Assembly: GCF_034377285.1 (NCBI RefSeq)
Contig: NZ_CP139715.1
Location: forward strand, 992,001 to 1,056,000
Direction of reading: 5' to 3'
DNA: 64,000 nt
From: Thalassobaculum sp. OXR-137
GTDB taxonomy: Bacteria; Pseudomonadota; Alphaproteobacteria; Thalassobaculales; Thalassobaculaceae
The notes beneath the pieces were generated by a model. It was not told the DNA's origin. It saw only the letters and a list, made by a program, of their open reading frames with translations, and searched no databases. Below, one piece after another: positions 1 to 64,000 of this stretch; positions within the stretch are counted from its first letter, which is position 1, and the number at the start of each line of letters is the position of its first letter. Made by a program: the position numbers and the translations under genes.

Positions 1-125
1 CCATCATCGCCGGCGGCAAGGGCGGTGCCGGCGACAAGATCGAGGCCATGAAGTCGGCCGGCATCAAGGTGTCGGACAGCCCGGCGGCGCTCGGGGAGAC
101 GATGGTCGCCGCGATGGGCGGCTGA
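1..125 (+). CDS. sucD: Succinyl-CoA ligase alpha subunit, C-terminal end (partial)
   Basis: Only the last 40 or so codons are inside the window; the reading frame enters at base 3 and stops with TGA at 123-125. The visible residues include AGGKGGAGDKIEAMKSAG, followed by a short helix and the ending VAAMGG. This matches the C-terminus of SucD, the CoA/ADP-binding subunit that with SucB-type beta subunit makes ATP or GTP from succinyl-CoA. It sits directly upstream of sucA-sucB-lpd, the usual alphaproteobacterial TCA arrangement, which supports the call. The catalytic His lies outside the window. Confidence 0.9.
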   Translation, partial: IIAGGKGGAGDKIEAMKSAGIKVSDSPAALGETMVAAMGG

Positions 126-148
126 TCGGCCGACCAACAGATCCAGAG

Positions 149-172
149 GACGGGGCTGGCCACAGCCCCGTC
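149..172 (+). promoter_or_regulatory. Hairpin in the sucD-sucA gap
   Basis: GACGGGGCT (149-157) and AGCCCCGTC (164-172) form a perfect 9-bp stem with a 6-base loop, 24 bases after the sucD stop. No T-run follows, so it is not a standard intrinsic terminator. It could be a partial terminator, an mRNA processing or a stability element that sets the sucCD to sucAB ratio (inference). Confidence 0.45.
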
Positions 173-356
173 CCGGTCTCCCGATACCGGCCCGGCGGCC
201 TTGATCCGTCGGGAAGATCGGAGGACCATGGAAATATCACTGAATGTTAACTATTCATTTGGTGTAGTGGCAGGGACGACGCCGGGTTGACCCGGCAGGT
301 GGGGCCGCCGACGCGGGTGGCCGGCTCCGCAGCGAGCGCAGAGGCGGTGAACGCAG

Positions 357-3257
357 ATGTCCATGGACTATCAGGACTACACCTTTCTGAACGGTGCGAA
401 CGCGCCGTTCATGGCGGAACTTTTCGCCCGATACCTTGAGAATCCGGGCTCGGTCGACGAAAGCTGGCGATCGTATTTCGATGCGCTGAGCGACGACGTC
501 GACGCCGCAACCACGGACGTGCGGGGGCCGAGCTTCGCGGCCCGAACCACCAAGATCATCGGCGCGGCCGATCCGGACGCCGCCCCGGCGAAACCGGGAA
601 AGAAGCCCGGCGCCAGCGCGCTGTCGACCGACGACGTGCGCGCCGCCACGCTCGATTCGCTCCGGGCGATCATGATCATCCGGGCCTACCGGATCCGCGG
701 CCACCTCAAGGCCAAGCTGGATCCGCTCGGGCTGGAGGCGCCGACGCCCCATCCGGAGCTCGATCCCGAGACCTACGGTTTCACCGACGCCGACTGGGAC
801 CGGCCGATCTTCATCAACAACGTGCTGGGTATGGAGACCCCGACCCTGCGCGAGATCATGGAGGTCCTGGAGGGCACCTATTGCGGCTCCATCGGTGTCG
901 AGTTCATGCACATCCAGGACCCGGCCCAGAAAGCCTGGATCCAGGAGCGCATCGAGCAGATCCGCAACCAGACCGACTTCACCCCGCTGGGCAAGCGCAC
1001 CATCCTGGAGCGGCTGACCGCGGCCGAGAGCTTCGAGAAGTTCCTGGCCGTGAAGTATGTCGGCACCAAGCGCTTCGGCCTCGACGGCGGCGAGACGCTG
1101 ATCCCCGCGCTGGAGCAGATCCTGAAGCGCGGCAGCCAGCTCGGCCTGGAAGAGGTGGTGCTGGGCATGCCGCACCGCGGCCGCCTGAGCGTGCTCTGCA
1201 ACTTCATGAGCAAGCCGTTCCGCGCCATCATCTCGGAGTTCCTGGGCAATCCGGCGAACCCGGAGGATGCGGGCGGCTCGGGCGACGTGAAGTACCACAT
1301 GGGCGTGTCCGCCGACCGCGAGTTCGACGGCGCCAACGTGCACCTCACCCTGAACGCCAACCCGTCGCACCTTGAGATCGTCAACCCGGTCGTGCTCGGC
1401 CGCGTCCGCGCCAAGCAGCAGCAGCGCCAGGACAAGGACCACAAGAAGGTCATGGGCATCCTGCTGCACGGCGACGCGGCCTTCGCCGGCCAGGGCGTGG
1501 TGGCGGAGACCTTCGATTTCTCCGGCCTGCGCGGCTACAAGACCGGCGGCACGATCCACATCATCGTGAACAACCAGATCGGCTTCACCACCAGCCCGCA
1601 CTATTCGCGCTCGTCCCCGTATCCGACGGACGTGGCGAAGATGGTGATGGCGCCGATCTTCCACGTGAACGGCGACGATCCGGAGGCGACCGTCCATGTC
1701 GCCCGTATCGCCGCGGAATTCCGCCAGGAATTCAACGTCGACGTGGTCATCGACATGATCTGCTACCGCCGCTTCGGCCATAACGAGGGCGACGAGCCGC
1801 GGTTCACCCAGCCGCTCATGTACGAGAAGATCGGCGAGCATAAGACGACGCGCGAGATTTATGCCGAGCAGCTCGTCAAGGACGGCACGCTGACCAAGGA
1901 AGAGGCCGACAAGATCCTCGAGGACGAGAACGCCTATCTCGCCGAGGAGTTCGAGGCCGGCCTCTCCTACAAGCCGAACAAGGCCGACTGGCTGGAAGGC
2001 AAGTGGTCCGGGCTGAAGGTCGCCTCCGGCGATGCGCGGCGCGGCAGCACCGGCGTCGACATCAAGGAGCTGAAGCGCATCGGCGCCAAGCTCTGCGAGG
2101 TGCCGGAAGGCTTCAACCTGAACAGCAAGCTCAACCGCTTCATTTCGGCCCGTCAGAAGGCGATCGAGAGCGGCGAGGGCATCGACTGGTCGACCGGCGA
2201 GGCGCTCGGCTTCGCCACCCTGCTGACGGAAGGCTTCATGGTCCGCCTGTCGGGCCAGGACAGCCAGCGCGGCACCTTCTCCCAGCGTCATTCGGTCTAT
2301 ATCGACCAGAAGACGGAGGAGCGGTACGTCCCGCTGAACAACATCCAGGACAAGCAGGCCCATTACGAGGTCATCGACAGTCCGCTGTCCGAGGCCGGGG
2401 TGCTCGGTTTCGAATACGGCTACAGCCAGGCCGAGCCGAACGCGCTCACCTGCTGGGAAGCCCAGTTCGGCGACTTCGCCAACGGCGCCCAGGTGATCAT
2501 GGACCAGTTCGTCTCCTCCGGTGAGGCGAAGTGGCTGCGCATGTCCGGTCTGGTGATGCTCCTGCCCCACGGCTACGAGGGCCAGGGCCCGGAGCACTCG
2601 TCCGCCCGGATCGAGCGCTACCTGCAGCTCTGCGGCGAGGACAACATGCAGGTGGTGAACTGCACCACGCCGGCGAACTACTTCCACGTCCTGCGCCGGC
2701 AGCTGCACCGCGACTTCCGCAAGCCGTTGATCATCTTCACGCCGAAATCGCTGCTGCGCCACAAGCTGGCGGTCTCGAAGCTGGAGGAGATGGGCCGCGA
2801 CACGACCTTCCACCGGGTGCTCTACGACAACGAGACCCTGTGCGACGACAAGGACGTAAAGCGCGTCGTGATCTGCTCGGGCAAGGTCTACTACGACCTG
2901 TACGAGGAGCGTCAGAAGCGCGGCATCAAGGACGTCTTCTTCCTGCGTCTGGAACAGATGTATCCGTTCCCCCGCAAGGCGCTGCTGCAGGAGCTGTCGC
3001 GGTTCCCGCAGGCCGAGGTCGTGTGGTGCCAGGAGGAGCCGGCGAACATGGGTCCCTGGACCTTCGTCGACCGCCGCCTGGAAGACGTGCTGATCGAGCT
3101 GGACGGCGCCTGCAAGCGGCCGCGCTATGTCGGTCGCCGCGAGGCCGCCTCGCCCGCCACCGGCAATGCGAGCCGCCACGCGCGCGAGCAGGCCGCCCTG
3201 GTCGACGAGGCCCTCACCGTGGACATGGCGAGCAAGGGACGGATGGCGGCCGAATAG
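357..3257 (+). CDS. sucA: 2-oxoglutarate dehydrogenase E1 component
   Basis: 966 aa, a normal length for OdhA/SucA. It decarboxylates 2-oxoglutarate with thiamine diphosphate and passes the succinyl group to the lipoyl arm of SucB. The N-terminal segment with FLNGANAPFMAELF (about residues 9-23) is the conserved E1 tail that docks on E2. The ThDP half follows with HMGVSADREF near 314, GDAAFAGQGVVAETF near 371 and NNQIGFTTSP near 405. The C-terminal transketolase-like region contains GYEGQGPEHSSARIERYLQL. The ATG at 357 is chosen because it gives the standard start MSMDYQDYTFLN; a second in-frame ATG lies two codons later. The gene is followed after 100 bases by sucB and lpd in the same direction, so the whole complex is encoded together. 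Confidence 0.98.
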   Translation: MSMDYQDYTFLNGANAPFMAELFARYLENPGSVDESWRSYFDALSDDVDAATTDVRGPSFAARTTKIIGAADPDAAPAKPGKKPGASALSTDDVRAATLDSLRAIMIIRAYRIRGHLKAKLDPLGLEAPTPHPELDPETYGFTDADWDRPIFINNVLGMETPTLREIMEVLEGTYCGSIGVEFMHIQDPAQKAWIQERIEQIRNQTDFTPLGKRTILERLTAAESFEKFLAVKYVGTKRFGLDGGETLIPALEQILKRGSQLGLEEVVLGMPHRGRLSVLCNFMSKPFRAIISEFLGNPANPEDAGGSGDVKYHMGVSADREFDGANVHLTLNANPSHLEIVNPVVLGRVRAKQQQRQDKDHKKVMGILLHGDAAFAGQGVVAETFDFSGLRGYKTGGTIHIIVNNQIGFTTSPHYSRSSPYPTDVAKMVMAPIFHVNGDDPEATVHVARIAAEFRQEFNVDVVIDMICYRRFGHNEGDEPRFTQPLMYEKIGEHKTTREIYAEQLVKDGTLTKEEADKILEDENAYLAEEFEAGLSYKPNKADWLEGKWSGLKVASGDARRGSTGVDIKELKRIGAKLCEVPEGFNLNSKLNRFISARQKAIESGEGIDWSTGEALGFATLLTEGFMVRLSGQDSQRGTFSQRHSVYIDQKTEERYVPLNNIQDKQAHYEVIDSPLSEAGVLGFEYGYSQAEPNALTCWEAQFGDFANGAQVIMDQFVSSGEAKWLRMSGLVMLLPHGYEGQGPEHSSARIERYLQLCGEDNMQVVNCTTPANYFHVLRRQLHRDFRKPLIIFTPKSLLRHKLAVSKLEEMGRDTTFHRVLYDNETLCDDKDVKRVVICSGKVYYDLYEERQKRGIKDVFFLRLEQMYPFPRKALLQELSRFPQAEVVWCQEEPANMGPWTFVDRRLEDVLIELDGACKRPRYVGRREAASPATGNASRHAREQAALVDEALTVDMASKGRMAAE

Positions 3258-3357
3258 GCCTGAGCACGTCGAGACGCTGACACCATATGTAACGCAACAC
3301 GGCGGACACCCCGGCGGGTCGGCCCACGCATGACGAAAGATGAAGAGGACCAAGAGT

Positions 3358-4644
3358 ATGGCGACGGAGATCAAGGTTCCGACACTCGGGGAGTCCGTCT
3401 CCGAAGCGACGGTGGCGAAGTGGATGAAGTCCCCGGGCGACGCCGTCGCCGCCGACGAGCCGTTGGTCGAGCTTGAGACCGACAAGGTCACTCTCGAGGT
3501 CAACGCGCCGGCCGCCGGCGTCCTGACCGAGATCCTGGCCAAGGAAGGCTCGGAGGTCGAGGTCGGCGCCCTGCTCGGCTCCATCGACGAGAGCGCGACC
3601 GCCGCGCCGAAGAAGGAAGAGCCCAAGAAGGAAGCGGCCAAGTCCGAGGCTCCGAAGGAAGAGCCGAAGAAAGAGGAGCCGAAGAAGGAAGCCGCCAAGC
3701 CGGCGCCGGCCGCCGCCGCCTCTTCCGGCAGCCACGATCTGAAGACCATGTCCCCGGCCGTGCGCAAGCTGGTCGACGAGAACAACCTGGACCCGACCAA
3801 GATCAAGCCGACCGGCAAGGACGGCCGCCTTGTGAAGGAAGACGTGCAGAAGGCGATCGAGGCCGGCACCGCGAAGCGCTCGTTCAGCGCCGCGCCCGCC
3901 GGCGGTGCCGCCCCCTCCGGCCCGCTGCCGCCGCGCCCGGAAGACCCGCGCGAAGAGCGGGTGAAGATGACCCGCCTGCGCCAGGCCATCGCCCGGCGCC
4001 TGAAGGAGGCTCAGAACACCGCGGCCATGCTGACCACCTTCAACGAGGTGGACATGACCAACGTCATGGCCCTGCGCAACGAGTACAAGGACGGCTTCGA
4101 GAAGAAGCACGGCGTGAAGCTCGGCTTCATGAGCTTCTTCGTGAAGGCGTGCATCGCCGCGCTGCAGGAGCTGCCGGCGGTCAATGCCGAGATCTACGGC
4201 GACGAGATCGTCTACAAGAACTTCTTCGATGTCGGCGTCGCCGTCGGCACTCCGTCGGGCCTGGTGGTGCCGATCCTGCGCGATGCGGATCAGCTCTCCT
4301 TCGCCGGCGTGGAGAAGGGGATCTACGACCTCGGCGTGAAGGCGCGCGACGGCAAGCTGTCCCTGGCCGAGATGCAGGGTGGCACCTTCACGATCTCGAA
4401 CGGCGGCGTCTACGGCTCGCTGATGTCGACCCCGATCCTCAATCCCCCGCAGTCGGGCATCCTGGGCATGCACAAGATCCAGCCGCGGCCGATGGCCGTC
4501 GGCAATTCGGTCGAGATCCGGCCGATGATGTATCTGGCGCTGAGCTACGACCACCGGATCGTCGACGGCCGCGAGGCGGTGACCTTCCTGGTCAAGGTGA
4601 AGGACGCCATCGAGGATCCGCGCCGCCTGCTGCTGGACCTGTAA
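3358..4644 (+). CDS. sucB: 2-oxoglutarate dehydrogenase E2, dihydrolipoamide succinyltransferase
   Basis: 428 aa from the ATG at 3358. An ATG at 3340 is in frame, but AAGAGGA lies just before 3358 and the family begins [13 protein letters not shown], so the inner start is preferred. Domains: one lipoyl domain with the modified lysine in ETDKV (K43); a Lys/Glu/Pro/Ala-rich flexible linker (about 80-125); an E1/E3-binding peripheral domain (about 128-163, [14 protein letters not shown]); and the catalytic acyltransferase domain with [12 protein letters not shown], catalytic His399 and Asp403. It forms the cubic core of the complex and transfers succinyl from lipoamide to CoA. Confidence 0.98.
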
Positions 4645-4696
4645 GCCACGCCACCGCCTCGGTTACGCGCGGCACGATTACCCTTGGGGAGTTCCC

Positions 4697-6103
4697 ATGT
4701 CTGACAAGTACGATCTCGTGGTCATCGGCGGTGGGCCGGGTGGCTATGTCGCCGCCATCCGGGCCGCCCAGCTCGGCATGAAGACCGCCTGCGTCGAGAT
4801 GCGCGACGCGCTCGGCGGCACCTGCCTGAACATCGGCTGCATTCCGTCCAAGGCGCTGCTGAACGCCTCGGAGAAGTATTCCGAGGTGGAGCATCACCTG
4901 GGCGATTTCGGCATCGAGGTCTCGGCCCCGAAGCTGAACGTCAAGAAGCTGATGGAGAAGAAGACCGAGATCGTCACCGGCCTGACCGACGGCATCGGCT
5001 TCCTGTTCAAGAAGAACAAGGTCGACTGGCTGCAGGGCACCGGCAAGGTCACGGCCCCGGGCAAGGTCGAGGTGACTCCGTCCAAGGGCAAGAAGCAGAC
5101 GGTCGAGTGCGACCGGATCCTGATCGCCACCGGCTCCGAGCCGACCCCGCTGCCGGGGGTCGAGGTCGACGAGAAGCAGATCGTCACCTCCACCGGCGCG
5201 CTGGACCTGACCAAGGTGCCGAAGCACCTGATCGTCATCGGCGGCGGCGTGATCGGCCTGGAGCTGGGCTCGGTGTGGAAGCGCTTCGGCGCCAAGGTCA
5301 CCGTCGTCGAGTTCCTGGACCGGATCGTCCCGACCATGGACCAGGATGTCGGCAAGCGCTTCAAGCGGGTGCTGGAGAAGCAGGGCATCGAGTTCAAGAT
5401 GTCCACCAAGGTCACCGGCGCCAAGAAGGGCAAGAGCGACGTCACCCTGACCCTGGAGCCCGCCGCCGGCGGCGATTCCGAGGAGCTGAAGGGCGACGTG
5501 GTGCTGGTCGCCATCGGCCGGCGTCCGTATTTCGAGAGCCTGGGGCTGGACGATCTGGGCGTCGAGCGCGACAAGCGCGGCTTCATCCAGGTGGACGAGG
5601 ACTATCAGACCAACGTGGAAGGCATCTTCGCCATCGGCGACGCCATTCCGGGTCCGATGCTCGCCCACAAGGCCGAGGAGGACGGGGTCGCCGCCGTGGA
5701 GATCATGGCGGGCCAGTCCACCCATGTGGACTACAACCTGGTCCCGAGCATCGTCTACACGTGGCCGGAGGTCGCCTCGGTCGGCCAGACCGAGGAGCAG
5801 CTGAAGGAAGCCGGGATCGAGTACCGCAAGGGCGTCTTCCCGTTCTCCGCCAACAGCCGCGCGCGGGCCAATGCGGACAGCGAGGGTCAGGTGAAGATCC
5901 TGGCCGACAAGAAGACCGACCGGGTGCTCGGCGCCCATATCCTGGGGGCGGATGCCGGCACGCTGATCCACGAGATCTGCGCGATCATGGAGTTCGGCGG
6001 CTCGGCGGAAGACGTCGCCCGCACCTGCCACGGCCACCCGACGCTCAGCGAAGCGGTCAAGGAAGCGGCCCTGGCAGTGGACGGCCGGCCGATCCACATT
6101 TGA
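4697..6103 (+). CDS. lpdA: Dihydrolipoyl dehydrogenase (E3)
   Basis: 468 aa, full length for the family. It reoxidises the dihydrolipoyl arm of SucB using FAD and NAD+. Visible features are the FAD-binding GGGPGGYVAA at 11-20, the redox disulfide GGTCLNIGC (C43 and C48), the NAD-binding GGGVIGLELGS near 190, the second FAD motif FAIGDAIPGPMLAHKAEEDG, and the C-terminal dimer-interface HPTLSE with catalytic His447 and Glu452. It is preceded by a GGGGAG-type ribosome site and is the last gene before an intrinsic terminator. It could also serve pyruvate dehydrogenase, but its position in the suc operon argues for OGDH. Confidence 0.97.
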   Translation: MSDKYDLVVIGGGPGGYVAAIRAAQLGMKTACVEMRDALGGTCLNIGCIPSKALLNASEKYSEVEHHLGDFGIEVSAPKLNVKKLMEKKTEIVTGLTDGIGFLFKKNKVDWLQGTGKVTAPGKVEVTPSKGKKQTVECDRILIATGSEPTPLPGVEVDEKQIVTSTGALDLTKVPKHLIVIGGGVIGLELGSVWKRFGAKVTVVEFLDRIVPTMDQDVGKRFKRVLEKQGIEFKMSTKVTGAKKGKSDVTLTLEPAAGGDSEELKGDVVLVAIGRRPYFESLGLDDLGVERDKRGFIQVDEDYQTNVEGIFAIGDAIPGPMLAHKAEEDGVAAVEIMAGQSTHVDYNLVPSIVYTWPEVASVGQTEEQLKEAGIEYRKGVFPFSANSRARANADSEGQVKILADKKTDRVLGAHILGADAGTLIHEICAIMEFGGSAEDVARTCHGHPTLSEAVKEAALAVDGRPIHI

Positions 6104-6124
6104 GATCGGCGGATTCAGCGACTA

Positions 6125-6159
6125 AAAGGGGCGCCGGAGCGATTCGGCGCCCTTTTTTA
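6125..6159 (+). terminator. Intrinsic terminator of the suc-lpd operon
   Basis: GGGCGCCG (6129-6136) pairs with CGGCGCCC (6145-6152) over an 8-base loop and is followed by six T residues. It lies 25 bases after the lpdA stop and closes the sucD-sucA-sucB-lpdA transcript. An A-run on the other side gives weak terminator character on the minus strand too, which suits the convergent xerC gene. Confidence 0.92.
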
Positions 6160-6178
6160 TCTCCGTCTCCCCCTCAAA

Positions 6179-6282
6179 CACTCCCCGGATTTATTCCGGG
6201 GCAATCCGCTCAGCGTGTCCGATTCTTGCCGATACGGGTTCCGTCGATCCTGGGCCCTGCCCCGGAACAAGTCCGGGGAGTG
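6179..6282. repeat. Palindromic intergenic element, family E, copy 1
   Basis: A 104-bp element bounded by CACTCCCCGG (6179-6188) and its complement CCGGGGAGTG (6273-6282). Each end is itself a small hairpin: CCCCGG-ATTTATT-CCGGGG at 6183-6201 and CCCCGG-AACAAGT-CCGGGG at 6260-6278. It lies between convergent lpdA and xerC. Related elements with the same ends are at 13811-13919, 14023-14132 and 15538-15665. Confidence 0.8.
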
Positions 6283-6306
6283 TTTTTGGGAGGTATAAGG
6301 GTGGCA

Positions 6307-7296
6307 CTACCGCCGGTCGCGCGGATGGGCCAGACGGTGGATGTCCATCAGGCGCCGGGAGTCCACATCCGTATAACGCTGGGTCGTCGACAAGGACGCG
6401 TGGCCCAGCAGCTCCTGGATCGCCCGCAGGTCGCCGCCGCCGGCCAGCAGATGGGTGGCGAAGGAATGCCGCAGCGCATGGGGCGTCGCACTCTCCGGCA
6501 GGCCGAGATAGCCGCGCAGCAACTGCAGCCGCTCCTGCACCCGCCGCGAACTGAGCCGCCCGCCCTTCACCCCGACGAAGAGCGGCCCGTCCGGCGGCAG
6601 GACGAAGGGCACCTGCTTCAGATACGTCTCCACGGCCGCGCGCACCACCGGCAGCACCGGCACCAGCCGGGTCTTGTTGCCCTTGCCGGTGATCGACAGG
6701 GTCTCGGCCAGGGGGGCGACCGAGCGATTCAGTCCCAGCGCCTCGCCGACCCGCAGCCCGCAGCCGTAGAGCAGCGACACCACCGCCGCGTCCCGCGCCG
6801 CCACCCAGGGCTCGTCCTCCAGATCGCCGACGCTCTCCAGCGCGTCCGCCGCCTCGCCCACGGTCAGTGCCTTGGGCACCGAGCGCGGCACCCGCGGCCC
6901 GCGCACGCCGCCGATCGCGGCGTTGGACACCGCCCCGCGCCGCTCCAGGAAGCGGAAGAAGCCGCGGATCACCGACAGCGCCCGCGCCGTGGAGGTCTTG
7001 GACAGGCCGGCCATCGCCCGCTTGCCCAGCCAGGCGCGGAAATCGGCGGGGCCCAGCCGGGACAGGTCGCCCGGGCTGGCCGGACCGCCCAGATGGCCGG
7101 AGAGAAACTGAAGGAAGGTGCCCAGATCGTGCTCGTAGGCGGCGAGCGTGTGGGGCGACATGCGTTTTTCGACCCGCATCCAGTCCCGCCACGCCGCGAT
7201 CAGCGGCGCCAGCGCGTCGCTATGGGTGGCGAGCACCCCGTCGGGGTCCAACCCGGGGCCTAGCTCGGCAGGTGCAGCCACTGTCGGATCATGCAT
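6307..7296 (-). CDS. xerC: Tyrosine recombinase XerC
   Basis: 329 aa. Site-specific recombinase that with XerD resolves chromosome dimers at dif. An N-terminal SAM-like core-binding domain (about 30-125, with RMSPHTLAAYEHDL) is followed by the catalytic domain. The catalytic set is visible: Arg in YGCGLRVGEALGL, Lys in TGKGNKTRLVPV, His273 and Arg276 in HALRHSFATHL, His299 in LGHASL and nucleophile Tyr308 in QRYTDVD. It begins inside the end of the DUF484 gene (37-base overlap), a pairing seen in many proteobacteria, so the two are co-transcribed. XerC rather than XerD is chosen from the DUF484 neighbour. An alternative is another chromosomal tyrosine recombinase, but no integrated element is nearby. 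Confidence 0.92.
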   Translation of the reverse strand: MHDPTVAAPAELGPGLDPDGVLATHSDALAPLIAAWRDWMRVEKRMSPHTLAAYEHDLGTFLQFLSGHLGGPASPGDLSRLGPADFRAWLGKRAMAGLSKTSTARALSVIRGFFRFLERRGAVSNAAIGGVRGPRVPRSVPKALTVGEAADALESVGDLEDEPWVAARDAAVVSLLYGCGLRVGEALGLNRSVAPLAETLSITGKGNKTRLVPVLPVVRAAVETYLKQVPFVLPPDGPLFVGVKGGRLSSRRVQERLQLLRGYLGLPESATPHALRHSFATHLLAGGGDLRAIQELLGHASLSTTQRYTDVDSRRLMDIHRLAHPRDRR

Positions 7297-7997
7297 TCCA
7301 GCGACCGGCCGAGGAAACCGAGCAGCTCGGTGCCCTGGCCCGGCTGGAAGGCGTCCGGACGGCGCGAGCCGAGGGCCAGCAACCCGACCGGGGCCTGGCT
7401 GGAGGCGCGCAGGCGACAGATCGCCTGGCTGCGCACCAGACCGGCGGCCGAGGCGAAGAGCCGGGGATCGCCGTGGATATCGGCGCAGAGCAGAACGTCG
7501 CGGGTCGGGCCCAGCATGCCGTCCACCGCCCCGTTCGGCAGGGCGCGGATGCCGGCGGCATAGGCCTTGGGGATCGGCACGTCGCCGGTCTCCACCCCGA
7601 TGGTCACCGCGTCCACGTCCAGCAGCACGGCGAGATCGGCCGTCACCGTCTGGATCATGGTCTCGAAGCTGGAGGCCCGCAGGATCGCCAGCACGCTGTC
7701 ATGCACCCGGGCCTGGATCGACTGGTTGTTGCGCGCCGTGGTGATCAGATAGTCCTGGGCGGTGCGAAGCTTGTCGTTGTCCTCGCGCAGCCGGGTGACC
7801 ATCGCCTGCTGGAAGTCGACCACATTGCCCTGGGACTGGCCCGGCGGCACGAGCACCGCGAGGAGATCCGGATGTTCGTTCAGGAACTCCGGGTTCTCCC
7901 GCAGATACGCAGCGACCCGGTCGGCCGTCAGCGCGCGCATCTCGCCCGAACGGGGCTTGCCGGCTGCTGGGGTCGGAACGGGTCCCTTCTCGGTCAT
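7260..7997 (-). CDS. DUF484 family protein
   Basis: 245 aa from the ATG at 7997, whose ATGA overlaps the stop of the upstream transaldolase gene; a longer frame exists but this overlap fixes the likely start. An N-terminal helical segment (about 20-60, [19 protein letters not shown]) is typical of DUF484. A coiled-coil stretch with [20 protein letters not shown] follows, and then a GAF-like domain (about 95-240). No catalytic motif is seen. DUF484 genes lie next to xerC in many proteobacteria, and the biochemical role is not established. Cytoplasmic by sequence. Confidence 0.85.
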
Positions 7998-8668
7998 GCG
8001 GCGTCGCTCTCCGCCGTCAGGATGGACTGGCCGGTCTTGGCCCAATCGGCCATGAACGCGTCCAGACCCTTGTCGGTCAGCGGGTGATTGTACAGGGAAC
8101 GCAGCACCGCCGGCGGCAGGGTGGCCACGTCGGCGCCCATCTTGGCGGCTTCCACCACATGATGCGGGCCGCGCACGGAGGCGACCAGGATCTCGGTGGC
8201 GAAGTCGTAGGCGCCGTAGATCTCGACGATCTCACCGATCAGCCCCATGCCTTCGGCGCCGATGTCGTCCAGGCGGCCGACGAAGGGCGAGATGAAGGCG
8301 GCACCGGCCTTGGCGGCCAGCAGCGCCTGGGCGGGCGAGAAGCACAGGGTAACGTTGACCGGCGTGCCCTCGTCGGCGAGCACCTTGCAGGTCTTCAGCC
8401 CGTCGACGGTCAGCGGCACCTTGACGGCGATGTTGTCGGCGATGCCGCGCAGGTAGCGGCCTTCGCGCAGCATGGTCTCGTGATCGGTCGCGGTGACCTC
8501 GGCGGATACCGGTCCGTCGACCACGTCGCAGATCTCGGCGATCACTTCGGCGATCGGCCGGCCGGACTTGGCGATCAGCGAGGGATTGGTGGTGACCCCG
8601 TCGACCATGCCGGTCGACGCCAGGTCGCGAATCTCGGCGACATCGGCAGTGTCGATAAAGAACTTCAT
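7994..8668 (-). CDS. tal: Transaldolase / fructose-6-phosphate aldolase (TalC/FSA family)
   Basis: 224 aa, the short (MipB/TalC) type. It folds as a single TIM barrel. [13 protein letters not shown] starts the first strand, [14 protein letters not shown] is the conserved second-strand motif, and the Schiff-base lysine is Lys83 in AVKVPLT. The short family includes both true transaldolases of the pentose phosphate pathway and fructose-6-phosphate aldolases; the sequence alone does not separate them, though bacterial genomes lacking the long TalB usually use this form as transaldolase. It is the first gene of the tal-DUF484-xerC unit, divergent from priA. Confidence 0.9.
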
Positions 8669-8695
8669 TGGGGCTCGTCTCCGTGTTCGGCAGTT

Positions 8696-8753
8696 GGCCG
8701 GTGGCGTACGCGAGTCGCTTGCCGGAGTCTACCCCATCGCCAAGCCACCGGCC
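8696..8753. promoter_or_regulatory. Divergent tal/priA control region with inverted repeat and GANTC sites
   Basis: The 235-base gap between tal and priA holds a perfect 10-bp inverted repeat, GGCCGGTGGC (8696-8705) and GCCACCGGCC (8744-8753). The 38-base spacer contains two GAGTC (GANTC) sites at 8712-8716 and 8725-8729. A third GANTC (GAATC) is at 8845-8849. GANTC is the CcrM methylation target in this class, so cell-cycle timing of priA or tal is possible (inference). Confidence 0.45.
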
Positions 8754-8903
8754 ACCGGCGAGCCGGGTTTCGCATACGCAAAAGAGGCATCCGTTGTGGC
8801 GCGGCCGGCGGGGGGCCACACTCGCGCGAATTTCCTGTATGAGCGAATCGCATGGCCGACCCCGCGTCCCACCCGAAAACCGCATGACCCGCCCGTGACC
8901 GAC

Positions 8904-11099
8904 ATGCTGCCCCTCGACGACCCGTTCGACCGCGTCAGCGTGCTGCTGCCGCTGCCGCTCGACGTCGCCTACGACTACAAGGCGGACCCGGCGCTGGAGC
9001 TGGCGCGCGGCGACGTGGTCGAGGTGCCGCTGGGCCAGCGGCGCATGGTCGGCGTGGTGCTCGGCCCCGGCGGCGACGAGGCTGTGGCGTCGGAGCGGCT
9101 GCGCGCGGTGTTCCGCCGGCTCGACATCCCGCGCCTGCCCAAGGCGGTGATCGACCTGGTGGAATGGACCGCCGCCTGGACCCTGGCGCCGCGCGGATCG
9201 GTGGTGCGCATGGCGATCAGCACCCCCTCGGCCTTCGAGCCGCCGGCGCCGGTGGTCGTCCACACCGCCTGCCCGCAGGAGGACTGGACCGGCCAGGCCC
9301 GCCTCACCCCGTCCCGCCGCCGGGTGCTCTCCGTGCTCACCGACGGCCCGGCCCTGGACCAGAAGGATCTGGCGCGGGAGGCGGGCGTCGGCCCCTCGGT
9401 GATCAAGGGCATGATCGAGTGCGCCATGGTCGAGGCCCACACCGTCGCCCAGCGCCCGCCCTTCGACGTGCCGGACCCCACCCGCGACGGCCCGACCTTG
9501 AGCGGCGAGCAGCAGAAGGCGGCCGACACCCTGTGCCACAAAGTCAACGCCCACGCCTTCTCCGTCACCGCGGTGGACGGCATCACCGGGTCGGGCAAGA
9601 CGGAGGTGTATTTCGAAGCGATCGCCGCCGCCCTGGAGGCCGGACGGCAGGCCCTGGTCCTGCTGCCGGAAATCGCCCTGTCGGCGGAATGGCTGGAGCG
9701 GTTCGCCGATCGTTTCGGTGTCGAACCGGCCGTCTGGCACTCTGATCTGAAGCCGAAAGTCAGGCGAGAGACCTGGCGCGCGGTGGCCGAGGGTAAGGTG
9801 CGGGTGCTGGTCGGCGCCCGATCGGCCCTGTTCCTGCCCTTCGCCGAGCTCGGCCTGATCGTGGTCGATGAGGAGCATGAATCCGCCTACAAGCAGGAGG
9901 ACGGGGTCGCCTATCACGCCCGCGACATGGCGGTGGTCCGCGCCCGGCTGGAGGGCATCCCGATCGCTTTGGTCAGCGCCACGCCGAGCCTGGAGACGGT
10001 GGAGAACGTGCGCCAGGGCCGCTACGGCGCGGTGCATCTGACCGCCCGCCCCGGCTCCGCCACCCTGCCCGAGGTCTCGCTGATCGACCTGCGCAAGCAC
10101 GCGCCGGATCGCGGCACCTTCCTCTCCCCGCCCCTGGTGGATGCCGTGAACCGGACTCTGGAGGAAGGGGAGCAGGCGATGCTGTTCCTGAACCGCCGGG
10201 GCTATGCGCCGCTGACCCTGTGCCGGAGCTGCGGCCACCGGCTGGAATGCCCGAACTGCACCGCCTGGCTGGTGGAGCACCGGCTGCTCGGCCGGCTGGT
10301 CTGCCACCATTGCGGTCTGTCGGCGCGTCTGCCGAAGAAATGCCCGTCCTGCGAGGCGGAGGACAGTTTCGTCGCCAGCGGCCCCGGGGTGGAACGGCTG
10401 GCCGAGGAGGTGCTGGTCCGCTTCCCCGACGCCCGCTTCCAGCTCGCCTCGTCGGACACCCTGACCGGGCCGGACAAGGCGGCGGAGTTCGTACGCTCGG
10501 TGCGCGCCCGGGAGGTCGACATCATCATCGGGACCCAGGTGGTGGCCAAGGGGCACAACTTCCCCTGGTTGACCCTGGTGGGGGTGGTGGATGCGGATCT
10601 GGGGCTGTCCGGCGGCGACCTGCGGGCCTCGGAGCGGACCTACCAGCTCCTGCACCAGGTCTCGGGCCGAGCCGGGCGGGCCGAGCGGCCGGGCAAGGTG
10701 CTGCTGCAGACCCATGCGCCGGAAACGCCGGTGATGCAGGCGCTTGCCGCCGGCGACCGGGACGCATTCCTGCAGTCGGAGATCGACCAGCGCAAGGCGG
10801 CGGGCATGCCGCCCTACGGAAGGCTGGCGGGGCTGGTGATCTCGGCCCCGGACGCCGACCGGGCGGACGCGGCGGCCCGGACTGTGGCGCGGGCGGCGCC
10901 GCGGCTGAGCGGGGTGACGATCCTGGGCCCGGCCCCAGCGCCGATCACCATGCTGCGCGGCCGCCACCGCCGCCGCCTGCTGGTCAAGGCGGGCCGGCAG
11001 GTGAACATCCAGCAGGTGCTGCGCGACTGGCTGACGCCGATCAAGCTGGAGACCTCGGTGCGCCTCCAGGTGGATGTGGATCCGTACAGCTTCATGTGA
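8904..11099 (+). CDS. priA: Primosomal protein N' (replication restart helicase)
   Basis: 731 aa from the ATG at 8904 (a GTG three codons earlier is equally possible). The frame stays open far upstream, but that part overlaps tal antisense and has no PriA similarity. PriA rebuilds the replisome at stalled forks. Order of parts: N-terminal 3'-end binding domain (FDRVSVLLPLPLDVAYDY), winged helix, helicase domain with Walker A GITGSGKTEVY and VVDEEH box, then a zinc-binding insertion with eight cysteines (CRSC, CPNC, CHHC, CPSC), and helicase motifs DIIIGTQVVAKGHNFP and QVSGRAGRAERPG. Length and motifs are complete. Confidence 0.97.
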   Translation: MLPLDDPFDRVSVLLPLPLDVAYDYKADPALELARGDVVEVPLGQRRMVGVVLGPGGDEAVASERLRAVFRRLDIPRLPKAVIDLVEWTAAWTLAPRGSVVRMAISTPSAFEPPAPVVVHTACPQEDWTGQARLTPSRRRVLSVLTDGPALDQKDLAREAGVGPSVIKGMIECAMVEAHTVAQRPPFDVPDPTRDGPTLSGEQQKAADTLCHKVNAHAFSVTAVDGITGSGKTEVYFEAIAAALEAGRQALVLLPEIALSAEWLERFADRFGVEPAVWHSDLKPKVRRETWRAVAEGKVRVLVGARSALFLPFAELGLIVVDEEHESAYKQEDGVAYHARDMAVVRARLEGIPIALVSATPSLETVENVRQGRYGAVHLTARPGSATLPEVSLIDLRKHAPDRGTFLSPPLVDAVNRTLEEGEQAMLFLNRRGYAPLTLCRSCGHRLECPNCTAWLVEHRLLGRLVCHHCGLSARLPKKCPSCEAEDSFVASGPGVERLAEEVLVRFPDARFQLASSDTLTGPDKAAEFVRSVRAREVDIIIGTQVVAKGHNFPWLTLVGVVDADLGLSGGDLRASERTYQLLHQVSGRAGRAERPGKVLLQTHAPETPVMQALAAGDRDAFLQSEIDQRKAAGMPPYGRLAGLVISAPDADRADAAARTVARAAPRLSGVTILGPAPAPITMLRGRHRRRLLVKAGRQVNIQQVLRDWLTPIKLETSVRLQVDVDPYSFM

Positions 11100-11116
11100 T
11101 GGGGCGCTGCTGGCGG

Positions 11117-11220
11117 CCCTTCGACACGCCCCCCGCTAACGCGGGCGGCTGCTCAGGGCGAGGTTGAGAAAAAGACGTGAGACCTCGCCCTGAGCAGCCC
11201 CGCAGGGGCATGTCGAAGGG
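11117..11220. repeat. Palindromic intergenic element, family F, copy 1
   Basis: A 104-bp imperfect palindrome between convergent priA and the metallo-hydrolase gene. Outer arms are CCCTTCGACA (11117-11126) and TGTCGAAGGG (11211-11220). Inner arms are GCTGCTCAGGGCGAGGT and its complement ACCTCGCCCTGAGCAGC, separated by an A-rich loop. A second copy is at 20900-21005. It could form a long hairpin on either transcript. Confidence 0.85.
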
Positions 11221-11239
11221 CCAGCCCGTTATCCGCCCC

Positions 11240-12046
11240 CTACCCCTTGGTCGGCATCTCGTCGAGCCGCACCACCGCGCCCTTCAGATCCTCGGACGGG
11301 GCGGGGTAATACTGCATCACCAGCGGATCGTGCCCCGGCACCACGTGGTCGGGGCTGTCGGCCAGCATCTCCAACGTATTGAAACCGTTCATCATCTCGC
11401 CGAGATTGTAGCAGATGATGAAGGGCGTGCGCTGCTCGATGTTCATGTAGAAATGGGCGCAGTCCGAGGCCAGAACGACCCAGCCGCGCTTGGTCCAGAC
11501 CCGCACCGCCATCAGCCCGGCGGAGTGGCCGCCGACCTTGTGAATCGACACGCCCGGCGCCAGCTCGGCATCGCCGTCGTGGAACTTCACCCGCCCGCCA
11601 TAGACGTTGCGGACCATGTCGGTCACGTGCTCGACGTCGAAGGGCCGGCGGATCGGCTCGAAGCACATGCAGCGGCCGGTGGCATAGGACATCTCGCCGT
11701 CCTGCAGGTGGAAGGTGGCGTTGGGGAACTGGTCCTGGCCGCCGGCATGGTCGTAGTGCAGATGGGTGATGATCACGTCCTCGACCGTGTCCGCGTCGAT
11801 GCCGAGCAGCTTCACGCCCTCCGCCGGGGTGCGCTCCAGCGGCACGCCGCGCTCCTTGCTCTCGCGCTCGCCGAAGCCGGTATCGACCACATAGGTGCGG
11901 TTCTCGTTGCGGATCACCCAGACGAAATAGTCGAGCGGCATCGGTCGGTCGTGCAGATCGCTGAAGATCAGGTTCTGCGAGGCCATGCGGTCGGCCTTAT
12001 GGGCGTATTTGACGGCGAAGACTTCGTACTGCTCGCGCTCGGACAT
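11240..12046 (-). CDS. Metallo-beta-lactamase fold hydrolase, AHL-lactonase-like
   Basis: 268 aa from the ATG at 12046, preceded by GGGAG. The zinc ligands of the MBL fold are visible: THLHYDHAGG (HxHxDH), the later Asp in ASDCAHFY, a His in KVGGHSAG and a His in VPGHDPL. The overall form (N-terminal DYFVWVIRNENRTYVVDTGF, then HLHYDH) resembles the N-acyl homoserine lactonase family, which opens lactone rings of quorum signals, but this group also contains other lactonases. No LuxI or LuxR gene is near. Cytoplasmic, no signal peptide. The exact substrate is unknown. Confidence 0.8.
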   Translation of the reverse strand: MSEREQYEVFAVKYAHKADRMASQNLIFSDLHDRPMPLDYFVWVIRNENRTYVVDTGFGERESKERGVPLERTPAEGVKLLGIDADTVEDVIITHLHYDHAGGQDQFPNATFHLQDGEMSYATGRCMCFEPIRRPFDVEHVTDMVRNVYGGRVKFHDGDAELAPGVSIHKVGGHSAGLMAVRVWTKRGWVVLASDCAHFYMNIEQRTPFIICYNLGEMMNGFNTLEMLADSPDHVVPGHDPLVMQYYPAPSEDLKGAVVRLDEMPTKG

Positions 12047-12153
12047 GGCGGTTCTCCCTTGGGTCGGTCTTGTTTTTCTGTCGGTAGCAGCCCGCGCCGC
12101 GATCGGGAACGGGCGTTCTGGGCATCGCTGAAAGAAGGATGGGGCGGAGGCGG

Positions 12154-12753
12154 TCAGGCGGAGGGCAGGCTCGGGTCGAATTCCTCGCGCAGCAGCGCGA
12201 ACAGGACATGGTCCTGCCAGGTGCCGTTGATCTTCAGGTAGCGCCGGGCCAGGCCCTCCTCCTCGAAGCCGCACTTCTTCAGCACCCCCTGGCTCGCTAC
12301 GTTGTGCGGCAGGGTGGCGGCCTCGACCCGGTGGAGGGACAGGCGGTCGAAGGCGAAGCAGCAGGCGCCGTGCACCGCCTCGGTCATGAAGCCGTGGCGG
12401 GCGAAGGGCTTGCCGACCCAGTAGCCGAAGGTGCAGCTCTGGGCCACGCCGCGGCGCACATTGGCGATGGTGATGCCGCCCAGCAGCGCGTCGTCGTCGC
12501 GGCGGAACAGGAAGAAGGAGTAGCTCTGGTCGCGGCTCCAGTCCTCGACATAGCGCGCGAGGCGGCGGCGGAAGGCGGCCCGGGTCAGGGCGTCCTCCGG
12601 CCAGGTCGGCTCCCACGGGACCAGGAAGTCGCGGGACAGGGCGCGCAGCTCGGCCCATTCCTGCCAGTCGCCGCGCTGCGGCTGGCGCATATAGATGCGC
12701 GGCAGCAGCAGGGTCGGGTCGGACCGGGACGGCGGAAACAGTGTCAGGACCAA
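12154..12753 (-). CDS. GNAT acetyltransferase, RimJ-like
   Basis: 199 aa if started at the TTG at 12753, which keeps the first conserved strand (LLLPRIYMRQPQRGD). The frame is open further upstream, but that part overlaps antisense to the neighbouring transporter and is not protein-like. An internal ATG (MRQPQ) would cut the fold. GNAT features include SYSFFLFRRDDDALLGGITIANV, the acetyl-CoA loop region VGKPFARHGFMTEAV and NVASQGVLKKCGFEEEG. The RimJ/RimL subfamily acetylates N-terminal residues of ribosomal proteins; this target is inferred, not shown. It is followed on the same strand by the MBL hydrolase. Confidence 0.8.
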   Translation of the reverse strand: MVLTLFPPSRSDPTLLLPRIYMRQPQRGDWQEWAELRALSRDFLVPWEPTWPEDALTRAAFRRRLARYVEDWSRDQSYSFFLFRRDDDALLGGITIANVRRGVAQSCTFGYWVGKPFARHGFMTEAVHGACCFAFDRLSLHRVEAATLPHNVASQGVLKKCGFEEEGLARRYLKINGTWQDHVLFALLREEFDPSLPSA

Positions 12754-12830
12754 GGAACCGGCTCTCGTCCAAGGATAAGAGCCATATTGTCCACGCCGGA
12801 CGGCCCCCTGGCAAGCTGGCGCGTGGCCGG

Positions 12831-13250
12831 TCAGCCCGGCCGCGGCGCGATCCGGCCGGCGATCCAGAACCCGGCGAGCATCGCGGCCACGAAGATCAGC
12901 ACCGGCACCCCGCCCAGGCCGAGTGCCGCGAAGGCCGGACCCGGGCAGAAGCCGACCAGCCCCCATCCGACGCCGAACAGCGCGCTGCCGGCCAGCAGGC
13001 GGGCATCGATGGTCGGGGAGGCCGGGCCGGGGAAGCTCTCGCCGCAGGCCGGGGCCGTCAGCCGGCGGCTCACCGCCCAGGCGATCGCCATCGGGATCAG
13101 GGCGCCGCCCATGACGAAGGCCAGGGTCGGATCCCAGGCGCCGCCGGCCACCCGCAGAAAGCCGAGAACCCGGGCCGGGTCGATCATGTCGGAGAGGGTC
13201 AGGCCGAGGCCGAACAGCAGTCCGCTGACGAGGGAGACGAGGATTCGCAT
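12831..13250 (-). CDS. YeeE/YedE-type sulfur transporter, second half (DUF6691-like)
   Basis: 139 aa, four to five hydrophobic segments. It starts [20 protein letters not shown], has [12 protein letters not shown] and ends with [14 protein letters not shown], where the conserved Cys sits in a GFCPGP motif. This is the small partner of split YeeE/YedE carriers, the family that includes TsuA-type thiosulfate importers. It begins 4 bases after the stop of the companion gene, so both halves are made together and presumably form one inner-membrane channel. The substrate (thiosulfate or another sulfur compound) is inferred from the family. Confidence 0.85.
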
Positions 13251-13254
13251 CGCC

Positions 13255-13686
13255 CTAGCCTCCCATGACCAGCGGCGCCAGCCCGGCGACCAGGGCGGCC
13301 ACCACCATGAAGGTCGCGGTGGCGGCCATCGAGCGCTTGGACAGCCGCGACAACCCGCAGACCCCGTGGCCGCTGGTGCAGCCGTTGCCGGTCCGGGTGC
13401 CGATCCCGACGAGCAGGCCGGCGACGAGCAGCAGCGGGATTGATCCCGGCACGCCGATCTCCACCGGCCCGGCGAGCGCAGCATATGCCAGCGGCGCGGC
13501 TATGAGCCCGGCGATGAAGGCAGCGGATTCCAGTCTCCGCCGGGTGGCAGGGGCATTGGCGATGGAGACGGCGATGCCGCTGATTCCGGCGATCCTGCCG
13601 TTGCCGAGCAGGAAGAGGGCGGCGGCCACCCCGATCGACAGCCCGCCCAGCAGGCCGTTCAGGGCATCCGACAGGTCGAACATCAT
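13255..13686 (-). CDS. YeeE/YedE-type sulfur transporter, first half
   Basis: 143 aa from the ATGATG at 13686. Four hydrophobic segments; the signature [17 protein letters not shown] carries the conserved cysteines of the YeeE/YedE family, thought to relay sulfur atoms through the membrane. With the following gene it makes a split transporter. No sulfur dioxygenase, rhodanese or BigR/ArsR-type regulator is adjacent, so the usual sulfide-response context is missing here. A longer frame upstream lacks a good start and ribosome site. Confidence 0.87.
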
Positions 13687-13810
13687 GCGGCGATCCCCCA
13701 GACGGGTTGAACCGCACCAGTATCGCCGAGGGCGGCGGGCAATGTGGAAGAAATCGCTAGGGTGCGACGATGGGTGCGGGGAGCGCTTATCTACGCTCCC
13801 ACACCTCACG

Positions 13811-13919
13811 CACTCCCGGCGTCGTGCCGGGGCCTACCAAAGGGTTCGCAACGCCCTAGCCCGCTCCCGACAGGTCATGCCACCCGCACCCGTGGGCCCC
13901 GGCACAAGACCGGGGAGTG
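13811..13919. repeat. Palindromic intergenic element, family E, copy 2
   Basis: 109 bp, starting CACTCCCGG and ending CCGGGGAGTG. Inside are GTGCCGGGGCCTAC and GGGCCCCGGCACAAGACC, which pair with each other. It is nearly the same as copy 3 at 14023-14132, sharing a long internal stretch that includes CAGGTCATGCCACCCGCACC, so the two form a direct duplication about 212 bases apart. Confidence 0.85.
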
Positions 13920-14022
13920 GGTCTGTTGGGTCGCGGCTGGAGAGAATTTCTTGGGATCCGGGGAAACCGTCCGGCGCGGCGGCGATGCATGGAAGGAGAT
14001 ACCTTCCCCACCCTCCTCATCG

Positions 14023-14132
14023 CACTCCCCGGCCTCGTGCCGGGGCCTACGCCGGGGTTCGCAAAGCCCCAACCCGCTCCTGACAGGTCATGCCACCCGC
14101 ACCCGTGGGCCCCGGCACAAGACCGGGGAGTG
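14023..14132. repeat. Palindromic intergenic element, family E, copy 3
   Basis: 110 bp, from CACTCCCCGG to CCGGGGAGTG, in the same orientation as copy 2. The right-hand half from ACAGGTCATGCC onward is identical to copy 2; the left half differs by a few bases. It ends 70 bases before the end of ccrM and could help end that transcript. Confidence 0.85.
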
Positions 14133-14201
14133 ATATTTGGTGGAGGGGAAACGGGAAGCCGTGACCGGACGCCCCAGGGGTCAGGCCACAAACCGCCCGC
14201 C

Positions 14202-15423
<1,222 letters not shown>

Positions 15424-15537
15424 ATACCCAAGATATAGTGCTAACTGTGGGCGCTAGACGCTTGTGATGGGGCGATGGCCGGGTCGGCATGGATCTGTTT
15501 TTCCCGACCCCACCTCATCTTCCCACCCCCTCTTTCA

Positions 15538-15665
15538 CACTCCCCGGATTTATTCCGGGGCTACGGAGAAGCGCGACGGGTCGGGTGATCCTTGGCGTCG
15601 GACAGCTGGGCTGTTCCAATCGCGGGCCCAGGAACAATCCGGGATTTAATCCGGTACGGGGAGTG
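15538..15665. repeat. Palindromic intergenic element, family E, copy 4
   Basis: 128 bp from CACTCCCCGG (15538-15547) to CGGGGAGTG (15657-15665). The left end has the same CCCCGG-ATTTATT-CCGGGG hairpin as copy 1; the right end is a variant containing CCGGGATTTAATCCGG. It lies between the start of ccrM and the end of rnhB. Confidence 0.75.
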
Positions 15666-15690
15666 TGGGAAAGGGTGGGGATGGGCCGGT

Positions 15691-16389
15691 CTACCCCAGC
15701 TCGCGCGCCTCGAGCACCGCGCGGACGGGCGCGAAGCTGCGGCGATGGTGAGGAGTGGCGCCCAGGGCGGCGAGGCCGGCCTTGTGCTCGGCGGTGCCGT
15801 AGCCGGCATTGCGCTCCCAGCCGTAGCCCGGGTGGTGCCGGGCCAGGGCGGCCATCTCGGCGTCGCGGGCCTGCTTGGCGGCGATGGCGGCGAGCGCGAT
15901 GGACAGGGACAGGCAGTCGCCCTTGACCACCGCCTGGGCCTGCCACGACCAGCGCGGCAGCCGGTTGCCGTCGACCAGCACATGGTCGGGCCGCCGCCCC
16001 AAGGTGGCGACCAGCGACTCCACCGCCCGCCCCATGGCGGTCAGGGCGGCGGCCAGGATGTTGGTGGTGTCGATCTCCTCGACCTCGGCCCGGCCGAGCG
16101 CGATCACCGCATAGGGACGGGCCGCCTCCAGGGCCGCCGCCCGGCGCTCGGCGGTCAGCGCCTTGCTGTCGGCGATCAGGCAGGCGACGTCGTCTGGCAT
16201 GCGGTCCAGATCGATCCAGGCGGCGCCGGTCACCACCGGCCCGGCCAGCGGCCCGCGGCCGACCTCGTCGACGCCGAACACCACCGCCCCGCGTGCCGCG
16301 CCGGCACCGGCGGCCCGTTCCAGATCGCCGGTCGGCCGTTGAATCAGGAGATCGGCGACCTCTTCACCATATCTCGGGGCACGGGCCAT
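15691..16389 (-). CDS. rnhB: Ribonuclease HII
   Basis: 232 aa. Removes ribonucleotides from RNA-DNA hybrids using two metal ions. The signature GVDEVGRGPLAGPVV gives catalytic Asp41 and Glu42; further acidic residues are in HVLVDGNRLPRW and in AKQARDAEM. LIADSKALTAERR and HPGYGWERNAGYGT are also typical. A short N-terminal extension of about 35 residues precedes the core. rnhB next to a PA0069-type gene and ccrM is common in Rhodospirillales-like genomes. Confidence 0.95.
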   Translation of the reverse strand: MARAPRYGEEVADLLIQRPTGDLERAAGAGAARGAVVFGVDEVGRGPLAGPVVTGAAWIDLDRMPDDVACLIADSKALTAERRAAALEAARPYAVIALGRAEVEEIDTTNILAAALTAMGRAVESLVATLGRRPDHVLVDGNRLPRWSWQAQAVVKGDCLSLSIALAAIAAKQARDAEMAALARHHPGYGWERNAGYGTAEHKAGLAALGATPHHRRSFAPVRAVLEARELG

Positions 16390-16536
16390 CTCTAACCGTC
16401 CACCATATCAATATCTTGCGACGACAACTTACATGTCGGTTTCATCGCTCGCTACGGAGCGCTACCGGAATTCATACACGAATCCAACGCGTTAACCCAG
16501 GGCCTAGGATCGGCGTCCCTGTGGATCGGGCCGCGC

Positions 16537-17769
16537 TCAGCCCTCGAACAGCGACATCTGCCGGCTGACGCCGCCCGGCACGGCGAAGCGGGTGGTGTCG
16601 AGCCCGCCCATGCGGCGCCCGAGGCCCAGGTCCTGGCAGGCCCGGCGGAAGCGCTGGGAGATCATATGGGCATACGGCCCCTCGCCGGACATGCGCTTGC
16701 CGAATTCGGCCTGGTACAGCGCGCCGCCGCGGCTCTGCCGGACCAGGGACAGCACCCGCTCGGCCCGGTCGGGGAAGTGGGCGCGCAGCCATTCCTCCAC
16801 CAGATCCTTGATTTCCAACGGCAATCGCAGCAGCACCCAGGCCGCGTGGCGGGCGCCCTCACTGTGGGCGCGTTTCAGGATCGCCTCGATCTCGCTGTCG
16901 TTCACGGCGGGGATGATCGGCGCTACCAGCACCCCGCTCGGCACGCCCGCGGCGGCGCAGGCCCGGATCGCCGCCATCCGCTTCTCCGGCGTCGACGCCC
17001 GCGGTTCCATTAGCCGGGCCAGGTCCCGGTCCAGGGTCGTCACCGAAATCGACAGGGATGCCAGACCCTTGGCCGCCATCGGCCCGAGAATGTCCAGGTC
17101 GCGGACGATCAGGTCGGACTTGGTGACGATGGTCACCGGATGCTCGTGCTCGGCCAGCACTTCCAGGATGCCCCGGGTGATCCTGCGCTCCCGCTCCACC
17201 GGCTGGTAGGGATCGGTATTGGTGCCGAGCGCGATCGGCTGGCAGGTATAGCCCTTGCGGGCCAGTTCCTTGCGCAGCAGCGCCGGCGCATCCGGCTTGG
17301 CGAACAGCTTGCTCTCGAAATCCAGGCCGGGGGACAGGCCGAGATAGGCATGGGTCGGCCGGGCGAAGCAATAGACGCAGCCATGCTCGCAGCCCCGATA
17401 GGGGTTGATCGAGCGGTCGAAGGGCACGTCGGGCGACTGGTTGCGGGCGATCACCGTGCGGCTGGCGTCGATGGCGACTGTGGTCCGCAGCTTCGGCTCG
17501 TCCTCCTCGGCGCGCTGCCAGCCGTCATCCACCCGTTCCTGGGCGAAGCGCTCGTAGCGGCCGGCCGCATTGGTGACGGCGCCCCGGCCCTTGCGCGGCG
17601 CCGCCGGAACCACGTCGCTGGGCAGGATCGCCTCGATCAGCTTGACCGGTTCCTCGGCCTCGCCGGTCTGGCCGAAATCGTCGGCGAACGGATCGCTCGA
17701 CGGGTCCTGGGCGAACTCGTCAGCGAAAACCTCGAGCGGATCGACCGCGATGGACCGGCGACGGGACAT
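16537..17769 (-). CDS. PA0069-family radical SAM protein (SplB-like)
   Basis: 410 aa from the ATG at 17769 (MSRRRSIAVDPLEV); an upstream start would add ten residues. The radical SAM cluster motif is CEHGCVYCFA, preceded by NQSPDVPFDRSINPYRG. LGTNTDPYQPVER and TKSDLIVRDLDIL are typical of this Rad_SAM/SplB-related family. It binds a 4Fe-4S cluster and AdoMet in the cytoplasm, but no substrate has been assigned to the group. The acidic N-terminal 90 residues look disordered. It lies between rnhB and ohrR on the same strand. Confidence 0.87.
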   Translation of the reverse strand: MSRRRSIAVDPLEVFADEFAQDPSSDPFADDFGQTGEAEEPVKLIEAILPSDVVPAAPRKGRGAVTNAAGRYERFAQERVDDGWQRAEEDEPKLRTTVAIDASRTVIARNQSPDVPFDRSINPYRGCEHGCVYCFARPTHAYLGLSPGLDFESKLFAKPDAPALLRKELARKGYTCQPIALGTNTDPYQPVERERRITRGILEVLAEHEHPVTIVTKSDLIVRDLDILGPMAAKGLASLSISVTTLDRDLARLMEPRASTPEKRMAAIRACAAAGVPSGVLVAPIIPAVNDSEIEAILKRAHSEGARHAAWVLLRLPLEIKDLVEEWLRAHFPDRAERVLSLVRQSRGGALYQAEFGKRMSGEGPYAHMISQRFRRACQDLGLGRRMGGLDTTRFAVPGGVSRQMSLFEG

Positions 17770-17827
17770 GGCCGAAGAGTAGGATCGGCGCGAGAACAAA
17801 TCAAGAACTTCCAGCGAGGCCGAAGTC

Positions 17828-18298
17828 TCAATTGTCCTCCAGGAAGGCCTCCAGCCGGTCGCGCAGGGCGGTGAGCCGCTTGCGTTCCTCCACCGCGTCC
17901 TCCCGGCTGAGCCCGGCGGCCTTGCCGATGGCCAGCGGAATGTCGGCGGCCCGGGCGCCGAGGGCGCGGCCGGCTTCGGTCAGCACCACGCGCACCCGCC
18001 GCTCGTCCTCCGCATCGCGCCGCCGGGCGATCAGGCCGCGGGCCTCCAGCCGCTTCAGCAGCGGGGTCAGCGTCCCGGAATCCAGCCGAAGCTGGGCGCC
18101 GAGCGCGTTGACCGGGATGTCGTCGCGCTCCCACAGCGCCATCATCGCCAGATACTGCGGATAGGTCAGCCCCAGTGCCTCCAGGATCGGGCGGTAGACC
18201 TTGGTCAGCGCCAGCCCGGCCGAATACAGCGCGAAGCAGAGCTGGTCGTCCAGCTTCGGCGGCGCAGAGGGCGGGAATGGGGCGGTCGGATGATCCAC
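17828..18298 (-). CDS. ohrR: MarR-family organic peroxide sensor OhrR
   Basis: 156 aa from the GTG at 18298, a length close to known OhrR. A TTG further upstream would extend it but runs into the operator region. The peroxide-sensing cysteine is Cys21 in [13 protein letters not shown], the hallmark that separates OhrR from other MarR proteins. The winged helix includes [29 protein letters not shown] and the wing [13 protein letters not shown]. It is divergent from ohr, with two copies of an A/T-rich operator-like sequence between them. It should repress ohr until oxidised by organic hydroperoxide (known for the family). Confidence 0.93.
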
Positions 18299-18337
18299 GG
18301 CAGGCTCCAGGTCGATCCACGCAGTGTACGGGCGCGG

Positions 18338-18416
18338 CAATTCAATCGCACAAAATTTATTGCAGAGCTTATATGAGCTGCTCTACCTTGATATCAATTC
18401 AATCGCACACAATCTA
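18338..18416. promoter_or_regulatory. OhrR operator pair between ohrR and ohr
   Basis: A 22-base sequence beginning CAATTCAATCGCACA occurs at 18338-18359 and again at 18395-18416 with two differences, 57 bases apart in the same direction. The surrounding DNA is far more A/T-rich than its neighbours. The AATT...-rich pattern resembles known OhrR boxes. One copy lies near each divergent gene, so OhrR could control both itself and ohr. Confidence 0.7.
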
Positions 18417-18456
18417 TTTACCAGACGAGCTTCCCCCCTCAAGCAGGAGAGCGATC

Positions 18457-18879
18457 ATGAACGTCCTCTACAAGACCACCGCCAGCGCCACCGGCGGCCG
18501 CGCCGGCCAGGCCCGTTCCGAAGACGGCGTCCTCGATGTCACCCTGACCAAGCCGAAGGAACTGGGCGGCGACGGCGCCACCGGTACCAATCCCGAGCAG
18601 CTCTTCGCCGCCGGCTATTCCGCCTGCTTCCTGGGCGCGCTGCAGTTCGTGGCCGGCAAGGAGAAGGTGAAGATCCCGGCTGACGCCAAGGTCACCGCCA
18701 CCGTGGGCATCGGTCCGCGCGACGACGGCACCGGCTTCGGCATCGAGGCCGCGCTGGCCGTGTCGATCCCGGGTGTGGACAAGGAGACCGCCAAGTCGCT
18801 GGTCGACAAGGCCCATGTGGTCTGCCCGTACTCCCATGCCACCAAGGGCAATATCGACGTGACGCTCAGCGTCGTCTGA
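18457..18879 (+). CDS. ohr: Organic hydroperoxide resistance protein Ohr
   Basis: 140 aa, OsmC/Ohr fold. A thiol peroxidase that reduces organic hydroperoxides, using lipoylated protein as reductant in studied cases. The two catalytic cysteines are Cys57 in [12 protein letters not shown] and Cys123 in [23 protein letters not shown] and the starting [14 protein letters not shown] are family-typical, and separate Ohr from OsmC. AGGAGAG precedes the ATG. Controlled by the divergent ohrR. Confidence 0.96.
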
Positions 18880-18887
18880 GTCTGATG

Positions 18888-19091
18888 TCAGGCCGGATCG
18901 GAGCGGTCATCCTCCGGTTCGATCCGCCTGCCCTCATGGGCCCGATCGGCGGCGCCGCGCCGGGTTTCCTCATGCAGCCGCTCCGTCTTGGTGCGGCCGT
19001 GGAGCACCCGGTTGCGCGCCGCCTTGTCGGTCGCCTCTTCCCGCTCGCGCCGCTTGCGCTCGGTGCGCAGGTTGACGATTTTCCCGCTCAC
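18888..19091 (-). CDS. DUF4169 family small basic protein
   Basis: 67 aa from a GTG at 19091 that overlaps the stop of the upstream kinase gene as GTGA. The sequence begins SGKIVNLRTERKRRERE, continues with ARNRVLHGRTKTER and ends acidic. The NLR..RKxxxR..A..NR...GRTKxER pattern matches DUF4169, a family of short alphaproteobacterial proteins with no known function. Very rich in Arg, Glu and Lys; probably one long helix. The translational overlap ties it to the kinase-like gene. Confidence 0.75.
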   Translation of the reverse strand: MSGKIVNLRTERKRREREEATDKAARNRVLHGRTKTERLHEETRRGAADRAHEGRRIEPEDDRSDPA

Positions 19092-20134
19092 GGCACCAGT
19101 TCCTCCGCCCTGAAGGCCCGCGCGCCGATCCAGCCGGCCCGGGCCTGCTCCATCATCGCCGGATCCACGAACCGCGCAAGCCTGCGCGCCAGGCCGGACG
19201 TCGCCGCATCCGCCGAGGCGAGCGCCGCCGACAGGTCGTTGCGTGCCGCCCAGGCGCAGGCCCAGCTCGTGGTGCGCAGCCAGATCAGCCGCCGGTAGGG
19301 CAGGACCCACGGCCGCACCGCATCGGCCAGATCCACCGGCACCTCGGCCGTCCAGGCGGTATGGAAGCCGACGACATCGGTCCGTTCCGCCGCACCGGCC
19401 ACCGCCGGATCCCAGGCCAGCGAGGTCGGCAGCGAGGCATGGGCGAGGTCCACCGCCGCACTGTCGTAGACCGGCCGCTCCACATCCAGCAGCACGGCCG
19501 ATCCGTCCGGACGGATGCGGAAATTGCCCGGATGGGTATCGGCCGCCGTCAGGCTCGGTCTCGGCCGGGTCGGGGCGGCGGCGATCAGCCCCTCGGCCCA
19601 GGCGATCTCCTCGTCCAGGATGCGCCGGGCGTCGCCGTCCAAGCGGTCCTGCACCGGCGCCAACTGCCCGCGCGCCACCGACAGCAGATAGGCAAGCGGA
19701 TCGGCCGGATCGACGAAGGGCGCCCGCCGGTCCGGAACCGGCAGGCGGTGGATCGCCGCCAGGGCCCGTCCGATCGCCGGCAGATCCCTCGGCAGCGCCG
19801 GCACCGTCCCCTGGACGTCCTCCACCACCAGCGCGCCCCAGGGCAGCGCGGGCGACACCCGCAGCACGCCATGCAGCGCCGGCACCGCTCCGCTCGGGGT
19901 CATGCGCCGGAACGCCTCGACCGCATAGATCAGGTTGCGCCGGGGAGACAGGCCCAGATGGCTCATCCGCGGAACGCGCACCAGCCGCCCGCCGGCCAGT
20001 TGCCCCCCTGCCAGCCGCCAGTGGCGGTGCACCCTGCCCTCCACCGGTTCGGCGGCGATGGCGTCGTCGGGCAGGCCCAGCGCCGCGGCCAGGGTCTCCC
20101 GGGTAGGGTCGGCGGGTACGGATTCGGTTATCAT
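19088..20134 (-). CDS. Phosphotransferase of the APH/choline kinase fold
   Basis: 348 aa. The C-lobe has LTAADTHPGNFRIR and VLLDVERPVYD, which correspond to the HGDxHxxN catalytic loop and the Mg-binding D of the APH fold. The usual His-Gly before the catalytic Asp is replaced by Ala-Ala. VVEDVQGT and AIGRALAAIHRLP are also typical. The N-lobe carries VHRHWRLAGGQLAGGRLVRV. Substrate is unknown; small alcohols or sugars are possible. Its stop overlaps the DUF4169 start. The initiating ATG at 20134 is close to the divergent glycosyltransferase gene, so the two share a short promoter region. Confidence 0.75.
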   Translation of the reverse strand: MITESVPADPTRETLAAALGLPDDAIAAEPVEGRVHRHWRLAGGQLAGGRLVRVPRMSHLGLSPRRNLIYAVEAFRRMTPSGAVPALHGVLRVSPALPWGALVVEDVQGTVPALPRDLPAIGRALAAIHRLPVPDRRAPFVDPADPLAYLLSVARGQLAPVQDRLDGDARRILDEEIAWAEGLIAAAPTRPRPSLTAADTHPGNFRIRPDGSAVLLDVERPVYDSAAVDLAHASLPTSLAWDPAVAGAAERTDVVGFHTAWTAEVPVDLADAVRPWVLPYRRLIWLRTTSWACAWAARNDLSAALASADAATSGLARRLARFVDPAMMEQARAGWIGARAFRAEELVP

Positions 20135-20161
20135 GGCGCGGACTTACCATAGGCTCGCCCC

Positions 20162-20899
20162 ATGCACCTACCCCGTCCCCGCGCCATGCGCACCGATCCC
20201 GCCGCCCAGGTCGGCCCTCCGGGGACGCGGCGCATGGCGCTCTCGGTCGTGATTGCCGCGCGCGGAGACGCGGAGCAGCTCGGCCGCTGTCTGGCCTCGC
20301 TGGCCGGTGCCGACCGGCGCGGGCTGGATCTGGAGATCATCGTGGTCGCCCCGGACGGCCCCGATGGGCTGGACGCCGTCGCCGAGGCCCATGGGGCGGC
20401 GCTGATCCGCCTGGCGGCCTCACGCGGCGCCCGCTTCGCCGCCGGCGCCAAGGCGGCGACCGCCGAGTGGATGCTGATGCTGCGGTCGGAGACCCGGCTC
20501 GACAGGGGCTGGGACGCCACCGTCATGGTCTTCGCCGCCGAGGCCCGCAACCGGGAACGGGCGGGATACTTCCCCCTGGAGGTGGTCGGCGCCCCCGGCG
20601 CCAGCCGAACGATCCGGCTTCGGCAGCTCTGGATGGGTCTGCCCACCGGCGCCCAGGGGCCGATCATGCGGCGGCGGTTCCTGGTGCATCTCGGCGGGAT
20701 GGCGGATCTGGAGCGCGGCGAAGACCTGGTCCTTGCGCGCACCCTGGGGCGCAAGCGCATGGCGCTGTTCGACATCGCCGTACGGGTCGATGCGGAGGAC
20801 TGGCCGACGGGAGCGGGGGCGGTGCTGCTCGGGCTGCTGCGGCTGATCCTGTTCCGGCTCCACGTTCCCGCCCGCTGGCTGCAGCGGCTGGGGGACTGA
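20162..20899 (+). CDS. Small GT2-like glycosyltransferase, divergent active site
   Basis: 245 aa from the first ATG; starts at 20189 or 20234 (MALSVVIAARGD) would also keep the fold. The start ALSVVIAARGDAEQLGRCLASL is the Rossmann-like opening of family 2 glycosyltransferases, and EIIVVAPDGPDGLD follows. The usual DxD that binds the sugar nucleotide is replaced by RSETRLDRGW, so activity is uncertain. The C-terminal LLGLLRLILFRLHVPARWL is hydrophobic and could attach to the membrane. No polysaccharide operon is nearby. Confidence 0.65.
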   Translation: MHLPRPRAMRTDPAAQVGPPGTRRMALSVVIAARGDAEQLGRCLASLAGADRRGLDLEIIVVAPDGPDGLDAVAEAHGAALIRLAASRGARFAAGAKAATAEWMLMLRSETRLDRGWDATVMVFAAEARNRERAGYFPLEVVGAPGASRTIRLRQLWMGLPTGAQGPIMRRRFLVHLGGMADLERGEDLVLARTLGRKRMALFDIAVRVDAEDWPTGAGAVLLGLLRLILFRLHVPARWLQRLGD

Positions 20900-21005
20900 C
20901 CCTTCGACACGCCCCGTCCCGGATCAGGTCCGACGCAGGATGAGGTCAGAGTGAATATTGAAAAGGACCTCGCCCTGAGCAGCGCCGCAGGCGCGTGTCG
21001 AAGGG
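20900..21005. repeat. Palindromic intergenic element, family F, copy 2
   Basis: 106 bp filling the gap between the convergent glycosyltransferase and moaB-type genes. It runs from CCCTTCGACACGCCCC to GCGTGTCGAAGGG. The right part has the same GACCTCGCCCTGAGCAGC as copy 1 at 11117-11220, and the matching left arm is shorter (GAGGTC). It begins within the last two bases of the glycosyltransferase region, so it may serve as the shared terminator. Confidence 0.85.
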
Positions 21006-21007
21006 CC

Positions 21008-21616
21008 TTAGGCCTTCGTCTTCTCCCGCGCCATCTCGTGCTCGCGCAGGCGCGGCATGATCTCGACGAAGTTGCAGGGACGGAAGCGGAAGTCGAGCTG
21101 GTAGGCGAAGATCTCGTCCCAGGCATCGCGGCAGGCGCCGGTCGAGCCCGGCACGGCGAAGAGATAGGTGCCATGGGCGACCCCGGCCGTCGCCCGGCTC
21201 TGCATGGCCGAGGTGCCGATCTTCTGGAAGCTGATCCAGCGGAAGGCCTCGCCGAACCCCTCGATCCGCTTCTCGTAGACGCTCTCGAACGCCTCCGGGG
21301 TGACGTCGCGGCCGGTGACGCCGGTGCCGCCGGTGGAGATCACCACGTCTATGCCGTCGTCCGCGATCCAGGCACTCAGCCGCTCGGTGATGGCGCCCAC
21401 GTCGTCTCGCACGATCGCCCGGTCGGCCAGGACATGACCGGCCGCCGTCAGGCGCTCCACCAGGGTGTCACCCGACCGGTCGGTCTCCGCCGTCCGGGTG
21501 TCGGAGACGGTCAGGACGGCGATGTTGACGGGAATGAAGGGGCGGCTCTCGTCGAGCCGGGTACCGGGCGCCGTTGCGTTGGAATCGGGACGGCTAGTCT
21601 TGTCCGAATCGGGCAT
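21008..21616 (-). CDS. moaB: Molybdenum cofactor biosynthesis protein B
   Basis: 202 aa from the ATG at 21616; a longer frame upstream overlaps the end of slt. MogA/MoaB fold: [42 protein letters not shown] and [17 protein letters not shown] form the molybdopterin-binding site. Such proteins adenylylate molybdopterin before metal insertion (MogA); the MoaB name follows the usual alphaproteobacterial annotation. The N-terminal 25 residues look disordered. Its start overlaps the end of slt by 23 bases, so it is probably translated from the same message. Confidence 0.9.
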
Positions 21617-23510
21617 TGCGGATCTTGAATCCTGTCTCGTCGTCGATGCCGCGGTAGAAGGCCCAGTCGCCCGCGGCCACGCGGTCGAGGGACGGTGCGG
21701 TCTGTCCCAGACGATGTCGGTAGATCCAGACGTTTGACAAGACCCGTTCGATGAACTCCCGCGTCTCCTTCGACGGGATGGACTCGATGAACAGCAGCGG
21801 ATCGTCCTTGAAATCGGTGCTGCGCCGCCACTTGCCGAGATTGCCCGGCCCGGCATTGTAGGCGACCAGCAGGCGGAACAGATCGCCGTCCACCCGGTCC
21901 AGATGCAGCAGATGGTCCACGTAGCGCTGGCCGAGCTGCATGTTGAGACCCGGATCGTACAGCTCGTGGCGGCCCTCCAGGTCGTCGTCGGAGTCCATGT
22001 AGTTGGCGGTCCGGGGCATGAGCTGCATCAGGCCGCGCGCACCCCGGCCGGACCGGGCCCTCGGGTCGAAGCCGGATTCCTGACGGATGATGCCGTAGAT
22101 CAGCGCGCGGTCGATGGAGAACCCGTCCGCCGGCGCCCAGCTCGGCACCGGATACAGGGCCGCATGGTAGATCCGGCCCGTCGATACCCGGATGATGCCG
22201 GCCAGACGGATCGCCAGCCCCGGCATGTTGTGGCGGGTGGCGATGGTCATCAGGGGCTCGCGCAGGGACCGGTCCAGGCGCGGGAACAGCTTGCGCCATT
22301 CGCGCTCGGCCCGGCTGCTTTCGCCGATCTGCATCAGGGCGATCGCCCGACGCGCGCCCTCGTGGGACAGCAGGCGCTTGGCCTTGCGGTCGCTGATCTC
22401 CGGCAGCGACCAGTCGAACGGCACTTCGACGCCGAGCGCCCGGCGCCCGAGCAGGCCGTAGAAGGTCAGCGGGTACTGCGCGGCACGGGCGAGCCAGCGG
22501 GTTGAGTCTGCCGGCTTGCGGAGCTGAAGCGCAGCCCGGGCGGCCCAGTAGGCCCCGGCGGAACGCTGGGTGCGGGCGGCGTTCTCCGACATGGCGAGGG
22601 CGGAGAAATGCGTCTCGGCATCCTCGATCCGGCCCAGTCGCCACGCCGCCAGGCCGGCGATCCAATAGGCCATGGGGACGTCGGACCCGGCTTCCTCGGC
22701 GCTCTTCGCCGCCAGACGCAGGGCGTCCTCGTCCTTGCCGAAGATGAACAAGCCCTTGGCGATCTGGGCCCGTTGCTCGGCGAACTCCACCGGATCGAGC
22801 AGCGCGCGCACCGCCTTGGTGTCGAGCTTGCGCAGGGCGGCGCTCGGCGACCCGTTCCCGATCAGCGTGCGGATTTCGCGCGACAGCGCCCGGATCCGGG
22901 TCTGTTCGGCAGCGCTGCGGGCGCGCAGGGAGACGTAGAAATGGACGTCGCGAACCGCATCCGCGCCGTTGCCGCCGAGATAGCCGCGTTCCGGCGCGCG
23001 CGGCGCCTTGGCCGAGGCCGGCTTGCGCAGAACGGCGAGACTGTAGATCCGCTTGGCATCGGGCAGATCGGCATAATTCTCAAGCCAGGCCCGCAGCTCC
23101 GACCAGCTCGACCGGTAGGCGGTCGGATGCAAGTAGCGCTGGGCCTTCACATGGCCAAGAAGGATCTTGTTCTGGACGCGGGCCAACAGCTTGTCGGCCG
23201 TCTTCCAGTGTCCCTCGCTCTGCTCGGCGAAGATCTTGCGGTACAGCTCGACGTCGCGCTGGGTCAGGATCCGCGGCAGCGGCTGGGCCGCCTCCAGGCG
23301 GGAGCCGTCCAGCACGGCGGGGGGCAGCAGCGCCGTCTCCTGCGCCTCGTCCGGAAACCGGTCCGCGTTCGGGACCTGCACCCGATCCTGAGCGAACACC
23401 CCGGACGCTGCGCCGCAGATCACGGCGGCACCCAGGACTCCGGCAACCAGTCGAAGAATGCCTCCCCGGAAAGACGACGGGGATTTGTGGCGGGAATGTG
23501 GCGGAGACAT
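21594..23510 (-). CDS. slt: Soluble lytic murein transglycosylase (Slt70-like)
   Basis: 638 aa with a Sec signal peptide (basic start, then LRLVAGVLGAAVICGAASGVFAQ split across residues 19-41). A long helical superhelix of TPR-like repeats (about 60-440) surrounds a C-terminal goose-lysozyme-like SLT domain. There the catalytic Glu478 lies in IIRQESGFDPRARS, followed by GARGLMQLMPRTA and VAYNAGPGNLGKW. It cleaves peptidoglycan glycan strands in the periplasm to give 1,6-anhydro ends. The A/T-rich upstream gap should hold its promoter. Confidence 0.94.
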   Translation of the reverse strand: MSPPHSRHKSPSSFRGGILRLVAGVLGAAVICGAASGVFAQDRVQVPNADRFPDEAQETALLPPAVLDGSRLEAAQPLPRILTQRDVELYRKIFAEQSEGHWKTADKLLARVQNKILLGHVKAQRYLHPTAYRSSWSELRAWLENYADLPDAKRIYSLAVLRKPASAKAPRAPERGYLGGNGADAVRDVHFYVSLRARSAAEQTRIRALSREIRTLIGNGSPSAALRKLDTKAVRALLDPVEFAEQRAQIAKGLFIFGKDEDALRLAAKSAEEAGSDVPMAYWIAGLAAWRLGRIEDAETHFSALAMSENAARTQRSAGAYWAARAALQLRKPADSTRWLARAAQYPLTFYGLLGRRALGVEVPFDWSLPEISDRKAKRLLSHEGARRAIALMQIGESSRAEREWRKLFPRLDRSLREPLMTIATRHNMPGLAIRLAGIIRVSTGRIYHAALYPVPSWAPADGFSIDRALIYGIIRQESGFDPRARSGRGARGLMQLMPRTANYMDSDDDLEGRHELYDPGLNMQLGQRYVDHLLHLDRVDGDLFRLLVAYNAGPGNLGKWRRSTDFKDDPLLFIESIPSKETREFIERVLSNVWIYRHRLGQTAPSLDRVAAGDWAFYRGIDDETGFKIRNARFGQD

Positions 23511-23575
23511 GCGACCCAGTTAATCAGAAACCCTCTACACGGCAAGGTGAGTTACCTCCGGCAAGAAGCCATTCC

Positions 23576-23688
23576 TGTGGATAACTGACCCAAAAATGCA
23601 TCGACGGACGCGGAATGATTTTTAATTTCGTATTTAATTTACGGTAAGCAAGTTTGTTAATTTGAAGAGGGCTAATTTTTTATAAAAA
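23576..23688. promoter_or_regulatory. A/T-rich gap with a consensus DnaA box upstream of slt
   Basis: The gap 23511-23688 contains TGTGGATAA at 23576-23584, the exact complement of the DnaA box TTATCCACA, followed by about 80 bases of unusually A/T-rich DNA (from 23610) that runs into the end of the udg gene. Only one box was found. It probably contains the slt promoter; DnaA control is possible. Confidence 0.45.
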
Positions 23689-24582
23689 TTATACGGTTTT
23701 CGCGACTTCATCCAATCGGCGACGCAATGCAAGCAAGTCCTTCCAGGCACTCGCCTTTTGTCCCGGCGTGCGGAGCAGATACGCCGGATGGTAGGTCGCG
23801 AGCGCCGGGATCGTGCCCGCCGAATTGGGCAGCCGCCAGTCCATCCAGGTTCCCCGAAGACGGGTGATACCCTCCTTGCGGCCCATCAGCGACTTGGCCG
23901 ACGTGCCGCCGGCGAACAGCAGGATCTTCGGCGCCGCCAGTTCGATGTGGCGCTCCACGAAGGGTATGCAGGTGGCGATTTCGGCCGGCGTGGGCTGCCG
24001 GTTGCCCGGCGGCCGCCAGGGCAGGATGTTGGTTATATATACTGACTCTGCCCGCGACAGGCCGATGCTGGCCAGCATCCTGTCCAAGAGCTGTCCGCTC
24101 ACCCCGACGAAGGGTTTGCCCTGACGGTCCTCGTCGGCGCCGGGGGCCTCGCCGACCACCATCACGTCGGCGCCCGGGACCCCGTCGGCGAAGACCGTGT
24201 TGGTGGCGGTCACCTTCAGTCCGCAGCCCTCGAACCCCTCCAACACCGCCTTTAGTCCCTCCAGGGAGTCGGCGCCGCGGGCGGCGGCCCGGGCGGCTTC
24301 CGCCGGGCGGTCGAGTTCCGCCTGCGCGGCCCGCGGCACGGCGGCCGGGCGGACCGGCGGGGCGGAGACGGGACGATTCGGCTGGGGGGACACCGCGGGG
24401 GCGGGGCCGGCGGCGGGCCGGTAATCGCCCCTTTCGGCGACGGATCGGGCGGGCGCGGCGCCCTGGGGCTGGCGCGGCTGCAGCCGGTTGACCGGGCTGG
24501 CAAGTATTGCCTCATCGACGCCAGCCTCCACATACCAGGAAAGCAGCGCGCGGGCCGCCGACTGGATATCGGCGGCCGTCAC
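23689..24582 (-). CDS. udg: Type 4 uracil-DNA glycosylase
   Basis: 297 aa, starting at a GTG at 24582 preceded by CAGGAGAAG. The N-terminal 110 residues are Pro/Ala-rich and low in complexity. The glycosylase core then begins: [13 protein letters not shown], the uracil-recognition loop [37 protein letters not shown], and TYHPAYLLR near the end. The family carries a 4Fe-4S cluster; a Cys in GCGLK and one in ATCIPF are seen. It removes uracil formed by cytosine deamination. The same strand carries slt and moaB downstream, but a 178-base A/T-rich gap separates them. Confidence 0.92.
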
Positions 24583-24721
24583 GGTCTTCTCCTGGCCCGA
24601 ATCGGGGCCGGCGCCCCTGGTCTCGTGTTCATGGGTGAGTTATGACAGGTCGAAAGGCCGGCGGCCACCGCACGGTGTCAGAGACATAGAATAAGCCATT
24701 GCTTCGAAGCGGGAGTGCAGG

Positions 24722-26362
24722 ATGGAACGGGAGTCGATGGAATGCGATGTCGTCATTGTCGGGGGCGGACCGTCCGGTCTTGCCGCGGCGATCCGGCTGA
24801 AGCAGCTCTGTCAGGAAAATGATGTCGATCTCTCGGTCGTCGTCCTGGAGAAGGGTGTCGAGGTCGGTGCGCATATCCTGTCGGGCGCGGTCATGGAAAC
24901 CCGCGCGCTCGACGAGCTGATCCCGGACTGGAAGGACAAGGGCGCGCCGCTGAACACGCCGGCGACAGAGGACCAGTTCCTGTTCCTGACCAAGGGCTCG
25001 TCCTTCCGGATGCCGACCCCGCCGTCGATGAACAACCACGGCAACTACATCGTCAGTCTGGCCAACGTGGCGCGCTGGCTCGGCGAGCAGGCGGAAGCCG
25101 CGGGCGTCGAAATCTATCCGGGCTTCGCCGCCGCCGAGGTGCTGTATCACGAGGACGGCAGCGTCAAGGGCGTGGCCACCGGCGACATGGGCATCGGCAA
25201 GGATGGCGAGAAGACCGCCAACTACCAGCCGGGCATGGAACTGCACGCCAAGGTGACCCTGTTCGCCGAGGGCGTCCGCGGCTCCCTGACCAAGGGCCTG
25301 ATGGAGCGGTTCGACCTGCGCAAGGACTGCGACCCGCAGACCTATGGTATCGGCATCAAGGAACTCTGGGAGATCGAGCCGGAAAAGCACACGCCGGGCA
25401 AGATCGTCCACACGATCGGCTGGCCGCTGACCAGCGACACCTATGGCGGCTCATTCCTCTATCACCTGGAGGAAAACCAGGTCGCCGTCGGGTTCGTGAT
25501 CGGCCTCGACTACAAGAACCCGCACCTGTCGCCGTTCGACGAATTCCAGCGTTTCAAACAGCATCCCTCGATTCGCCCGATCTTCGAAGGCGGCCGGCGG
25601 GTGGCCTACGGGGCCCGCGCCATCAACGAGGGCGGCTGGCAGTCCATCCCGAAGCTGACCTTCCCGGGCGGTGCGCTCATCGGTTGTGCCGCCGGCTTCC
25701 TCAACGTCCCGAAGATCAAGGGCAGCCACAATGCCATGAAGTCCGGCATGACCGCGGCCGAGGCGATCTTCGAGGCGCTGAAGGGCGGCGACGCCAAGCA
25801 GGGTGTGGAGCCGACCGCCTATCCGGACATGCTGAAGAAGACCTGGGTCTACGACGAGCTCTACAAGGTCCGCAACATCCGCCCGGCGTTCCGGGCCGGC
25901 CTGCTGCCGGGCCTCGCCTATTCCGCGCTCGACACCTATATCCTGCGCGGCAAGGCACCGTGGACCCTGCACCACCACCCGGACCACGAGACCCTGATGC
26001 CGGCCTCTCAGGCGCAGCCGATCTCCTATCCGAAGCCGGACGGCAAGATCAGCTTCGACAAGCTCTCCTCGGTGTTCCTGTCGAACACCAACCATGAGGA
26101 GAACCAGCCGGCGCATCTCACGCTGAAGGATCCGTCCATCCCGGTGGAGCACAATCTGCCGCTCTACGACGCCCCGGAACAACGCTATTGTCCGGCAGGC
26201 GTTTATGAGATCGTACGCGATGACGATGGTGGGAATCCGCGACTGCAGATCAACGCTCAGAACTGCGTTCACTGCAAAACGTGCGACATCAAGGATCCCA
26301 CGCAGAATATTCACTGGGTCGTACCGGAAGGAGGGGGAGGTCCGGTCTACCCGAACATGTGA
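24722..26362 (+). CDS. etfD: Electron transfer flavoprotein-ubiquinone oxidoreductase
   Basis: 546 aa. Passes electrons from reduced ETF (fatty acid and amino acid oxidation) to ubiquinone at the inner membrane. The FAD-binding [17 protein letters not shown] is at the N-terminus; [21 protein letters not shown] is the ubiquinone/FAD region. The C-terminal 4Fe-4S site is complete: Cys490 in YCPAGVYE, and Cys515, Cys518, Cys521 in [13 protein letters not shown]. The ending [10 protein letters not shown] is conserved. It is followed after a few bases by a TPR lipoprotein and ispE, a conserved neighbourhood in alphaproteobacteria. Confidence 0.97.
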
Positions 26363-26372
26363 GGCTTTGCCT

Positions 26373-28175
26373 TTGCCCCAGACCGCCCTGCGACCCGCTT
26401 CCGCCGCCGGACGACGGACCGGCGCCCTGAGTGGCTTTCGCACATTCGCCCCGGCCTTCTGTGTCGCGCTAGGCCTGTCGGCCTGCGCGACCGCCGGACC
26501 GCAACGCTCCGATGCGGCGGCCGCGTCGCTTTCTCCCGACGAGATGTCGGTGGCCGGAGCCTTTCTCGCCGGACGTTACGCCGACCGCATCCGCGATGTC
26601 GGCAATGCCAGCACCTTCATGGACCGGGTGGTGGAGAGCGGCGATATCGGGATCGCGCTGAAACGACGCGCCTTCCTGCTCCGTCTGGAAGCCGGCCGCT
26701 ACGACGACGCCGCCGTTCTGGCGCCGGAGATCGTCGACACCCTCGACGCCAATGCTCCGATCGCCAACATCTTCATGGCGGTGGAGGCGGCGCGGGTCGG
26801 CGATTTCGACCGGGCTGCCCGACTGATCGACAGCCTGCCGGACAACCGGCTCAACCGGGTGCTCAGCCCGCTGCTGGACGGCTGGATCGCGCTCGGCCAG
26901 GGCAACCGCGAGACGGCCGAGCAGGCGATCGACGGGGTTCTGGAGATCGACGGCTTCGCCGTGCTCCATGCCCTGCACAGCGCCATGCTGGCCGATGCCG
27001 CCGGCGAGACCGCGCTTGCGGCGGAACGCTACGAAGCCGCCCTCGCCAACCTGCAGGATCCGCCGCTGCGGGTGCGGCTGGTTGCCGCCAACTTCCAGGC
27101 CCGGTTCGAGAGCGTCGAAGCCGCCATGGCGACGGCCATCGTGACCGACGCCACCGCCGCCGATCCGTCCGACGTGGAAGCCTATCTGCGGCGCGTGGCG
27201 GAAACCCGCAAGGGCCTGCATCCGAGTGCCGCCGACGGGCTCGCCCAGGCCTTCTTCGACCTGGGCAGCGCCCTGCAGCGCGACCGCCGCTCGGAGCTGG
27301 GGATGGTGTTCAGCCGGCTCGCCCTGCGGCTCGACCCGGATTTCGATCTCGCCACGCTGCTGATCGCGGAGATCCTCGACGACCGACAGCAATACGGCGA
27401 GGCGCTGGCGCTGTACGACACCGTGCCGGAAACCTCCGCCTATCGGCTGATGGCCGAACTGCGGGCGGTGAGCAGCCTGGTCGACATGGACCGCATGGAC
27501 GAGGCCGTCGACCGGCTGAACGCGCTGGCCGACCGGCGGCCGGAGCAGATCGACCCGCTGGTCCGGCTCGGCGACCTCTATCGCTCGACCGAGGAGTGGA
27601 AGGGCGCGATCTCCGCCTATAACCGGGCCTTCTCGCGGCTGCCGGCGGGCGATCCGGGCTCCTGGTCGATGTACTATTCCCGCGGCATCGCCCTGGAGCG
27701 CGACGAGCAGTGGGAGCGCGCCGAGGCCGACTTCCTGACCGCGCTCGAACTGCGGCCGGAACAGCCCTACGTGCTGAACTACCTGGGCTATACCTGGATC
27801 GATCAGGGACGGAACCTGTCCAGGGCGACGCAGATGATCGAGCAGGCAGTCGCCCTGCGGCCGAACGACGGCTACATCGTCGACAGCCTGGGCTGGGCGA
27901 TGTACCGCCAGGAGCGGTTCGCCGAGGCGGTGGAGCATCTGGAGCGGGCCGTGGAACTGCTGCCCACCGACGCGACCATCAACGACCACCTGGGCGATGC
28001 CTATTGGCGGGTCGGCCGGCGCCAGGAGGCCCGGTTCCAGTGGCAGCGGGCGCTCAGCTTCGATCCGGACGCCGACCTGGCCAAGAGCATCGAGCACAAG
28101 CTGCAGGCCGGCCTGCCGGCGGTGCAGTCCGGCTCGGTGAAGACGGCGGACACCAAGGCGGATGTGGACGGCTGA
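26373..28175 (+). CDS. TPR-repeat lipoprotein
   Basis: About 600 aa. The frame is open into the previous gene, so the start must be internal: a TTG at 26373 with GAGG eight bases before it is the best choice (another TTG is at 26367). It gives a signal peptide ending in the lipobox LGLSAC with Cys38. The rest is helical with tetratricopeptide repeats, clearest at the C-terminal half (YVLNYLGYTWIDQG, NDGYIVDSLGWAMYRQERF, INDHLGDAYWRVGRR). These repeats usually bind other proteins. The order etfD-TPR-ispE recurs in this class, but no function is established. Probably anchored in the outer membrane facing the periplasm. Confidence 0.85.
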   Translation: MPQTALRPASAAGRRTGALSGFRTFAPAFCVALGLSACATAGPQRSDAAAASLSPDEMSVAGAFLAGRYADRIRDVGNASTFMDRVVESGDIGIALKRRAFLLRLEAGRYDDAAVLAPEIVDTLDANAPIANIFMAVEAARVGDFDRAARLIDSLPDNRLNRVLSPLLDGWIALGQGNRETAEQAIDGVLEIDGFAVLHALHSAMLADAAGETALAAERYEAALANLQDPPLRVRLVAANFQARFESVEAAMATAIVTDATAADPSDVEAYLRRVAETRKGLHPSAADGLAQAFFDLGSALQRDRRSELGMVFSRLALRLDPDFDLATLLIAEILDDRQQYGEALALYDTVPETSAYRLMAELRAVSSLVDMDRMDEAVDRLNALADRRPEQIDPLVRLGDLYRSTEEWKGAISAYNRAFSRLPAGDPGSWSMYYSRGIALERDEQWERAEADFLTALELRPEQPYVLNYLGYTWIDQGRNLSRATQMIEQAVALRPNDGYIVDSLGWAMYRQERFAEAVEHLERAVELLPTDATINDHLGDAYWRVGRRQEARFQWQRALSFDPDADLAKSIEHKLQAGLPAVQSGSVKTADTKADVDG

Positions 28176-29046
28176 CGCCGACGGCGCCGCCCGGCACCGC
28201 CTCGCCCCCGCCAAGGTCAACCTCGCCCTGCACGTTACCGGCCGCCGGCCGGACGGGTATCACCTGCTCGACATGCTGGTCGCCTTCGCCGATATCGGCG
28301 ACCGGGTCACCTGGCGGCCGGGCGGGTCTGCCTGCCGGCTAAGCGTCGACGACCGACTGCTCCGTCCGGAGCCGGTGCCGGTCGATACCTCCAACCTTGC
28401 CTGGCGCGCCCTGGCCCTGGCCGGGCGGCTCGGCGCGGCACCCCTGGCCGGGGACCTGACGGTGGAGAAGAGCCTGCCCTCAGGAGCGGGGATCGGCGGC
28501 GGGTCGAGCGATGCGGCCGCGGTGCTGCGCCTCCTGCTGACCGAGACCGCAACCGACGAGGCTTTCCTGCAGGCGCAGGCAGTGCGGCTCGGCGCCGACC
28601 TGCCGGTCTGCCTGGCCGGTCGGCCGACACGGGTGCAGGGTATCGGAGAGCGCCTGACGCCGGTCGCCCTCGCACACGCCCTGGCCGTCGTGCTGGTCTG
28701 GCCTGGCGAAGGCCTGTCGACTCCCGCGGTGTTCCGGGCCCGCGCCGCCGAGGATCGCGATGCGATCCCCGCCACCGCCATCGACGCCCTCGCCCAAGAC
28801 CCGCTCGGCGCGATCGCCGATCTGCGCAACGATCTGGAGGAGGCCGCCCGCGCCTTGCTGCCGGCGGTCGGTCACGCGGCCGATGCCCTGCGGGAGTCTG
28901 CAGGGTGCAGGCTGGTCCGGATGTCGGGAAGCGGATCGACCGTGGTCGGATATTTCGCCGACGGGAATGCCGCGGCGGAGGCGGCCGACCGGATCTCGGC
29001 GGGCGCCCCCCACTGGTGGGTGCGGGCGGGCGTGCTGCAGGCCTGA
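28162..29046 (+). CDS. ispE: 4-diphosphocytidyl-2-C-methyl-D-erythritol kinase
   Basis: 294 aa. The GHMP kinase of the non-mevalonate isoprenoid pathway, phosphorylating CDP-methylerythritol. Motifs: LAPAKVNLALHVTGRRPDGYH at the N-terminus (substrate-side Lys and His; first 20 of it is diagnostic), the ATP-binding LPSGAGIGGGSSDAAAVL, and VRMSGSGSTVVGYF near the end. The ATG overlaps the end of the TPR gene by 14 bases, suggesting coupled translation. Confidence 0.95.
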   Translation: MWTADADGAARHRLAPAKVNLALHVTGRRPDGYHLLDMLVAFADIGDRVTWRPGGSACRLSVDDRLLRPEPVPVDTSNLAWRALALAGRLGAAPLAGDLTVEKSLPSGAGIGGGSSDAAAVLRLLLTETATDEAFLQAQAVRLGADLPVCLAGRPTRVQGIGERLTPVALAHALAVVLVWPGEGLSTPAVFRARAAEDRDAIPATAIDALAQDPLGAIADLRNDLEEAARALLPAVGHAADALRESAGCRLVRMSGSGSTVVGYFADGNAAAEAADRISAGAPHWWVRAGVLQA

Positions 29047-29065
29047 GCGTCTCCGCAGGGTTCGC

Positions 29066-31453
29066 TCAGTTCAGCCGTTGGCGCAGACTGCGCGACGGCA
29101 GGCCGGTGGCGGGCAGGCCGTTATCGCTCTGGAACTTGCTGATCGCCGCCCGGGTCATCGGACCGGCGATACCGTCCACCGGCCCGTCGTAATAGCCCAG
29201 CGACGTCAGCCCTTCCTGGATCTCGGCAATGTCCGGGGCGCCGGTCGGCGGATCGAGCACCAGCCCCGCCGCCGGGCCCAGGGGCGCTTCCGGCAGGCCA
29301 CCCGCCGACTTGGTCCGCAGCCATTCCTGGGCGCCCTCGGCACCGGCCTTGGCGGCGTCATACATCTTGCGCTCACGCTCCAGCTCGTCGGGCTCGAACC
29401 GCGCGATCTCGTAGAAGCCTTCAGACACACCCCGTTCCGCCGCCCGCTGGAACCACCGTTTCGCTTCCGCATCGGATTGCGGAATGCCCTTCCCCAGGGC
29501 ATAGAGCCTGCCGAGATTGTACTGGGCCAAGGGGAAGCCCTGTTCGGCCGCGCTGTGATACCAGAGCAGCGCCCGCGTCTCGTCCTCGGGTACGCCGAGA
29601 CCCCTCTCGTACATCACGCCGAGATTGAACTGCGCCACATCGAGGCCGTTGATCGCCGCTTCCCGGAACCAGGTCGCGGCCTCCGCCGGCCGGGGCTCGG
29701 CCGCGCGCATCATGGCGGCGGCGACCTCGAACTGGGCAGCGGGATTGCCGGCCTCTGCCCGGCTGAGCGGCGCGGCCCCCTCGGTGGTCGGCGCAGCGGC
29801 GGCCGAGGCCCGACGCGGCGGCTCGACCAGGGCCGGGGCCGGTGGGGGGGCGACGGGCCGGGGGTCAACGGCGATAGGCTTGTCCGGCAGCGGCGGCGCC
29901 GGACGGATCGCGGTCTCGGCGACGGACGCCGTTTCGGTCGGCGCGCCGGCACCCGGTTCGGCGGGAGCGGAGCCGGTCTCACCAGCCGGCGCCGGTGTCG
30001 TGTCGGCGGTGGGCGACGACCCGGTGACAGGCGACGGTGCTGTGGAATGAGGCGGCGGAGAAAGAGGCGGTGGAGCGGAGGCGACTGATCCCAGAGGCTC
30101 CGGCCCAGGTGCCGGCGCAGCGACGTCCTGCGGCGCGTCCGAGGTCGACCCGATCCCCTGCCGCACCCAGTCTGTGGCCGCCGCCAAGGCGTTCTGAACG
30201 CTGGACTGCGCCTCGGCGAGCCGATTGCCGAGCGCGTCGAGGTTGAGCGTTCCCTGCCGATGGGCGGACCACAGCGCCCCGCCGATCAGCATCAGCACGA
30301 TTGCCGCTGCGATGGCCAGCCGAACGCCGCCGCCCTGGCGCCGCGCCGGCAATCCCTCGCGGATGGGCTCGCCCGACAGACCGAGCGCCCGGGTGTCGAT
30401 CGGATCGGCCGGGAAGTCGTAGGAGGGCGGGGTCGGCTCAGGTCGTTGGGGTTTCGATACGGTTTCCGGCGGCATCTCCGGCGGCGGCGGAATCTCGTCC
30501 GGCCGGGCAGGCTCCCACGTCTCCGCCAGCACGGCGGCGGCGTCCAGATCGGGCCCGGCGGCCTCCTCGGGCTCCGGATCCGCCTTCGGCGTGTCGCGGT
30601 CCCGCAGATCCTCGGCCGCGAAGGCCAGGGCCGTGCGATCGATCTCTATTTCCGGCTCCCAACCCGCCGGGGGACCGCCCGGAAGCGGCGGAACGGGTCG
30701 TGTGTCCTGTTGTATCGGCTCGAAAGTTTCTTCTTCCTCAACCGGTTCCGGCGGTGCAGGCGGAACGGGTCGCAGGACGATCGGGGCCGGTTTCGGGCGC
30801 TCCGGTTCGGGCGGGGGCGGCACCTCCACAAGGTCGCGCGTCACCTCGTCGGCGGTCGGACCGGGGGTCTCGCTGTCCCAGATATCCTCGTCGGCGGCCG
30901 GTTGCGGCACCTCCTGGCGCGGCTCGGTGGCCGGCGGTGGTTCCGGCGTCCGGATCGGCCGGAAGGCGATCGGCGTCCGGATCGGCTGGGGAGCAGGCGG
31001 CGGGGTGGGTTCTGGCTCGGGTTCCGGTTGGGGGGCGGCCTCGATTTGCGGCGGCGGTGGCGGCGTGACCTCTTCCGGCTCCGGATGCGCGGTCGGCGGC
31101 GGCAGCCGCTCCGCCTCGCGTTCCAGGGCCACCACCCGCTCGGCCACGTCCTTCAGCGCATAGCCGATCGGCCGCAGGCGCGCCTCGAACAGCCGCTCGC
31201 CATCGGAGATCCGGCTGAAGATGGCCTCCACCGTATCGGCGCTGATCCCGTCGGGGCGGGGTGCGGCGGGTCCACGCTGGGCGCCGCCGCGGTCGGCCGG
31301 CACCGGGATGCCGCGGTTGGTGGAATCCGACTTGATGGCGTGATCGATCCATTCGCCGATCGTCATGCCGGCAGCCGCAGCCGCCCGGCGCGCAATGTCG
31401 CGCGTCGCCTGGTCGACTCCCTTTACGCTCCAGGCCGTGGTGTCTCGGGACAC
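29066..31453 (-). CDS. PodJ-like polar membrane protein with WSVKG module, Sel1 repeats and peptidoglycan-binding domain
   Basis: 795 aa from a GTG. Order of parts: an N-terminal module AWSVKGVDQATRDIARR...GMTIGEWIDHAI (about 7-40); a long acidic, Pro-rich disordered region (about 60-365) with a short heptad-like stretch; one transmembrane helix (about 373-395, LAIAAAIVLMLIGGALW); a second Pro/Ala-rich region; at least three Sel1 repeats (about 563-690, AQFNLGVMYERGLGVPEDE, AQYNLGRLYALGKGIP); and a C-terminal peptidoglycan-binding domain (about 731-795, LGYYDGPVDGIAGPMTRAAI). This matches the layout of the polarity factor PodJ, with cytoplasmic scaffold and periplasmic Sel1/PG-binding parts, but the coiled coils are shorter. 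Function as a polar scaffold is inferred. Two neighbouring genes share its N-terminal module. Confidence 0.8.
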   Translation of the reverse strand: MSRDTTAWSVKGVDQATRDIARRAAAAAGMTIGEWIDHAIKSDSTNRGIPVPADRGGAQRGPAAPRPDGISADTVEAIFSRISDGERLFEARLRPIGYALKDVAERVVALEREAERLPPPTAHPEPEEVTPPPPPQIEAAPQPEPEPEPTPPPAPQPIRTPIAFRPIRTPEPPPATEPRQEVPQPAADEDIWDSETPGPTADEVTRDLVEVPPPPEPERPKPAPIVLRPVPPAPPEPVEEEETFEPIQQDTRPVPPLPGGPPAGWEPEIEIDRTALAFAAEDLRDRDTPKADPEPEEAAGPDLDAAAVLAETWEPARPDEIPPPPEMPPETVSKPQRPEPTPPSYDFPADPIDTRALGLSGEPIREGLPARRQGGGVRLAIAAAIVLMLIGGALWSAHRQGTLNLDALGNRLAEAQSSVQNALAAATDWVRQGIGSTSDAPQDVAAPAPGPEPLGSVASAPPPLSPPPHSTAPSPVTGSSPTADTTPAPAGETGSAPAEPGAGAPTETASVAETAIRPAPPLPDKPIAVDPRPVAPPPAPALVEPPRRASAAAAPTTEGAAPLSRAEAGNPAAQFEVAAAMMRAAEPRPAEAATWFREAAINGLDVAQFNLGVMYERGLGVPEDETRALLWYHSAAEQGFPLAQYNLGRLYALGKGIPQSDAEAKRWFQRAAERGVSEGFYEIARFEPDELERERKMYDAAKAGAEGAQEWLRTKSAGGLPEAPLGPAAGLVLDPPTGAPDIAEIQEGLTSLGYYDGPVDGIAGPMTRAAISKFQSDNGLPATGLPSRSLRQRLN

Positions 31454-31555
31454 CTTACCCTCACTACCGCCAACAATACCGCATCATAACGTGGTAGCGC
31501 TCGGCAGGGAAGCAAGCGCGACCCGTATGAATTCCCAAGGAAAACGCCGGTGGGA

Positions 31556-32275
31556 TTACCGAGGTTTGCGCCGGAAGATCCGTCCGAAGAACCCAGGCTT
31601 GCCGCGGCCGGGAAGCACGAAGGTCTCCACCACCCGCATACGGTCGACGAGCTGTTCGATCCGGCGGGCCAGGCCGTCCAGGGAGTCGGAGGTGTCGGAG
31701 GGGATCCGGCGCACGAACCGCTCGGTCTCCAGTAGCTCGGTCTCGAGCCGCTCGACCTTGCGCTCGACCCCGATGAGTCCGCGCGGTCCCTCGAGCATCT
31801 CCAACCGCTCGGTCAGCTCCGCGATGCGGCCGGAGAGCGCCTGGATCCGCGTGTCGAGCCCGGCGATCTCGTCGGGCTCGGTCTCCATCCTGGTTTCCAG
31901 AACCCGCACCCGGTCCCGCAGGGAGGCAAGTCCTTCGGTATGGCGGCTATCCTCGCGGGCGAGGATGGTCTCGCGCGCCTGTCGCCAGTTGCCCGGGCCG
32001 AAGCCGAAATCGGGGTGATCGCTGGCCCGCCGCCCCAAGGCCTGGCCGGCCTGGCGCCGGTCGCCCTCCGGCGGAAGGGCGCGGGTCTCCGGATCGGACT
32101 GTGCGGCCGGAGCGGCGGGCGCGGCGCGGCGATCCACGGGAGTGCCGCCGCCGTCGCGGATCCGGCGGGACAGCCAGACGCCGATGGGCTCGCCGCTTTT
32201 GCGGGCTTCGTTCTTTGCGATCTCGCGATCCTCCCGCGAGACGCCCTTGATGCTCCAAGGTGTAGAACCGGACAT
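31556..32275 (-). CDS. WSIKG-module protein with coiled coil
   Basis: 239 aa from the ATG at 32275. Residues about 6-40 (TPWSIKGVSREDREIAKN, then GEPIGVWLSRRI) match the N-terminal module of the two flanking genes. A disordered linker follows, then a predicted coiled coil from about 105 to 215 (LRDRVRVLETRMETE, LERLEMLEG-like heptads, RVVETFV). The basic end GRGKPGFFGRIFRRKPR could touch the membrane surface. No transmembrane helix and no enzyme motif. I do not recognise a named family; function unknown, likely a partner of the PodJ-like protein. Confidence 0.72.
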   Translation of the reverse strand: MSGSTPWSIKGVSREDREIAKNEARKSGEPIGVWLSRRIRDGGGTPVDRRAAPAAPAAQSDPETRALPPEGDRRQAGQALGRRASDHPDFGFGPGNWRQARETILAREDSRHTEGLASLRDRVRVLETRMETEPDEIAGLDTRIQALSGRIAELTERLEMLEGPRGLIGVERKVERLETELLETERFVRRIPSDTSDSLDGLARRIEQLVDRMRVVETFVLPGRGKPGFFGRIFRRKPR

Positions 32276-32426
32276 CGACCCGCCACCGTTCCTGACCGAC
32301 CCCATGCGCGACCGCGCGCCGGGAAACTACCCGGTAAGACTTTGCGCCCCTACTATACAGAATTCAGCGGAAAACGGCAGAGATTTGACGAGGATCCAGT
32401 TGCCGGTCATCCCCGTATCTCCAGGG

Positions 32427-32831
32427 TCAGTCGCGCCCCATTCCGCGCCGCTCCAGCCGGCCGATCCGGTCGGCCAGCTTCTCGACCACATCCTCCAGGC
32501 CGTCGAGCACGTCGAGCAGCCGCGCTTCGCTGCGTTCCAGCCGCTGATGCACGCCGGCGATCAGGGCCGCGTCGTCCACCACCTCGTCCCTGCCGCCCGG
32601 CACCAGCGCGCCGCCCGACTCACCATGCTGCTGCGCCGAGTCGCGCAGGGAGTCGGCCGGGGCCAGCGGGCGGCCGGAAGCCTCGGCGGCGCCGACGCGG
32701 CGGATCACATGGCTCAACCACTCGCCCATCGTCGCCTCGTGGTCCGCCGCCGCGGACTTCGCGAGGTCGCGGGATTCCGGGGTGACGCCCTTCACACTCC
32801 AGGGCAGTTTGGCCTTGCTGCGCGTTGCCAC
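32427..32831 (-). CDS. Small WSVKG-module protein
   Basis: 134 aa from a GTG at 32831 with GGAGA upstream; longer starts run into the tRNA promoter region. It has the same N-terminal module as the next two genes (LPWSVKGVTPESRDLAK, then MGEWLSHVIRRVG). A short linker leads to a heptad-rich C-terminus (VHQRLERSEARLLDVLDGLEDVVEKL). Soluble, no signal peptide. With the two following genes on the same strand it forms a three-gene cluster of increasing length. No function can be assigned from sequence. Confidence 0.7.
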   Translation of the reverse strand: MATRSKAKLPWSVKGVTPESRDLAKSAAADHEATMGEWLSHVIRRVGAAEASGRPLAPADSLRDSAQQHGESGGALVPGGRDEVVDDAALIAGVHQRLERSEARLLDVLDGLEDVVEKLADRIGRLERRGMGRD

Positions 32832-32925
32832 GGTCGGTCTCCGGCTAGGGGCGGACGGCGTTGTTATCGTACCGCAACCTGACGCTTGCTTGAAATGCCA
32901 TGTGTTGCGTATGTTCCGCCTCGCA

Positions 32926-33000
32926 TGGGGCGTAGCCAAGCGGTAAGGCAGCGGTTTTTGGTACCGCCATTCCCAGGTTCGAATCCTGGCGCCCCAGCCA
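32926..33000 (+). tRNA. tRNA-Gln (anticodon TTG)
   Basis: 75 bases with an encoded CCA end. Acceptor TGGGGCG pairs with CGCCCCA, the D-arm is GCCAAGCGGTAAGGC, the anticodon arm is GCGGT-TTTTGGT-ACCGC with TTG in the 34-36 positions, and the T-arm contains GGTTCGAATCC. The sequence closely follows bacterial tRNA-Gln. It reads CAA and, by wobble, CAG codons. Confidence 0.98.
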
Positions 33001-33036
33001 CCCGCTCCGCTCCGGCGTCATCCCGTTCGGCCTCCC

Positions 33037-33915
33037 TCAGGCTCCCGCACCGATCTGCGCCCCGGCGACCCGCTGCGGCGAGCGCTTGACGCACCACAGC
33101 GACGTCTCGTGGGCGCCGGCCGAAACCGGGATGCGCGCCGCCGCCGACTGGGCGACCCGGTCCGCGAGACGGGTCCGGGTGTAGTGGCTGGAGAACAGCG
33201 GCTCCAGCCCGCCGGAGGCAAGCCACGCGCTGACGACCTGATGCTCGGAATAGGCCCGCCAGTCCCAGGCCCGCGGATAGCCGTCCGGCAGAAGCACGTC
33301 GTGGACATGCACGAGCACGCCGGGCGCCAGCGCCGGGACGATCTCGGAAAACAGCAGGTCCACGTCCGAGCCCGGCAGGGCCAGGTGACTGGAGTCGATG
33401 AAGAGCACGTCGCCCGGTTCCAGCTCGGGCAGGGTTCCGAGCGCAGTTTCCTGCAGGGTTCGGCGGCGCAGGCGCACGTTCAGCGCGGAGATGTCGGCCC
33501 GAGGCGCCGGATCGACGCAATGGATCTCGGTCTCCAGGCCGCCATCCGCCACCGCCTGGGCCATGAAGCGGGTGGAATGGCCCGACCCGACCTCGAGAAT
33601 GCGCCGCGGCCGGCCGGCCCGCACGATCGCATAGGCGGCCGCTCCGTCCAGGCCGGGGAACCAGTCCTGGCCCCAGCGCGGCATCGGCGGCTTGGCGCCG
33701 GAAAACCGGTCGACGATCTCGGCGAACCGATCGATCGCCGACAGCACCTCGGCCATGGCCGGTTCGGCGGCGGCGAAGACGGGCTCGAGCGCCTTGTAGG
33801 TGGCCGGCGGTCGCAGGGAGGCGGCGTACCGGTGCGGCACGAACACGCCCCCGTCGGCAATACCGAGCGTCGTAGCAATCGCTATCAGGCGTTTTTTCAA
33901 TGCGTTAGATCTCAC
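33037..33915 (-). CDS. Class I SAM-dependent methyltransferase
   Basis: 292 aa. The AdoMet-binding motif I is RRILEVGSGHSTRFMAQ, then EIHCVDPAPRADIS (motif II acidic loop) and DVLFIDSSHLALPGSDVD, typical of the Methyltransf_24 group. The LVHVHDVLLPDGYP segment is also characteristic of that group. The N-terminal 60 residues are helical and have no recognised domain. Substrate unknown; relatives often act on sugars in surface glycans, but nothing nearby fixes that here. Confidence 0.82.
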   Translation of the reverse strand: MRSNALKKRLIAIATTLGIADGGVFVPHRYAASLRPPATYKALEPVFAAAEPAMAEVLSAIDRFAEIVDRFSGAKPPMPRWGQDWFPGLDGAAAYAIVRAGRPRRILEVGSGHSTRFMAQAVADGGLETEIHCVDPAPRADISALNVRLRRRTLQETALGTLPELEPGDVLFIDSSHLALPGSDVDLLFSEIVPALAPGVLVHVHDVLLPDGYPRAWDWRAYSEHQVVSAWLASGGLEPLFSSHYTRTRLADRVAQSAAARIPVSAGAHETSLWCVKRSPQRVAGAQIGAGA

Positions 33916-33939
33916 TACCGGCGAAAAGACTACGAGACA

Positions 33940-34755
33940 TCACAAGCGGAATTCGGCGCCTTCGCGGGTGACGATCGTGCCCGGACGGGCGGCCGCTGCC
34001 AGGTCGGCGATCCGGTCGAGATCGTCATCCTCGTGCTTGGGATCGTGGTGGAACAGGGCCAGGGTCCCGACCCCGGCGATCTCCGACAGCCGCACCGCCT
34101 CCTCCCAGGTCGAATGGCCCCAGCCGCGATGGGCGGGGAGTTCCTCTTCGGTATAGGTCGCGTCGTAGAAGACCAGATCGGCCCCGCGCATCAGGTCCAG
34201 CACATTGCCGTCGTCCTGCCCGGGGACGTGCTCGGTATCGGTGACATAGGCGACCGACCGGCCGCCATGGCTGATCCGGTAGCCGCAGGCCCCGCCCGGA
34301 TGGTTCAGCGGACGGGTGTCGACGCGCAGCCCCGGCGCCACCTCGAAGCCCGCACCGCAGGAGAAATCCTCGAACCGGACATCCGCCCGGAACTCGTCCA
34401 GCGGGATCGGAAACAACGGCGGCGACATCATCTTGTGCAGGATCTCGCGCAGGCCGAACGTCTGCTGCAGCCGGGCGGCCCGGAACACGATGCTGTTGCC
34501 CGGCGTGTAGGCCGGGCCCCAGAACGGCAGGCCGGCGATGTGGTCGAGATGGAAGTGAGTCAGCAGCACGTCGGTCGGCCCGCAGGGCTCGCCGCTCATG
34601 GCGCGGCCCAGTTCGCGGATGCCCGTGCCGCCGTCGAGGACGATCCGGCGGCCGGCGCAGCGCACCTCTATGCAGGACGTATTGCCACCGTATTTAACCG
34701 TCCTCGGTCCGGGGCACGGCACGCTGCCGCGGGCTCCCCAAACCTTGACGACCAT
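33940..34755 (-). CDS. MBL-fold metallo-hydrolase
   Basis: 271 aa from the ATG at 34755 (a TTG five codons earlier is possible). The start VVKVWGARGSVPCPGP and KYGGNTSCIEV are typical of a group of cyclic phosphodiesterase or RNase Z-like MBL proteins. The metal ligands are THFHLDHIAG (HxHxDH), a later His in RPLNHPGG, Asp in VAYVTDTEH and a final His in LFHHDP. Close relatives are annotated as phosphoribosyl cyclic phosphodiesterase-like; no phosphonate genes are nearby, so the substrate stays open. Confidence 0.82.
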   Translation of the reverse strand: MVVKVWGARGSVPCPGPRTVKYGGNTSCIEVRCAGRRIVLDGGTGIRELGRAMSGEPCGPTDVLLTHFHLDHIAGLPFWGPAYTPGNSIVFRAARLQQTFGLREILHKMMSPPLFPIPLDEFRADVRFEDFSCGAGFEVAPGLRVDTRPLNHPGGACGYRISHGGRSVAYVTDTEHVPGQDDGNVLDLMRGADLVFYDATYTEEELPAHRGWGHSTWEEAVRLSEIAGVGTLALFHHDPKHEDDDLDRIADLAAAARPGTIVTREGAEFRL

Positions 34756-34982
34756 TGCGTCATCCGCCAACCGACGTCTCCCGTCCTGCTGCTACGGACA
34801 TTGCAGCCTTCACGCCCGCCCGCAACCCCTACCACAGGCATGTTGCAGGAAAAATGCAGGGGAGAACACCTGCATGTACGCAGTTGTCGCCCGCCGATCG
34901 ATGCCCCAGAGTGACGGCCCGACACGACTGCCCGACGTCACCGCCTGCTCTGCCCTCCCCGCTCCCGACACGAAGCTCGCCG

Positions 34983-36215
34983 ATGGTCCGACCCGACATG
35001 CGCCGCACGAACTGGACCGGCATTCTGTTCGGCTTCCTGCTGGCGACCCTCGCCGCTTTTCAGCAGTTCAAGCTGCCGCCGCTGCTGCCGGCGCTGCTGG
35101 CCGAGTACGCCTATCCCAAGGTGATGGCCGGCGCCTTCATGTCGATCTATGCGGTGGTCGGCCTAGCGGTCTCCTTCGGCCTGGGCTGGCTGCTGCAGCG
35201 GATCGGGACGGTCCCGATCCTGCTCACCGCCTTCGCCACGGCGATCGGCGGCAACGTGCTGGCCCTGATCCATCCGGAGAGCGCGATGGTCATGCTGGCC
35301 GCCCGCGGGCTGGAAGGGCTCGCCTTCGCGGTCTTCGCCATCGCCGGGCCGGTCTATACCAACCGCAGCGCCGGGCCGAGCCACCTGCCGCTAGCGATTG
35401 CCCTGTCGGCGATCTGGATCCCGCTCGGCCAGATCAGCGCGAACCTGCTGGTGCCGCTCGGCCATATGGCCGAGGGCGAGGCCTGGGGCGGCTGGCGGCT
35501 GTCCTGGATCGCGACCGGCGTGGCGACGGTCCTGCTCGCCGGCTGGATGGTGGCGATCCGTTTGCGGGGTGCGGCCGATCTCGACCTGCGGCGGCCCGCC
35601 GGGACGGTCCACGCGCCCTTCTCCACCGACGAACGCTGGGCGCTCAGTCTGGCGGCGCTGATCTTCACCCTGTGGTCGACCCAGTATTTCGCCTACATGA
35701 CCTGGCTGCCTCAGTTCCTGGTCGAGGCGCACGGCCTGTCGGAGGACTGGGCGACGATCGGCTATTCGGTACCGGTGGTGATCCTGATCGTGGTCGGCCT
35801 GCTGACATCCATCGCGATCCGCCGCGGCCTGCCCCTGGCGCCGATGTTCGTCGCCTCCATCGTGCTGCAGGCGGCGGTTTGGTGGACCATCCCCTATACG
35901 ACCACGCTGACCACCGGGATCGTCTCGCTGGTCGCCTACGGCCTCGGCATCGGGGTGACGCCGGTCTGCCTGTTCGCCCTGCCGAGCACCATCCTGGGCT
36001 CGTCCCGGGCGGGACCGAGCGCCTTCGCGGTGCTGATGACCGGGCGCAATCTCGGCGTGCTGATCGGACCGATCCTGCTGCCGCAGATCCTGCTGGTGAT
36101 GCAGGTCTGGGCCGACGTCACCTGGGTCTTCGCCGCCCTCACCACGCTCTGCGCCCTCGGCGCCTTGCTGCTCGGCCTCGGCCTGGCGCGCATGGGCCGG
36201 TATCGGCCCGATTGA
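34983..36215 (+). CDS. MFS transporter
   Basis: 410 aa from the ATG at 34983, with about twelve hydrophobic segments. The inner half contains the loop GLGWLLQRIGTVPIL (motif A-like) and the second half LLTSIAIRRGLPLAP. The family is the major facilitator superfamily, probably a proton-coupled inner-membrane carrier. No signature assigns a substrate. It is divergent from the MBL hydrolase with a 227-base gap between them and convergent with the response regulator. Confidence 0.85.
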   Translation: MVRPDMRRTNWTGILFGFLLATLAAFQQFKLPPLLPALLAEYAYPKVMAGAFMSIYAVVGLAVSFGLGWLLQRIGTVPILLTAFATAIGGNVLALIHPESAMVMLAARGLEGLAFAVFAIAGPVYTNRSAGPSHLPLAIALSAIWIPLGQISANLLVPLGHMAEGEAWGGWRLSWIATGVATVLLAGWMVAIRLRGAADLDLRRPAGTVHAPFSTDERWALSLAALIFTLWSTQYFAYMTWLPQFLVEAHGLSEDWATIGYSVPVVILIVVGLLTSIAIRRGLPLAPMFVASIVLQAAVWWTIPYTTTLTTGIVSLVAYGLGIGVTPVCLFALPSTILGSSRAGPSAFAVLMTGRNLGVLIGPILLPQILLVMQVWADVTWVFAALTTLCALGALLLGLGLARMGRYRPD

Positions 36216-36342
36216 TACGGAATCGTATCGACGGGTTTCCGGCGTCTTTTTATGGCTGGAAATTGTGGGAAGAGGTGGCCGGCAAAGGTCCTGAAGCAAG
36301 TTCAGGATGACGGTTCATTAACTATGCCGGCCGGAATCCGAT

Positions 36343-37032
36343 TTACGGAACAAGCCGATAGCCGCCCGTATCCGTGACCAGGATCTCGGCTCGGGACGGG
36401 TCGGGCTCGATCTTCTGGCGCAGCCGGTACACGTGGGTTTCCAGCGTGTGGGTTGTGACCCCGGCATTGTAGCCCCAGACCTCGTTGAGCAGGGTCTCGC
36501 GCCGGACCATCCGGTCGCCGGCCCGATACAGGTATTTGAGGATCGCGGTTTCCTTCTCGGTCAGGCGGATCTTGCGGTTCTTGGTTTCGTCCACCATCAG
36601 CTTCGCCGCCGGCTTGAAGGCGTAGGGGCCGATGGAGAACACCGCGTCGTCGCTCTGCTCGTGTTGGCGGAGCTGGGCGCGCATCCGGGCCAGGAGCACC
36701 GCCACCTTGAACGGCTTGGTCACATAATCGTTGGCGCCGGCATCGAGACCGAGGATCGTGTCGGCGTCGCTGTCCTGGGCGGTGAGCATGATGACAGGCG
36801 ACTTCACCCCCGCCTTGCGCATCAGCCGGCAGAGGTCGCGGCCATCCATGTCCGGAAGACCGACATCGAGCAGGATCAGATCGTAGGTGGCGGCCTTGGC
36901 GGCCTCCAGCCCTTCGGCGCCGGTCCCCGCCTCGCTGGTGTCGAACTCCTCGTGAAGCTGCAGCTGCTCGGCGAGAGTCCCGCGCAGCGCCTCGTCGTCG
37001 TCCACCAGAAGAACCTTGCGTCCCGTCGTCAT
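36343..37032 (-). CDS. OmpR/PhoB-type response regulator (orphan)
   Basis: 229 aa from the ATG at 37032, with GGGA upstream; ATGs at 37038 and 37044 are also possible. Receiver domain: acidic pair near Asp11-12, phosphoacceptor Asp56 in LILLDVGLPDMDG, Lys106 in DYVTKPFK. The C-terminal winged helix includes RLTEKETAILKYLYRA and THTLETHVYRLRQKIE. It should bind DNA as a dimer when phosphorylated. No histidine kinase is in the neighbourhood, so its partner and targets cannot be read from here. Confidence 0.92.
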   Translation of the reverse strand: MTTGRKVLLVDDDEALRGTLAEQLQLHEEFDTSEAGTGAEGLEAAKAATYDLILLDVGLPDMDGRDLCRLMRKAGVKSPVIMLTAQDSDADTILGLDAGANDYVTKPFKVAVLLARMRAQLRQHEQSDDAVFSIGPYAFKPAAKLMVDETKNRKIRLTEKETAILKYLYRAGDRMVRRETLLNEVWGYNAGVTTHTLETHVYRLRQKIEPDPSRAEILVTDTGGYRLVP

Positions 37033-37141
37033 CGTCATTCCCATCCGGTTAAGCTGCGGCCCGGTCAGGCTGCGGCATCGCATTACCAGGGCGCCAATGC
37101 ACGCAGGCCGCCTCAGGTTACCTCAAATAACCGTGGCGCGC

Positions 37142-37447
37142 TCATTCGACGAGTCCGTCGCCGACGCCCTCCACCGTTACGCCCTTCCAGAACGCCACCC
37201 AGCCGGCGATCCGTCGCGCCTTGCGCTTGGGCTCCAGATAGCGCCAGGCGGCGTCGCGCTCCTCCCGGTCGCCCACGCGCACCGTGTAGTAGGTGGCGAC
37301 CCCGCGCCACGGACAGCCGGTGCGGGTGGCCGTCTCCTCCAGGCAGTCGAGGCGCACGGCTTCGGGGGGGAAATAGGCCACGCCCTCGATGGTGACCACC
37401 TCCTCGGCCTCGGCGATCACCTCGCCGTTGAAGCTTGCGGTCGGCAT
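37142..37447 (-). CDS. DUF427 family protein
   Basis: 101 aa with a strong ribosome site (GAGGGAGGAAAG). The sequence is a small beta-rich domain with VTIEGVAYFPPEAVRLD, TRTGCPWRGVATYYTV and RDAAWRYLEPKRKA, all typical of DUF427. The WRG-VATYY pattern is conserved but no biochemical activity is established. It starts 20 bases after the stop of the upstream hydrolase on the same strand, so they may share a message. Confidence 0.87.
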   Translation of the reverse strand: MPTASFNGEVIAEAEEVVTIEGVAYFPPEAVRLDCLEETATRTGCPWRGVATYYTVRVGDREERDAAWRYLEPKRKARRIAGWVAFWKGVTVEGVGDGLVE

Positions 37448-37466
37448 CTTTCCTCCCTCGCGGATC

Positions 37467-38333
37467 TCAAAAACCGGGGGAGAGCATCTGGCGCAGCATG
37501 GCCAGACATAGCGGGTGGTGCGGGTCGCCGAAGGCCTCCAGAGCGGTGAAGTGATTGCCGCCCTCCACATCCACCGACAGGGCCGGCTGACCGGCGGCGT
37601 GCAGCGCCTGAATCAGCTCGTCGCGCTGGCGCAGGTATTCCGGCCCCTCTTCCAGGCCGACCGTGGCGATCAGCGGCGGCAGGCGGCCATCGCCCTTCTT
37701 CAGGTCGCGGGCAATGGAAATGGGGCTGAGCGGCGCCACATCCTCGGGCTTCAGATGCAGGCTCTCGTTGAGGTAGCACAGGCGGATCGGCTCCAGGTCG
37801 TGGAGGCCGGAGACCGAGCAGCCGCCCTTCAGCAGATCCGGCCGGCCGTTGGGGCCGCAGAGCATCGCCGCCAGATGGCCGCCGGCGGAATGCCCGGCCA
37901 CGTGCAGCTTGTCGGCGCGACCGCCGACCCGCTCGGCATTGGCGTGGATCCACTCGATGGCGGCGGTCACGTCGGCGACGATATCGGCGATCGTCACCTC
38001 CGGGCACAGCCGGTACTCGACCGAGACCAGGGTCACGTCGGCGGCCACATAGGTCGGCGCCAGGAAATGCACCAGGGACTTGTCCCGCGTGTGCCAGTAG
38101 CCGCCATGGATAAAGGCGAGGATCGGCGCGTCGGGCCGGGCGGCCGGGAACACGTCGACCCGGTGGCGCTCATGCGGTCCGTAGGCCAGGTCCAGGTCGC
38201 AGGACAGCGCGTTGCGCGCCTCGGCGCCCCGGGCCATCCAGCGCTGACCGATACCGGCCACGTCGGGCACCTTGGCCTGGTTGTTGTACTGGGCGTCGAG
38301 CGCCGCCTGATCGTAGGTCCCGAAGACCGTCAT
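37467..38333 (-). CDS. Alpha/beta hydrolase, BD-FAE / kynurenine formamidase-like
   Basis: 288 aa. Oxyanion-hole motif HGGYW (76-80) and nucleophile Ser149 in VAGHSAGGHLAAML, with the conserved VSVEYRLCPE between them. A catalytic His is likely in EGGNHFTALE near the end. The HGGYW form is shared with kynurenine formamidases and related arylformamidases, as well as esterases. No tryptophan-catabolism gene is adjacent, so the substrate is uncertain. Cytoplasmic. Confidence 0.83.
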   Translation of the reverse strand: MTVFGTYDQAALDAQYNNQAKVPDVAGIGQRWMARGAEARNALSCDLDLAYGPHERHRVDVFPAARPDAPILAFIHGGYWHTRDKSLVHFLAPTYVAADVTLVSVEYRLCPEVTIADIVADVTAAIEWIHANAERVGGRADKLHVAGHSAGGHLAAMLCGPNGRPDLLKGGCSVSGLHDLEPIRLCYLNESLHLKPEDVAPLSPISIARDLKKGDGRLPPLIATVGLEEGPEYLRQRDELIQALHAAGQPALSVDVEGGNHFTALEAFGDPHHPLCLAMLRQMLSPGF

Positions 38334-38459
38334 CGCTTTCTCCCGTATCGACTTTCCTGGCCCGACTCTTCCGGTCGTCCCGTTCTAGCATTCCAGCGCC
38401 CCTGCGTCGTGAGGTCCATTCGTCTTGACCTGACGGGCGCGGCGATCAATATGCGCGCC

Positions 38460-39677
38460 ATGCCCGATGACCGCGATCCCGCCGCCGGCGCCCCCGCCAG
38501 TTCCCTCGACGGCGCACCCGCCACGCCCCGACCGTCCTCAGACCGCCCTGCCGGGCCGCGCCCCTTCGTGCGCGCCACCGGCCAGCTCGCGGTCGATCGG
38601 GCCATCGCCGAGCTGCGGCGCGGCGGCCTGGTGGCGATCCGCGCCGGACGCGACCTCGACCGCCTGGCGGTGGCCGCCGGCAGCGAGATGGCGACCCGCG
38701 AACTGATGGGCCAGATGTCGGCCATCGCCGGCTCCGAGCCGCGCCTCGTCCTGACCCGCAACCGGGCGGCCGTGCTGGGCTCCGGGACCGACGCCCCGGC
38801 CGTTTCGGTCGCGCTGTCGACCGCCCTGGACGTGGATGCGGTGCTCGATCTGTCCGACCCCACCCGCCAGGCCGCCGTTCCGGCCGGTCTCACCGCCCTG
38901 CCGGAGCGCGCGGATACCGCGGCCGCGGCGGCGGTGACCCTGGTGAAGCTGGCGCGCCTGCTACCCAGCGCCCTTGTCGCCACGGTGCACGGGATCTCCG
39001 CCTCGACCATGACCGCCTGGGCGCGGGAACGGGCCCTGCTGGTGGTCGAGGCCGGCGAAATCGAACGCTATGCCGAGACCAGCGCCCACCGGCTGATCCG
39101 TGCCGCCTCGGCCCGGGTGCCGCTGGCCGATGCGGAGCTCTGCGAACTGACGGCCTTCCGGCCGATGGACGGCGGCACCGAACATGTGGCGATCCGCATC
39201 GGCGAGCCCGACGCGGATGTGGGCCCGGTGCTGATCCGCATCCATTCCGCCTGCCTGACGGGCGATCTTCTGGGCAGTCTGCGCTGCGACTGCGGCGACC
39301 AGCTGCGCGGCGCGATCCGGGAGATCGAGCAGGCCGGCGGCGGCATCCTGCTGTATCTGGCGCAGGAGGGCCGGGATATCGGCCTGATCAACAAGCTGCG
39401 CGCCTACACCCTGCAGGATCTCGGGGCCGACACGGTGGACGCGAACACCACCCTCGGCTTCGACGACGACGAACGGGTGTATTTCCCAGCGGCGGAGATG
39501 CTGCGCCAGCTCGGCGTCGGCCGGGTGCGGCTGATGACCAACAACCCCTCCAAGATGGAACAGCTCGCCGCCTGCGGCGTGGAGGTGGTGGAGCGGGTGC
39601 CCCATATCTTCGCCTCGAACAGCCACAACGAACGCTATCTCGCGACCAAGGCGTCGCGGTCGGGTCACCTCTTCTAG
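38460..39677 (+). CDS. ribA: GTP cyclohydrolase II with degenerate N-terminal RibB-like domain
   Basis: 405 aa from the ATG at 38460 (an ATG three codons earlier is also in frame). The C-terminal half is a complete GTP cyclohydrolase II, the first step of riboflavin synthesis. Zinc ligands are Cys265, Cys276 and Cys278 in SACLTGDLLGSLRCDCGDQ, followed by YLAQEGRDIGLINKL and LMTNNPSKMEQL. The N-terminal 190 residues (LAVDRAIAELRRGGLVAI at the start) follow the outline of DHBP synthase (RibB) but lack the DDEDRENE catalytic segment, so that domain is probably not active. A candidate promoter TTGACC is at 38425. No FMN riboswitch is seen. Confidence 0.93.
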   Translation: MPDDRDPAAGAPASSLDGAPATPRPSSDRPAGPRPFVRATGQLAVDRAIAELRRGGLVAIRAGRDLDRLAVAAGSEMATRELMGQMSAIAGSEPRLVLTRNRAAVLGSGTDAPAVSVALSTALDVDAVLDLSDPTRQAAVPAGLTALPERADTAAAAAVTLVKLARLLPSALVATVHGISASTMTAWARERALLVVEAGEIERYAETSAHRLIRAASARVPLADAELCELTAFRPMDGGTEHVAIRIGEPDADVGPVLIRIHSACLTGDLLGSLRCDCGDQLRGAIREIEQAGGGILLYLAQEGRDIGLINKLRAYTLQDLGADTVDANTTLGFDDDERVYFPAAEMLRQLGVGRVRLMTNNPSKMEQLAACGVEVVERVPHIFASNSHNERYLATKASRSGHLF

Positions 39678-39725
39678 ACAGCGTCTTCCAGACGGCGGCG
39701 AAAGATTCCGCCCCGGACCCTGCAG

Positions 39726-39744
39726 GGCGGCAGTCTCTGCCGCC
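39726..39744. terminator. Perfect hairpin after ribA
   Basis: GGCGGCAG (39726-39733) and CTGCCGCC (39737-39744) form an 8-bp perfect stem with a 3-base loop, 49 bases after the ribA stop. No T-run follows. It may end or protect the ribA transcript, or be a protein site upstream of the sigma-54 promoter. Confidence 0.4.
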
Positions 39745-39836
39745 GACCGCGCCGCAGAGGCGGAGGATGCCGGGTCGGTTCCCACCGCCGGCGCGCTAAC
39801 AGACCGGAATCGCTAAAGTTTATTTCCCACGGTGCT

Positions 39837-39852
39837 TGGCACGCAGCTTGCT
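39837..39852 (+). promoter_or_regulatory. Candidate sigma-54 promoter
   Basis: TTGGCACGCAGCTTGCT reads as TGGCACG, four bases, TTGCT, with the GG at 39838-39839 and the GC at 39850-39851 separated by exactly ten bases. This agrees with the RpoN -24/-12 consensus at every strongly conserved position. The predicted transcript start is near 39863, 17 bases before the ATG of the downstream gene. Confidence 0.75.
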
Positions 39853-39879
39853 TCTCTCTGGATGACGGAGGAGTGTGCG

Positions 39880-40776
39880 ATGAGCGTGACAGAAGCAACG
39901 GGCCAGGCAAATCCAAGCTGGTGGTCGCAGAAGTGCCAGAGCGGCGAGGCAGATCCGTGCGAGCCGGGCACCGGCGGCACGAACGACTCCTTCGGCTTTG
40001 CCGACCTTCTGGACGTGATCAATCCGCTGCAGCACATCCCGGTGGTCAGCACCCTGTACCGGGAGCTGACCGGCGACACGATCTCGGAAACCGCCCGCAT
40101 GGCCGGGGGCGCGCTCTGGGGCGGTCCGGCCGGCGTGATCGGCGCGCTCGCCAACACCATCACCGAAGGCGAGACCGGCTCGGATATCGGCGGAACCGCC
40201 ATGGCCTATCTGCGCGGCGAAGAGGTCGGCACGCCGGCCCAGGATCCGGCCGCCATGCTGGCCGACGCATCGCAGGCCGCCGAATCGGGCGACCCGCTGG
40301 CCGGCCCGGTGCCGGCTTCCGTCGCCGCCTTCGCCGACGCGGCCCAACCCGCGACCCCGGGCTCCGTCCCGGCCGCACAGGCCGGCGCGATGGCGCTCGC
40401 CGCCGCCCAGGCCGGTCCGACGCCGGCGGGCTCGCAGGAATTCTCGGGATCCGCCGCCAGCCGCCTCGACGCCTTCATCCAGCGGGCCAACGCCGTGCGC
40501 ACCCCGGCGCTCACCCCCGCCCGGACTCAGGCCGCCGATCCGGCGGTGAACGCAGTCCAGAGCGCGCCGGGCCGAGGCGCCCAACCCACCGGCGGCAAGG
40601 GCCTCGTCGTGGACGTGACCCCGTCGGCGGCCGCTCAGACGGCGCCGGCGCGCAGCGCCCAGGCTCCGGCCGGCGCACCGCTGACCCTGGCCACGGGCGG
40701 CAATACCGATGTCGCCAACTGGATGTCGCGCGCGCTCGACCGCTACGAGTCCATGAAGACCAGGGAACAGTCCTGA
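39880..40776 (+). CDS. Unknown protein behind a sigma-54 promoter
   Basis: 298 aa from the ATG at 39880, which has GGAGGAG upstream. I do not recognise a characterised family. The first 90 residues look conserved: NPSWWSQKCQSGEADPCEP carries two cysteines, DLLDVINPLQHIPVVSTLY and RELTGDTISETARMAGG come next, followed by a glycine-zipper-like GGALWGGPAGVIGALAN. The remaining 200 residues are Ala/Pro-rich and low in complexity, ending with NWMSRALDRYESMK. No signal peptide. The promoter suggests it responds to nitrogen, flagellar or other RpoN signals. Confidence 0.72.
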   Translation: MSVTEATGQANPSWWSQKCQSGEADPCEPGTGGTNDSFGFADLLDVINPLQHIPVVSTLYRELTGDTISETARMAGGALWGGPAGVIGALANTITEGETGSDIGGTAMAYLRGEEVGTPAQDPAAMLADASQAAESGDPLAGPVPASVAAFADAAQPATPGSVPAAQAGAMALAAAQAGPTPAGSQEFSGSAASRLDAFIQRANAVRTPALTPARTQAADPAVNAVQSAPGRGAQPTGGKGLVVDVTPSAAAQTAPARSAQAPAGAPLTLATGGNTDVANWMSRALDRYESMKTREQS

Positions 40777-40798
40777 CCGGGCAGGTGCGGCCGCGCGC

Positions 40799-41536
40799 TC
40801 AGTCGTAGTCGCGGGCGCCGAAGATCGCGGTGCCGACCCGGACATGGGTCGCGCCCATCTCGACGGCGGTCTCGAAATCCCCGCTCATCCCCATCGACAG
40901 GTTCGCCAACCCATTGCGCTTGGCGACCTCCCGCAGCATGGCGAAATGCAGCGCCGGATTGTCCTCCACCGGCGGGATACACATCAGCCCGACCACGGTA
41001 AGCCCCAGCATGTCGCGGCACTCGGCGATGAAGGCATCGGCCTCGGCGGGCGAGACGCCGGCCTTCTGCTCCTCCTCGCCCGTATTGACCTGGATGTAAC
41101 AGGCGAGCTTTCGGCCCTGTTTCTCCATCTCCTTGGCCAGTTCGCGGGCGAGCTTGGGGCGGTCCACTGTCTGGATCACGTCGAAGAGCTCGACCGCCTC
41201 CTTGACCTTGTTGGTCTGCAGCGGGCCGATGAGGTGCAGTTCCACGCCCTCGTACCGGCTGCGGAAGTCGGGCCATTTGCTCTTGGCTTCCTGGACCCGG
41301 TTCTCGCCGAAGACCCGCTGGCCGGCGAGCAGCGCCGCCTCGACCCGCTCCACCGGCTGGACCTTGCCGACCGCGATCAGCGTCACCGCGGCGGGATCCC
41401 GCTCCGCTTCGCCCGCCGCCTTCTCGATGGCGTGGCGGATGGTGTCGATATTGTCGGAGATCTGCCGCACCAGGTGCGGATCGACGGCGACCGGGCCGCC
41501 ATCCTCACCGACAGCCTGTCCCGTTGCCGCGCTCAT
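40799..41536 (-). CDS. YggS-family PLP homeostasis protein
   Basis: 245 aa. A single TIM barrel that binds pyridoxal phosphate through Lys58 in LIAVGKVQPVE; FGENRVQEAKSKW, LHLIGPLQTNK, LSMGMSGDFETAVEMGATHVRVG are family motifs (the last in two parts). YggS proteins have no known catalytic reaction but keep PLP levels balanced. Its ATG overlaps the stop of the TPR-sulfotransferase as ATGA, so it is the last gene of the cupin/sulfotransferase operon. More often it is found near proC or cell-division genes. Confidence 0.93.
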   Translation of the reverse strand: MSAATGQAVGEDGGPVAVDPHLVRQISDNIDTIRHAIEKAAGEAERDPAAVTLIAVGKVQPVERVEAALLAGQRVFGENRVQEAKSKWPDFRSRYEGVELHLIGPLQTNKVKEAVELFDVIQTVDRPKLARELAKEMEKQGRKLACYIQVNTGEEEQKAGVSPAEADAFIAECRDMLGLTVVGLMCIPPVEDNPALHFAMLREVAKRNGLANLSMGMSGDFETAVEMGATHVRVGTAIFGARDYD

Positions 41537-43443
41537 GTCTCTTCCTCCGCATATCCGTATCGCTCGATTTCCGCCGACAGCGCCTGGGCGATCGGCGCCA
41601 TAACGCTATCATACCGCCGCCAGCGGGCCAGCGCGGTTCGATAGATCGGTTGGGTGACCTGCGCCGCGCTCGGGGTCGCGAGGACACCGCGGCTGCGGGC
41701 ATGGTCGTGAAAGGCCAGCATGCCAGGCTCGAACGGCAGGTCGAGGAAGTCGGTGATCCGGCGGGCCTCCCGCTCCAGATCCGCGACCACGTCCTCGTAG
41801 CGCACGGCAAGGGCCGGCGTCTCGACCGCCCGGCAATAGCTCTCCCAGGCGGTGAAGGTCGCCCGGTACAGGGCCGCCGCCCCGTCGAGCGAGGAGAACG
41901 CCGCCATCCAGTCGTTGAGCACGAAGTTCTGCATGAAGCAGGACAGAACCACATCGCAGGGGTGGCGCAGGGCGAGAATGAACCGGGCGCCCGGAAACAC
42001 CCGCCGGATCAGCGCCACATGCGCCATGTTCAGCGGCATCTTGTCGACCGTGTAGCGGGTATCGGTGCGCCTGGTATGACGGGCCAGCCGGACACGGTAG
42101 TGCCGCCTCAACTCTTCAATTTCCGGCTCTTTCAAGGCCGGTAGATCCACCGGGTAGCGATGGGCCGACAGGGTCAGATCGGCGATCATCGCCGCGACCA
42201 GGGGCCGCTCCTCGACGACCTCGATCCGGGAATGGGCGTCCAGCACCTGGTCGATCAGGGTGGTGCCGGATCGCGGAAAGCCGACGACGAACAGCAGATC
42301 CGACCCGGCATCGCCCTCGCCGACCGGCGGTCCGGCGCGGTGGAGCTCGGCCAGCGCCTCGAGCTGCGCCAGCGCGCGGCCCGGATCCCGCTGCGGGCGG
42401 GCAGTGGCCACCTGACGGGCGTTGGCCTCGGCGAAGGCGGCGAAGGCCTCATCCGTGCGCCGCGCCGTTTCCAGGGACCGCGCCCGCTCGAACAGAAAGA
42501 GATGGCGCATCGCCGCCGGGCACCGGTCGATCCCGGCTTCCACGATCGACAGGGACCCCGCCGGATCGCCGCGTCGGCGGGCCACCGAAGCCAGCACCAG
42601 CGCCGCCGCCGCGGTGTCGGGCGCGGTCGCGAGAGCCCGGCGGGCCCAGCGCTCCGCGCCGTCGAGATCGGCCGCGTTCTCGGCGAATTCTGCAAGGAGA
42701 ACCAGGGCCGATGCCTGTCCGGGTGCGACGAGAAGGGCCCGGTCGGCCGCCTTGCGCGCCCGGCCGCCATCCCCGGCCGCCCGCTCGGTGGCCGCCAACT
42801 GGCGCAGCAGCACGCTGTCCAGCGGCCTGCGGCCGAGATGCGCCGACAGCAGGTCCACCGCCCGGTCATGCTGGTCGAGCTGGCCGTACAGACCCGCCAG
42901 TCCGACCACGGCCTCGCTGCCGGCGCCCCGGTCGATCGCCCGCCCGAGTTTGTCGGCCGCCTCCTCGAACCGGCCGAGGCGCCGCAGGGCCGTGCCATGG
43001 TTGGCGAGCACCGCCGGATCGGTGCCGCCGCCCGTGGCCGCCAGGGCCTCATAGGCGCCGATCGCCTCGTCCAGCCGATCGCAGGACAGGGCGGCCTCGG
43101 CCGTCAGCCGGATCACGGCGGGGTTCGCGCGGACCTGATCGGGCAGGCGGGACAGCAGGCCGAGGGCACCCTCGGGGTCGTCCAGCGCCAGGCGCACCTG
43201 CGCTCTGTTGACCAGGATCTGCGCGTCTCCGGGTTGCCGGCGGTCGGCCTCGACCAGCAGCCGGTCGGCCGTGGCGAAGGCACCGGCGCCCGCTTCCAGC
43301 ATGGCCAGGCGGAACAGGGCCGCGCCGGGGACGGCCCGGTGCTTCAGCAGAAGATCGTGGACCGGGCGGGCCGGCGCCGGATCTCCGGAGGAGAGGGATT
43401 TCTCCAGCGCGGTTCTGGCCTTGGGCGGGAGCGGGCCGGCCAT
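41533..43443 (-). CDS. TPR-repeat sulfotransferase
   Basis: 636 aa from the ATG at 43443. The N-terminal 370 residues are tetratricopeptide-like repeats (for example GDAQILVNRAQVRLALDDP and WARRALATAPDTAAAALVL). The C-terminal sulfotransferase domain has the PAPS 5'-phosphosulfate loop VVGFPRSGTTLIDQVLDAH near residue 384 and the 3'-phosphate motif RFILALRHPCDVVLSCF. This fusion is like that of many bacterial TPR-sulfotransferases, which share the fold of protein tyrosine sulfotransferases. The TPR part probably holds the acceptor. It starts 4 bases after the second sulfotransferase stops. Cytoplasmic by sequence. Confidence 0.88.
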   Translation of the reverse strand: MAGPLPPKARTALEKSLSSGDPAPARPVHDLLLKHRAVPGAALFRLAMLEAGAGAFATADRLLVEADRRQPGDAQILVNRAQVRLALDDPEGALGLLSRLPDQVRANPAVIRLTAEAALSCDRLDEAIGAYEALAATGGGTDPAVLANHGTALRRLGRFEEAADKLGRAIDRGAGSEAVVGLAGLYGQLDQHDRAVDLLSAHLGRRPLDSVLLRQLAATERAAGDGGRARKAADRALLVAPGQASALVLLAEFAENAADLDGAERWARRALATAPDTAAAALVLASVARRRGDPAGSLSIVEAGIDRCPAAMRHLFLFERARSLETARRTDEAFAAFAEANARQVATARPQRDPGRALAQLEALAELHRAGPPVGEGDAGSDLLFVVGFPRSGTTLIDQVLDAHSRIEVVEERPLVAAMIADLTLSAHRYPVDLPALKEPEIEELRRHYRVRLARHTRRTDTRYTVDKMPLNMAHVALIRRVFPGARFILALRHPCDVVLSCFMQNFVLNDWMAAFSSLDGAAALYRATFTAWESYCRAVETPALAVRYEDVVADLEREARRITDFLDLPFEPGMLAFHDHARSRGVLATPSAAQVTQPIYRTALARWRRYDSVMAPIAQALSAEIERYGYAEEET

Positions 43444-43447
43444 GGCA

Positions 43448-44296
43448 TCAGACCGTCGGCTTGCCGTTCTTGTCGATATACCGCAGCTCCCGCAGGACGT
43501 CGCCATGGACGTCGATCAGCTGGGCGACATGGGCGTCCGACAGGCTCTTGCGCCACCCGCCGACCTTGCCTTCGCGGAAGAAGGTCTGATCCGAGCGGAC
43601 CCGCTCGCGGAAGCCGGCCTGCTTCTCCTGTCGGGAGACCTCCTCGAAATTGCTGAACCGGATCGCCTTCTTGATCCGCTCGGGAGTGGCCGGGATGTTC
43701 AGGAACTTGACGATGCGGGAGAATTCCTTGAACGGCTTGGACCGCAGGTCCTCGTAGCGCAGGACCAGCGGCTCGAAGCCCGGCACGCCGGTCCAGCCCC
43801 GGTAATGCTCCCCCCAGGGGCCGAGATACTGGACGATCGCCGCCTTGGTGGTCGGCGTGTGCATGGTATCGCGGCACAGTCCGTCCACCACCTGTTCCAT
43901 CGTGCCGTTGTAGTGGGCGGCGAAGGACACGGCGACGTCGAACACGTTCCGCACGACGTAGATCGCCCCCATGGTCTGCTCGAGGCCGATGATCGGAATG
44001 TCCCCGGCAAAACCGATGCGGTTATGGGTCTTCACGATCGAGGTCTCTGGCCGGGAGGCGAGCTTCTGCTGCAGCACGGGGCGCAGCTGATCGAGCTCCT
44101 GGTCGGTCATCTCGTCGATCGGCCGCTGGGTCAGCGACTGGTAGAGATCCCGCTGGGCGTCGCCGAAGGAGACCACGTTGAGCTCGTTGATCGACACCGG
44201 CGCCGCGCCGTTTCGGAAGAGGTTCTCCAGGAAGATCCGGATCCAGGTGTTGCCCGATTTGGGGTAGGAGGCCAGCCAGAGGATTCCGCCGGACAT
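43448..44296 (-). CDS. Sulfotransferase domain protein
   Basis: 282 aa. The PAPS 5'-loop is SYPKSGNTW (10-18) close to the N-terminus, as in cytosolic Sulfotransfer_1 enzymes, and the 3'-phosphate motif is YVVRNVFDVAVSFAAHY. RYEDLRSKPFKEFSRIV and FREGKVGGWRKSL are also typical, the latter being the GxxGxWK-like end. It transfers sulfate from PAPS to a hydroxyl or amine acceptor, identity unknown. It follows the cupin gene after 3 bases and precedes a second, structurally different sulfotransferase. Confidence 0.9.
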   Translation of the reverse strand: MSGGILWLASYPKSGNTWIRIFLENLFRNGAAPVSINELNVVSFGDAQRDLYQSLTQRPIDEMTDQELDQLRPVLQQKLASRPETSIVKTHNRIGFAGDIPIIGLEQTMGAIYVVRNVFDVAVSFAAHYNGTMEQVVDGLCRDTMHTPTTKAAIVQYLGPWGEHYRGWTGVPGFEPLVLRYEDLRSKPFKEFSRIVKFLNIPATPERIKKAIRFSNFEEVSRQEKQAGFRERVRSDQTFFREGKVGGWRKSLSDAHVAQLIDVHGDVLRELRYIDKNGKPTV

Positions 44297-44299
44297 CGG

Positions 44300-45496
44300 T
44301 CAGACCTGCACCGGAAAGATGACCTTGTTCTGGATCAGGGCCTGGATCAGCGTCCGGCCCGCCTCGCCCCGCTGGCCATGGGCTTCGGAGAGCTCGGAGA
44401 GCCAGAATTCCTCGCGCTCGAGGATCCAGGCGAGCATCTCGCGGTCCGCGGCGGCGCGCTGGAACGTCTGGCCGCGATGGGTGACTGTCAGGCCGTCCCC
44501 GGTGCCCTGAACCACGGGCGCATAGCGCGAGACGAAGAAATATCCGTCGGTATCGCGCTCCGGGAAGCGATAGTCCGCGACCTTGTCGAAGATGCGGTCC
44601 TTCTGGAAGCCGGCCACGAAGTCATGGAACGCCGGATCGGCAAGCACCTTGTTCACGGTCTGGCCGATACCCTGGAGATAGGCGGCAAGCGCCGCGCGAT
44701 CCTCGAAATGCGGCAGCCGCTTGCGGAAATACTCCTGGCCCTGCATCTCGCGGGCGAGCATCTCCAGCACCGCGACCCCGACCGCCGGCGTCGAGCCGAA
44801 GGACAGGTGCAGCGAGGCCGTGTCGGTGGCGAGCGCGTCGTGATACAGGCCGCGCGGCAGGTAGAGAATGTCGCCCGGCCGCGTGGTCACCTGCTGCGCC
44901 AGCTTGCCCTTCATGCGGTCGTGCTGCTCGGCGGTGAAGTCGCTGGGGCGGCTGCCCGGGACGAAGGACGCCTCCGGAAACCGGCCTTCGTAGAGGTTCC
45001 AGGTCTTCTCGCCTTCGATCTGCAGGGCGAAGACGTCCATGCAGTCGAAATGGGAGGCGTAGCCCCGCACCGCCTTCCAGGAGCAATAGGCGTTGCAGGA
45101 CGTGTTGGCCCCGGTGAGCCGCTCGAGCGCCCGGGAAACCGACGCGATCCGAGGATCGATCCCTTCCAGGAAATCGAGGACGAAGGTCGCCCCCTTCTGC
45201 AGCAGGGCGGTCACCTTGCCCCGGTCCGGCCGCAGGCCGGACTCGCCCTGGCGCCCATGTCCCGGCCGGCAGAACTGGGCCGCAGGCAGCACCTTGCCGT
45301 CCAGCGCCATCTCGATCGTATGCCCGTCCCAGAGCTTCGGGCGGGCCAGCAGGTCGTTCATGTGCGACCAGGAGAACACCGTCTCGACGCTGCGGACAGC
45401 CCCGGCCTCGTAATACGGCGCCTTGTCGAAATACTGGTCGAGAAAGCGATCGCGGTCGATCGCGCGGAACAGCCGGTCGAAGGAAACGTCGGTCAT
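44300..45496 (-). CDS. JmjC/cupin-type Fe(II)/2-oxoglutarate oxygenase
   Basis: 398 aa. The metal triad can be read: His149 and Asp151 in ASHFDCMDVFALQ and His219 in LPRGLYHDA. The order HxD, then EGEKTWNLYEG, then a PGDILYLPRG turn before the distal His, is that of the cupin_4 ribosomal-oxygenase group (YcfD/NO66-like), which hydroxylate side chains of proteins. The C-terminal 150 residues would be the dimerisation and winged-helix part. The substrate is unknown; its neighbours are two sulfotransferases, so it may create or sit beside a sulfated product. First gene of the operon. Confidence 0.83.
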   Translation of the reverse strand: MTDVSFDRLFRAIDRDRFLDQYFDKAPYYEAGAVRSVETVFSWSHMNDLLARPKLWDGHTIEMALDGKVLPAAQFCRPGHGRQGESGLRPDRGKVTALLQKGATFVLDFLEGIDPRIASVSRALERLTGANTSCNAYCSWKAVRGYASHFDCMDVFALQIEGEKTWNLYEGRFPEASFVPGSRPSDFTAEQHDRMKGKLAQQVTTRPGDILYLPRGLYHDALATDTASLHLSFGSTPAVGVAVLEMLAREMQGQEYFRKRLPHFEDRAALAAYLQGIGQTVNKVLADPAFHDFVAGFQKDRIFDKVADYRFPERDTDGYFFVSRYAPVVQGTGDGLTVTHRGQTFQRAAADREMLAWILEREEFWLSELSEAHGQRGEAGRTLIQALIQNKVIFPVQV

Positions 45497-45556
45497 CGGA
45501 GCCCTGGGGTCGGTCGCGTGTCAGAAGTGTTGGCCAACCGATAGCCTATCCGGGCG

Positions 45557-45590
45557 CAAAAAAGAAGGGAGCCGCCCGAAGGCGGCTCCC
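45557..45590 (-). terminator. Intrinsic terminator of the porin gene
   Basis: On the minus strand GGGAGCCGCC, TTCG loop, GGCGGCTCCC and then TTCTTTTTT. The 10-bp stem with a UUCG tetraloop and T-run lies 20 bases after the porin stop and separates it from the cupin operon on the same strand. Confidence 0.95.
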
Positions 45591-45611
45591 CAAATCAGAC
45601 TGTCTTCTGGA

Positions 45612-46682
45612 TTAGAAGGACAGACGGATACCGGTGACGAAGTAGGTGGCCTCGATCTCGTCGGAGCCGGCAGTACCATCGTCCTCGAACTCAGCATAGC
45701 CCAGGGTCGCAGCGGCGGTGACGCCCGGACCCAGAGCATACTTGCCCGACAGATGCACGGTGTCCTGCGCGGAGCTGTTGTCAACTTCGCCATGGAAGTA
45801 GGACAGGCTGACGCCGAACGGGCCGGTCTCGTAGGAGACGCCGAGGTTGTAGGACTGACCTTCGGTCGCGCCTTCCTCAGCAGCGTAGGACGCGCCCACG
45901 CCGAAGCCGCCAACACCGAGGGTCACACCGGCGCTGTAGCTCTCCGGCTCATCGGTGCCCGAAGCGGACTCCATGAAGGTGCCGTAACCGCCGGACACGC
46001 CGAGGGACACGCCGCCGAAGTCGCCGGAGTAGTTGGCGCCGAACGTCACCATGTCGGAGAGGCCGGTGTTGCGGTCAACCGGAGCGAATGTCACGTCCTG
46101 GAGGTTGTCCGGGGAGTACGACGCACCCAGCTGGAAGCCGGCGAAACGCGGGGTGTAGTAGGTCAGCTTCTCGGAGTCGCTCGTACGGCCCGGCTCGACA
46201 TAGGTCGAACCCAGAACGCCGCCGTAGTAGCCGGACCTGGAGACGTTGCTGCCCACGAGAGCCGCCCAGTTGCCCTGGTCGCCGGAGTTGATGCCGATAC
46301 CGAAATCGCTCGGAGCGTAATGCATCTTGTACATCGCCGAGTTTTCGGAGCCCAGGTTGATCTCACCGAACGAGCCCCTCATGATCAGATACGACTCGTC
46401 GATCTGGTCAGAGCTGTTGCTGTTGGCCTCGAGCTGGACGTTGATACCGAACTCGATACCGTTATCCAGGGTCGTGGAGCCCTTGAAGTGAATTTCAGAG
46501 TCGGACCTGACGTCGAAGCCGTCAACGTCGCGGCCGGTGGAGTCGTCGACCGACGTGTAGCCGAACCACTGCTCCATGTAACCGCCAACCGAAACCTGCA
46601 GCTTTTCAGCGGCCATGGCGGACGGTGCGGCAATCAGGCCGGCGGCAACGATGGCCGTCGAGCCGAGAAGAACCTTCTTCAT
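45612..46682 (-). CDS. Gram-negative porin
   Basis: 356 aa. A clear signal peptide (MKKVLLGSTAIVAAG..., cleavage after SAMA near residue 24) is followed by alternating strands rich in Gly, Tyr, Ser and acidic residues, such as GYMEQWFGYTSVDD, LNLG-like turns and FGVGASYAAEEG. It ends VTGIRLSF with the terminal Phe needed for outer-membrane insertion by BAM. Size and loops are those of 16-stranded general porins of alphaproteobacteria. GGGAG lies upstream of the start, and a strong terminator follows, so it is transcribed alone, probably at high level. Confidence 0.94.
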   Translation of the reverse strand: MKKVLLGSTAIVAAGLIAAPSAMAAEKLQVSVGGYMEQWFGYTSVDDSTGRDVDGFDVRSDSEIHFKGSTTLDNGIEFGINVQLEANSNSSDQIDESYLIMRGSFGEINLGSENSAMYKMHYAPSDFGIGINSGDQGNWAALVGSNVSRSGYYGGVLGSTYVEPGRTSDSEKLTYYTPRFAGFQLGASYSPDNLQDVTFAPVDRNTGLSDMVTFGANYSGDFGGVSLGVSGGYGTFMESASGTDEPESYSAGVTLGVGGFGVGASYAAEEGATEGQSYNLGVSYETGPFGVSLSYFHGEVDNSSAQDTVHLSGKYALGPGVTAAATLGYAEFEDDGTAGSDEIEATYFVTGIRLSF

Positions 46683-47021
46683 TCCCCATCTCCCGAGTTC
46701 GAGGTGTTTTAGGGTCCTCGGTCCATCTGGAAAAAGCGAAACAGCACGCCCGCCATCCCTGACCGATGGCCAATTGCTACAGGGCTCTACGGACCACCGT
46801 CAACTCGGCTGACGCCGCTCCGGGTGCAAAACTGTCTCAATGTGGCGGATATGTCACAACGGAGATCGGCGGATTTGCGCCTCTCGCGCCCTCAAGATCG
46901 GCTGTTTTCCCCCAGCTTTCGCACGGCTTTCGCACACCGGAAGACGGGATCGTGCGGCGATCATTGCGCCGGGCCCTTTGCATGGGTAAACAGATGGCTG
47001 CGAACTTTGGACAAGATTGTG
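46683..47021. other. 339-base divergent control region, porin / DUF3576
   Basis: No gene is supported; short frames in it are out of register with any protein-like pattern. It should hold the porin promoter (minus) and the DUF3576 promoter (plus). A near-repeat GCTTTCGCAC is seen twice around 46916-46935. No clear regulator site was recognised. Confidence 0.6.
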
Positions 47022-47570
47022 ATGGCCAGTTCTCGATCGAAATTAGTGAGCGGTGTCGGTGCAGGCGTTCTGTGCCTTCTGGCGCTTTCCGCCTGCGGCT
47101 CGGACGTCCCCGTGGAGTACGAGTACCCCACGACGGGACCAAACGGTCTGCCGACCTATAAGAAGCAGGACACCCTGACCGGCCCGAACGGGCTCGACCT
47201 CTTCTCGCTCGGCAAGGGCGACGAGGGCGGTCAGGGCGGAGGCGGCGTGGCGGTCAACGCCTTTCTGTGGCGCGCATCGCTCGACACTCTCTCCTTCCTG
47301 CCGCTGTCCTCGGCCGATCCGTTCGGCGGTGTGATCATTTCCGACTGGTACAATCCGCCGGAAAGCCCGAACGAACGGTTCAAGGTCACGGTCTATATTC
47401 TCGACCGCGCCCTGCGGTCCGACGGCATCCGGGCGAACGTGTTCCGTCAGACCCGCACCAATTCCGGTGATTGGCGCGATTCCGCGGTGGACGAAAGCCT
47501 CGGCAAGGATCTGGAGAACACGATCCTGACCCGCGCCCGTCAGATCCGCATTCAGCAGGCGGCGCAGTAA
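47022..47570 (+). CDS. DUF3576 lipoprotein
   Basis: 182 aa from the ATG at 47022; the frame is open upstream but the lipoprotein signal fixes this start. Lipobox LLALSAC with Cys25. The mature part has [33 protein letters not shown] and [15 protein letters not shown], the conserved core of DUF3576. The family is common in alphaproteobacteria immediately upstream of leuS and lptE, suggesting a link with outer membrane assembly, but no activity is proven. Confidence 0.9.
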
Positions 47571-47635
47571 ACACGCCTAAGCCGGTGCCGCGCGTGCCCG
47601 TGGCCCCAAAGCCATCACTAAGAGAGCTGCACGTC

Positions 47636-50200
47636 ATGGCGCGCTACAACGTCAAGGAAACCGAAGCCCGGTGGCAGTCGCGCTGGGCGCAGGACGGGTG
47701 CTTCGAGGTCGAGGCCGATCCCTCCAAGCCGAAATACTACGTGCTGGAGATGTTCCCCTATCCGTCGGGGCGCATCCATATGGGCCATGTCCGCAACTAC
47801 ACCCTCGGGGATGTGGTGGCGCGCTACAAGACCGCGCGCGGCTTCAACGTGCTGCATCCGATGGGCTGGGACGCCTTCGGTCTGCCGGCGGAGAACGCGG
47901 CGATCGAGCGTGGCGTGCACCCGGGCAAGTGGACCCGGGAGAACATCGACGCCATGCGCGAGCAGCTCAAGGGCATGGGCCTGAGCTACGACTGGCGGCG
48001 CGAGGTCGCGACCTGCGATCCGAGCTACTATCGCCACGAACAGAAGATGTTCCTGGATTTCGTCAAGGCCGGGCTCGCCTACCGCAAGGAGAGCTGGGTC
48101 AACTGGGATCCGGTGGAGAACACCGTGCTCGCCAACGAGCAGGTGATCGACGGCAAGGGCTGGCGCTCCGGCGCGCCCGTCGAGAAGCGCAAGCTGAACC
48201 AGTGGTTCCTGAAGATCACCGAATATGCCGAGGACCTGCTCGGCGCGCTGGACGGTCTGGAAGGCCGCTGGCCGGACAAGGTCCGGCTGATGCAGCATAA
48301 CTGGATCGGCCGCTCCGAGGGAGCGCGGGTCCGCTTCCAGCTCGTCGGCCGCGACGACAGCCTGGAGATCTTCACCACCCGGCCGGACACCCTGTTCGGC
48401 GCCAGCTTCTGCGCCGTGTCGGCGAACCATCCGCTGGCGGCCGAGATGGCCGAGGGCAATGCCGAGCTGCAGGCCTTCATCGCCGAATGCAACCGCATGG
48501 GCACCAGCGAGGCGGATATCGAGACCGCCGAGAAGCGCGGCTATCGCACCACGCTCGAGGTCGAGCACCCGCTGATGCCGGGCAAGACCCTGCCGGTCTA
48601 CGTCGCGAACTTCGTGCTGATGGAATACGGCACCGGCGCCATCTTCGGCTGCCCGGCCCATGACCAGCGCGACCTGGATTTCGCCCGCAAATACGATCTG
48701 CCGGTTCTCCCTGTGGTTCTGCCGTCGGACGCCGAGGCCGCCGGATTCACCGTCGGCACCGAGGCATATACGGGTCCGGGCAAGATCTTCAATTCCGACT
48801 TCCTGGACGGGATGGACATCGAGGCCGCCAAATCGGCGGTTGCCGGCCGTCTCGAGGAGCTCGGCCGCGGCGAGCGCACGACCACCTGGCGCCTGCGCGA
48901 CTGGGGCGTGTCGCGCCAGCGGTACTGGGGCTGCCCGATCCCGATGATCCATTGCGAAAGCTGCGGCGTCGTCCCGGTGCCCGAGGACCAGCTCCCGGTC
49001 GAACTGCCGGAGGATGTTGAGTTCGACCATCCGGGCAACCCGCTGGACCGCCACCCCACTTGGAAGCACACGACCTGCCCGTCCTGCGGCGGCGAGGCCC
49101 GGCGCGAGACCGACACGTTCGATACGTTCTTCGAATCCTCCTGGTATTTCGCGCGGTTCACCGATGCCCAGGGCGAGATCGCCTTCGACCGCCAGGCGGC
49201 CGACTACTGGCTGCCGGTGGACCAGTATATCGGTGGCGTCGAGCATGCGGTGCTGCACCTGCTCTATGCCCGGTTCTTCACCCGGGCCCTGCGCGACTGC
49301 GGCTACCTCTCCATCGCCGAGCCCTTTGCCGGCCTGGTCACCCAGGGCATGGTCTGCCACGAAACCTACCGGGCGGACGGCCGCTGGCTGTACCCCGACG
49401 AGATCACCAAGACCGACGGCGGCGACTGGGTCACCCTCGACGGCGGCAAGCCGGTGACGGTCGGCCGGGTGGAGAAGATGTCGAAGTCGAAGCGCAACAC
49501 CGTGGACCCGGCCAACATCATCGGCAGCTACGGCGCCGATACCGCCCGGCTCTTCATGCTCTCCGACAGCCCGCCGGAGCGCGACCTGGAATGGACCGAG
49601 GCCGGCGTCGACGGCGCCTGGCGCTTCATCAACCGGGTCTGGCGCGAGATCACGGAGAGCGAGACCGCCCTCCCCGCCACCGGCACGCAGAAGCCGGCCG
49701 ACCTGTCCGCCGAGGCCGAAGCGGTCTACCGGGCCTGCCACAAGACCGTTCTGGCGGTGGCCGACAGCATCGAGCGCTTCCGCTTCAACAGCGCTGTGGC
49801 TCAGGTCCGCGAACTGTCGAACCAGATCTTCGCCCTGTCCGGCAAGGGCGCGGGCGAGGCCTGGGCCCTGCGCTTCGGCTTCGAGACCCTGGTTCGCCTG
49901 ATGGCGCCGATGACCCCGCATATCTGCGAGGAATTGTGGCGGCACCTGGGGCACGACACGATGCTGGCGACCGCGCCCTGGCCCGAGGCCGATGCGAGCC
50001 TGGCGGAAGACGACACCGTCACCATCGCCATTCAGGTAAACGGCAAGCTGCGCGCGACCATAGAGATGGCCAAGGACAGCTCGAAGGACGCGATGATCGA
50101 GCAGGCCATGAGCCAGCCGAACGTGATCAGGCTGCTGGACGGCAAGCAGCCCCGCAAGGTGATCGCGGTGCCGAACAAGATCGTCAACGTGGTGGCCTGA
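47636..50200 (+). CDS. leuS: Leucyl-tRNA synthetase
   Basis: 854 aa, complete class I synthetase. HIGH-type motif [14 protein letters not shown], the CP1 editing domain with [10 protein letters not shown] and [13 protein letters not shown] (the GTG-AVM-type and D residues that remove mischarged valine and isoleucine), the zinc knuckle CESCG/CPSCG, and the KMSKS loop [13 protein letters not shown]. The C-terminal domain ends with IVNVV. The ATG at 47636 gives [17 protein letters not shown], as in relatives, with AAGAGAG before it. It is followed by lptE and holA. Confidence 0.98.
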
Positions 50201-50202
50201 GC

Positions 50203-50757
50203 GTGGCGCGGCGGATCCGGACAGCCCCCCTGCGCGCCGCCCGCCTGCGCGCCGCCGCCGCCATCGTCGCCGGGCTGCTGGCGACGGGCGCGCTGTCGGG
50301 CTGCGGTTTCCAGCCGCTCTACGCCAAGAATCCCTCGGAGAATACGGTCTATAACCAGGGCTTCCCCCAGGTCGATATCGGTCAGATCGACAACCGGCTC
50401 GGCCAGATCCTGCGCAACGAGCTGGCCGACCGCATCAATCCCCGCGGCGTCGCCCGGAACCCGACCTACAGGCTGCAGGTCGACGCCAAGGAACGCCGGT
50501 CCGACATCGTGATCCTGCGGGATTCCACCGCAACCTTCGCGAAGTTCATCGTCGAGGTGAAGTGGCGCCTGGTCGACCTTCAGAGCAACGCGGTCGTCAC
50601 CCAGGGATCGAACCAACGCACCTCCAGCTTCTCCATCAGCTCCTCCGAATACGCGATCCTTCAGGCGGAGAAGGACGCGCGGCTGCGGGCGGCGACCGAA
50701 CTGGCGGAGGATATCCGCCTGCGCCTCGCCCTCTATTTCAACCGCACCGAGGGGTGA
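50203..50757 (+). CDS. lptE: LPS assembly lipoprotein LptE
   Basis: 184 aa from a GTG two bases after the leuS stop. Basic N-terminus, hydrophobic stretch and lipobox LSGC with Cys34, followed by GFQPLYAK, the family start. The mature part has LRNELADRINPRG, TYRLQVDAKE and a helix ending LRLALYFNR. It plugs the LptD barrel in the outer membrane and takes part in lipopolysaccharide insertion. The order leuS-lptE-holA is conserved widely in proteobacteria. Confidence 0.92.
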   Translation: MARRIRTAPLRAARLRAAAAIVAGLLATGALSGCGFQPLYAKNPSENTVYNQGFPQVDIGQIDNRLGQILRNELADRINPRGVARNPTYRLQVDAKERRSDIVILRDSTATFAKFIVEVKWRLVDLQSNAVVTQGSNQRTSSFSISSSEYAILQAEKDARLRAATELAEDIRLRLALYFNRTEG

Positions 50758-50764
50758 GACGGCG

Positions 50765-51814
50765 ATGAAGGTGGCGGCCAACGGTGTGGAGCGGTTCGTC
50801 AAGGATCCGCCGCCGGGGGTCCGAGCCGTGCTGGTCTACGGTCCCGATACCGGCAAGGTTCTCGAATTCGCCAAGCGCATCGCCCGCACCGCCGTCGACA
50901 ATCTCGACGACCCGTTCAACGTCTGCGAACTCGACGGCGACGACGCCACGGGCGACCCGGCCCGCCTCTCCGACGAGATGCGGGCCCGCTCACTGATGGG
51001 CGGCCGGCGTCTCGTCCGCCTGCGCAATGCCGGCGACAAATGCAGCGACGCGATCGTCAACGCGCTCGACGGCGATACCGGCGACACCCTTCTCGTGGTC
51101 GAGGCCGGCGACCTGAAGCCCGCCGGCGGTCTGCGCAAGCTGTTTGAGGGCAAACGCGAGGATATCGCCGGACTTGCCTGCTATGCGGATAGCGGACGCG
51201 ACCTGGCGACCATGGTGCGGGAAACCCTGTCCACGGGCTCCGTCAAAATAGATCCGGACGCCGAACGGTTCCTCATCGAGCACCTGGGCGGCGACCGGAT
51301 GGCGAGCCGAATGGAGGTCGAAAAGCTCACCCTTTTGGCGGGATCTGGGCAGACGATCGATCTCAATCTGGTTGTTTCGGCCATCGGAGATAGCGCAGCA
51401 CTGGATATTGACGCGCTGATTGCCGCCGCAGCCGAAGGACGGCCCGACGCGATCATGACCGGGCTCGATCGGGCGTTCCGCCAGGGCGAGGCGTCGGTCC
51501 GGATCATCCGGATGGCGATCACCTATTTCCAGCGGCTGCATCTGGCCCGCGCGCGCATGGCCGACGGGCGCAATCCGGTGGACGCGGTGAAGTCGCTTCG
51601 GCCGCCGATCTTCTTCCGGACCGCCGACGCGATGGCCCGGCAGCTTCAACGCTGGGATCTGCGCAGCCTCGCCTCCGCCCTCGCCCGGCTGGGCGAAGCG
51701 GAGATCCGCTGCAAGACCACGGGCTTTCCGGACGAGGCCGAATGCGGCCAGGCCATGATCGACGTGGCGCGGATGGCGGTGATGGCCGGCCGTCGCGCCG
51801 GCGCCAGACGGTAA
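50765..51814 (+). CDS. holA: DNA polymerase III delta subunit
   Basis: 349 aa. The clamp-loader subunit that opens the beta clamp. It begins MKVAANGVERFVKDPP; the AAA+-like region includes VLVYGPDTGKVLEFAKRI (no true Walker A, as expected for delta) and RRLVRLRNAG; the C-terminal collar domain has IRMAITYFQRLHLARARM. The gene begins 7 bases after lptE. It converges on parB, with 239 bases between them. Confidence 0.93.
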   Translation: MKVAANGVERFVKDPPPGVRAVLVYGPDTGKVLEFAKRIARTAVDNLDDPFNVCELDGDDATGDPARLSDEMRARSLMGGRRLVRLRNAGDKCSDAIVNALDGDTGDTLLVVEAGDLKPAGGLRKLFEGKREDIAGLACYADSGRDLATMVRETLSTGSVKIDPDAERFLIEHLGGDRMASRMEVEKLTLLAGSGQTIDLNLVVSAIGDSAALDIDALIAAAAEGRPDAIMTGLDRAFRQGEASVRIIRMAITYFQRLHLARARMADGRNPVDAVKSLRPPIFFRTADAMARQLQRWDLRSLASALARLGEAEIRCKTTGFPDEAECGQAMIDVARMAVMAGRRAGARR

Positions 51815-51949
51815 CGGCCGACCGCCCGGCGCACGGCTCGGACCCAAAAATCGGCGGGTCTGTTCCCCTCAGACGGCGGTATGACCGGGCCGCCGCTGAC
51901 CGATCGGGCACGTGAGAGCGCGGCCGGGGCCACCGGAGACGATCCGGCG

Positions 51950-51982
51950 GCGGGAAGCTCCATTCCGGAGCTCGCCTCCCGC
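51950..51982 (+). terminator. Hairpin after holA
   Basis: AGCTCC (51956-51961) and GGAGCT (51967-51972) over a 5-base loop, extended by an outer GCGGGA / TCCCGC pair. It lies between convergent holA and parB, 135 bases after the holA stop. No T-run, so its role as terminator is tentative. Confidence 0.35.
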
Positions 51983-52053
51983 AAAGATCGCGTCAACATA
52001 TTAGAGATAATTGGATTTTCGGCTCATGAGGCCGATCCGAATCGCACCCTCGA

Positions 52054-53220
52054 CTAGGTCTTCGGGATCAAGGGATCGTCATCCTCGTCGTCGTCATCGA
52101 AGTCCCAGCGCGTATCGGTCGGGTCGTCGCCGTCGAGGTCGGATCCGTCCGCTGCCTCTCCGGCCGGCTCCGCGATGCCCTCTTCGTCGGGCGCGGTCGG
52201 CCGGGGCCGGGTCGGGTCGATTCCGGCGGTCAGATCCACCTCATCGGGCAACGGCGCGTCCCACTCGCCGTCTTCGTCGGCCGCCTCTGCCTCGGCCGGG
52301 CCACCGTCCAGGGCGCCGAACGTGTCCGAACGACGGTTCTGATGGGCCGACAGACGTTCCACGATCAGGTCCAGCTGGTCCAAATCCTGGTAGCGTAGCG
52401 TGACACTACCGGACCCGTTATTGGCGTTATGATTGATCGCTACCACTAGACCTGTGCGGTCGGACAGGTCCTGCTCCAAGATACGGGTATCCGCATCCTT
52501 CTGCTTCGGCGCCGCCGGTGCCGGGGGCGGCGCCTTCTCGCGCTGGACCAGACGCTCGGTATCGCGCACGTTCAGCTTGCGGGTGACCACCTCGCGGGCG
52601 AGTGCGGCCGGGTCTTCGGCCGACAGCAGGGCACGGGCGTGGCCGGCGGTGAGCTGGCCGTCCTCCACTAGAACCCGCACCTCGTCGGGCAGGTTGAGCA
52701 GGCGCAGGGTATTGGCCACATGGCTGCGGCTCTTGCCGACCGCGCGGGCGATATCGTCCTGGGAATGGCTGTATTCGTCGATCAGGCGGCGATAACCCTC
52801 GGCCTCTTCCAGCGGCGTGAGGTCGCGGCGCTGAACGTTTTCGACGATGGCGATCTCCATCGCCGTCTGGTCGTCGAACTCGCGGATGAGGACCGGAACC
52901 TCGTGGAGCTGGGCGAGCTGCGCGGCCCGCCAGCGCCGTTCGCCGGCGATGATCTGGTACTTGTCGCCATCGGGCGCGCGGCGCACCAGGATCGGCTGGA
53001 TCACCCCCTGCTCGCGCACGCTTTCGGCCAGCTCGCGCAAGTCTTCCTGGTCGAACCGCCGGCGCGGCTGGAACGGACCCGGGGTGAGCTGCTCGACCGG
53101 GAGCGCCCGGGACTGGCGCAGCCGTTCGAGCTGGGCCTGCTCGTCCTCGTCCTCCCCCAGCAGGGCGGACAGGCCGCGGCCCAGCTTGTTGCTGCGACGT
53201 TTGCCGGTTTCTTCGCTCAT
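52054..53220 (-). CDS. parB: Chromosome partitioning protein ParB
   Basis: 388 aa, longer than the usual 290-300. ParB binds parS, spreads as a CTP-dependent clamp and loads SMC. The N-terminal domain has LPVEQLTPGPFQPRRRFDQEDL and the CTP-binding GERRWRAAQLA. The central helix-turn-helix is DDIARAVGKSRSHVANTLRLL. A Pro/Ala linker leads to a dimerisation segment with GSGSVTLRYQDLDQLDLIV, followed by an extra acidic tail of about 80 residues (Asp/Glu-rich, ending DDEDDDPLIPKT). It starts 28 bases after parA ends. Confidence 0.95.
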   Translation of the reverse strand: MSEETGKRRSNKLGRGLSALLGEDEDEQAQLERLRQSRALPVEQLTPGPFQPRRRFDQEDLRELAESVREQGVIQPILVRRAPDGDKYQIIAGERRWRAAQLAQLHEVPVLIREFDDQTAMEIAIVENVQRRDLTPLEEAEGYRRLIDEYSHSQDDIARAVGKSRSHVANTLRLLNLPDEVRVLVEDGQLTAGHARALLSAEDPAALAREVVTRKLNVRDTERLVQREKAPPPAPAAPKQKDADTRILEQDLSDRTGLVVAINHNANNGSGSVTLRYQDLDQLDLIVERLSAHQNRRSDTFGALDGGPAEAEAADEDGEWDAPLPDEVDLTAGIDPTRPRPTAPDEEGIAEPAGEAADGSDLDGDDPTDTRWDFDDDDEDDDPLIPKT

Positions 53221-53248
53221 CTCACCTCGGACGGACTGGTCTGAGTGG

Positions 53249-54076
53249 CTAGGCGGCGACGGCGTTGGCCGCGAGGGCGGATTCCCGCGTCAGAACCTCG
53301 CGCGCCAGGGAGATATACGCCTTCGAGCCGCTGCAGGCCATGTCGTAGACGATGACCGGCTTGCCGTAGGACGGCGCCTCGGAGACGCGGACGTTGCGCG
53401 GGATCATGGTGCGGTAGACCACGTCGCCGAAATACTCGCGCACATCGGCCGCCACCTGATCCGACAGGTTGTTGCGGCGGTCGTACATGGTGAGCACCAC
53501 GCCCTGGATCTCCAGGCCGGGGTTCAGCGCCTTGCGCACCCGCTCCACGGTCCGCACGAGTTGGGAGAGACCCTCCAGCGCGTAGAACTCGCACTGCAGC
53601 GGCACCAGCACGGCGTCGGCCGCCACCAGCGCGTTCAGGGTCAGCAGGCCGAGCGACGGCGGACAGTCGATCAGGATGTAGTCGTAGGGCGAGGTCGCCG
53701 CGTGCCGGACCACCGCCTCGCGCAGGCGGAACTCGCGATGGTCCATGTCGACCAGCTCGATCTCGGCACCGGAGAGATCGGTAGAGGCCGGAACCACCTC
53801 CAGGCCGGGGACCGGCGTCTCGATCGCCGCCTCGGCGATGGTCGCCTCGCCGATCAGCACGGCGTAGGAATCCGCGTCGCGTCCCTTGCGCGGGACGCCG
53901 AAGCCTGTCGAGGCATTGCCCTGGGGGTCGAGGTCGATGACCAGGACCTTCTTCTTGCAGGCAGCCATGGCCGTTGCCAGGTTGACCGCCGTCGTCGTCT
54001 TTCCGACGCCGCCTTTCTGGTTCACGATCGCCAGGATCCGCGGTGCCACTACCTGGTTGGTCTGTCCGTCAAGCAC
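53249..54076 (-). CDS. parA: Chromosome partitioning ATPase ParA
   Basis: 275 aa from a GTG at 54076 with GGAGGT upstream, overlapping the end of rsmG by 8 bases. Deviant Walker A NQKGGVGKTTTAVNLA with the signature lysines Lys21 and Lys26, then VLVIDLDPQGNASTG and DYILIDCPPSLGLLTLNAL. Chromosomal ParA (Soj-like) without an N-terminal helix-turn-helix, so it is not a plasmid-type regulator. It moves ParB-parS complexes along the nucleoid. Confidence 0.97.
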   Translation of the reverse strand: MLDGQTNQVVAPRILAIVNQKGGVGKTTTAVNLATAMAACKKKVLVIDLDPQGNASTGFGVPRKGRDADSYAVLIGEATIAEAAIETPVPGLEVVPASTDLSGAEIELVDMDHREFRLREAVVRHAATSPYDYILIDCPPSLGLLTLNALVAADAVLVPLQCEFYALEGLSQLVRTVERVRKALNPGLEIQGVVLTMYDRRNNLSDQVAADVREYFGDVVYRTMIPRNVRVSEAPSYGKPVIVYDMACSGSKAYISLAREVLTRESALAANAVAA

Positions 54077-54674
54077 GGCTTACCTCCTCCAGCTTCAGCA
54101 CGACCCCCCGAGAGTCAGAAATGCTGGGAGCCTTGGTGACGGCCATCTTCCAGGTGTTTTGGGCGGTAGTCAACTCGGCGTCTGCCTGCTCTCCCTTCAG
54201 GAACAGAAATACCGTTTGCTCATCGGCATATCGCTCTGCGTAGCGCAGCAGTTTGTCGACCGGCGCCAGCGCGCGCGCGGTGATAATACCGGCGCGAATC
54301 GGACGTAGTGATTCGATTCGACAGGCTTCCAGGGTCGGTTTCACACCAGTGAGCCTCGCCACTTCCTGGAGGAACGCGACCTTCCGACGGTCGGATTCCA
54401 CCATGGTCACGTCGTCGCGGCCGAGGATGGAGAGCACCAGCCCGGGAAACCCCGCCCCCGAGCCGAAATCCAGAACCGGTCCCGGCAGGTCTTTCATGTG
54501 AGACATCAGCTGGGCGGAATCGAGGAAATGGCGCGACCACAGCTCCGGCAGCGTCGCCGGAGCCACCAGATTGATCCGGGCCTGCCACTTCTGAAGCAGC
54601 TCGGCATAGGTTTCGAGGTGCGCGCGCTGGGCATCGGTCAGCGAGAGACGCTGTTGAAGCTCTTGAGGGGTCAC
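54069..54674 (-). CDS. rsmG: 16S rRNA (guanine-527-N7) methyltransferase
   Basis: 201 aa from a GTG at 54674 that overlaps the mnmG stop as GTGA. Motifs: [44 protein letters not shown] (AdoMet site) and [18 protein letters not shown]. It methylates G527 in 16S rRNA; loss gives low-level streptomycin resistance. Conserved between mnmG and parA. Confidence 0.96.
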
Positions 54675-56539
54675 GCCGCGGACTTTTTGTCGGATTTTTT
54701 CACGTGACGCAGCAAAGCGACCGTCGCCGCCGGCGTCATTCCGGGAAGTCGGCTTGCCTGACCGAGGGTCTTGGGCCGTTCGCGCGTCAGCAGCGCCCGG
54801 ATTTCCGTCGAGAGCGATCCGATGGTTGCCGGATCCAGGTCCTCGGGCAGCTCCAACGTCTCGTCACGGCGATAGGCACGGATATCCGCCTCCTGCCGAT
54901 CGAGATATCCGGCATATTTGGCCTCGGTCGCGATCTGTTCGGCCGTGGATTCCGGGATACCCGCCAGCTCTTCGGGCCAGGCGTCCACCAATCTGTTCCA
55001 CGTGACGTCCGGATAGGACAGGAGATCGAGGGCCGAGCGGCGCTTGCCGTCCTGATTCACCGCGAATCCGAGTTTGGACAGGGTCTGAGGCGATCCGACG
55101 AGCCTCTCCAATGTTTCACGTGAAACACGCATCAGGGTCTGCCGCGCCGCGAAGGCCTCGCGTCGGACAGACCCGACCAGTCCGACGCGCTCTCCCAGGG
55201 GCGTCAGGCGCAGGTCGGCGTTATCGGCGCGCAGCCGCAGCCGGTACTCCGCCCGGGAGGTGAACATCCGGTAGGGCTCAGGGGCGCCACGGGACACAAG
55301 ATCATCGATCATGACCCCAATATACCCGTCAGCCCGGTCTATATATAGTGTGTCATCCGAGCTACCGGCTGCCAGAGTAGCGTTGGTAGCAGCGACCAGT
55401 CCCTGGGCCGCCGCCTCCTCGTACCCCGTCGTACCGTTGATCTGACCGGCCAGATACAGGCCCGGCAGCGCCCTCACCTCCAGGCCGCGGGACAGGGCGC
55501 GCGGGTCCACGTAGTCGTATTCGATGGCATAGCCGTATTGCAGGATCCGCGCGCGCTCGAGCCCCGGGATCGAGGCGACCACCTGGTCCTGGACGTCGCG
55601 CGGCAGCGAGGTCGAGATCCCGTTCGGATAGATCGTCGGATCGTCCAGCCCCTCGGGCTCCAGGAAGATCTGATGCGTCTCCTTGTCGGCGAACCGGACG
55701 ATCTTGTCTTCGATCGACGGGCAATAGCGCGGACCGGAGCTGCCGATCTGGCCGCTATACATGGGCGCACGGTGCAGGTTGGCCCGGATCGCCGCATGGG
55801 CCGCCGCGTTCGTATAGGTGATATGGCAGGGAACCTGCGGCACGGTGATCCGCTCGGTCAGGGTGGAGAACGGCTCCGGCGGGTCGTCGCCGGGCTGAAC
55901 CTCCAGGCTGGCCCAGTCGATGGTCGTGACGTCGAGCCGCGGCGGCGTGCCGGTCTTCAGCCGTCCCAGCGGCAGACCCAGCCGCTCCAGGGTCAGGGCC
56001 AGACCGATGGCCGGCGCATCCCCCACCCGGCCGGCGGGCCGGCGCTCTTCGCCGAGATGGATCTCGCCCCGCAGGAAGGTGCCAGTCGTCAACACCACAG
56101 CGGCGGCGGCCAGTTCGCGTCCATCCGCCAGGATAACGCCGCGGCAGCGTCCGTCGGTGACGATCAGATCCTCGACCGCCGCCTCGACGATGGAGAGCGT
56201 GTCGAACTCGGCCAGGATCTCCTGGATCGCCGCGCGGTACAGGGCGCGGTCGGCCTGGGCGCGCGGTCCGCGGACCGCCGGCCCCTTGGAGCGGTTCAGC
56301 ATCCGGAACTGGATGCCGGCCCGGTCGATGGCCCGGCCCATGATGCCGTCGAGCGCGTCGATCTCGCGCACGAGGTGGCCCTTCCCCAGGCCGCCGATGG
56401 CCGGGTTGCAGGACATCACGCCGATGGTGTCGCGCCGGTGGGTGACGAGGGCCGTGCGCGCGCCCATGCGCGCTGCGGCGGCCGCCGCTTCCGAGCCGGC
56501 GTGCCCTCCGCCGACGACGATGATGTCAAAGGAGCTCAT
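54671..56539 (-). CDS. mnmG: tRNA uridine-34 5-carboxymethylaminomethyl modification protein MnmG
   Basis: 622 aa, full length. FAD-binding [59 protein letters not shown] and the redox cysteine region [15 protein letters not shown]. The C-terminal helical domain binds MnmE. Together they make the cmnm5 group on wobble uridine using tetrahydrofolate and glycine or ammonium. One perfect parS site (55112-55127) lies in the coding sequence, where it is read as VSRETL. Confidence 0.98.
55112..55127. other. parS site 1 (inside mnmG)
   Basis: TGTTTCACGTGAAACA, a perfect 16-bp palindrome and an exact match to the bacterial parS consensus. It lies in the mnmG coding region, about 1.9 kb from the parB start. 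Confidence 0.93.
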
Positions 56540-56604
56540 GACCCTGAGATACGCAGCCCCACCGCCGCTGTCAAAGCCTGCGCGACGTTCGCCCCGGATC
56601 GGCG

Positions 56605-56620
56605 GTGTTTCACGTGAAAC
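56605..56620. other. parS site 2 (between mnmG and mnmE)
   Basis: TGTTTCACGTGAAACA, exact consensus, in the 98-base gap just after the mnmE stop. Confidence 0.94.
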
Positions 56621-56637
56621 AGGCCACCCTTTTTACG

Positions 56638-57969
56638 CTATTTGCCCAGACAGAATTCCCCGAAGATCCGGTCCAGAATCTCCTCCACATCCACGCGGCC
56701 CAACACCCGCCCCAGCGAGGCGGCGGCGAGACGCAGATCCTCCGCCGCGATTTCCAGCGGCACGCCAGAGGCGAGACCCTCCCGACAGCGCCGTACGGCA
56801 TCGCGGGAAACGGCCACCGCCTCGCGATGACGCGCCCGGTTCAGCGCCACCGAACCCACCCGATCCATCCGTTCGGCCAAGGCCGCGGCCAGGGCGGCCA
56901 TGAAGGCCTGGGTCCCCGCCCCGGTCCGGGTCGACAGGCCGATCCACGGTTCGGGGACCAGTCCGTCGATCAGATCGATCTTGGTGGCCACGGCCAGCGC
57001 AGTGTCCTCGGCCAGATACCGTTGCATCGCCGCGCGACCGGCCTCCCCCTCCCCGGCATCGGCCAGGACAAGCGTCAGGTCGGCCGCTTCGGCCCGCGCC
57101 AGGGCCCGCCGTACTCCTTCCGCCTCGATCTCGTCGGGGGTTTCGCGCAGTCCGGCGGTATCCGCTACCGTGGCCGCATACCCGTCGATATCGAGGTGAA
57201 CCTCCAACACGTCACGGGTCGTGCCGGCGGTCGCGCTGACGATCGCAACATCACGTTTTGCCAACCAGTTAAGAAGGGAAGACTTGCCCGCATTCGGCAC
57301 TCCCACGATGGCGATTCGGAGCCCCTCACGGATCCGTTCGGCCCGACTACCATCGACCAGAGCTGCGTCCATCTCCGCTTCCAGAGAGGAGAGCGAGTCG
57401 CGGATCTGCTGCTGCAGGGTTTCGGGCAGATCCTCGTCCGGAAAATCGATGAAGGCCTCCAGCCGGGCCATGGCGGCGACCAGAACCTCCCGCCAACCGT
57501 CCAGGGCCGCCTCCAGACCGCCCGTCGCCTGGGCGATCGCCTGGCGCCGCTGCGCGTCGGTCTCCGCATCGACCAGATCGAGAATGCCTTCGGCCCGGGT
57601 CAGGTCGATCCGGTCGTTCAGAAAGGCCCGGCGGGTGAACTCGCCCGGATCGGCGAGGCGCAATCCCGGCAGCGCGCCCAGTCGGCCGCAGACTGCCGCC
57701 AGCACCGCCCGCCCGCCATGCAGATAGAGCTCGACCAGATCCTCGCCCGTCGCACTGGCAGGCCCCGGAAAGGCCGCGACCATCGCCTCGTCCAACACCT
57801 CGTTCCTGCTGGAATCCTGCAGGACTCGCAGCGAAACCCGGCGCGCCGGCGGCACATTGCCCGCGAGGTCGCGCAGGGCCTCGAAGGCGTGCGGACCGGA
57901 GATCCGTACGATCGCCAGCGCCGCCCGGCCGGGCGCGGTCGCCGGAGCGAAGATGGTATCCTGCTCCAC
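56638..57969 (-). CDS. mnmE: tRNA modification GTPase MnmE
   Basis: 443 aa from a GTG at 57969. The N-terminal domain binds formyl-tetrahydrofolate (DTIFAPATAPGRAALAIVRISG). Dynamin-like G domain: GVPNAGKSSLLNWL (G1), a TAGTTRD-type switch in SATAGTTRDVLEV, DTAGLRET (G3) and TKIDLID (G4). It ends in FGEFCLGK, the conserved C-terminal Cys-x-Gly-Lys. Partner of MnmG in tRNA wobble modification. First gene of mnmE-mnmG-rsmG-parA-parB, divergent from ogt. Confidence 0.97.
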   Translation of the reverse strand: MEQDTIFAPATAPGRAALAIVRISGPHAFEALRDLAGNVPPARRVSLRVLQDSSRNEVLDEAMVAAFPGPASATGEDLVELYLHGGRAVLAAVCGRLGALPGLRLADPGEFTRRAFLNDRIDLTRAEGILDLVDAETDAQRRQAIAQATGGLEAALDGWREVLVAAMARLEAFIDFPDEDLPETLQQQIRDSLSSLEAEMDAALVDGSRAERIREGLRIAIVGVPNAGKSSLLNWLAKRDVAIVSATAGTTRDVLEVHLDIDGYAATVADTAGLRETPDEIEAEGVRRALARAEAADLTLVLADAGEGEAGRAAMQRYLAEDTALAVATKIDLIDGLVPEPWIGLSTRTGAGTQAFMAALAAALAERMDRVGSVALNRARHREAVAVSRDAVRRCREGLASGVPLEIAAEDLRLAAASLGRVLGRVDVEEILDRIFGEFCLGK

Positions 57970-58022
57970 CGTCTCAGCCTTATGCTGTGGATCCTGTGCC
58001 CGTCTTTATCAGGCCCGTCGCC

Positions 58023-58493
58023 ATGCTTGCCAGCGATCTCGACACCCCCGTGGGCCGCCTGCGTGCCGTGAGCGACGGCGAGGCCCTGGTCCGCGTCACC
58101 TGGATCCCCCACGCCGGCACCGTCCCTCCCGAGGGCGACGCCGTTTCACGTGAAACGGTGCGCCAGCTCGCCGCCTATTTCGCCGGCGAGCTGACCGTGT
58201 TCGATCTGCCCCTGCGCTTCCAGGGCGGTTCCGCCTTCGAACGGGACGTGTGGCAGGCCATGCGCGCGATCCCCTATGGGGAGACCTGGACCTACGGCGA
58301 TCTGGCCGAGCGCATCGGCGGGGTCGCCCGCGCCGTCGGCGGCGCCTGCGGCCGCAATCCGATCCCCGTCGTCGTTCCCTGTCACCGGGTGGTCGGCGCC
58401 AGCGGAAAGCTGGTCGGCTTCTCCGGCGGCGATGGGGTCGAAAGCAAGCGCCAGCTCCTGGATCTGGAGCGCGGACAGGCGTCCCTGTTCTGA
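58023..58493 (+). CDS. ogt: Methylated-DNA--protein-cysteine methyltransferase
   Basis: 156 aa from the ATG at 58023; GTGs at 57987 and 57996 could extend it by 9-12 residues. The active site is VVPCHRVVG, where the Cys takes the methyl or alkyl group from O6-alkylguanine; upstream are FERDVWQAMRAIPYGETWTYGDLAERIG and RAVGGACGRNPIP. A suicide repair protein. A parS core (58143-58156) lies in the coding region and is read as VSRETV. Confidence 0.94.
   Translation: MLASDLDTPVGRLRAVSDGEALVRVTWIPHAGTVPPEGDAVSRETVRQLAAYFAGELTVFDLPLRFQGGSAFERDVWQAMRAIPYGETWTYGDLAERIGGVARAVGGACGRNPIPVVVPCHRVVGASGKLVGFSGGDGVESKRQLLDLERGQASLF
58142..58157. other. parS site 3 (inside ogt)
   Basis: CGTTTCACGTGAAACG: the 14-bp core GTTTCACGTGAAAC is perfect; the outermost pair is C-G rather than T-A. 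It lies in the coding sequence of ogt. Confidence 0.9.
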
Positions 58494-58609
58494 GCGACCC
58501 CCTCGGCGCGTCGGACACGTTGTTCGGGGCGCGTTGTTCATCGGGCCCCGGCTTTGCTACGGTCGCGCCCAGACACGCCGGACCCACCAGCGAACTAAGG
58601 GAGCGCCCC

Positions 58610-59308
58610 ATGTCCACCGTTACCGTCACCGCCGCCGATGGCGGCAGCTTCAGCGCCTATGTCGCCAAGCCGTCCTCCGGCACGCCGACCGCCGCCGTGG
58701 TCGTCATTCAGGAGATCTTCGGCGTGAACCAGGTCATGCGGGACCTGACCGACGCCTATGCCGCCCAGGGCTACCTGGCGATCTGCCCGGACCTGTTCTG
58801 GCGGATCGAGCCAGGGATCGACATCACCGACAAGACCGAGGCCGAATGGCAGAAGGCGTTCGACCTGTTCGGCAAATTCGACGTCGACATGGGTGTGAAG
58901 GACCTGATCGCCACCCTCGCCCACGTCCGCGGCATGGACGGCTGCAACGGCAAGGCCGGCTCCGTCGGCTACTGCCTGGGCGGCAAGCTGGCCTATCTGA
59001 TGGCGACGCGCTCCGACGCGGATGCCAATGTCAGCTTCTACGGCGTCGGCCTGGACGAGCTGATCGGCGAGGCGGACAAGATCACCCGCCCCTATCTCTG
59101 CCACGTGGCCGAGAAGGACGGCTTCGTGCCGCCGGAGGCGCAGGCCACCTTCGTGCCGGTGCTGGAAGCCAACAGCCACGCCACCGTGCATGTCTACAAG
59201 GGCCAGGACCACGCCTTCGCCCGGGTCGGCGGCCAGCATTACGACAAGGCCTCGGCCGACCTGGCCAACGGCCGGACGACGGAATTCTTCAAGGCCCATC
59301 TGGCCTAA
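58610..59308 (+). CDS. Dienelactone hydrolase family protein
   Basis: 232 aa. Catalytic Cys122 is in VGYCLGGKLAY, the Asp is likely in VAEKDGFVPP and the His in GQDHAFAR, the Cys-Asp-His triad of this branch of the alpha/beta hydrolases. VIQEIFGVNQVMRDL is the conserved N-terminal motif with the oxyanion region. Relatives open lactones in aromatic breakdown, but no other aromatic pathway gene is here, so the physiological substrate is open. GGAG precedes the ATG. Confidence 0.88.
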   Translation: MSTVTVTAADGGSFSAYVAKPSSGTPTAAVVVIQEIFGVNQVMRDLTDAYAAQGYLAICPDLFWRIEPGIDITDKTEAEWQKAFDLFGKFDVDMGVKDLIATLAHVRGMDGCNGKAGSVGYCLGGKLAYLMATRSDADANVSFYGVGLDELIGEADKITRPYLCHVAEKDGFVPPEAQATFVPVLEANSHATVHVYKGQDHAFARVGGQHYDKASADLANGRTTEFFKAHLA

Positions 59309-59328
59309 CCGGTTTCGCCACATAATTC

Positions 59329-59434
59329 CCGTGCCTCCAGGCACGGCACTGCTGCCCGCGAGGACGGTTCACGCCTCGCGGGTCCTGGAGCAAATCACGC
59401 TCGGATCTTTCGATCTGCGCGTGTGAATTTGCTC
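59329..59434 (+). promoter_or_regulatory. Three successive hairpins upstream of the quinone reductase
   Basis: In the 182-base gap: CCGTGCC-TCCA-GGCACGG (59329-59346); CCCGCGAGG (59355-59363) with CCTCGCGGG (59374-59382); and a long imperfect hairpin from GAGCAAATCACGC (59388-59400) to GCGTG...ATTTGCTC (59419-59434). The first may end the previous gene; the others may be a structured 5' leader. No known riboswitch was recognised. Confidence 0.5.
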
Positions 59435-59490
59435 TATCTCGCTCTGGCGTAGCCAAGCAAAACAAGAACAGGGAAGAGGGAGAACATCCC

Positions 59491-60465
59491 ATGGTCAAAG
59501 CCATCCGCATGCATGAGCAGGGCGGCCCCGAGGTGATGAAGCTCGAGGACGTCGACCTGCCGAAGCCCGCCGCCGGCCAGGTGCAGATCAAGCACAGCGT
59601 CATCGGCCTGAACTACATCGACACCTATCACCGCTCGGGCCTGTACCCCCTGCCCCTGCCCTCGGGCATCGGCATGGAAGCCTCCGGCACCATCGAGGCG
59701 GTGGGCGACGGCGTCACCGACTTCGCCATCGGCGACCGGGTCGCCTATGCCGCCCCGCCGCCAGGCTCCTATGCCGAGGCGCGGAACCAGGACGCGAGCA
59801 AGGTCGTGAAGGTCCCGGACAGCGTCAGCGACAAGCTCGCCGCGGCGATGATGCTCCAGGGCATGACCGTGCAGTACCTGATCCGGCAGATCTACAAGGT
59901 CGGCCCGGGCGACACGATCCTGATCCACGCCGCCGCCGGCGGTGTCGGCCTGATCCTGTGCCAATGGGCGAAGCATCTGGGTGCCACGGTCATCGGCACG
60001 GTCAGCTCCGACGAGAAGGCCGAGCTCGCCAAGAAGAACGGCTGCGATCATCCGATCATCTACACCCGCGAGAACTTCGTGGACCGGGTGATCGAGATCA
60101 CCGACGGCAAGAAGGTCCCGGTCGTCTATGACAGCATCGGCAAGGACACCTGGCCGATGAGCCTCGACTGCATCGCGCCCACCGGCATGATGGTGAGCTT
60201 CGGCCAGGCCTCGGGTCCGATCCCGCCGGTCGATCTCGGCATCTTCGCCGCCAAGGGCTCGCTGAAGTTCACCCGGCCGACCCTGATGACCTATACGGCG
60301 ACAAAGCCGTTGCTCGACGCCTGTGCGGCGGACCTGTTCGACGTGGTCGGCAAGGGCGCGGTGAAGGTCGCGGTCAATCAGGAATACGCCCTGGCCGATG
60401 CGGTGCAGGCGCATATCGACCTGGAAGGCCGCAAGACCACGGGATCGACTGTTCTGATCCCGTAA
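59491..60465 (+). CDS. qor: NADPH:quinone oxidoreductase (zinc-free MDR family)
   Basis: 324 aa. The nucleotide-binding motif AAAGGVGLILCQWAKHLGA and the substrate-side GLNYIDTYHRSGLYP are those of the quinone reductase branch of medium-chain dehydrogenases. The zinc-binding cysteines of alcohol dehydrogenases are absent. It probably reduces quinones one electron at a time with NADPH. GAAGAGGGAG lies upstream of the ATG, after a gap with three inverted repeats. Confidence 0.92.
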   Translation: MVKAIRMHEQGGPEVMKLEDVDLPKPAAGQVQIKHSVIGLNYIDTYHRSGLYPLPLPSGIGMEASGTIEAVGDGVTDFAIGDRVAYAAPPPGSYAEARNQDASKVVKVPDSVSDKLAAAMMLQGMTVQYLIRQIYKVGPGDTILIHAAAGGVGLILCQWAKHLGATVIGTVSSDEKAELAKKNGCDHPIIYTRENFVDRVIEITDGKKVPVVYDSIGKDTWPMSLDCIAPTGMMVSFGQASGPIPPVDLGIFAAKGSLKFTRPTLMTYTATKPLLDACAADLFDVVGKGAVKVAVNQEYALADAVQAHIDLEGRKTTGSTVLIP

Positions 60466-60476
60466 TGAGGACCAAG

Positions 60477-60492
60477 TGTTTCACGTGAAACA
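60477..60492. other. parS site 4 (between qor and the YjbR gene)
   Basis: TGTTTCACGTGAAACA, exact, and extended to a perfect 18-bp palindrome by flanking G and C (60476-60493). Intergenic. Confidence 0.94.
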
Positions 60493-60578
60493 CCGAGTAC
60501 CGACACGCTGACAGTCATGCGCCGCCGCCAGGAGAGATCCGGGTGGCGGCGTTTCGCCGTTCACGGAGGGAGTCACCG

Positions 60579-60950
60579 GTGGATAAAGCTATGTTCGACG
60601 CCTACTGCGCCGCCCTCCCCGCCGCGTTCCATGTGGTGCAGTGGGGCGGCGCCACGGTCTGGAAGGTCGGGGACGGTAACCAATCGAAGGTCTTCGCGAT
60701 CGCCGGCTGGGGCGACGGGAGCCGCCCGGCCTATACGTTCAAGGTATCGCCGGTTGCCTATGAGATGCTGCGGGAGGAACCCGGATTGCGGCCGGCCCCC
60801 TATCTGGCCTCGCGCGGGATGAAATGGATCCAGCAATACGCGGACCCGGGGCTCAGCGACGAGAATCTGAAAGCGTATCTGGCGGAATCCCACCGGCTGG
60901 CCGCGCGCAATCTCACCAAGAAACAGCGGATCGCGCTGGGCCTGCCGTAA
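60579..60950 (+). CDS. MmcQ/YjbR family DNA-binding protein
   Basis: 123 aa from a GTG at 60579 with GGAGGGAG upstream (an earlier frame start exists but lacks a ribosome site). VQWGGATVWKVGDGNQSKVFAIAGW and FKVSPVAYEMLRE are typical of the CyaY-like fold of YjbR, and LKAYLAESHRLAARNLTKKQR ends the domain. Some members bind DNA. No regulatory target can be read from context. Confidence 0.87.
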   Translation: MDKAMFDAYCAALPAAFHVVQWGGATVWKVGDGNQSKVFAIAGWGDGSRPAYTFKVSPVAYEMLREEPGLRPAPYLASRGMKWIQQYADPGLSDENLKAYLAESHRLAARNLTKKQRIALGLP

Positions 60951-60982
60951 TTAGTTCGGAAAGTCGGAGCCCAACCCGAGGG

Positions 60983-62203
60983 TCAGCTCGCCGGCGCGGC
61001 GGAGGCCGGCGGAACGGCGTTCGGATTGACGCCCACCGGCAGCAGCAGCCACATCCGCCCGGGCGCGGCCATCGCGCCGGCCTTCTCGCCGGCTGCATCG
61101 CCCGATCCCCAGAAGAAATCGCCGCGGATCGGCCCGCGGATCGCGCCGCCGGTATCCTGCGCCACCATCAGCCGCCGCAATCCGCCCTCCGACCCATAGT
61201 CGATATCGACCCAGATCGGCACGCCGAGCGCATGTTTCGTGCGGTCGACCGCAAGGGAGCGCTGCGCCGTCAGCGCCACGCCCTGGGCGCCGATCGGCCC
61301 CTCGCCGGTCAATTCCCGGAAGAAGATGTAGGACGGATTGAGGTTCATCACCGCGTGCATCTGGTCCGGATGGGCATCCAGCCAGGCCCGGATCGCCTGC
61401 ATCGACATCTCCTCCTTCGGCACCAGCCCCTCGCTGATGAGATGGCGGCCGATGGGGAAATAGATGTGGCCGTTATGGCCGTCATAGCCGACCCGCGTGC
61501 GGCTCCCGTCCGGCAGGCGGATCAGGCCGGAGCCCTGAATATGCAGGAAGAACGCGTCGATCGGATCGGCCAGATACAGGATCGGCTGCACCTTGCCGGA
61601 CAAGGACCCGGCTTCGATCTCGGCCCGGCTGTCATAGGGCTTCAGGCGAAAGCCTTCGATCCGGCCGGCGATGCGCTCGCCCTTCATGCTGTCGCGGAAA
61701 TCGCCCAGATCCACCAGGATCAGATCGTCGGGACGCGGAAAGATCGGCACGGAATACGGCGCGGTATCGACCCGCGCGCCGGACAGCTCCGGCTCGTAAT
61801 AGCCGGTGAACAGATCGTTGTCCGGCTCTGAATCCGTGGCCTTCCAGACGGTGAACTGTTCCTCGAACACGGCGCGGGCGGCGGCGGTGTCGCCCGGTGC
61901 GACAGTCTCCATTGCCGAACAGGACGCCCGCCAATCGCCGACGGTGCCGAAGCGGATGCCCGGGCCGAGCGGCTTGGAGTCGTCTCCGCGCAGCATCCGG
62001 GAGCAGGAGCGCCGCATGGCCGGGACCGCGGCGGCGACGTCGTCGTCGGACCAGCCGGGCAGATCGGCGAAGCCGGCCCGCGCCAGCTGGAGGGTACCGC
62101 CGTCGGAGGTTTCCGGCGGCTGATCGGCCGAACAGGCCGCCAGCGCGCCCAGCAGCAGCGAGGCCGCGAGTGCGCGGAGGCCGCTCTTATTCTTCGGGGA
62201 CAC
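60983..62203 (-). CDS. mltA: Membrane-bound lytic murein transglycosylase A
   Basis: 406 aa from a GTG at 62203 that overlaps the Tim44-like gene by 17 bases. Signal peptide with lipobox LAAC. LFTGYYEPELSGAR and FFLHIQGSGLIRLPDGS are family hallmarks, and the catalytic Asp lies in VAQDTGGAIRGPIRGDFFWG of the 3D domain. It cuts glycan strands at the outer membrane inner face. In alphaproteobacteria it commonly follows a Tim44 gene and precedes smrA; here a YjbR gene lies convergently instead. Confidence 0.94.
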   Translation of the reverse strand: MSPKNKSGLRALAASLLLGALAACSADQPPETSDGGTLQLARAGFADLPGWSDDDVAAAVPAMRRSCSRMLRGDDSKPLGPGIRFGTVGDWRASCSAMETVAPGDTAAARAVFEEQFTVWKATDSEPDNDLFTGYYEPELSGARVDTAPYSVPIFPRPDDLILVDLGDFRDSMKGERIAGRIEGFRLKPYDSRAEIEAGSLSGKVQPILYLADPIDAFFLHIQGSGLIRLPDGSRTRVGYDGHNGHIYFPIGRHLISEGLVPKEEMSMQAIRAWLDAHPDQMHAVMNLNPSYIFFRELTGEGPIGAQGVALTAQRSLAVDRTKHALGVPIWVDIDYGSEGGLRRLMVAQDTGGAIRGPIRGDFFWGSGDAAGEKAGAMAAPGRMWLLLPVGVNPNAVPPASAAPAS

Positions 62204-62867
62204 GGGCGGCGACCAGTTCCCAATTCGGATCGCTGGACCGGGTATCCCGCTCGAAGGTCCAGATATCGGTAAGGACCTCGATCTTGTCGGGATCGCCGTC
62301 GACCACCTTACCGTCGGCATCACGGGTGACCTTCACCTGCTCGGTGACGAATTCGACCGTCACCCGGGCCTCATGGCCCTCCAGCTCCGCCCCGGTGATC
62401 TCGGTGGAGCGGAAGCTGACGATGGTGGTCTCCTGGGTCTCGTTCGCCTGCTCGCGCTCTTCGATCGCCTGGACGAAGCCGCCATAGAGCGGGCCGGAAA
62501 TCAGCGTCTTCAGGGTGTCCACGTCGCCGGCCGCATATGCCTGGACGATCATCTCGAAGGCGCCGCGGGCACCGACGACGAAGTCCTTGTCGTCGAAATC
62601 CTGGTCGGCCAGCTTGATCCGCATCAGCGTAGCGGTCAGGGGATCGCGCTCATCCAGATCGTCGGCATCGGGCACTGTCGCCCGGTCCGGTAGGGAGATG
62701 ATGTTGTCCTGCGCGCTCTCATTGGCCGCTTCGGGCGCACTGAACGGATCGGGTCGCTGCTTCTCGTGACCGGTCCGCCGACCGAGCACGCTGCGGAGTT
62801 TCAAAATCAGAAACCCTGCGATCATCGCATAGAGGATGATTTCGAAGAGTGGAAAACCGGATCCCAT
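62187..62867 (-). CDS. Tim44/TimA-like putative adaptor
   Basis: 226 aa. One N-terminal transmembrane segment (GFPLFEIILYAMIAGFLILKL, the first 20 or so residues), a charged linker and a C-terminal Tim44-like domain (about 85-226) with DFVVGARGAFEMIVQAYAAGD, LISGPLYGGFVQAIEE and IWTFERDTRSSDPNWELVAARVPEE, the last typical. Homologous to mitochondrial Tim44, an import-motor scaffold; bacterial function is unproven. It is divergent from fxsA and upstream of mltA, the usual arrangement. Confidence 0.9.
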   Translation of the reverse strand: MGSGFPLFEIILYAMIAGFLILKLRSVLGRRTGHEKQRPDPFSAPEAANESAQDNIISLPDRATVPDADDLDERDPLTATLMRIKLADQDFDDKDFVVGARGAFEMIVQAYAAGDVDTLKTLISGPLYGGFVQAIEEREQANETQETTIVSFRSTEITGAELEGHEARVTVEFVTEQVKVTRDADGKVVDGDPDKIEVLTDIWTFERDTRSSDPNWELVAARVPEE

Positions 62868-63053
62868 GTCTGTTGCGCCCTCCGGGTGGACCGAGCCGCA
62901 CCCTCCCGTTTAGAGTGCCCGCCCCGGACAGCGTTGCCACGGCGGTCGCGGCGCCGGTGCATCCAAGATGGTGCGGGCATCGCTTCGATTGACATCGGGA
63001 CTAATTCTCGATGCCTGTGGTGTAGATAGGGCCTCGATATCCGAAGGGCAAGC

Positions 63054-63608
63054 ATGGGCTTAGTCATTCTCTTCATTCTCATCGGTATTCCCGCAGTCGA
63101 GTTATGGCTGCTCATTGAGGTGGGCAGCGAGATCGGCGCCGGGCCGACCATTGCCCTCATCATCCTGACCGCGGTGCTGGGGACATTGCTGTTCCGCGTC
63201 CAGGGTCTGGCGACGCTGGAGCGGCTGCGCGCCCATATCGACCGGGGAGAGACGCCGGTCGGCGAAGTGGTGTCCGGGTTCGGACTGCTGTTCGCCGGTC
63301 TGCTGCTGCTGATCCCCGGTTTCGCGACGGACGCGCTCGGGTTCCTGCTGTTCATTCCGCCGGTGCGGCGATGGCTCGCCACGCTGCTGATCGCCTATAT
63401 CGTTTCACGTGGCGGCTCGACGATCTTCGTGAACCTGCGCGGTGGGCAGGGCCCGGGGCCGCGCGCGCCGGGCGGGCCGGGCGACATCATCGACGGCGAG
63501 TTCGAGGACCTGTCGGACCGGGACAGCACCGGCAGACCGGAAGACCGGAACGCCGGCGACACCCCGCCCTCCCTCGACCGCCCCCCCCACGACCGACCCA
63601 GGGACTGA
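63054..63608 (+). CDS. fxsA: FxsA family membrane protein
   Basis: 184 aa. Three or four hydrophobic segments: IGIPAVELWLLIEVGSEIG, TIALIILTAVLGTLLFRVQG and GLLFAGLLLLIPGFATDALG with the conserved FxLL-PGF-D pattern. An acidic/Pro-rich tail of about 50 residues follows. In E. coli FxsA overproduction relieves F-exclusion of phage T7, but its normal role is unknown. Divergent from the Tim44-like gene. A partial parS-like match is in the coding sequence at 63402. Confidence 0.9.
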   Translation: MGLVILFILIGIPAVELWLLIEVGSEIGAGPTIALIILTAVLGTLLFRVQGLATLERLRAHIDRGETPVGEVVSGFGLLFAGLLLLIPGFATDALGFLLFIPPVRRWLATLLIAYIVSRGGSTIFVNLRGGQGPGPRAPGGPGDIIDGEFEDLSDRDSTGRPEDRNAGDTPPSLDRPPHDRPRD

Positions 63609-63614
63609 CCGCCC

Positions 63615-64000
63615 ATGTACCTGCTGCGCCATGGCGAGAGCGAATTCAACGTCCACTTCTCCAAGACCCGCATCGATCCGGGCATCGAGGATCCCGCCCT
63701 GACCGAGACGGGCCGGGCCCAGGCCGCTGCGGCCGCGGAGCATCTTCGGGACCTGCCGATCCGCCGGGTCGTGGCCAGCCCCTATCGGCGGACCCTGCAG
63801 ACCGCCGAGATCGTCGCCGGCCGGCTCGGCCTGGCCATCGAGATCGAGCCCCTGGTCCGCGAGCGCTGCTGGTTCGTCTGCGATGTGGGGACGCCGACCT
63901 CCAAACTGCGCCAGGACTGGCCGTCCCTCTCCTTCGGCGACCTGCCGGAGCGGTGGTGGCCCGACGGCGGCGAGAACGAGGAAGAGCTCGGCCTGCGCTG
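63615..64000 (+). CDS. Histidine phosphatase family protein (partial)
   Basis: Only the first 128 codons are inside the window; it starts 6 bases after fxsA ends. The N-terminus MYLLRHGESEFNVHFS has the phosphorylated His of the RHGE motif, and RVVASPYRRTLQTAEIVA gives the second Arg. VRERCWFVCDVGTP follows. The family includes phosphoglycerate mutase-like phosphatases; the substrate cannot be decided from this part. In related genomes secB is often at this position, so this is a difference from the common order. Confidence 0.85.
   Translation, partial: MYLLRHGESEFNVHFSKTRIDPGIEDPALTETGRAQAAAAAEHLRDLPIRRVVASPYRRTLQTAEIVAGRLGLAIEIEPLVRERCWFVCDVGTPTSKLRQDWPSLSFGDLPERWWPDGGENEEELGLR

Follow-up and report, generated by a model that had tools for sequence, protein, structure and literature searches.

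Which molecule is modified by the enzymes of a short oxygenase-sulfotransferase operon was examined in a 64,000-nucleotide stretch of Thalassobaculum sp. OXR-137 DNA (the window). The initial annotation had described three genes, for a JmjC-like cupin oxygenase, a Sulfotransfer_1-type enzyme (ST1) and a TPR-fused sulfotransferase, separated by 3 and 4 bases, and had suggested that they hydroxylate and then sulfate a protein, peptide or glycan. Gene positions and both gaps were confirmed, and Pfam supported all three family calls. The most informative neighbour of the operon, absent from that annotation, is an outer-membrane porin gene 115 bp upstream of the cupin gene (Table 1). On sequence grounds we favor, with a probability of roughly 0.58, the reading that ST1 is a cytosolic O-sulfotransferase acting on Ser/Thr133 of the pre-porin, whose predicted eyelet would thereby gain the negative charge that an Asp supplies in related porins.

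Table 1. Features of the porin-cupin-sulfotransferase locus (window coordinates)
Feature	Position	Strand	Description
yggS (YggS-family PLP protein)	40799..41536	-	TIGR00044; old neighbour, not partner
TPR-sulfotransferase	41533..43443	-	636 aa; Sulfotransfer_3 5.9e-35 + TPR repeats; TPST-like catalytic domain
ST1, Sulfotransfer_1 PAPS sulfotransferase	43448..44296	-	282 aa; Pfam Sulfotransfer_1 1.3e-25; predicted porin L3 Ser/Thr O-sulfotransferase
Cupin, JmjC_2 (ROX-type) Fe(II)/2-oxoglutarate oxygenase	44300..45496	-	398 aa; Pfam JmjC_2 3.8e-22; H149/D151/H219, K164
Terminator-like hairpin, porin/cupin interval	45566..45591	-	11-pair stem, 9 GC pairs, T-rich tail
Porin_4 outer-membrane porin	45612..46682	-	356 aa, presumed signal peptide; predicted substrate
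Porin Ser133 codon TCC	46284..46286	-	predicted sulfation site, loop L3, motif G-I-N-S-G-D

The TPR-sulfotransferase was taken to start with an ATG at position 43443 (43506 in the mechanical ORF), and its stop and yggS overlap by 4 bases. Two terminator-like hairpins were found in the whole window, compared with 0.9 expected from shuffles. The initial annotation had sought a small acceptor gene; no small gene recurred in the gene maps, in which genes of at least 70 aa were called.

ST1 scored 90.7 bits with its Pfam family (cut-off 22), and its N-terminus leads directly into the PAPS motif. PKSGxTW, the 5′-phosphosulfate motif, was invariant in 15 sequences (P12-K13-S14-G15-N16-T17-W18), as were H91 (in KTHN), R116 and S124, which we take, by their roles in SULT enzymes, to be the catalytic His and the 3′-phosphate-binding residues. 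APS kinase was present in 6/6 ST1 genomes checked, which is weak support because ordinary assimilation also uses this enzyme. In the TPR-sulfotransferase, PRSGTTL and the following Glu, presumably a catalytic-region residue, aligned with TPST1 (9wp1) and 8w5z. The H149, D151 and H219 of the cupin, reported in the initial annotation, were invariant in 15 sequences and, together with K164, in a set of 36 aligned sequences, as in an Fe(II)/2-oxoglutarate JmjC_2 site. The AlphaFold2 (AF2) model of the cupin (pLDDT 92) was nearest in fold to NO66, MINA53, YcfD and YxbC; the top Foldseek matches (NO66, MINA53, YcfD) spanned most of its length with TM-scores of 0.47–0.57, so the domain orientation differs. 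As modeled, the cupin has the ROX-type layout, in which helical and winged-helix-like parts come after the JmjC domain, the winged helix being read from the secondary structure of the model.

Within Thalassobaculales, cupin and ST1 genes were adjacent in 18/18 strong orthologous loci, and the TPR-sulfotransferase came next in 17 of the 18 (the window and 17 fetched loci; L033 lacked it, and in L030 it was split into two ORFs). The three genes are a conserved block in this order, and their arrangement is beyond chance. Among 40 cupin loci fetched from alphaproteobacteria outside Thalassobaculales, ST1 was nearby in none and the TPR-sulfotransferase was beside the cupin in three; the triad is therefore not the core unit. 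Separation of the genes in most genomes, which the initial annotation had said would count against its proposal, was thus seen outside the order but not inside it. A porin was present and ST1 absent in 20 of the 31 strong cupin loci outside the order, and in locus L117 cupin and porin adjoined each other, with yggS and DUF3576 elsewhere. In 40 cupin-negative control genomes from 40 different families, a Porin_4 gene lay near DUF3576-leuS in 33; ST1-type sulfotransferases were beside the porin in 13/40 (13 of the 33 with porin) and at the locus without a porin in 0/40. The porin gene thus matters more than the triad. The gene for YggS, which the initial annotation had not considered an obvious partner, kept its place with or without cupin and ST1.

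Of 385 alphaproteobacterial genomes sampled, 87 had an ST1 match at E ≤ 1e-40. When 40 hand-chosen ST1-centred stretches were inspected, with neighbours outside Thalassobaculales scanned for eight families, a porin lay within 3 kb in 24. Of the remaining 16, seven start or stop near the gene and nine do not (L202, L208, L209, L211, L212, L214, L218, L219, L239). One stretch (L220) carried a porin+ST1+ST1 unit twice in tandem and another (L226) three porins with one ST1. Sulfotransferase tandem arrays also occur at the locus (one genome has about ten such genes), and in another family TPR-glycosyltransferase-like arrays adjoin the same cupin oxygenase.

The porin matched PF13609 (Porin_4) at 2.1e-53 (182.6 bits). 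Its AF2 model (pLDDT 86; Foldseek matches PorB and Omp32) has the general-porin architecture, a 16-strand barrel with a long L3 of 57 residues between strands 5 and 6 (106–112 and 170–176), and places Ser133 inside this predicted constriction loop. Ser/Thr occupied the Ser133 column in 60/62 ST1-linked porins versus 3/47 others, with a phi of 0.91 (next column 0.65; 2143 column-by-class tests). The same column was the strongest in Pagel tests on the porin tree, which covered 318 of 342 columns (LR 45.7, p = 2.8e-9; next best LR 24.7). Four re-alignments gave Ser/Thr in 60, 60, 60 and 53 of the 62 ST1-linked porins and in 3/47 others each time. On the full porin tree there were 11 independent pairs, with Ser/Thr accompanying ST1 in 7–10 and never the reverse (median p 0.008); restriction to well-supported branches left five pairs (median p 0.25), with which a sign test cannot reach 0.05. 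Columns 47, 353 and 301, outside the loop, also tracked ST1 (LR 18–21), so lineage accounts for part of the signal.

Discovery of the site and its first test drew on one data set. In held-out genomes, which have families in common with the discovery set, Ser/Thr was found in 20/24 ST1-linked porins and 4/21 others (Fisher 2e-5), a weaker association than in the discovery set; the exceptions were Asp in 4/24 linked porins and the Ser/Thr in 4/21 others. Six held-out rows had been dropped, two from genomes already used (L270, L275) and four with contig ends near the porin (S in L279, L283 and L314; D in L303); with these four restored as negatives, Ser/Thr was present in 7/25 others (Fisher 1.5e-4). 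For L279 and L283, another genome of each family has ST1 beside the porin, but their source genomes, G310 and G259, gave no ST1 match at E ≤ 1e-40. L314 is probably a real counterexample, because yggS directly follows the porin.

Asp occupied the Ser133 column in 28/47 ST1-negative porins and in 17/26 unlinked porin paralogues of ST1-positive genomes; in the Thalassobaculum genome itself the linked porin reads GINSGD and an unlinked one GINDSD. The pattern was reversed in one genome (G169), where the linked porin has D and one unlinked porin T. Ser/Thr was also found in 7/26 unlinked porins of ST1 genomes, six of the seven in Thalassobaculaceae; adjacency of porin and ST1 is therefore not required.

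We propose that this locus serves to produce and modify an outer-membrane porin. ST1, PAPS-dependent and cytosolic, would O-sulfate one Ser/Thr of L3 (Ser133 in the window) before export by Sec, the route that we assume for this porin from its family, and the sulfate would give the pore constriction a negative charge at a position often occupied by Asp in related porins. In Thalassobaculales the ROX-type oxygenase and the TPR-sulfotransferase would have joined the porin locus, and they probably modify the same porin (hydroxylation and a second sulfation). No porin column stood out for cupin presence (best LR 19.1, Pagel test on the porin tree). Sulfation could also license porin export, tying porin supply to PAPS and hence to sulfate supply, because SecY passage of OmpC/OmpF needs the acidic eyelet residues (PMC7530735). 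A broader version is possible, if on balance doubtful: Ser/Thr O-sulfation would be a supply-dependent Asp equivalent in alphaproteobacterial porins, PAPS would set pore charge and perhaps SecY export, and the sulfotransferases, oxygenase and TPR-glycosyltransferase-like arrays would form a wider porin-modification system.

Other acceptors for ST1 were weighed against this reading. It is unlikely that ST1 acts on another envelope molecule (LPS, a glycan or a lipid), with porin and ST1 a cassette and the L3 motif a lineage marker. The adjoining lptE and other old neighbours, the mere five changes of ST1 label forced by supported branches, the nine of 40 ST1 stretches with neither a porin within 3 kb nor a contig end nearby, and the three columns outside the loop all speak for it, and glycan or lipid genes may lie among the outside-order neighbours scanned for eight families. 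Pure lineage, however, should raise many columns alike, whereas one stands far above the rest, and Ser and Asp alternate between paralogues of one genome. Sulfation of a loop tyrosine (Tyr118 or Tyr122), on the model of Teg12-type and TPST enzymes, whose acceptors are phenols, would make Ser133 part of a recognition motif, and we find it quite improbable: Tyr is missing at 122 in about one third and at 118 in nearly half of the ST1-linked porins, 60/62 of which have Ser/Thr133, and Asp133 marks most unlinked paralogues, some with the Tyr retained. Consistent with a tyrosine acceptor are Y122 in 41/62 ST1-linked porins versus 7/47 others (LR 18.0), H121 in 30 versus 0 (LR 24.7), and the aromatic hydroxyls that are sulfated by the best-scoring solved relatives of ST1, Teg12 and Teg14.

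The relay of the initial annotation, in which a hydroxyl newly introduced by the cupin is then sulfated by a sulfotransferase, appears very unlikely as a fixed pathway. Although the three genes lie together in 17/18 Thalassobaculales loci, and cupin and TPR-sulfotransferase in 3/40 outside loci, cupin and ST1 were together in 0/40 of the latter, 20/31 strong cupin loci had a porin without ST1, ST1 stood beside a porin without cupin in 13/40 controls, and the ST1-tracking Ser/Thr already bears a hydroxyl, so no prior hydroxylation is needed. The more general part of that proposal, a protein-directed oxygenase and protein- or peptide-type sulfotransferases, is likely, and these genes adjoin a possible protein substrate, the porin. 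That the cupin is a ribosomal-protein oxygenase at the porin locus by chance is distinctly unlikely. Its fold and its status as the sole JmjC_2 protein of this genome fit such a role, and since 33/40 controls have the porin at this locus but no cupin, cupin-porin adjacency alone is weak. Against it, the cupin had matches in only 52/385 genomes although ribosomes are universal, and the L117 cupin adjoins a porin that is not beside yggS or DUF3576. Orthology to RoxA/YcfD, the ribosomal L16 arginine hydroxylase whose clade the initial annotation had named as contrary to its proposal, was rejected on similarity (29% across 83 aa, and a score of 14.9 bits against the family HMM), and YcfD was not among the 13 PDB matches of the cupin profile (up to E 0.1).

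To our knowledge, O-sulfation of protein Ser/Thr is rare, and very few examples of protein sulfation in bacteria have been described (RaxST); a literature search found no Ser/Thr O-sulfation of bacterial proteins and no sulfation of an outer-membrane channel. If porin sulfation by ST1 is true, it would be the first bacterial protein sulfation known to us on an outer-membrane channel and on Ser/Thr, with the sister genes that encode Asp at this site as a built-in genetic control. It would also give the "sulfotransferase" genes of 87/385 sampled alphaproteobacterial genomes a substrate and a single-residue site, and tie pore selectivity to sulfur metabolism.

Among known systems, the TPR-sulfotransferase has a catalytic half whose closest relatives of solved structure are TPST1/2, animal Golgi enzymes acting on Tyr; it differs from them in its fused TPR repeats. 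Teg12 and Teg14, the best-scoring solved relatives of ST1, are, like StaL, glycopeptide sulfotransferases; enzymes of this group belong to biosynthetic clusters, act on peptide hydroxyls of antibiotic aglycones and are not known to act on membrane proteins. The ROX JmjC hydroxylases (NO66, MINA53, YcfD/RoxA, YxbC) resemble the cupin in fold, in the HxD...H triad and, within the corresponding segment, in an invariant Lys, but the cupin is not orthologous to RoxA, and its gene lies at a locus with a porin in Thalassobaculales as well as in 20/31 strong outside loci. In Xanthomonas, a Tyr-sulfated peptide tied to a type I system is made from RaxX, a precursor of 60 residues (PMC4216712; PMC6637879). 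There the gene for the PAPS sulfotransferase RaxST likewise lies beside that for the protein it sulfates, and sulfation precedes secretion (PMC4216712); the window's predicted substrate is instead a porin, and its predicted site a Ser/Thr in the pore loop. In OmpC/OmpF, negative L3-helix residues determine selectivity and are also required for passage through SecY (PMC7530735); those charges are encoded, whereas in the window porin an enzyme would supply one.

The genes of the locus are listed in the table below in transcription order; the window genome comprises 3 contigs and 5.65 Mb. The initial annotation had suggested looking for a small acceptor gene beside the operon, and no recurrent one was present near it among the called genes (at least 70 aa).

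Features of the porin-sulfotransferase locus in the window
Feature	Coordinates	Strand	Remark
Porin_4 porin	46682-45612	minus	first in transcription order
Terminator-like hairpin	45591-45566	minus	between porin and JmjC_2 oxygenase
JmjC_2 oxygenase (cupin)	45496-44300	minus	
ST1, Sulfotransfer_1 enzyme	44296-43448	minus	
TPR-Sulfotransfer_3 enzyme	43443-41533	minus	
yggS	41536-40799	minus	last in transcription order

The cupin was classified as a ROX-type oxygenase by its active site and fold and was the only JmjC_2 match in the window genome; identity with the ribosomal L16 hydroxylase RoxA, considered in the initial annotation, was ruled out by similarity. The same protein resembled phage family phrog_8014 (PHROGs, E 1.9e-24, function unassigned), and phages therefore carry kin of this oxygenase. 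ST1 contained the sulfotransferase motifs and had the PAPS motif at the very start of the protein, consistent with a cytosolic location. APS kinase was found in 6/6 genomes checked.

Within Thalassobaculales, a cupin match was present in 19/36 genomes, and 18 loci were strong orthologues. ST1 directly followed the cupin in all 18, and in larger stretches the order porin-cupin-ST1-TPR enzyme-yggS was preserved across the loci of the order. One strong locus (L033) lacked the TPR enzyme; in two (L028 and L031) no porin was visible, the contigs beginning close to the cupin. At L030:4647-6574 the TPR-sulfotransferase was divided into two ORFs, a TPR part and a sulfotransferase part. The cupin of a genome of the same genus (G025) was 99% identical to that of the window. 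Two single-contig 1.5-Mb genomes assigned to the genus of the 5.6-Mb window genome (G023 and G024) had no cupin, and both look strongly reduced.

Across the class, a cupin match (E ≤ 0.001) was present in 52/385 genomes. Beyond Thalassobaculales, 40 of the 56 listed places were read, consisting of the 36 strongest and four weaker, hand-chosen ones. ST1 was present in 0/40 and a TPR-sulfotransferase in 3/40. The three-gene linkage proposed in the initial annotation thus held within the order and not outside it, where the cupin-ST1-TPR enzyme triad falls apart. A porin lay within 3 kb of the cupin in 21/40 of these loci (20/31 of those above 200 bits), usually at the site between yggS and DUF3576-leuS-lptE-holA. 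The only outside locus with a cupin-porin pair and no yggS or DUF3576 in reach was L117:8077-10750, from a small 1.7 Mb genome. At three loci from one family (L093:1289-8071, L115:1408-7410 and L118:121-6118), the cupin adjoined arrays of TPR proteins, three or four per locus and ten in all, and a Pfam search with two of them named the TPR part alone. Their C-terminal domain was read as glycosyltransferase-like, which suggests a glycosylating neighbor of the same oxygenase.

As controls, the stretch upstream of DUF3576 was read in 40 cupin-negative genomes, one from each of 40 family codes, hand-picked among the DUF3576 matches listed, with some stretches short at contig ends. A porin was present in 33/40. 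The porin is therefore a long-standing member of the locus, and its adjacency to the cupin proves little on its own. A first reading of the cupin-porin pair as the core of the locus was dropped for this reason, and adjacency was weakened as functional proof.

ST1-type genes adjoined the porin in 13 of these 40 controls, and ST1 without a porin was never seen among them. A profile search for ST1 gave a match in 87/385 genomes at E ≤ 1e-40, and many of the loci read had the order porin, one to four ST1 genes, yggS. In 40 ST1-centered stretches, hand-picked in part for seeming to lie away from DUF3576 and in part for tandem copies, a porin was within 3 kb in 24, which is not a rate; seven of the other 16 were cut by contig ends and nine were not. 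About ten tandem ST1-type pieces extended up to yggS at L222:14-8000, where the contig start falls inside the array, and a porin-ST1-ST1 unit occurred twice in tandem at L220:6326-13127.

To relate porin sequence to ST1, 110 porins from these loci were aligned and labeled by the presence of ST1 within 6 kb. One porin (L151) was left out of every ST1 count because of a contig break beside it; in that genome, ST1 stands at the start of a different contig, beside a fragment of a porin. At the column of Ser133, the 62 ST1-linked porins had S in 51, T in 9 and D in 2, and the 47 other porins had D in 28, T in 3 and S in none, with rows that come from related genomes and with two or three porins at one locus counted separately. 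The association with ST1 had a phi of 0.91, compared with 0.65 for the next-best column (2143 column-by-class tests). Under four other alignment settings, S/T was present in 60, 60, 60 and 53 of the 62 ST1-linked porins versus 3/47 of the others each time. Lys/Arg content was lower in ST1-linked porins, a comparison of composition by group that is confounded by relatedness.

For phylogenetic correction, a porin tree was built without the loop columns using a quick method (50/107 inner branches starred). In Pagel's test, the Ser133 column ranked top of the 318 columns tested of 342 (LR 45.7, p = 2.8e-9), followed by His121 (LR 24.7) and Asn132 (LR 21.0), both in the same loop, and then by column 47 (LR 20.8) and columns 353 and 301 outside the loop; columns 134 and 122 also appeared. 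The ST1 label changed 11 times on the tree, of which the starred branches force 5. The best tree yielded 11 independent pairs; S/T went with ST1 in 7 to 10 of them and against it in none (median p 0.008). With starred branches only, 5 pairs were left, a number with which the sign test cannot reach 0.05. No porin residue stood out as tied to the cupin, the best-scoring change being an aromatic lost at column 100 (LR 19.1).

The rule was then applied to held-out genomes, with negatives drawn from previously unexamined genomes of the class. S/T was present in 20/24 ST1-linked and 4/21 other porins (Fisher 2e-5) in a set that shares families with the first, so that the test bears mainly on new sequences and less on new lineages. 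Rows were dropped where the genome had already been used (L270, L275) or at contig ends (L279, L283, L303, L314); restoring L303 and L314 gave 5/23 for the others (Fisher 3e-5), and restoring all four contig-end rows as negatives gave 7/25 (Fisher 1.5e-4). The order of G239, considered as a hold-out, offered only 2 genomes and was set aside; that of G374 was ST1-positive in 24/25, so it held no usable negatives.

Paralogues were searched in 39 ST1-bearing genomes, where unlinked porins were those without ST1 within about 1.5 kb or 2.5 kb. At the site, 26 unlinked porins of the same family had D in 17, S/T in 7 and another residue in 2 (L339 and L342), a count without L343 and L364 (no usable porin) and L171 (not recovered). 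In the window genome, the linked porin has GINSGD and the unlinked one (L170) GINDSD; the latter was read from a 321-aa open frame, and its matched stretch is reported to contain one stop. The corresponding motifs were GLVSPN versus GLNDPN in G076, and in G416 GLNSPN twice beside ST1 with GFDDPV and GINDPT elsewhere. G169 was reversed, with D beside ST1 (L160:2782-3864) and T (GINTPD) in the unlinked porin (L354:2547-3629). Six Thalassobaculaceae porins away from ST1 (L347, L353, L355, L361, L333 and L335) had Ser at the site (GINSGD, GLNSGD or GVNSGD); these may be modified in trans. Exchange of Ser/Thr and Asp would be expected of a site acting by negative charge, whether made by modification or encoded, and is analogous to the exchange known from phosphosites.

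In the structure of the porin predicted by AF2 (pLDDT 86), Ser133 lies in a long loop between strands 106-112 and 170-176, and Foldseek matched the model to PorB and Omp32. We take this loop to be L3, the constriction loop of general porins.

From these sequence comparisons, ST1 would sulfate the L3 Ser/Thr of the porin in the cytosol, while the porin is unfolded, with a probability of roughly 0.6. Ser/Thr O-sulfation as a supply-dependent equivalent of Asp in the porin constriction across alphaproteobacteria is a more tentative proposal. Confidence in porin sulfation and in this proposal was slightly lowered, and that in the alternative described next slightly raised, on two grounds: a search at E ≤ 1e-40 gave no ST1 in the genomes of two Ser-bearing rows dropped from the held-out set, and ST1 may have glycan or lipid genes as neighbors. 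Action of ST1 on some other envelope molecule, with the enzyme traveling with the porin as a cassette, would accommodate such neighbors and the shared location; we consider it improbable, given the top-ranked association of ST1 with a single porin column.

Alongside porin sulfation by ST1, the cupin would most likely hydroxylate the same porin, because its gene accompanies the porin in 20 of the 31 strong outside loci and because in L117 it has a porin as neighbor with neither yggS nor DUF3576 in reach. The enzyme may instead have a ribosomal or different target, which fits the presence of the porin in the cupin-negative controls. Among the papers listed by literature searches on porin sulfation, JmjC with porin, sulfoserine, and TonB-receptor/cupin/halogenase clusters, none was relevant, and a search on the exchange of phosphosites for Asp added nothing to the argument.

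In E. coli OmpC and OmpF, acidic residues of the eyelet helix set selectivity and are required for SecY passage (PMC7530735). Among the solved relatives of ST1, Teg12 and Teg14 scored best, followed by animal SULTs, and the catalytic half of the TPR enzyme was nearest to TPST1/2.
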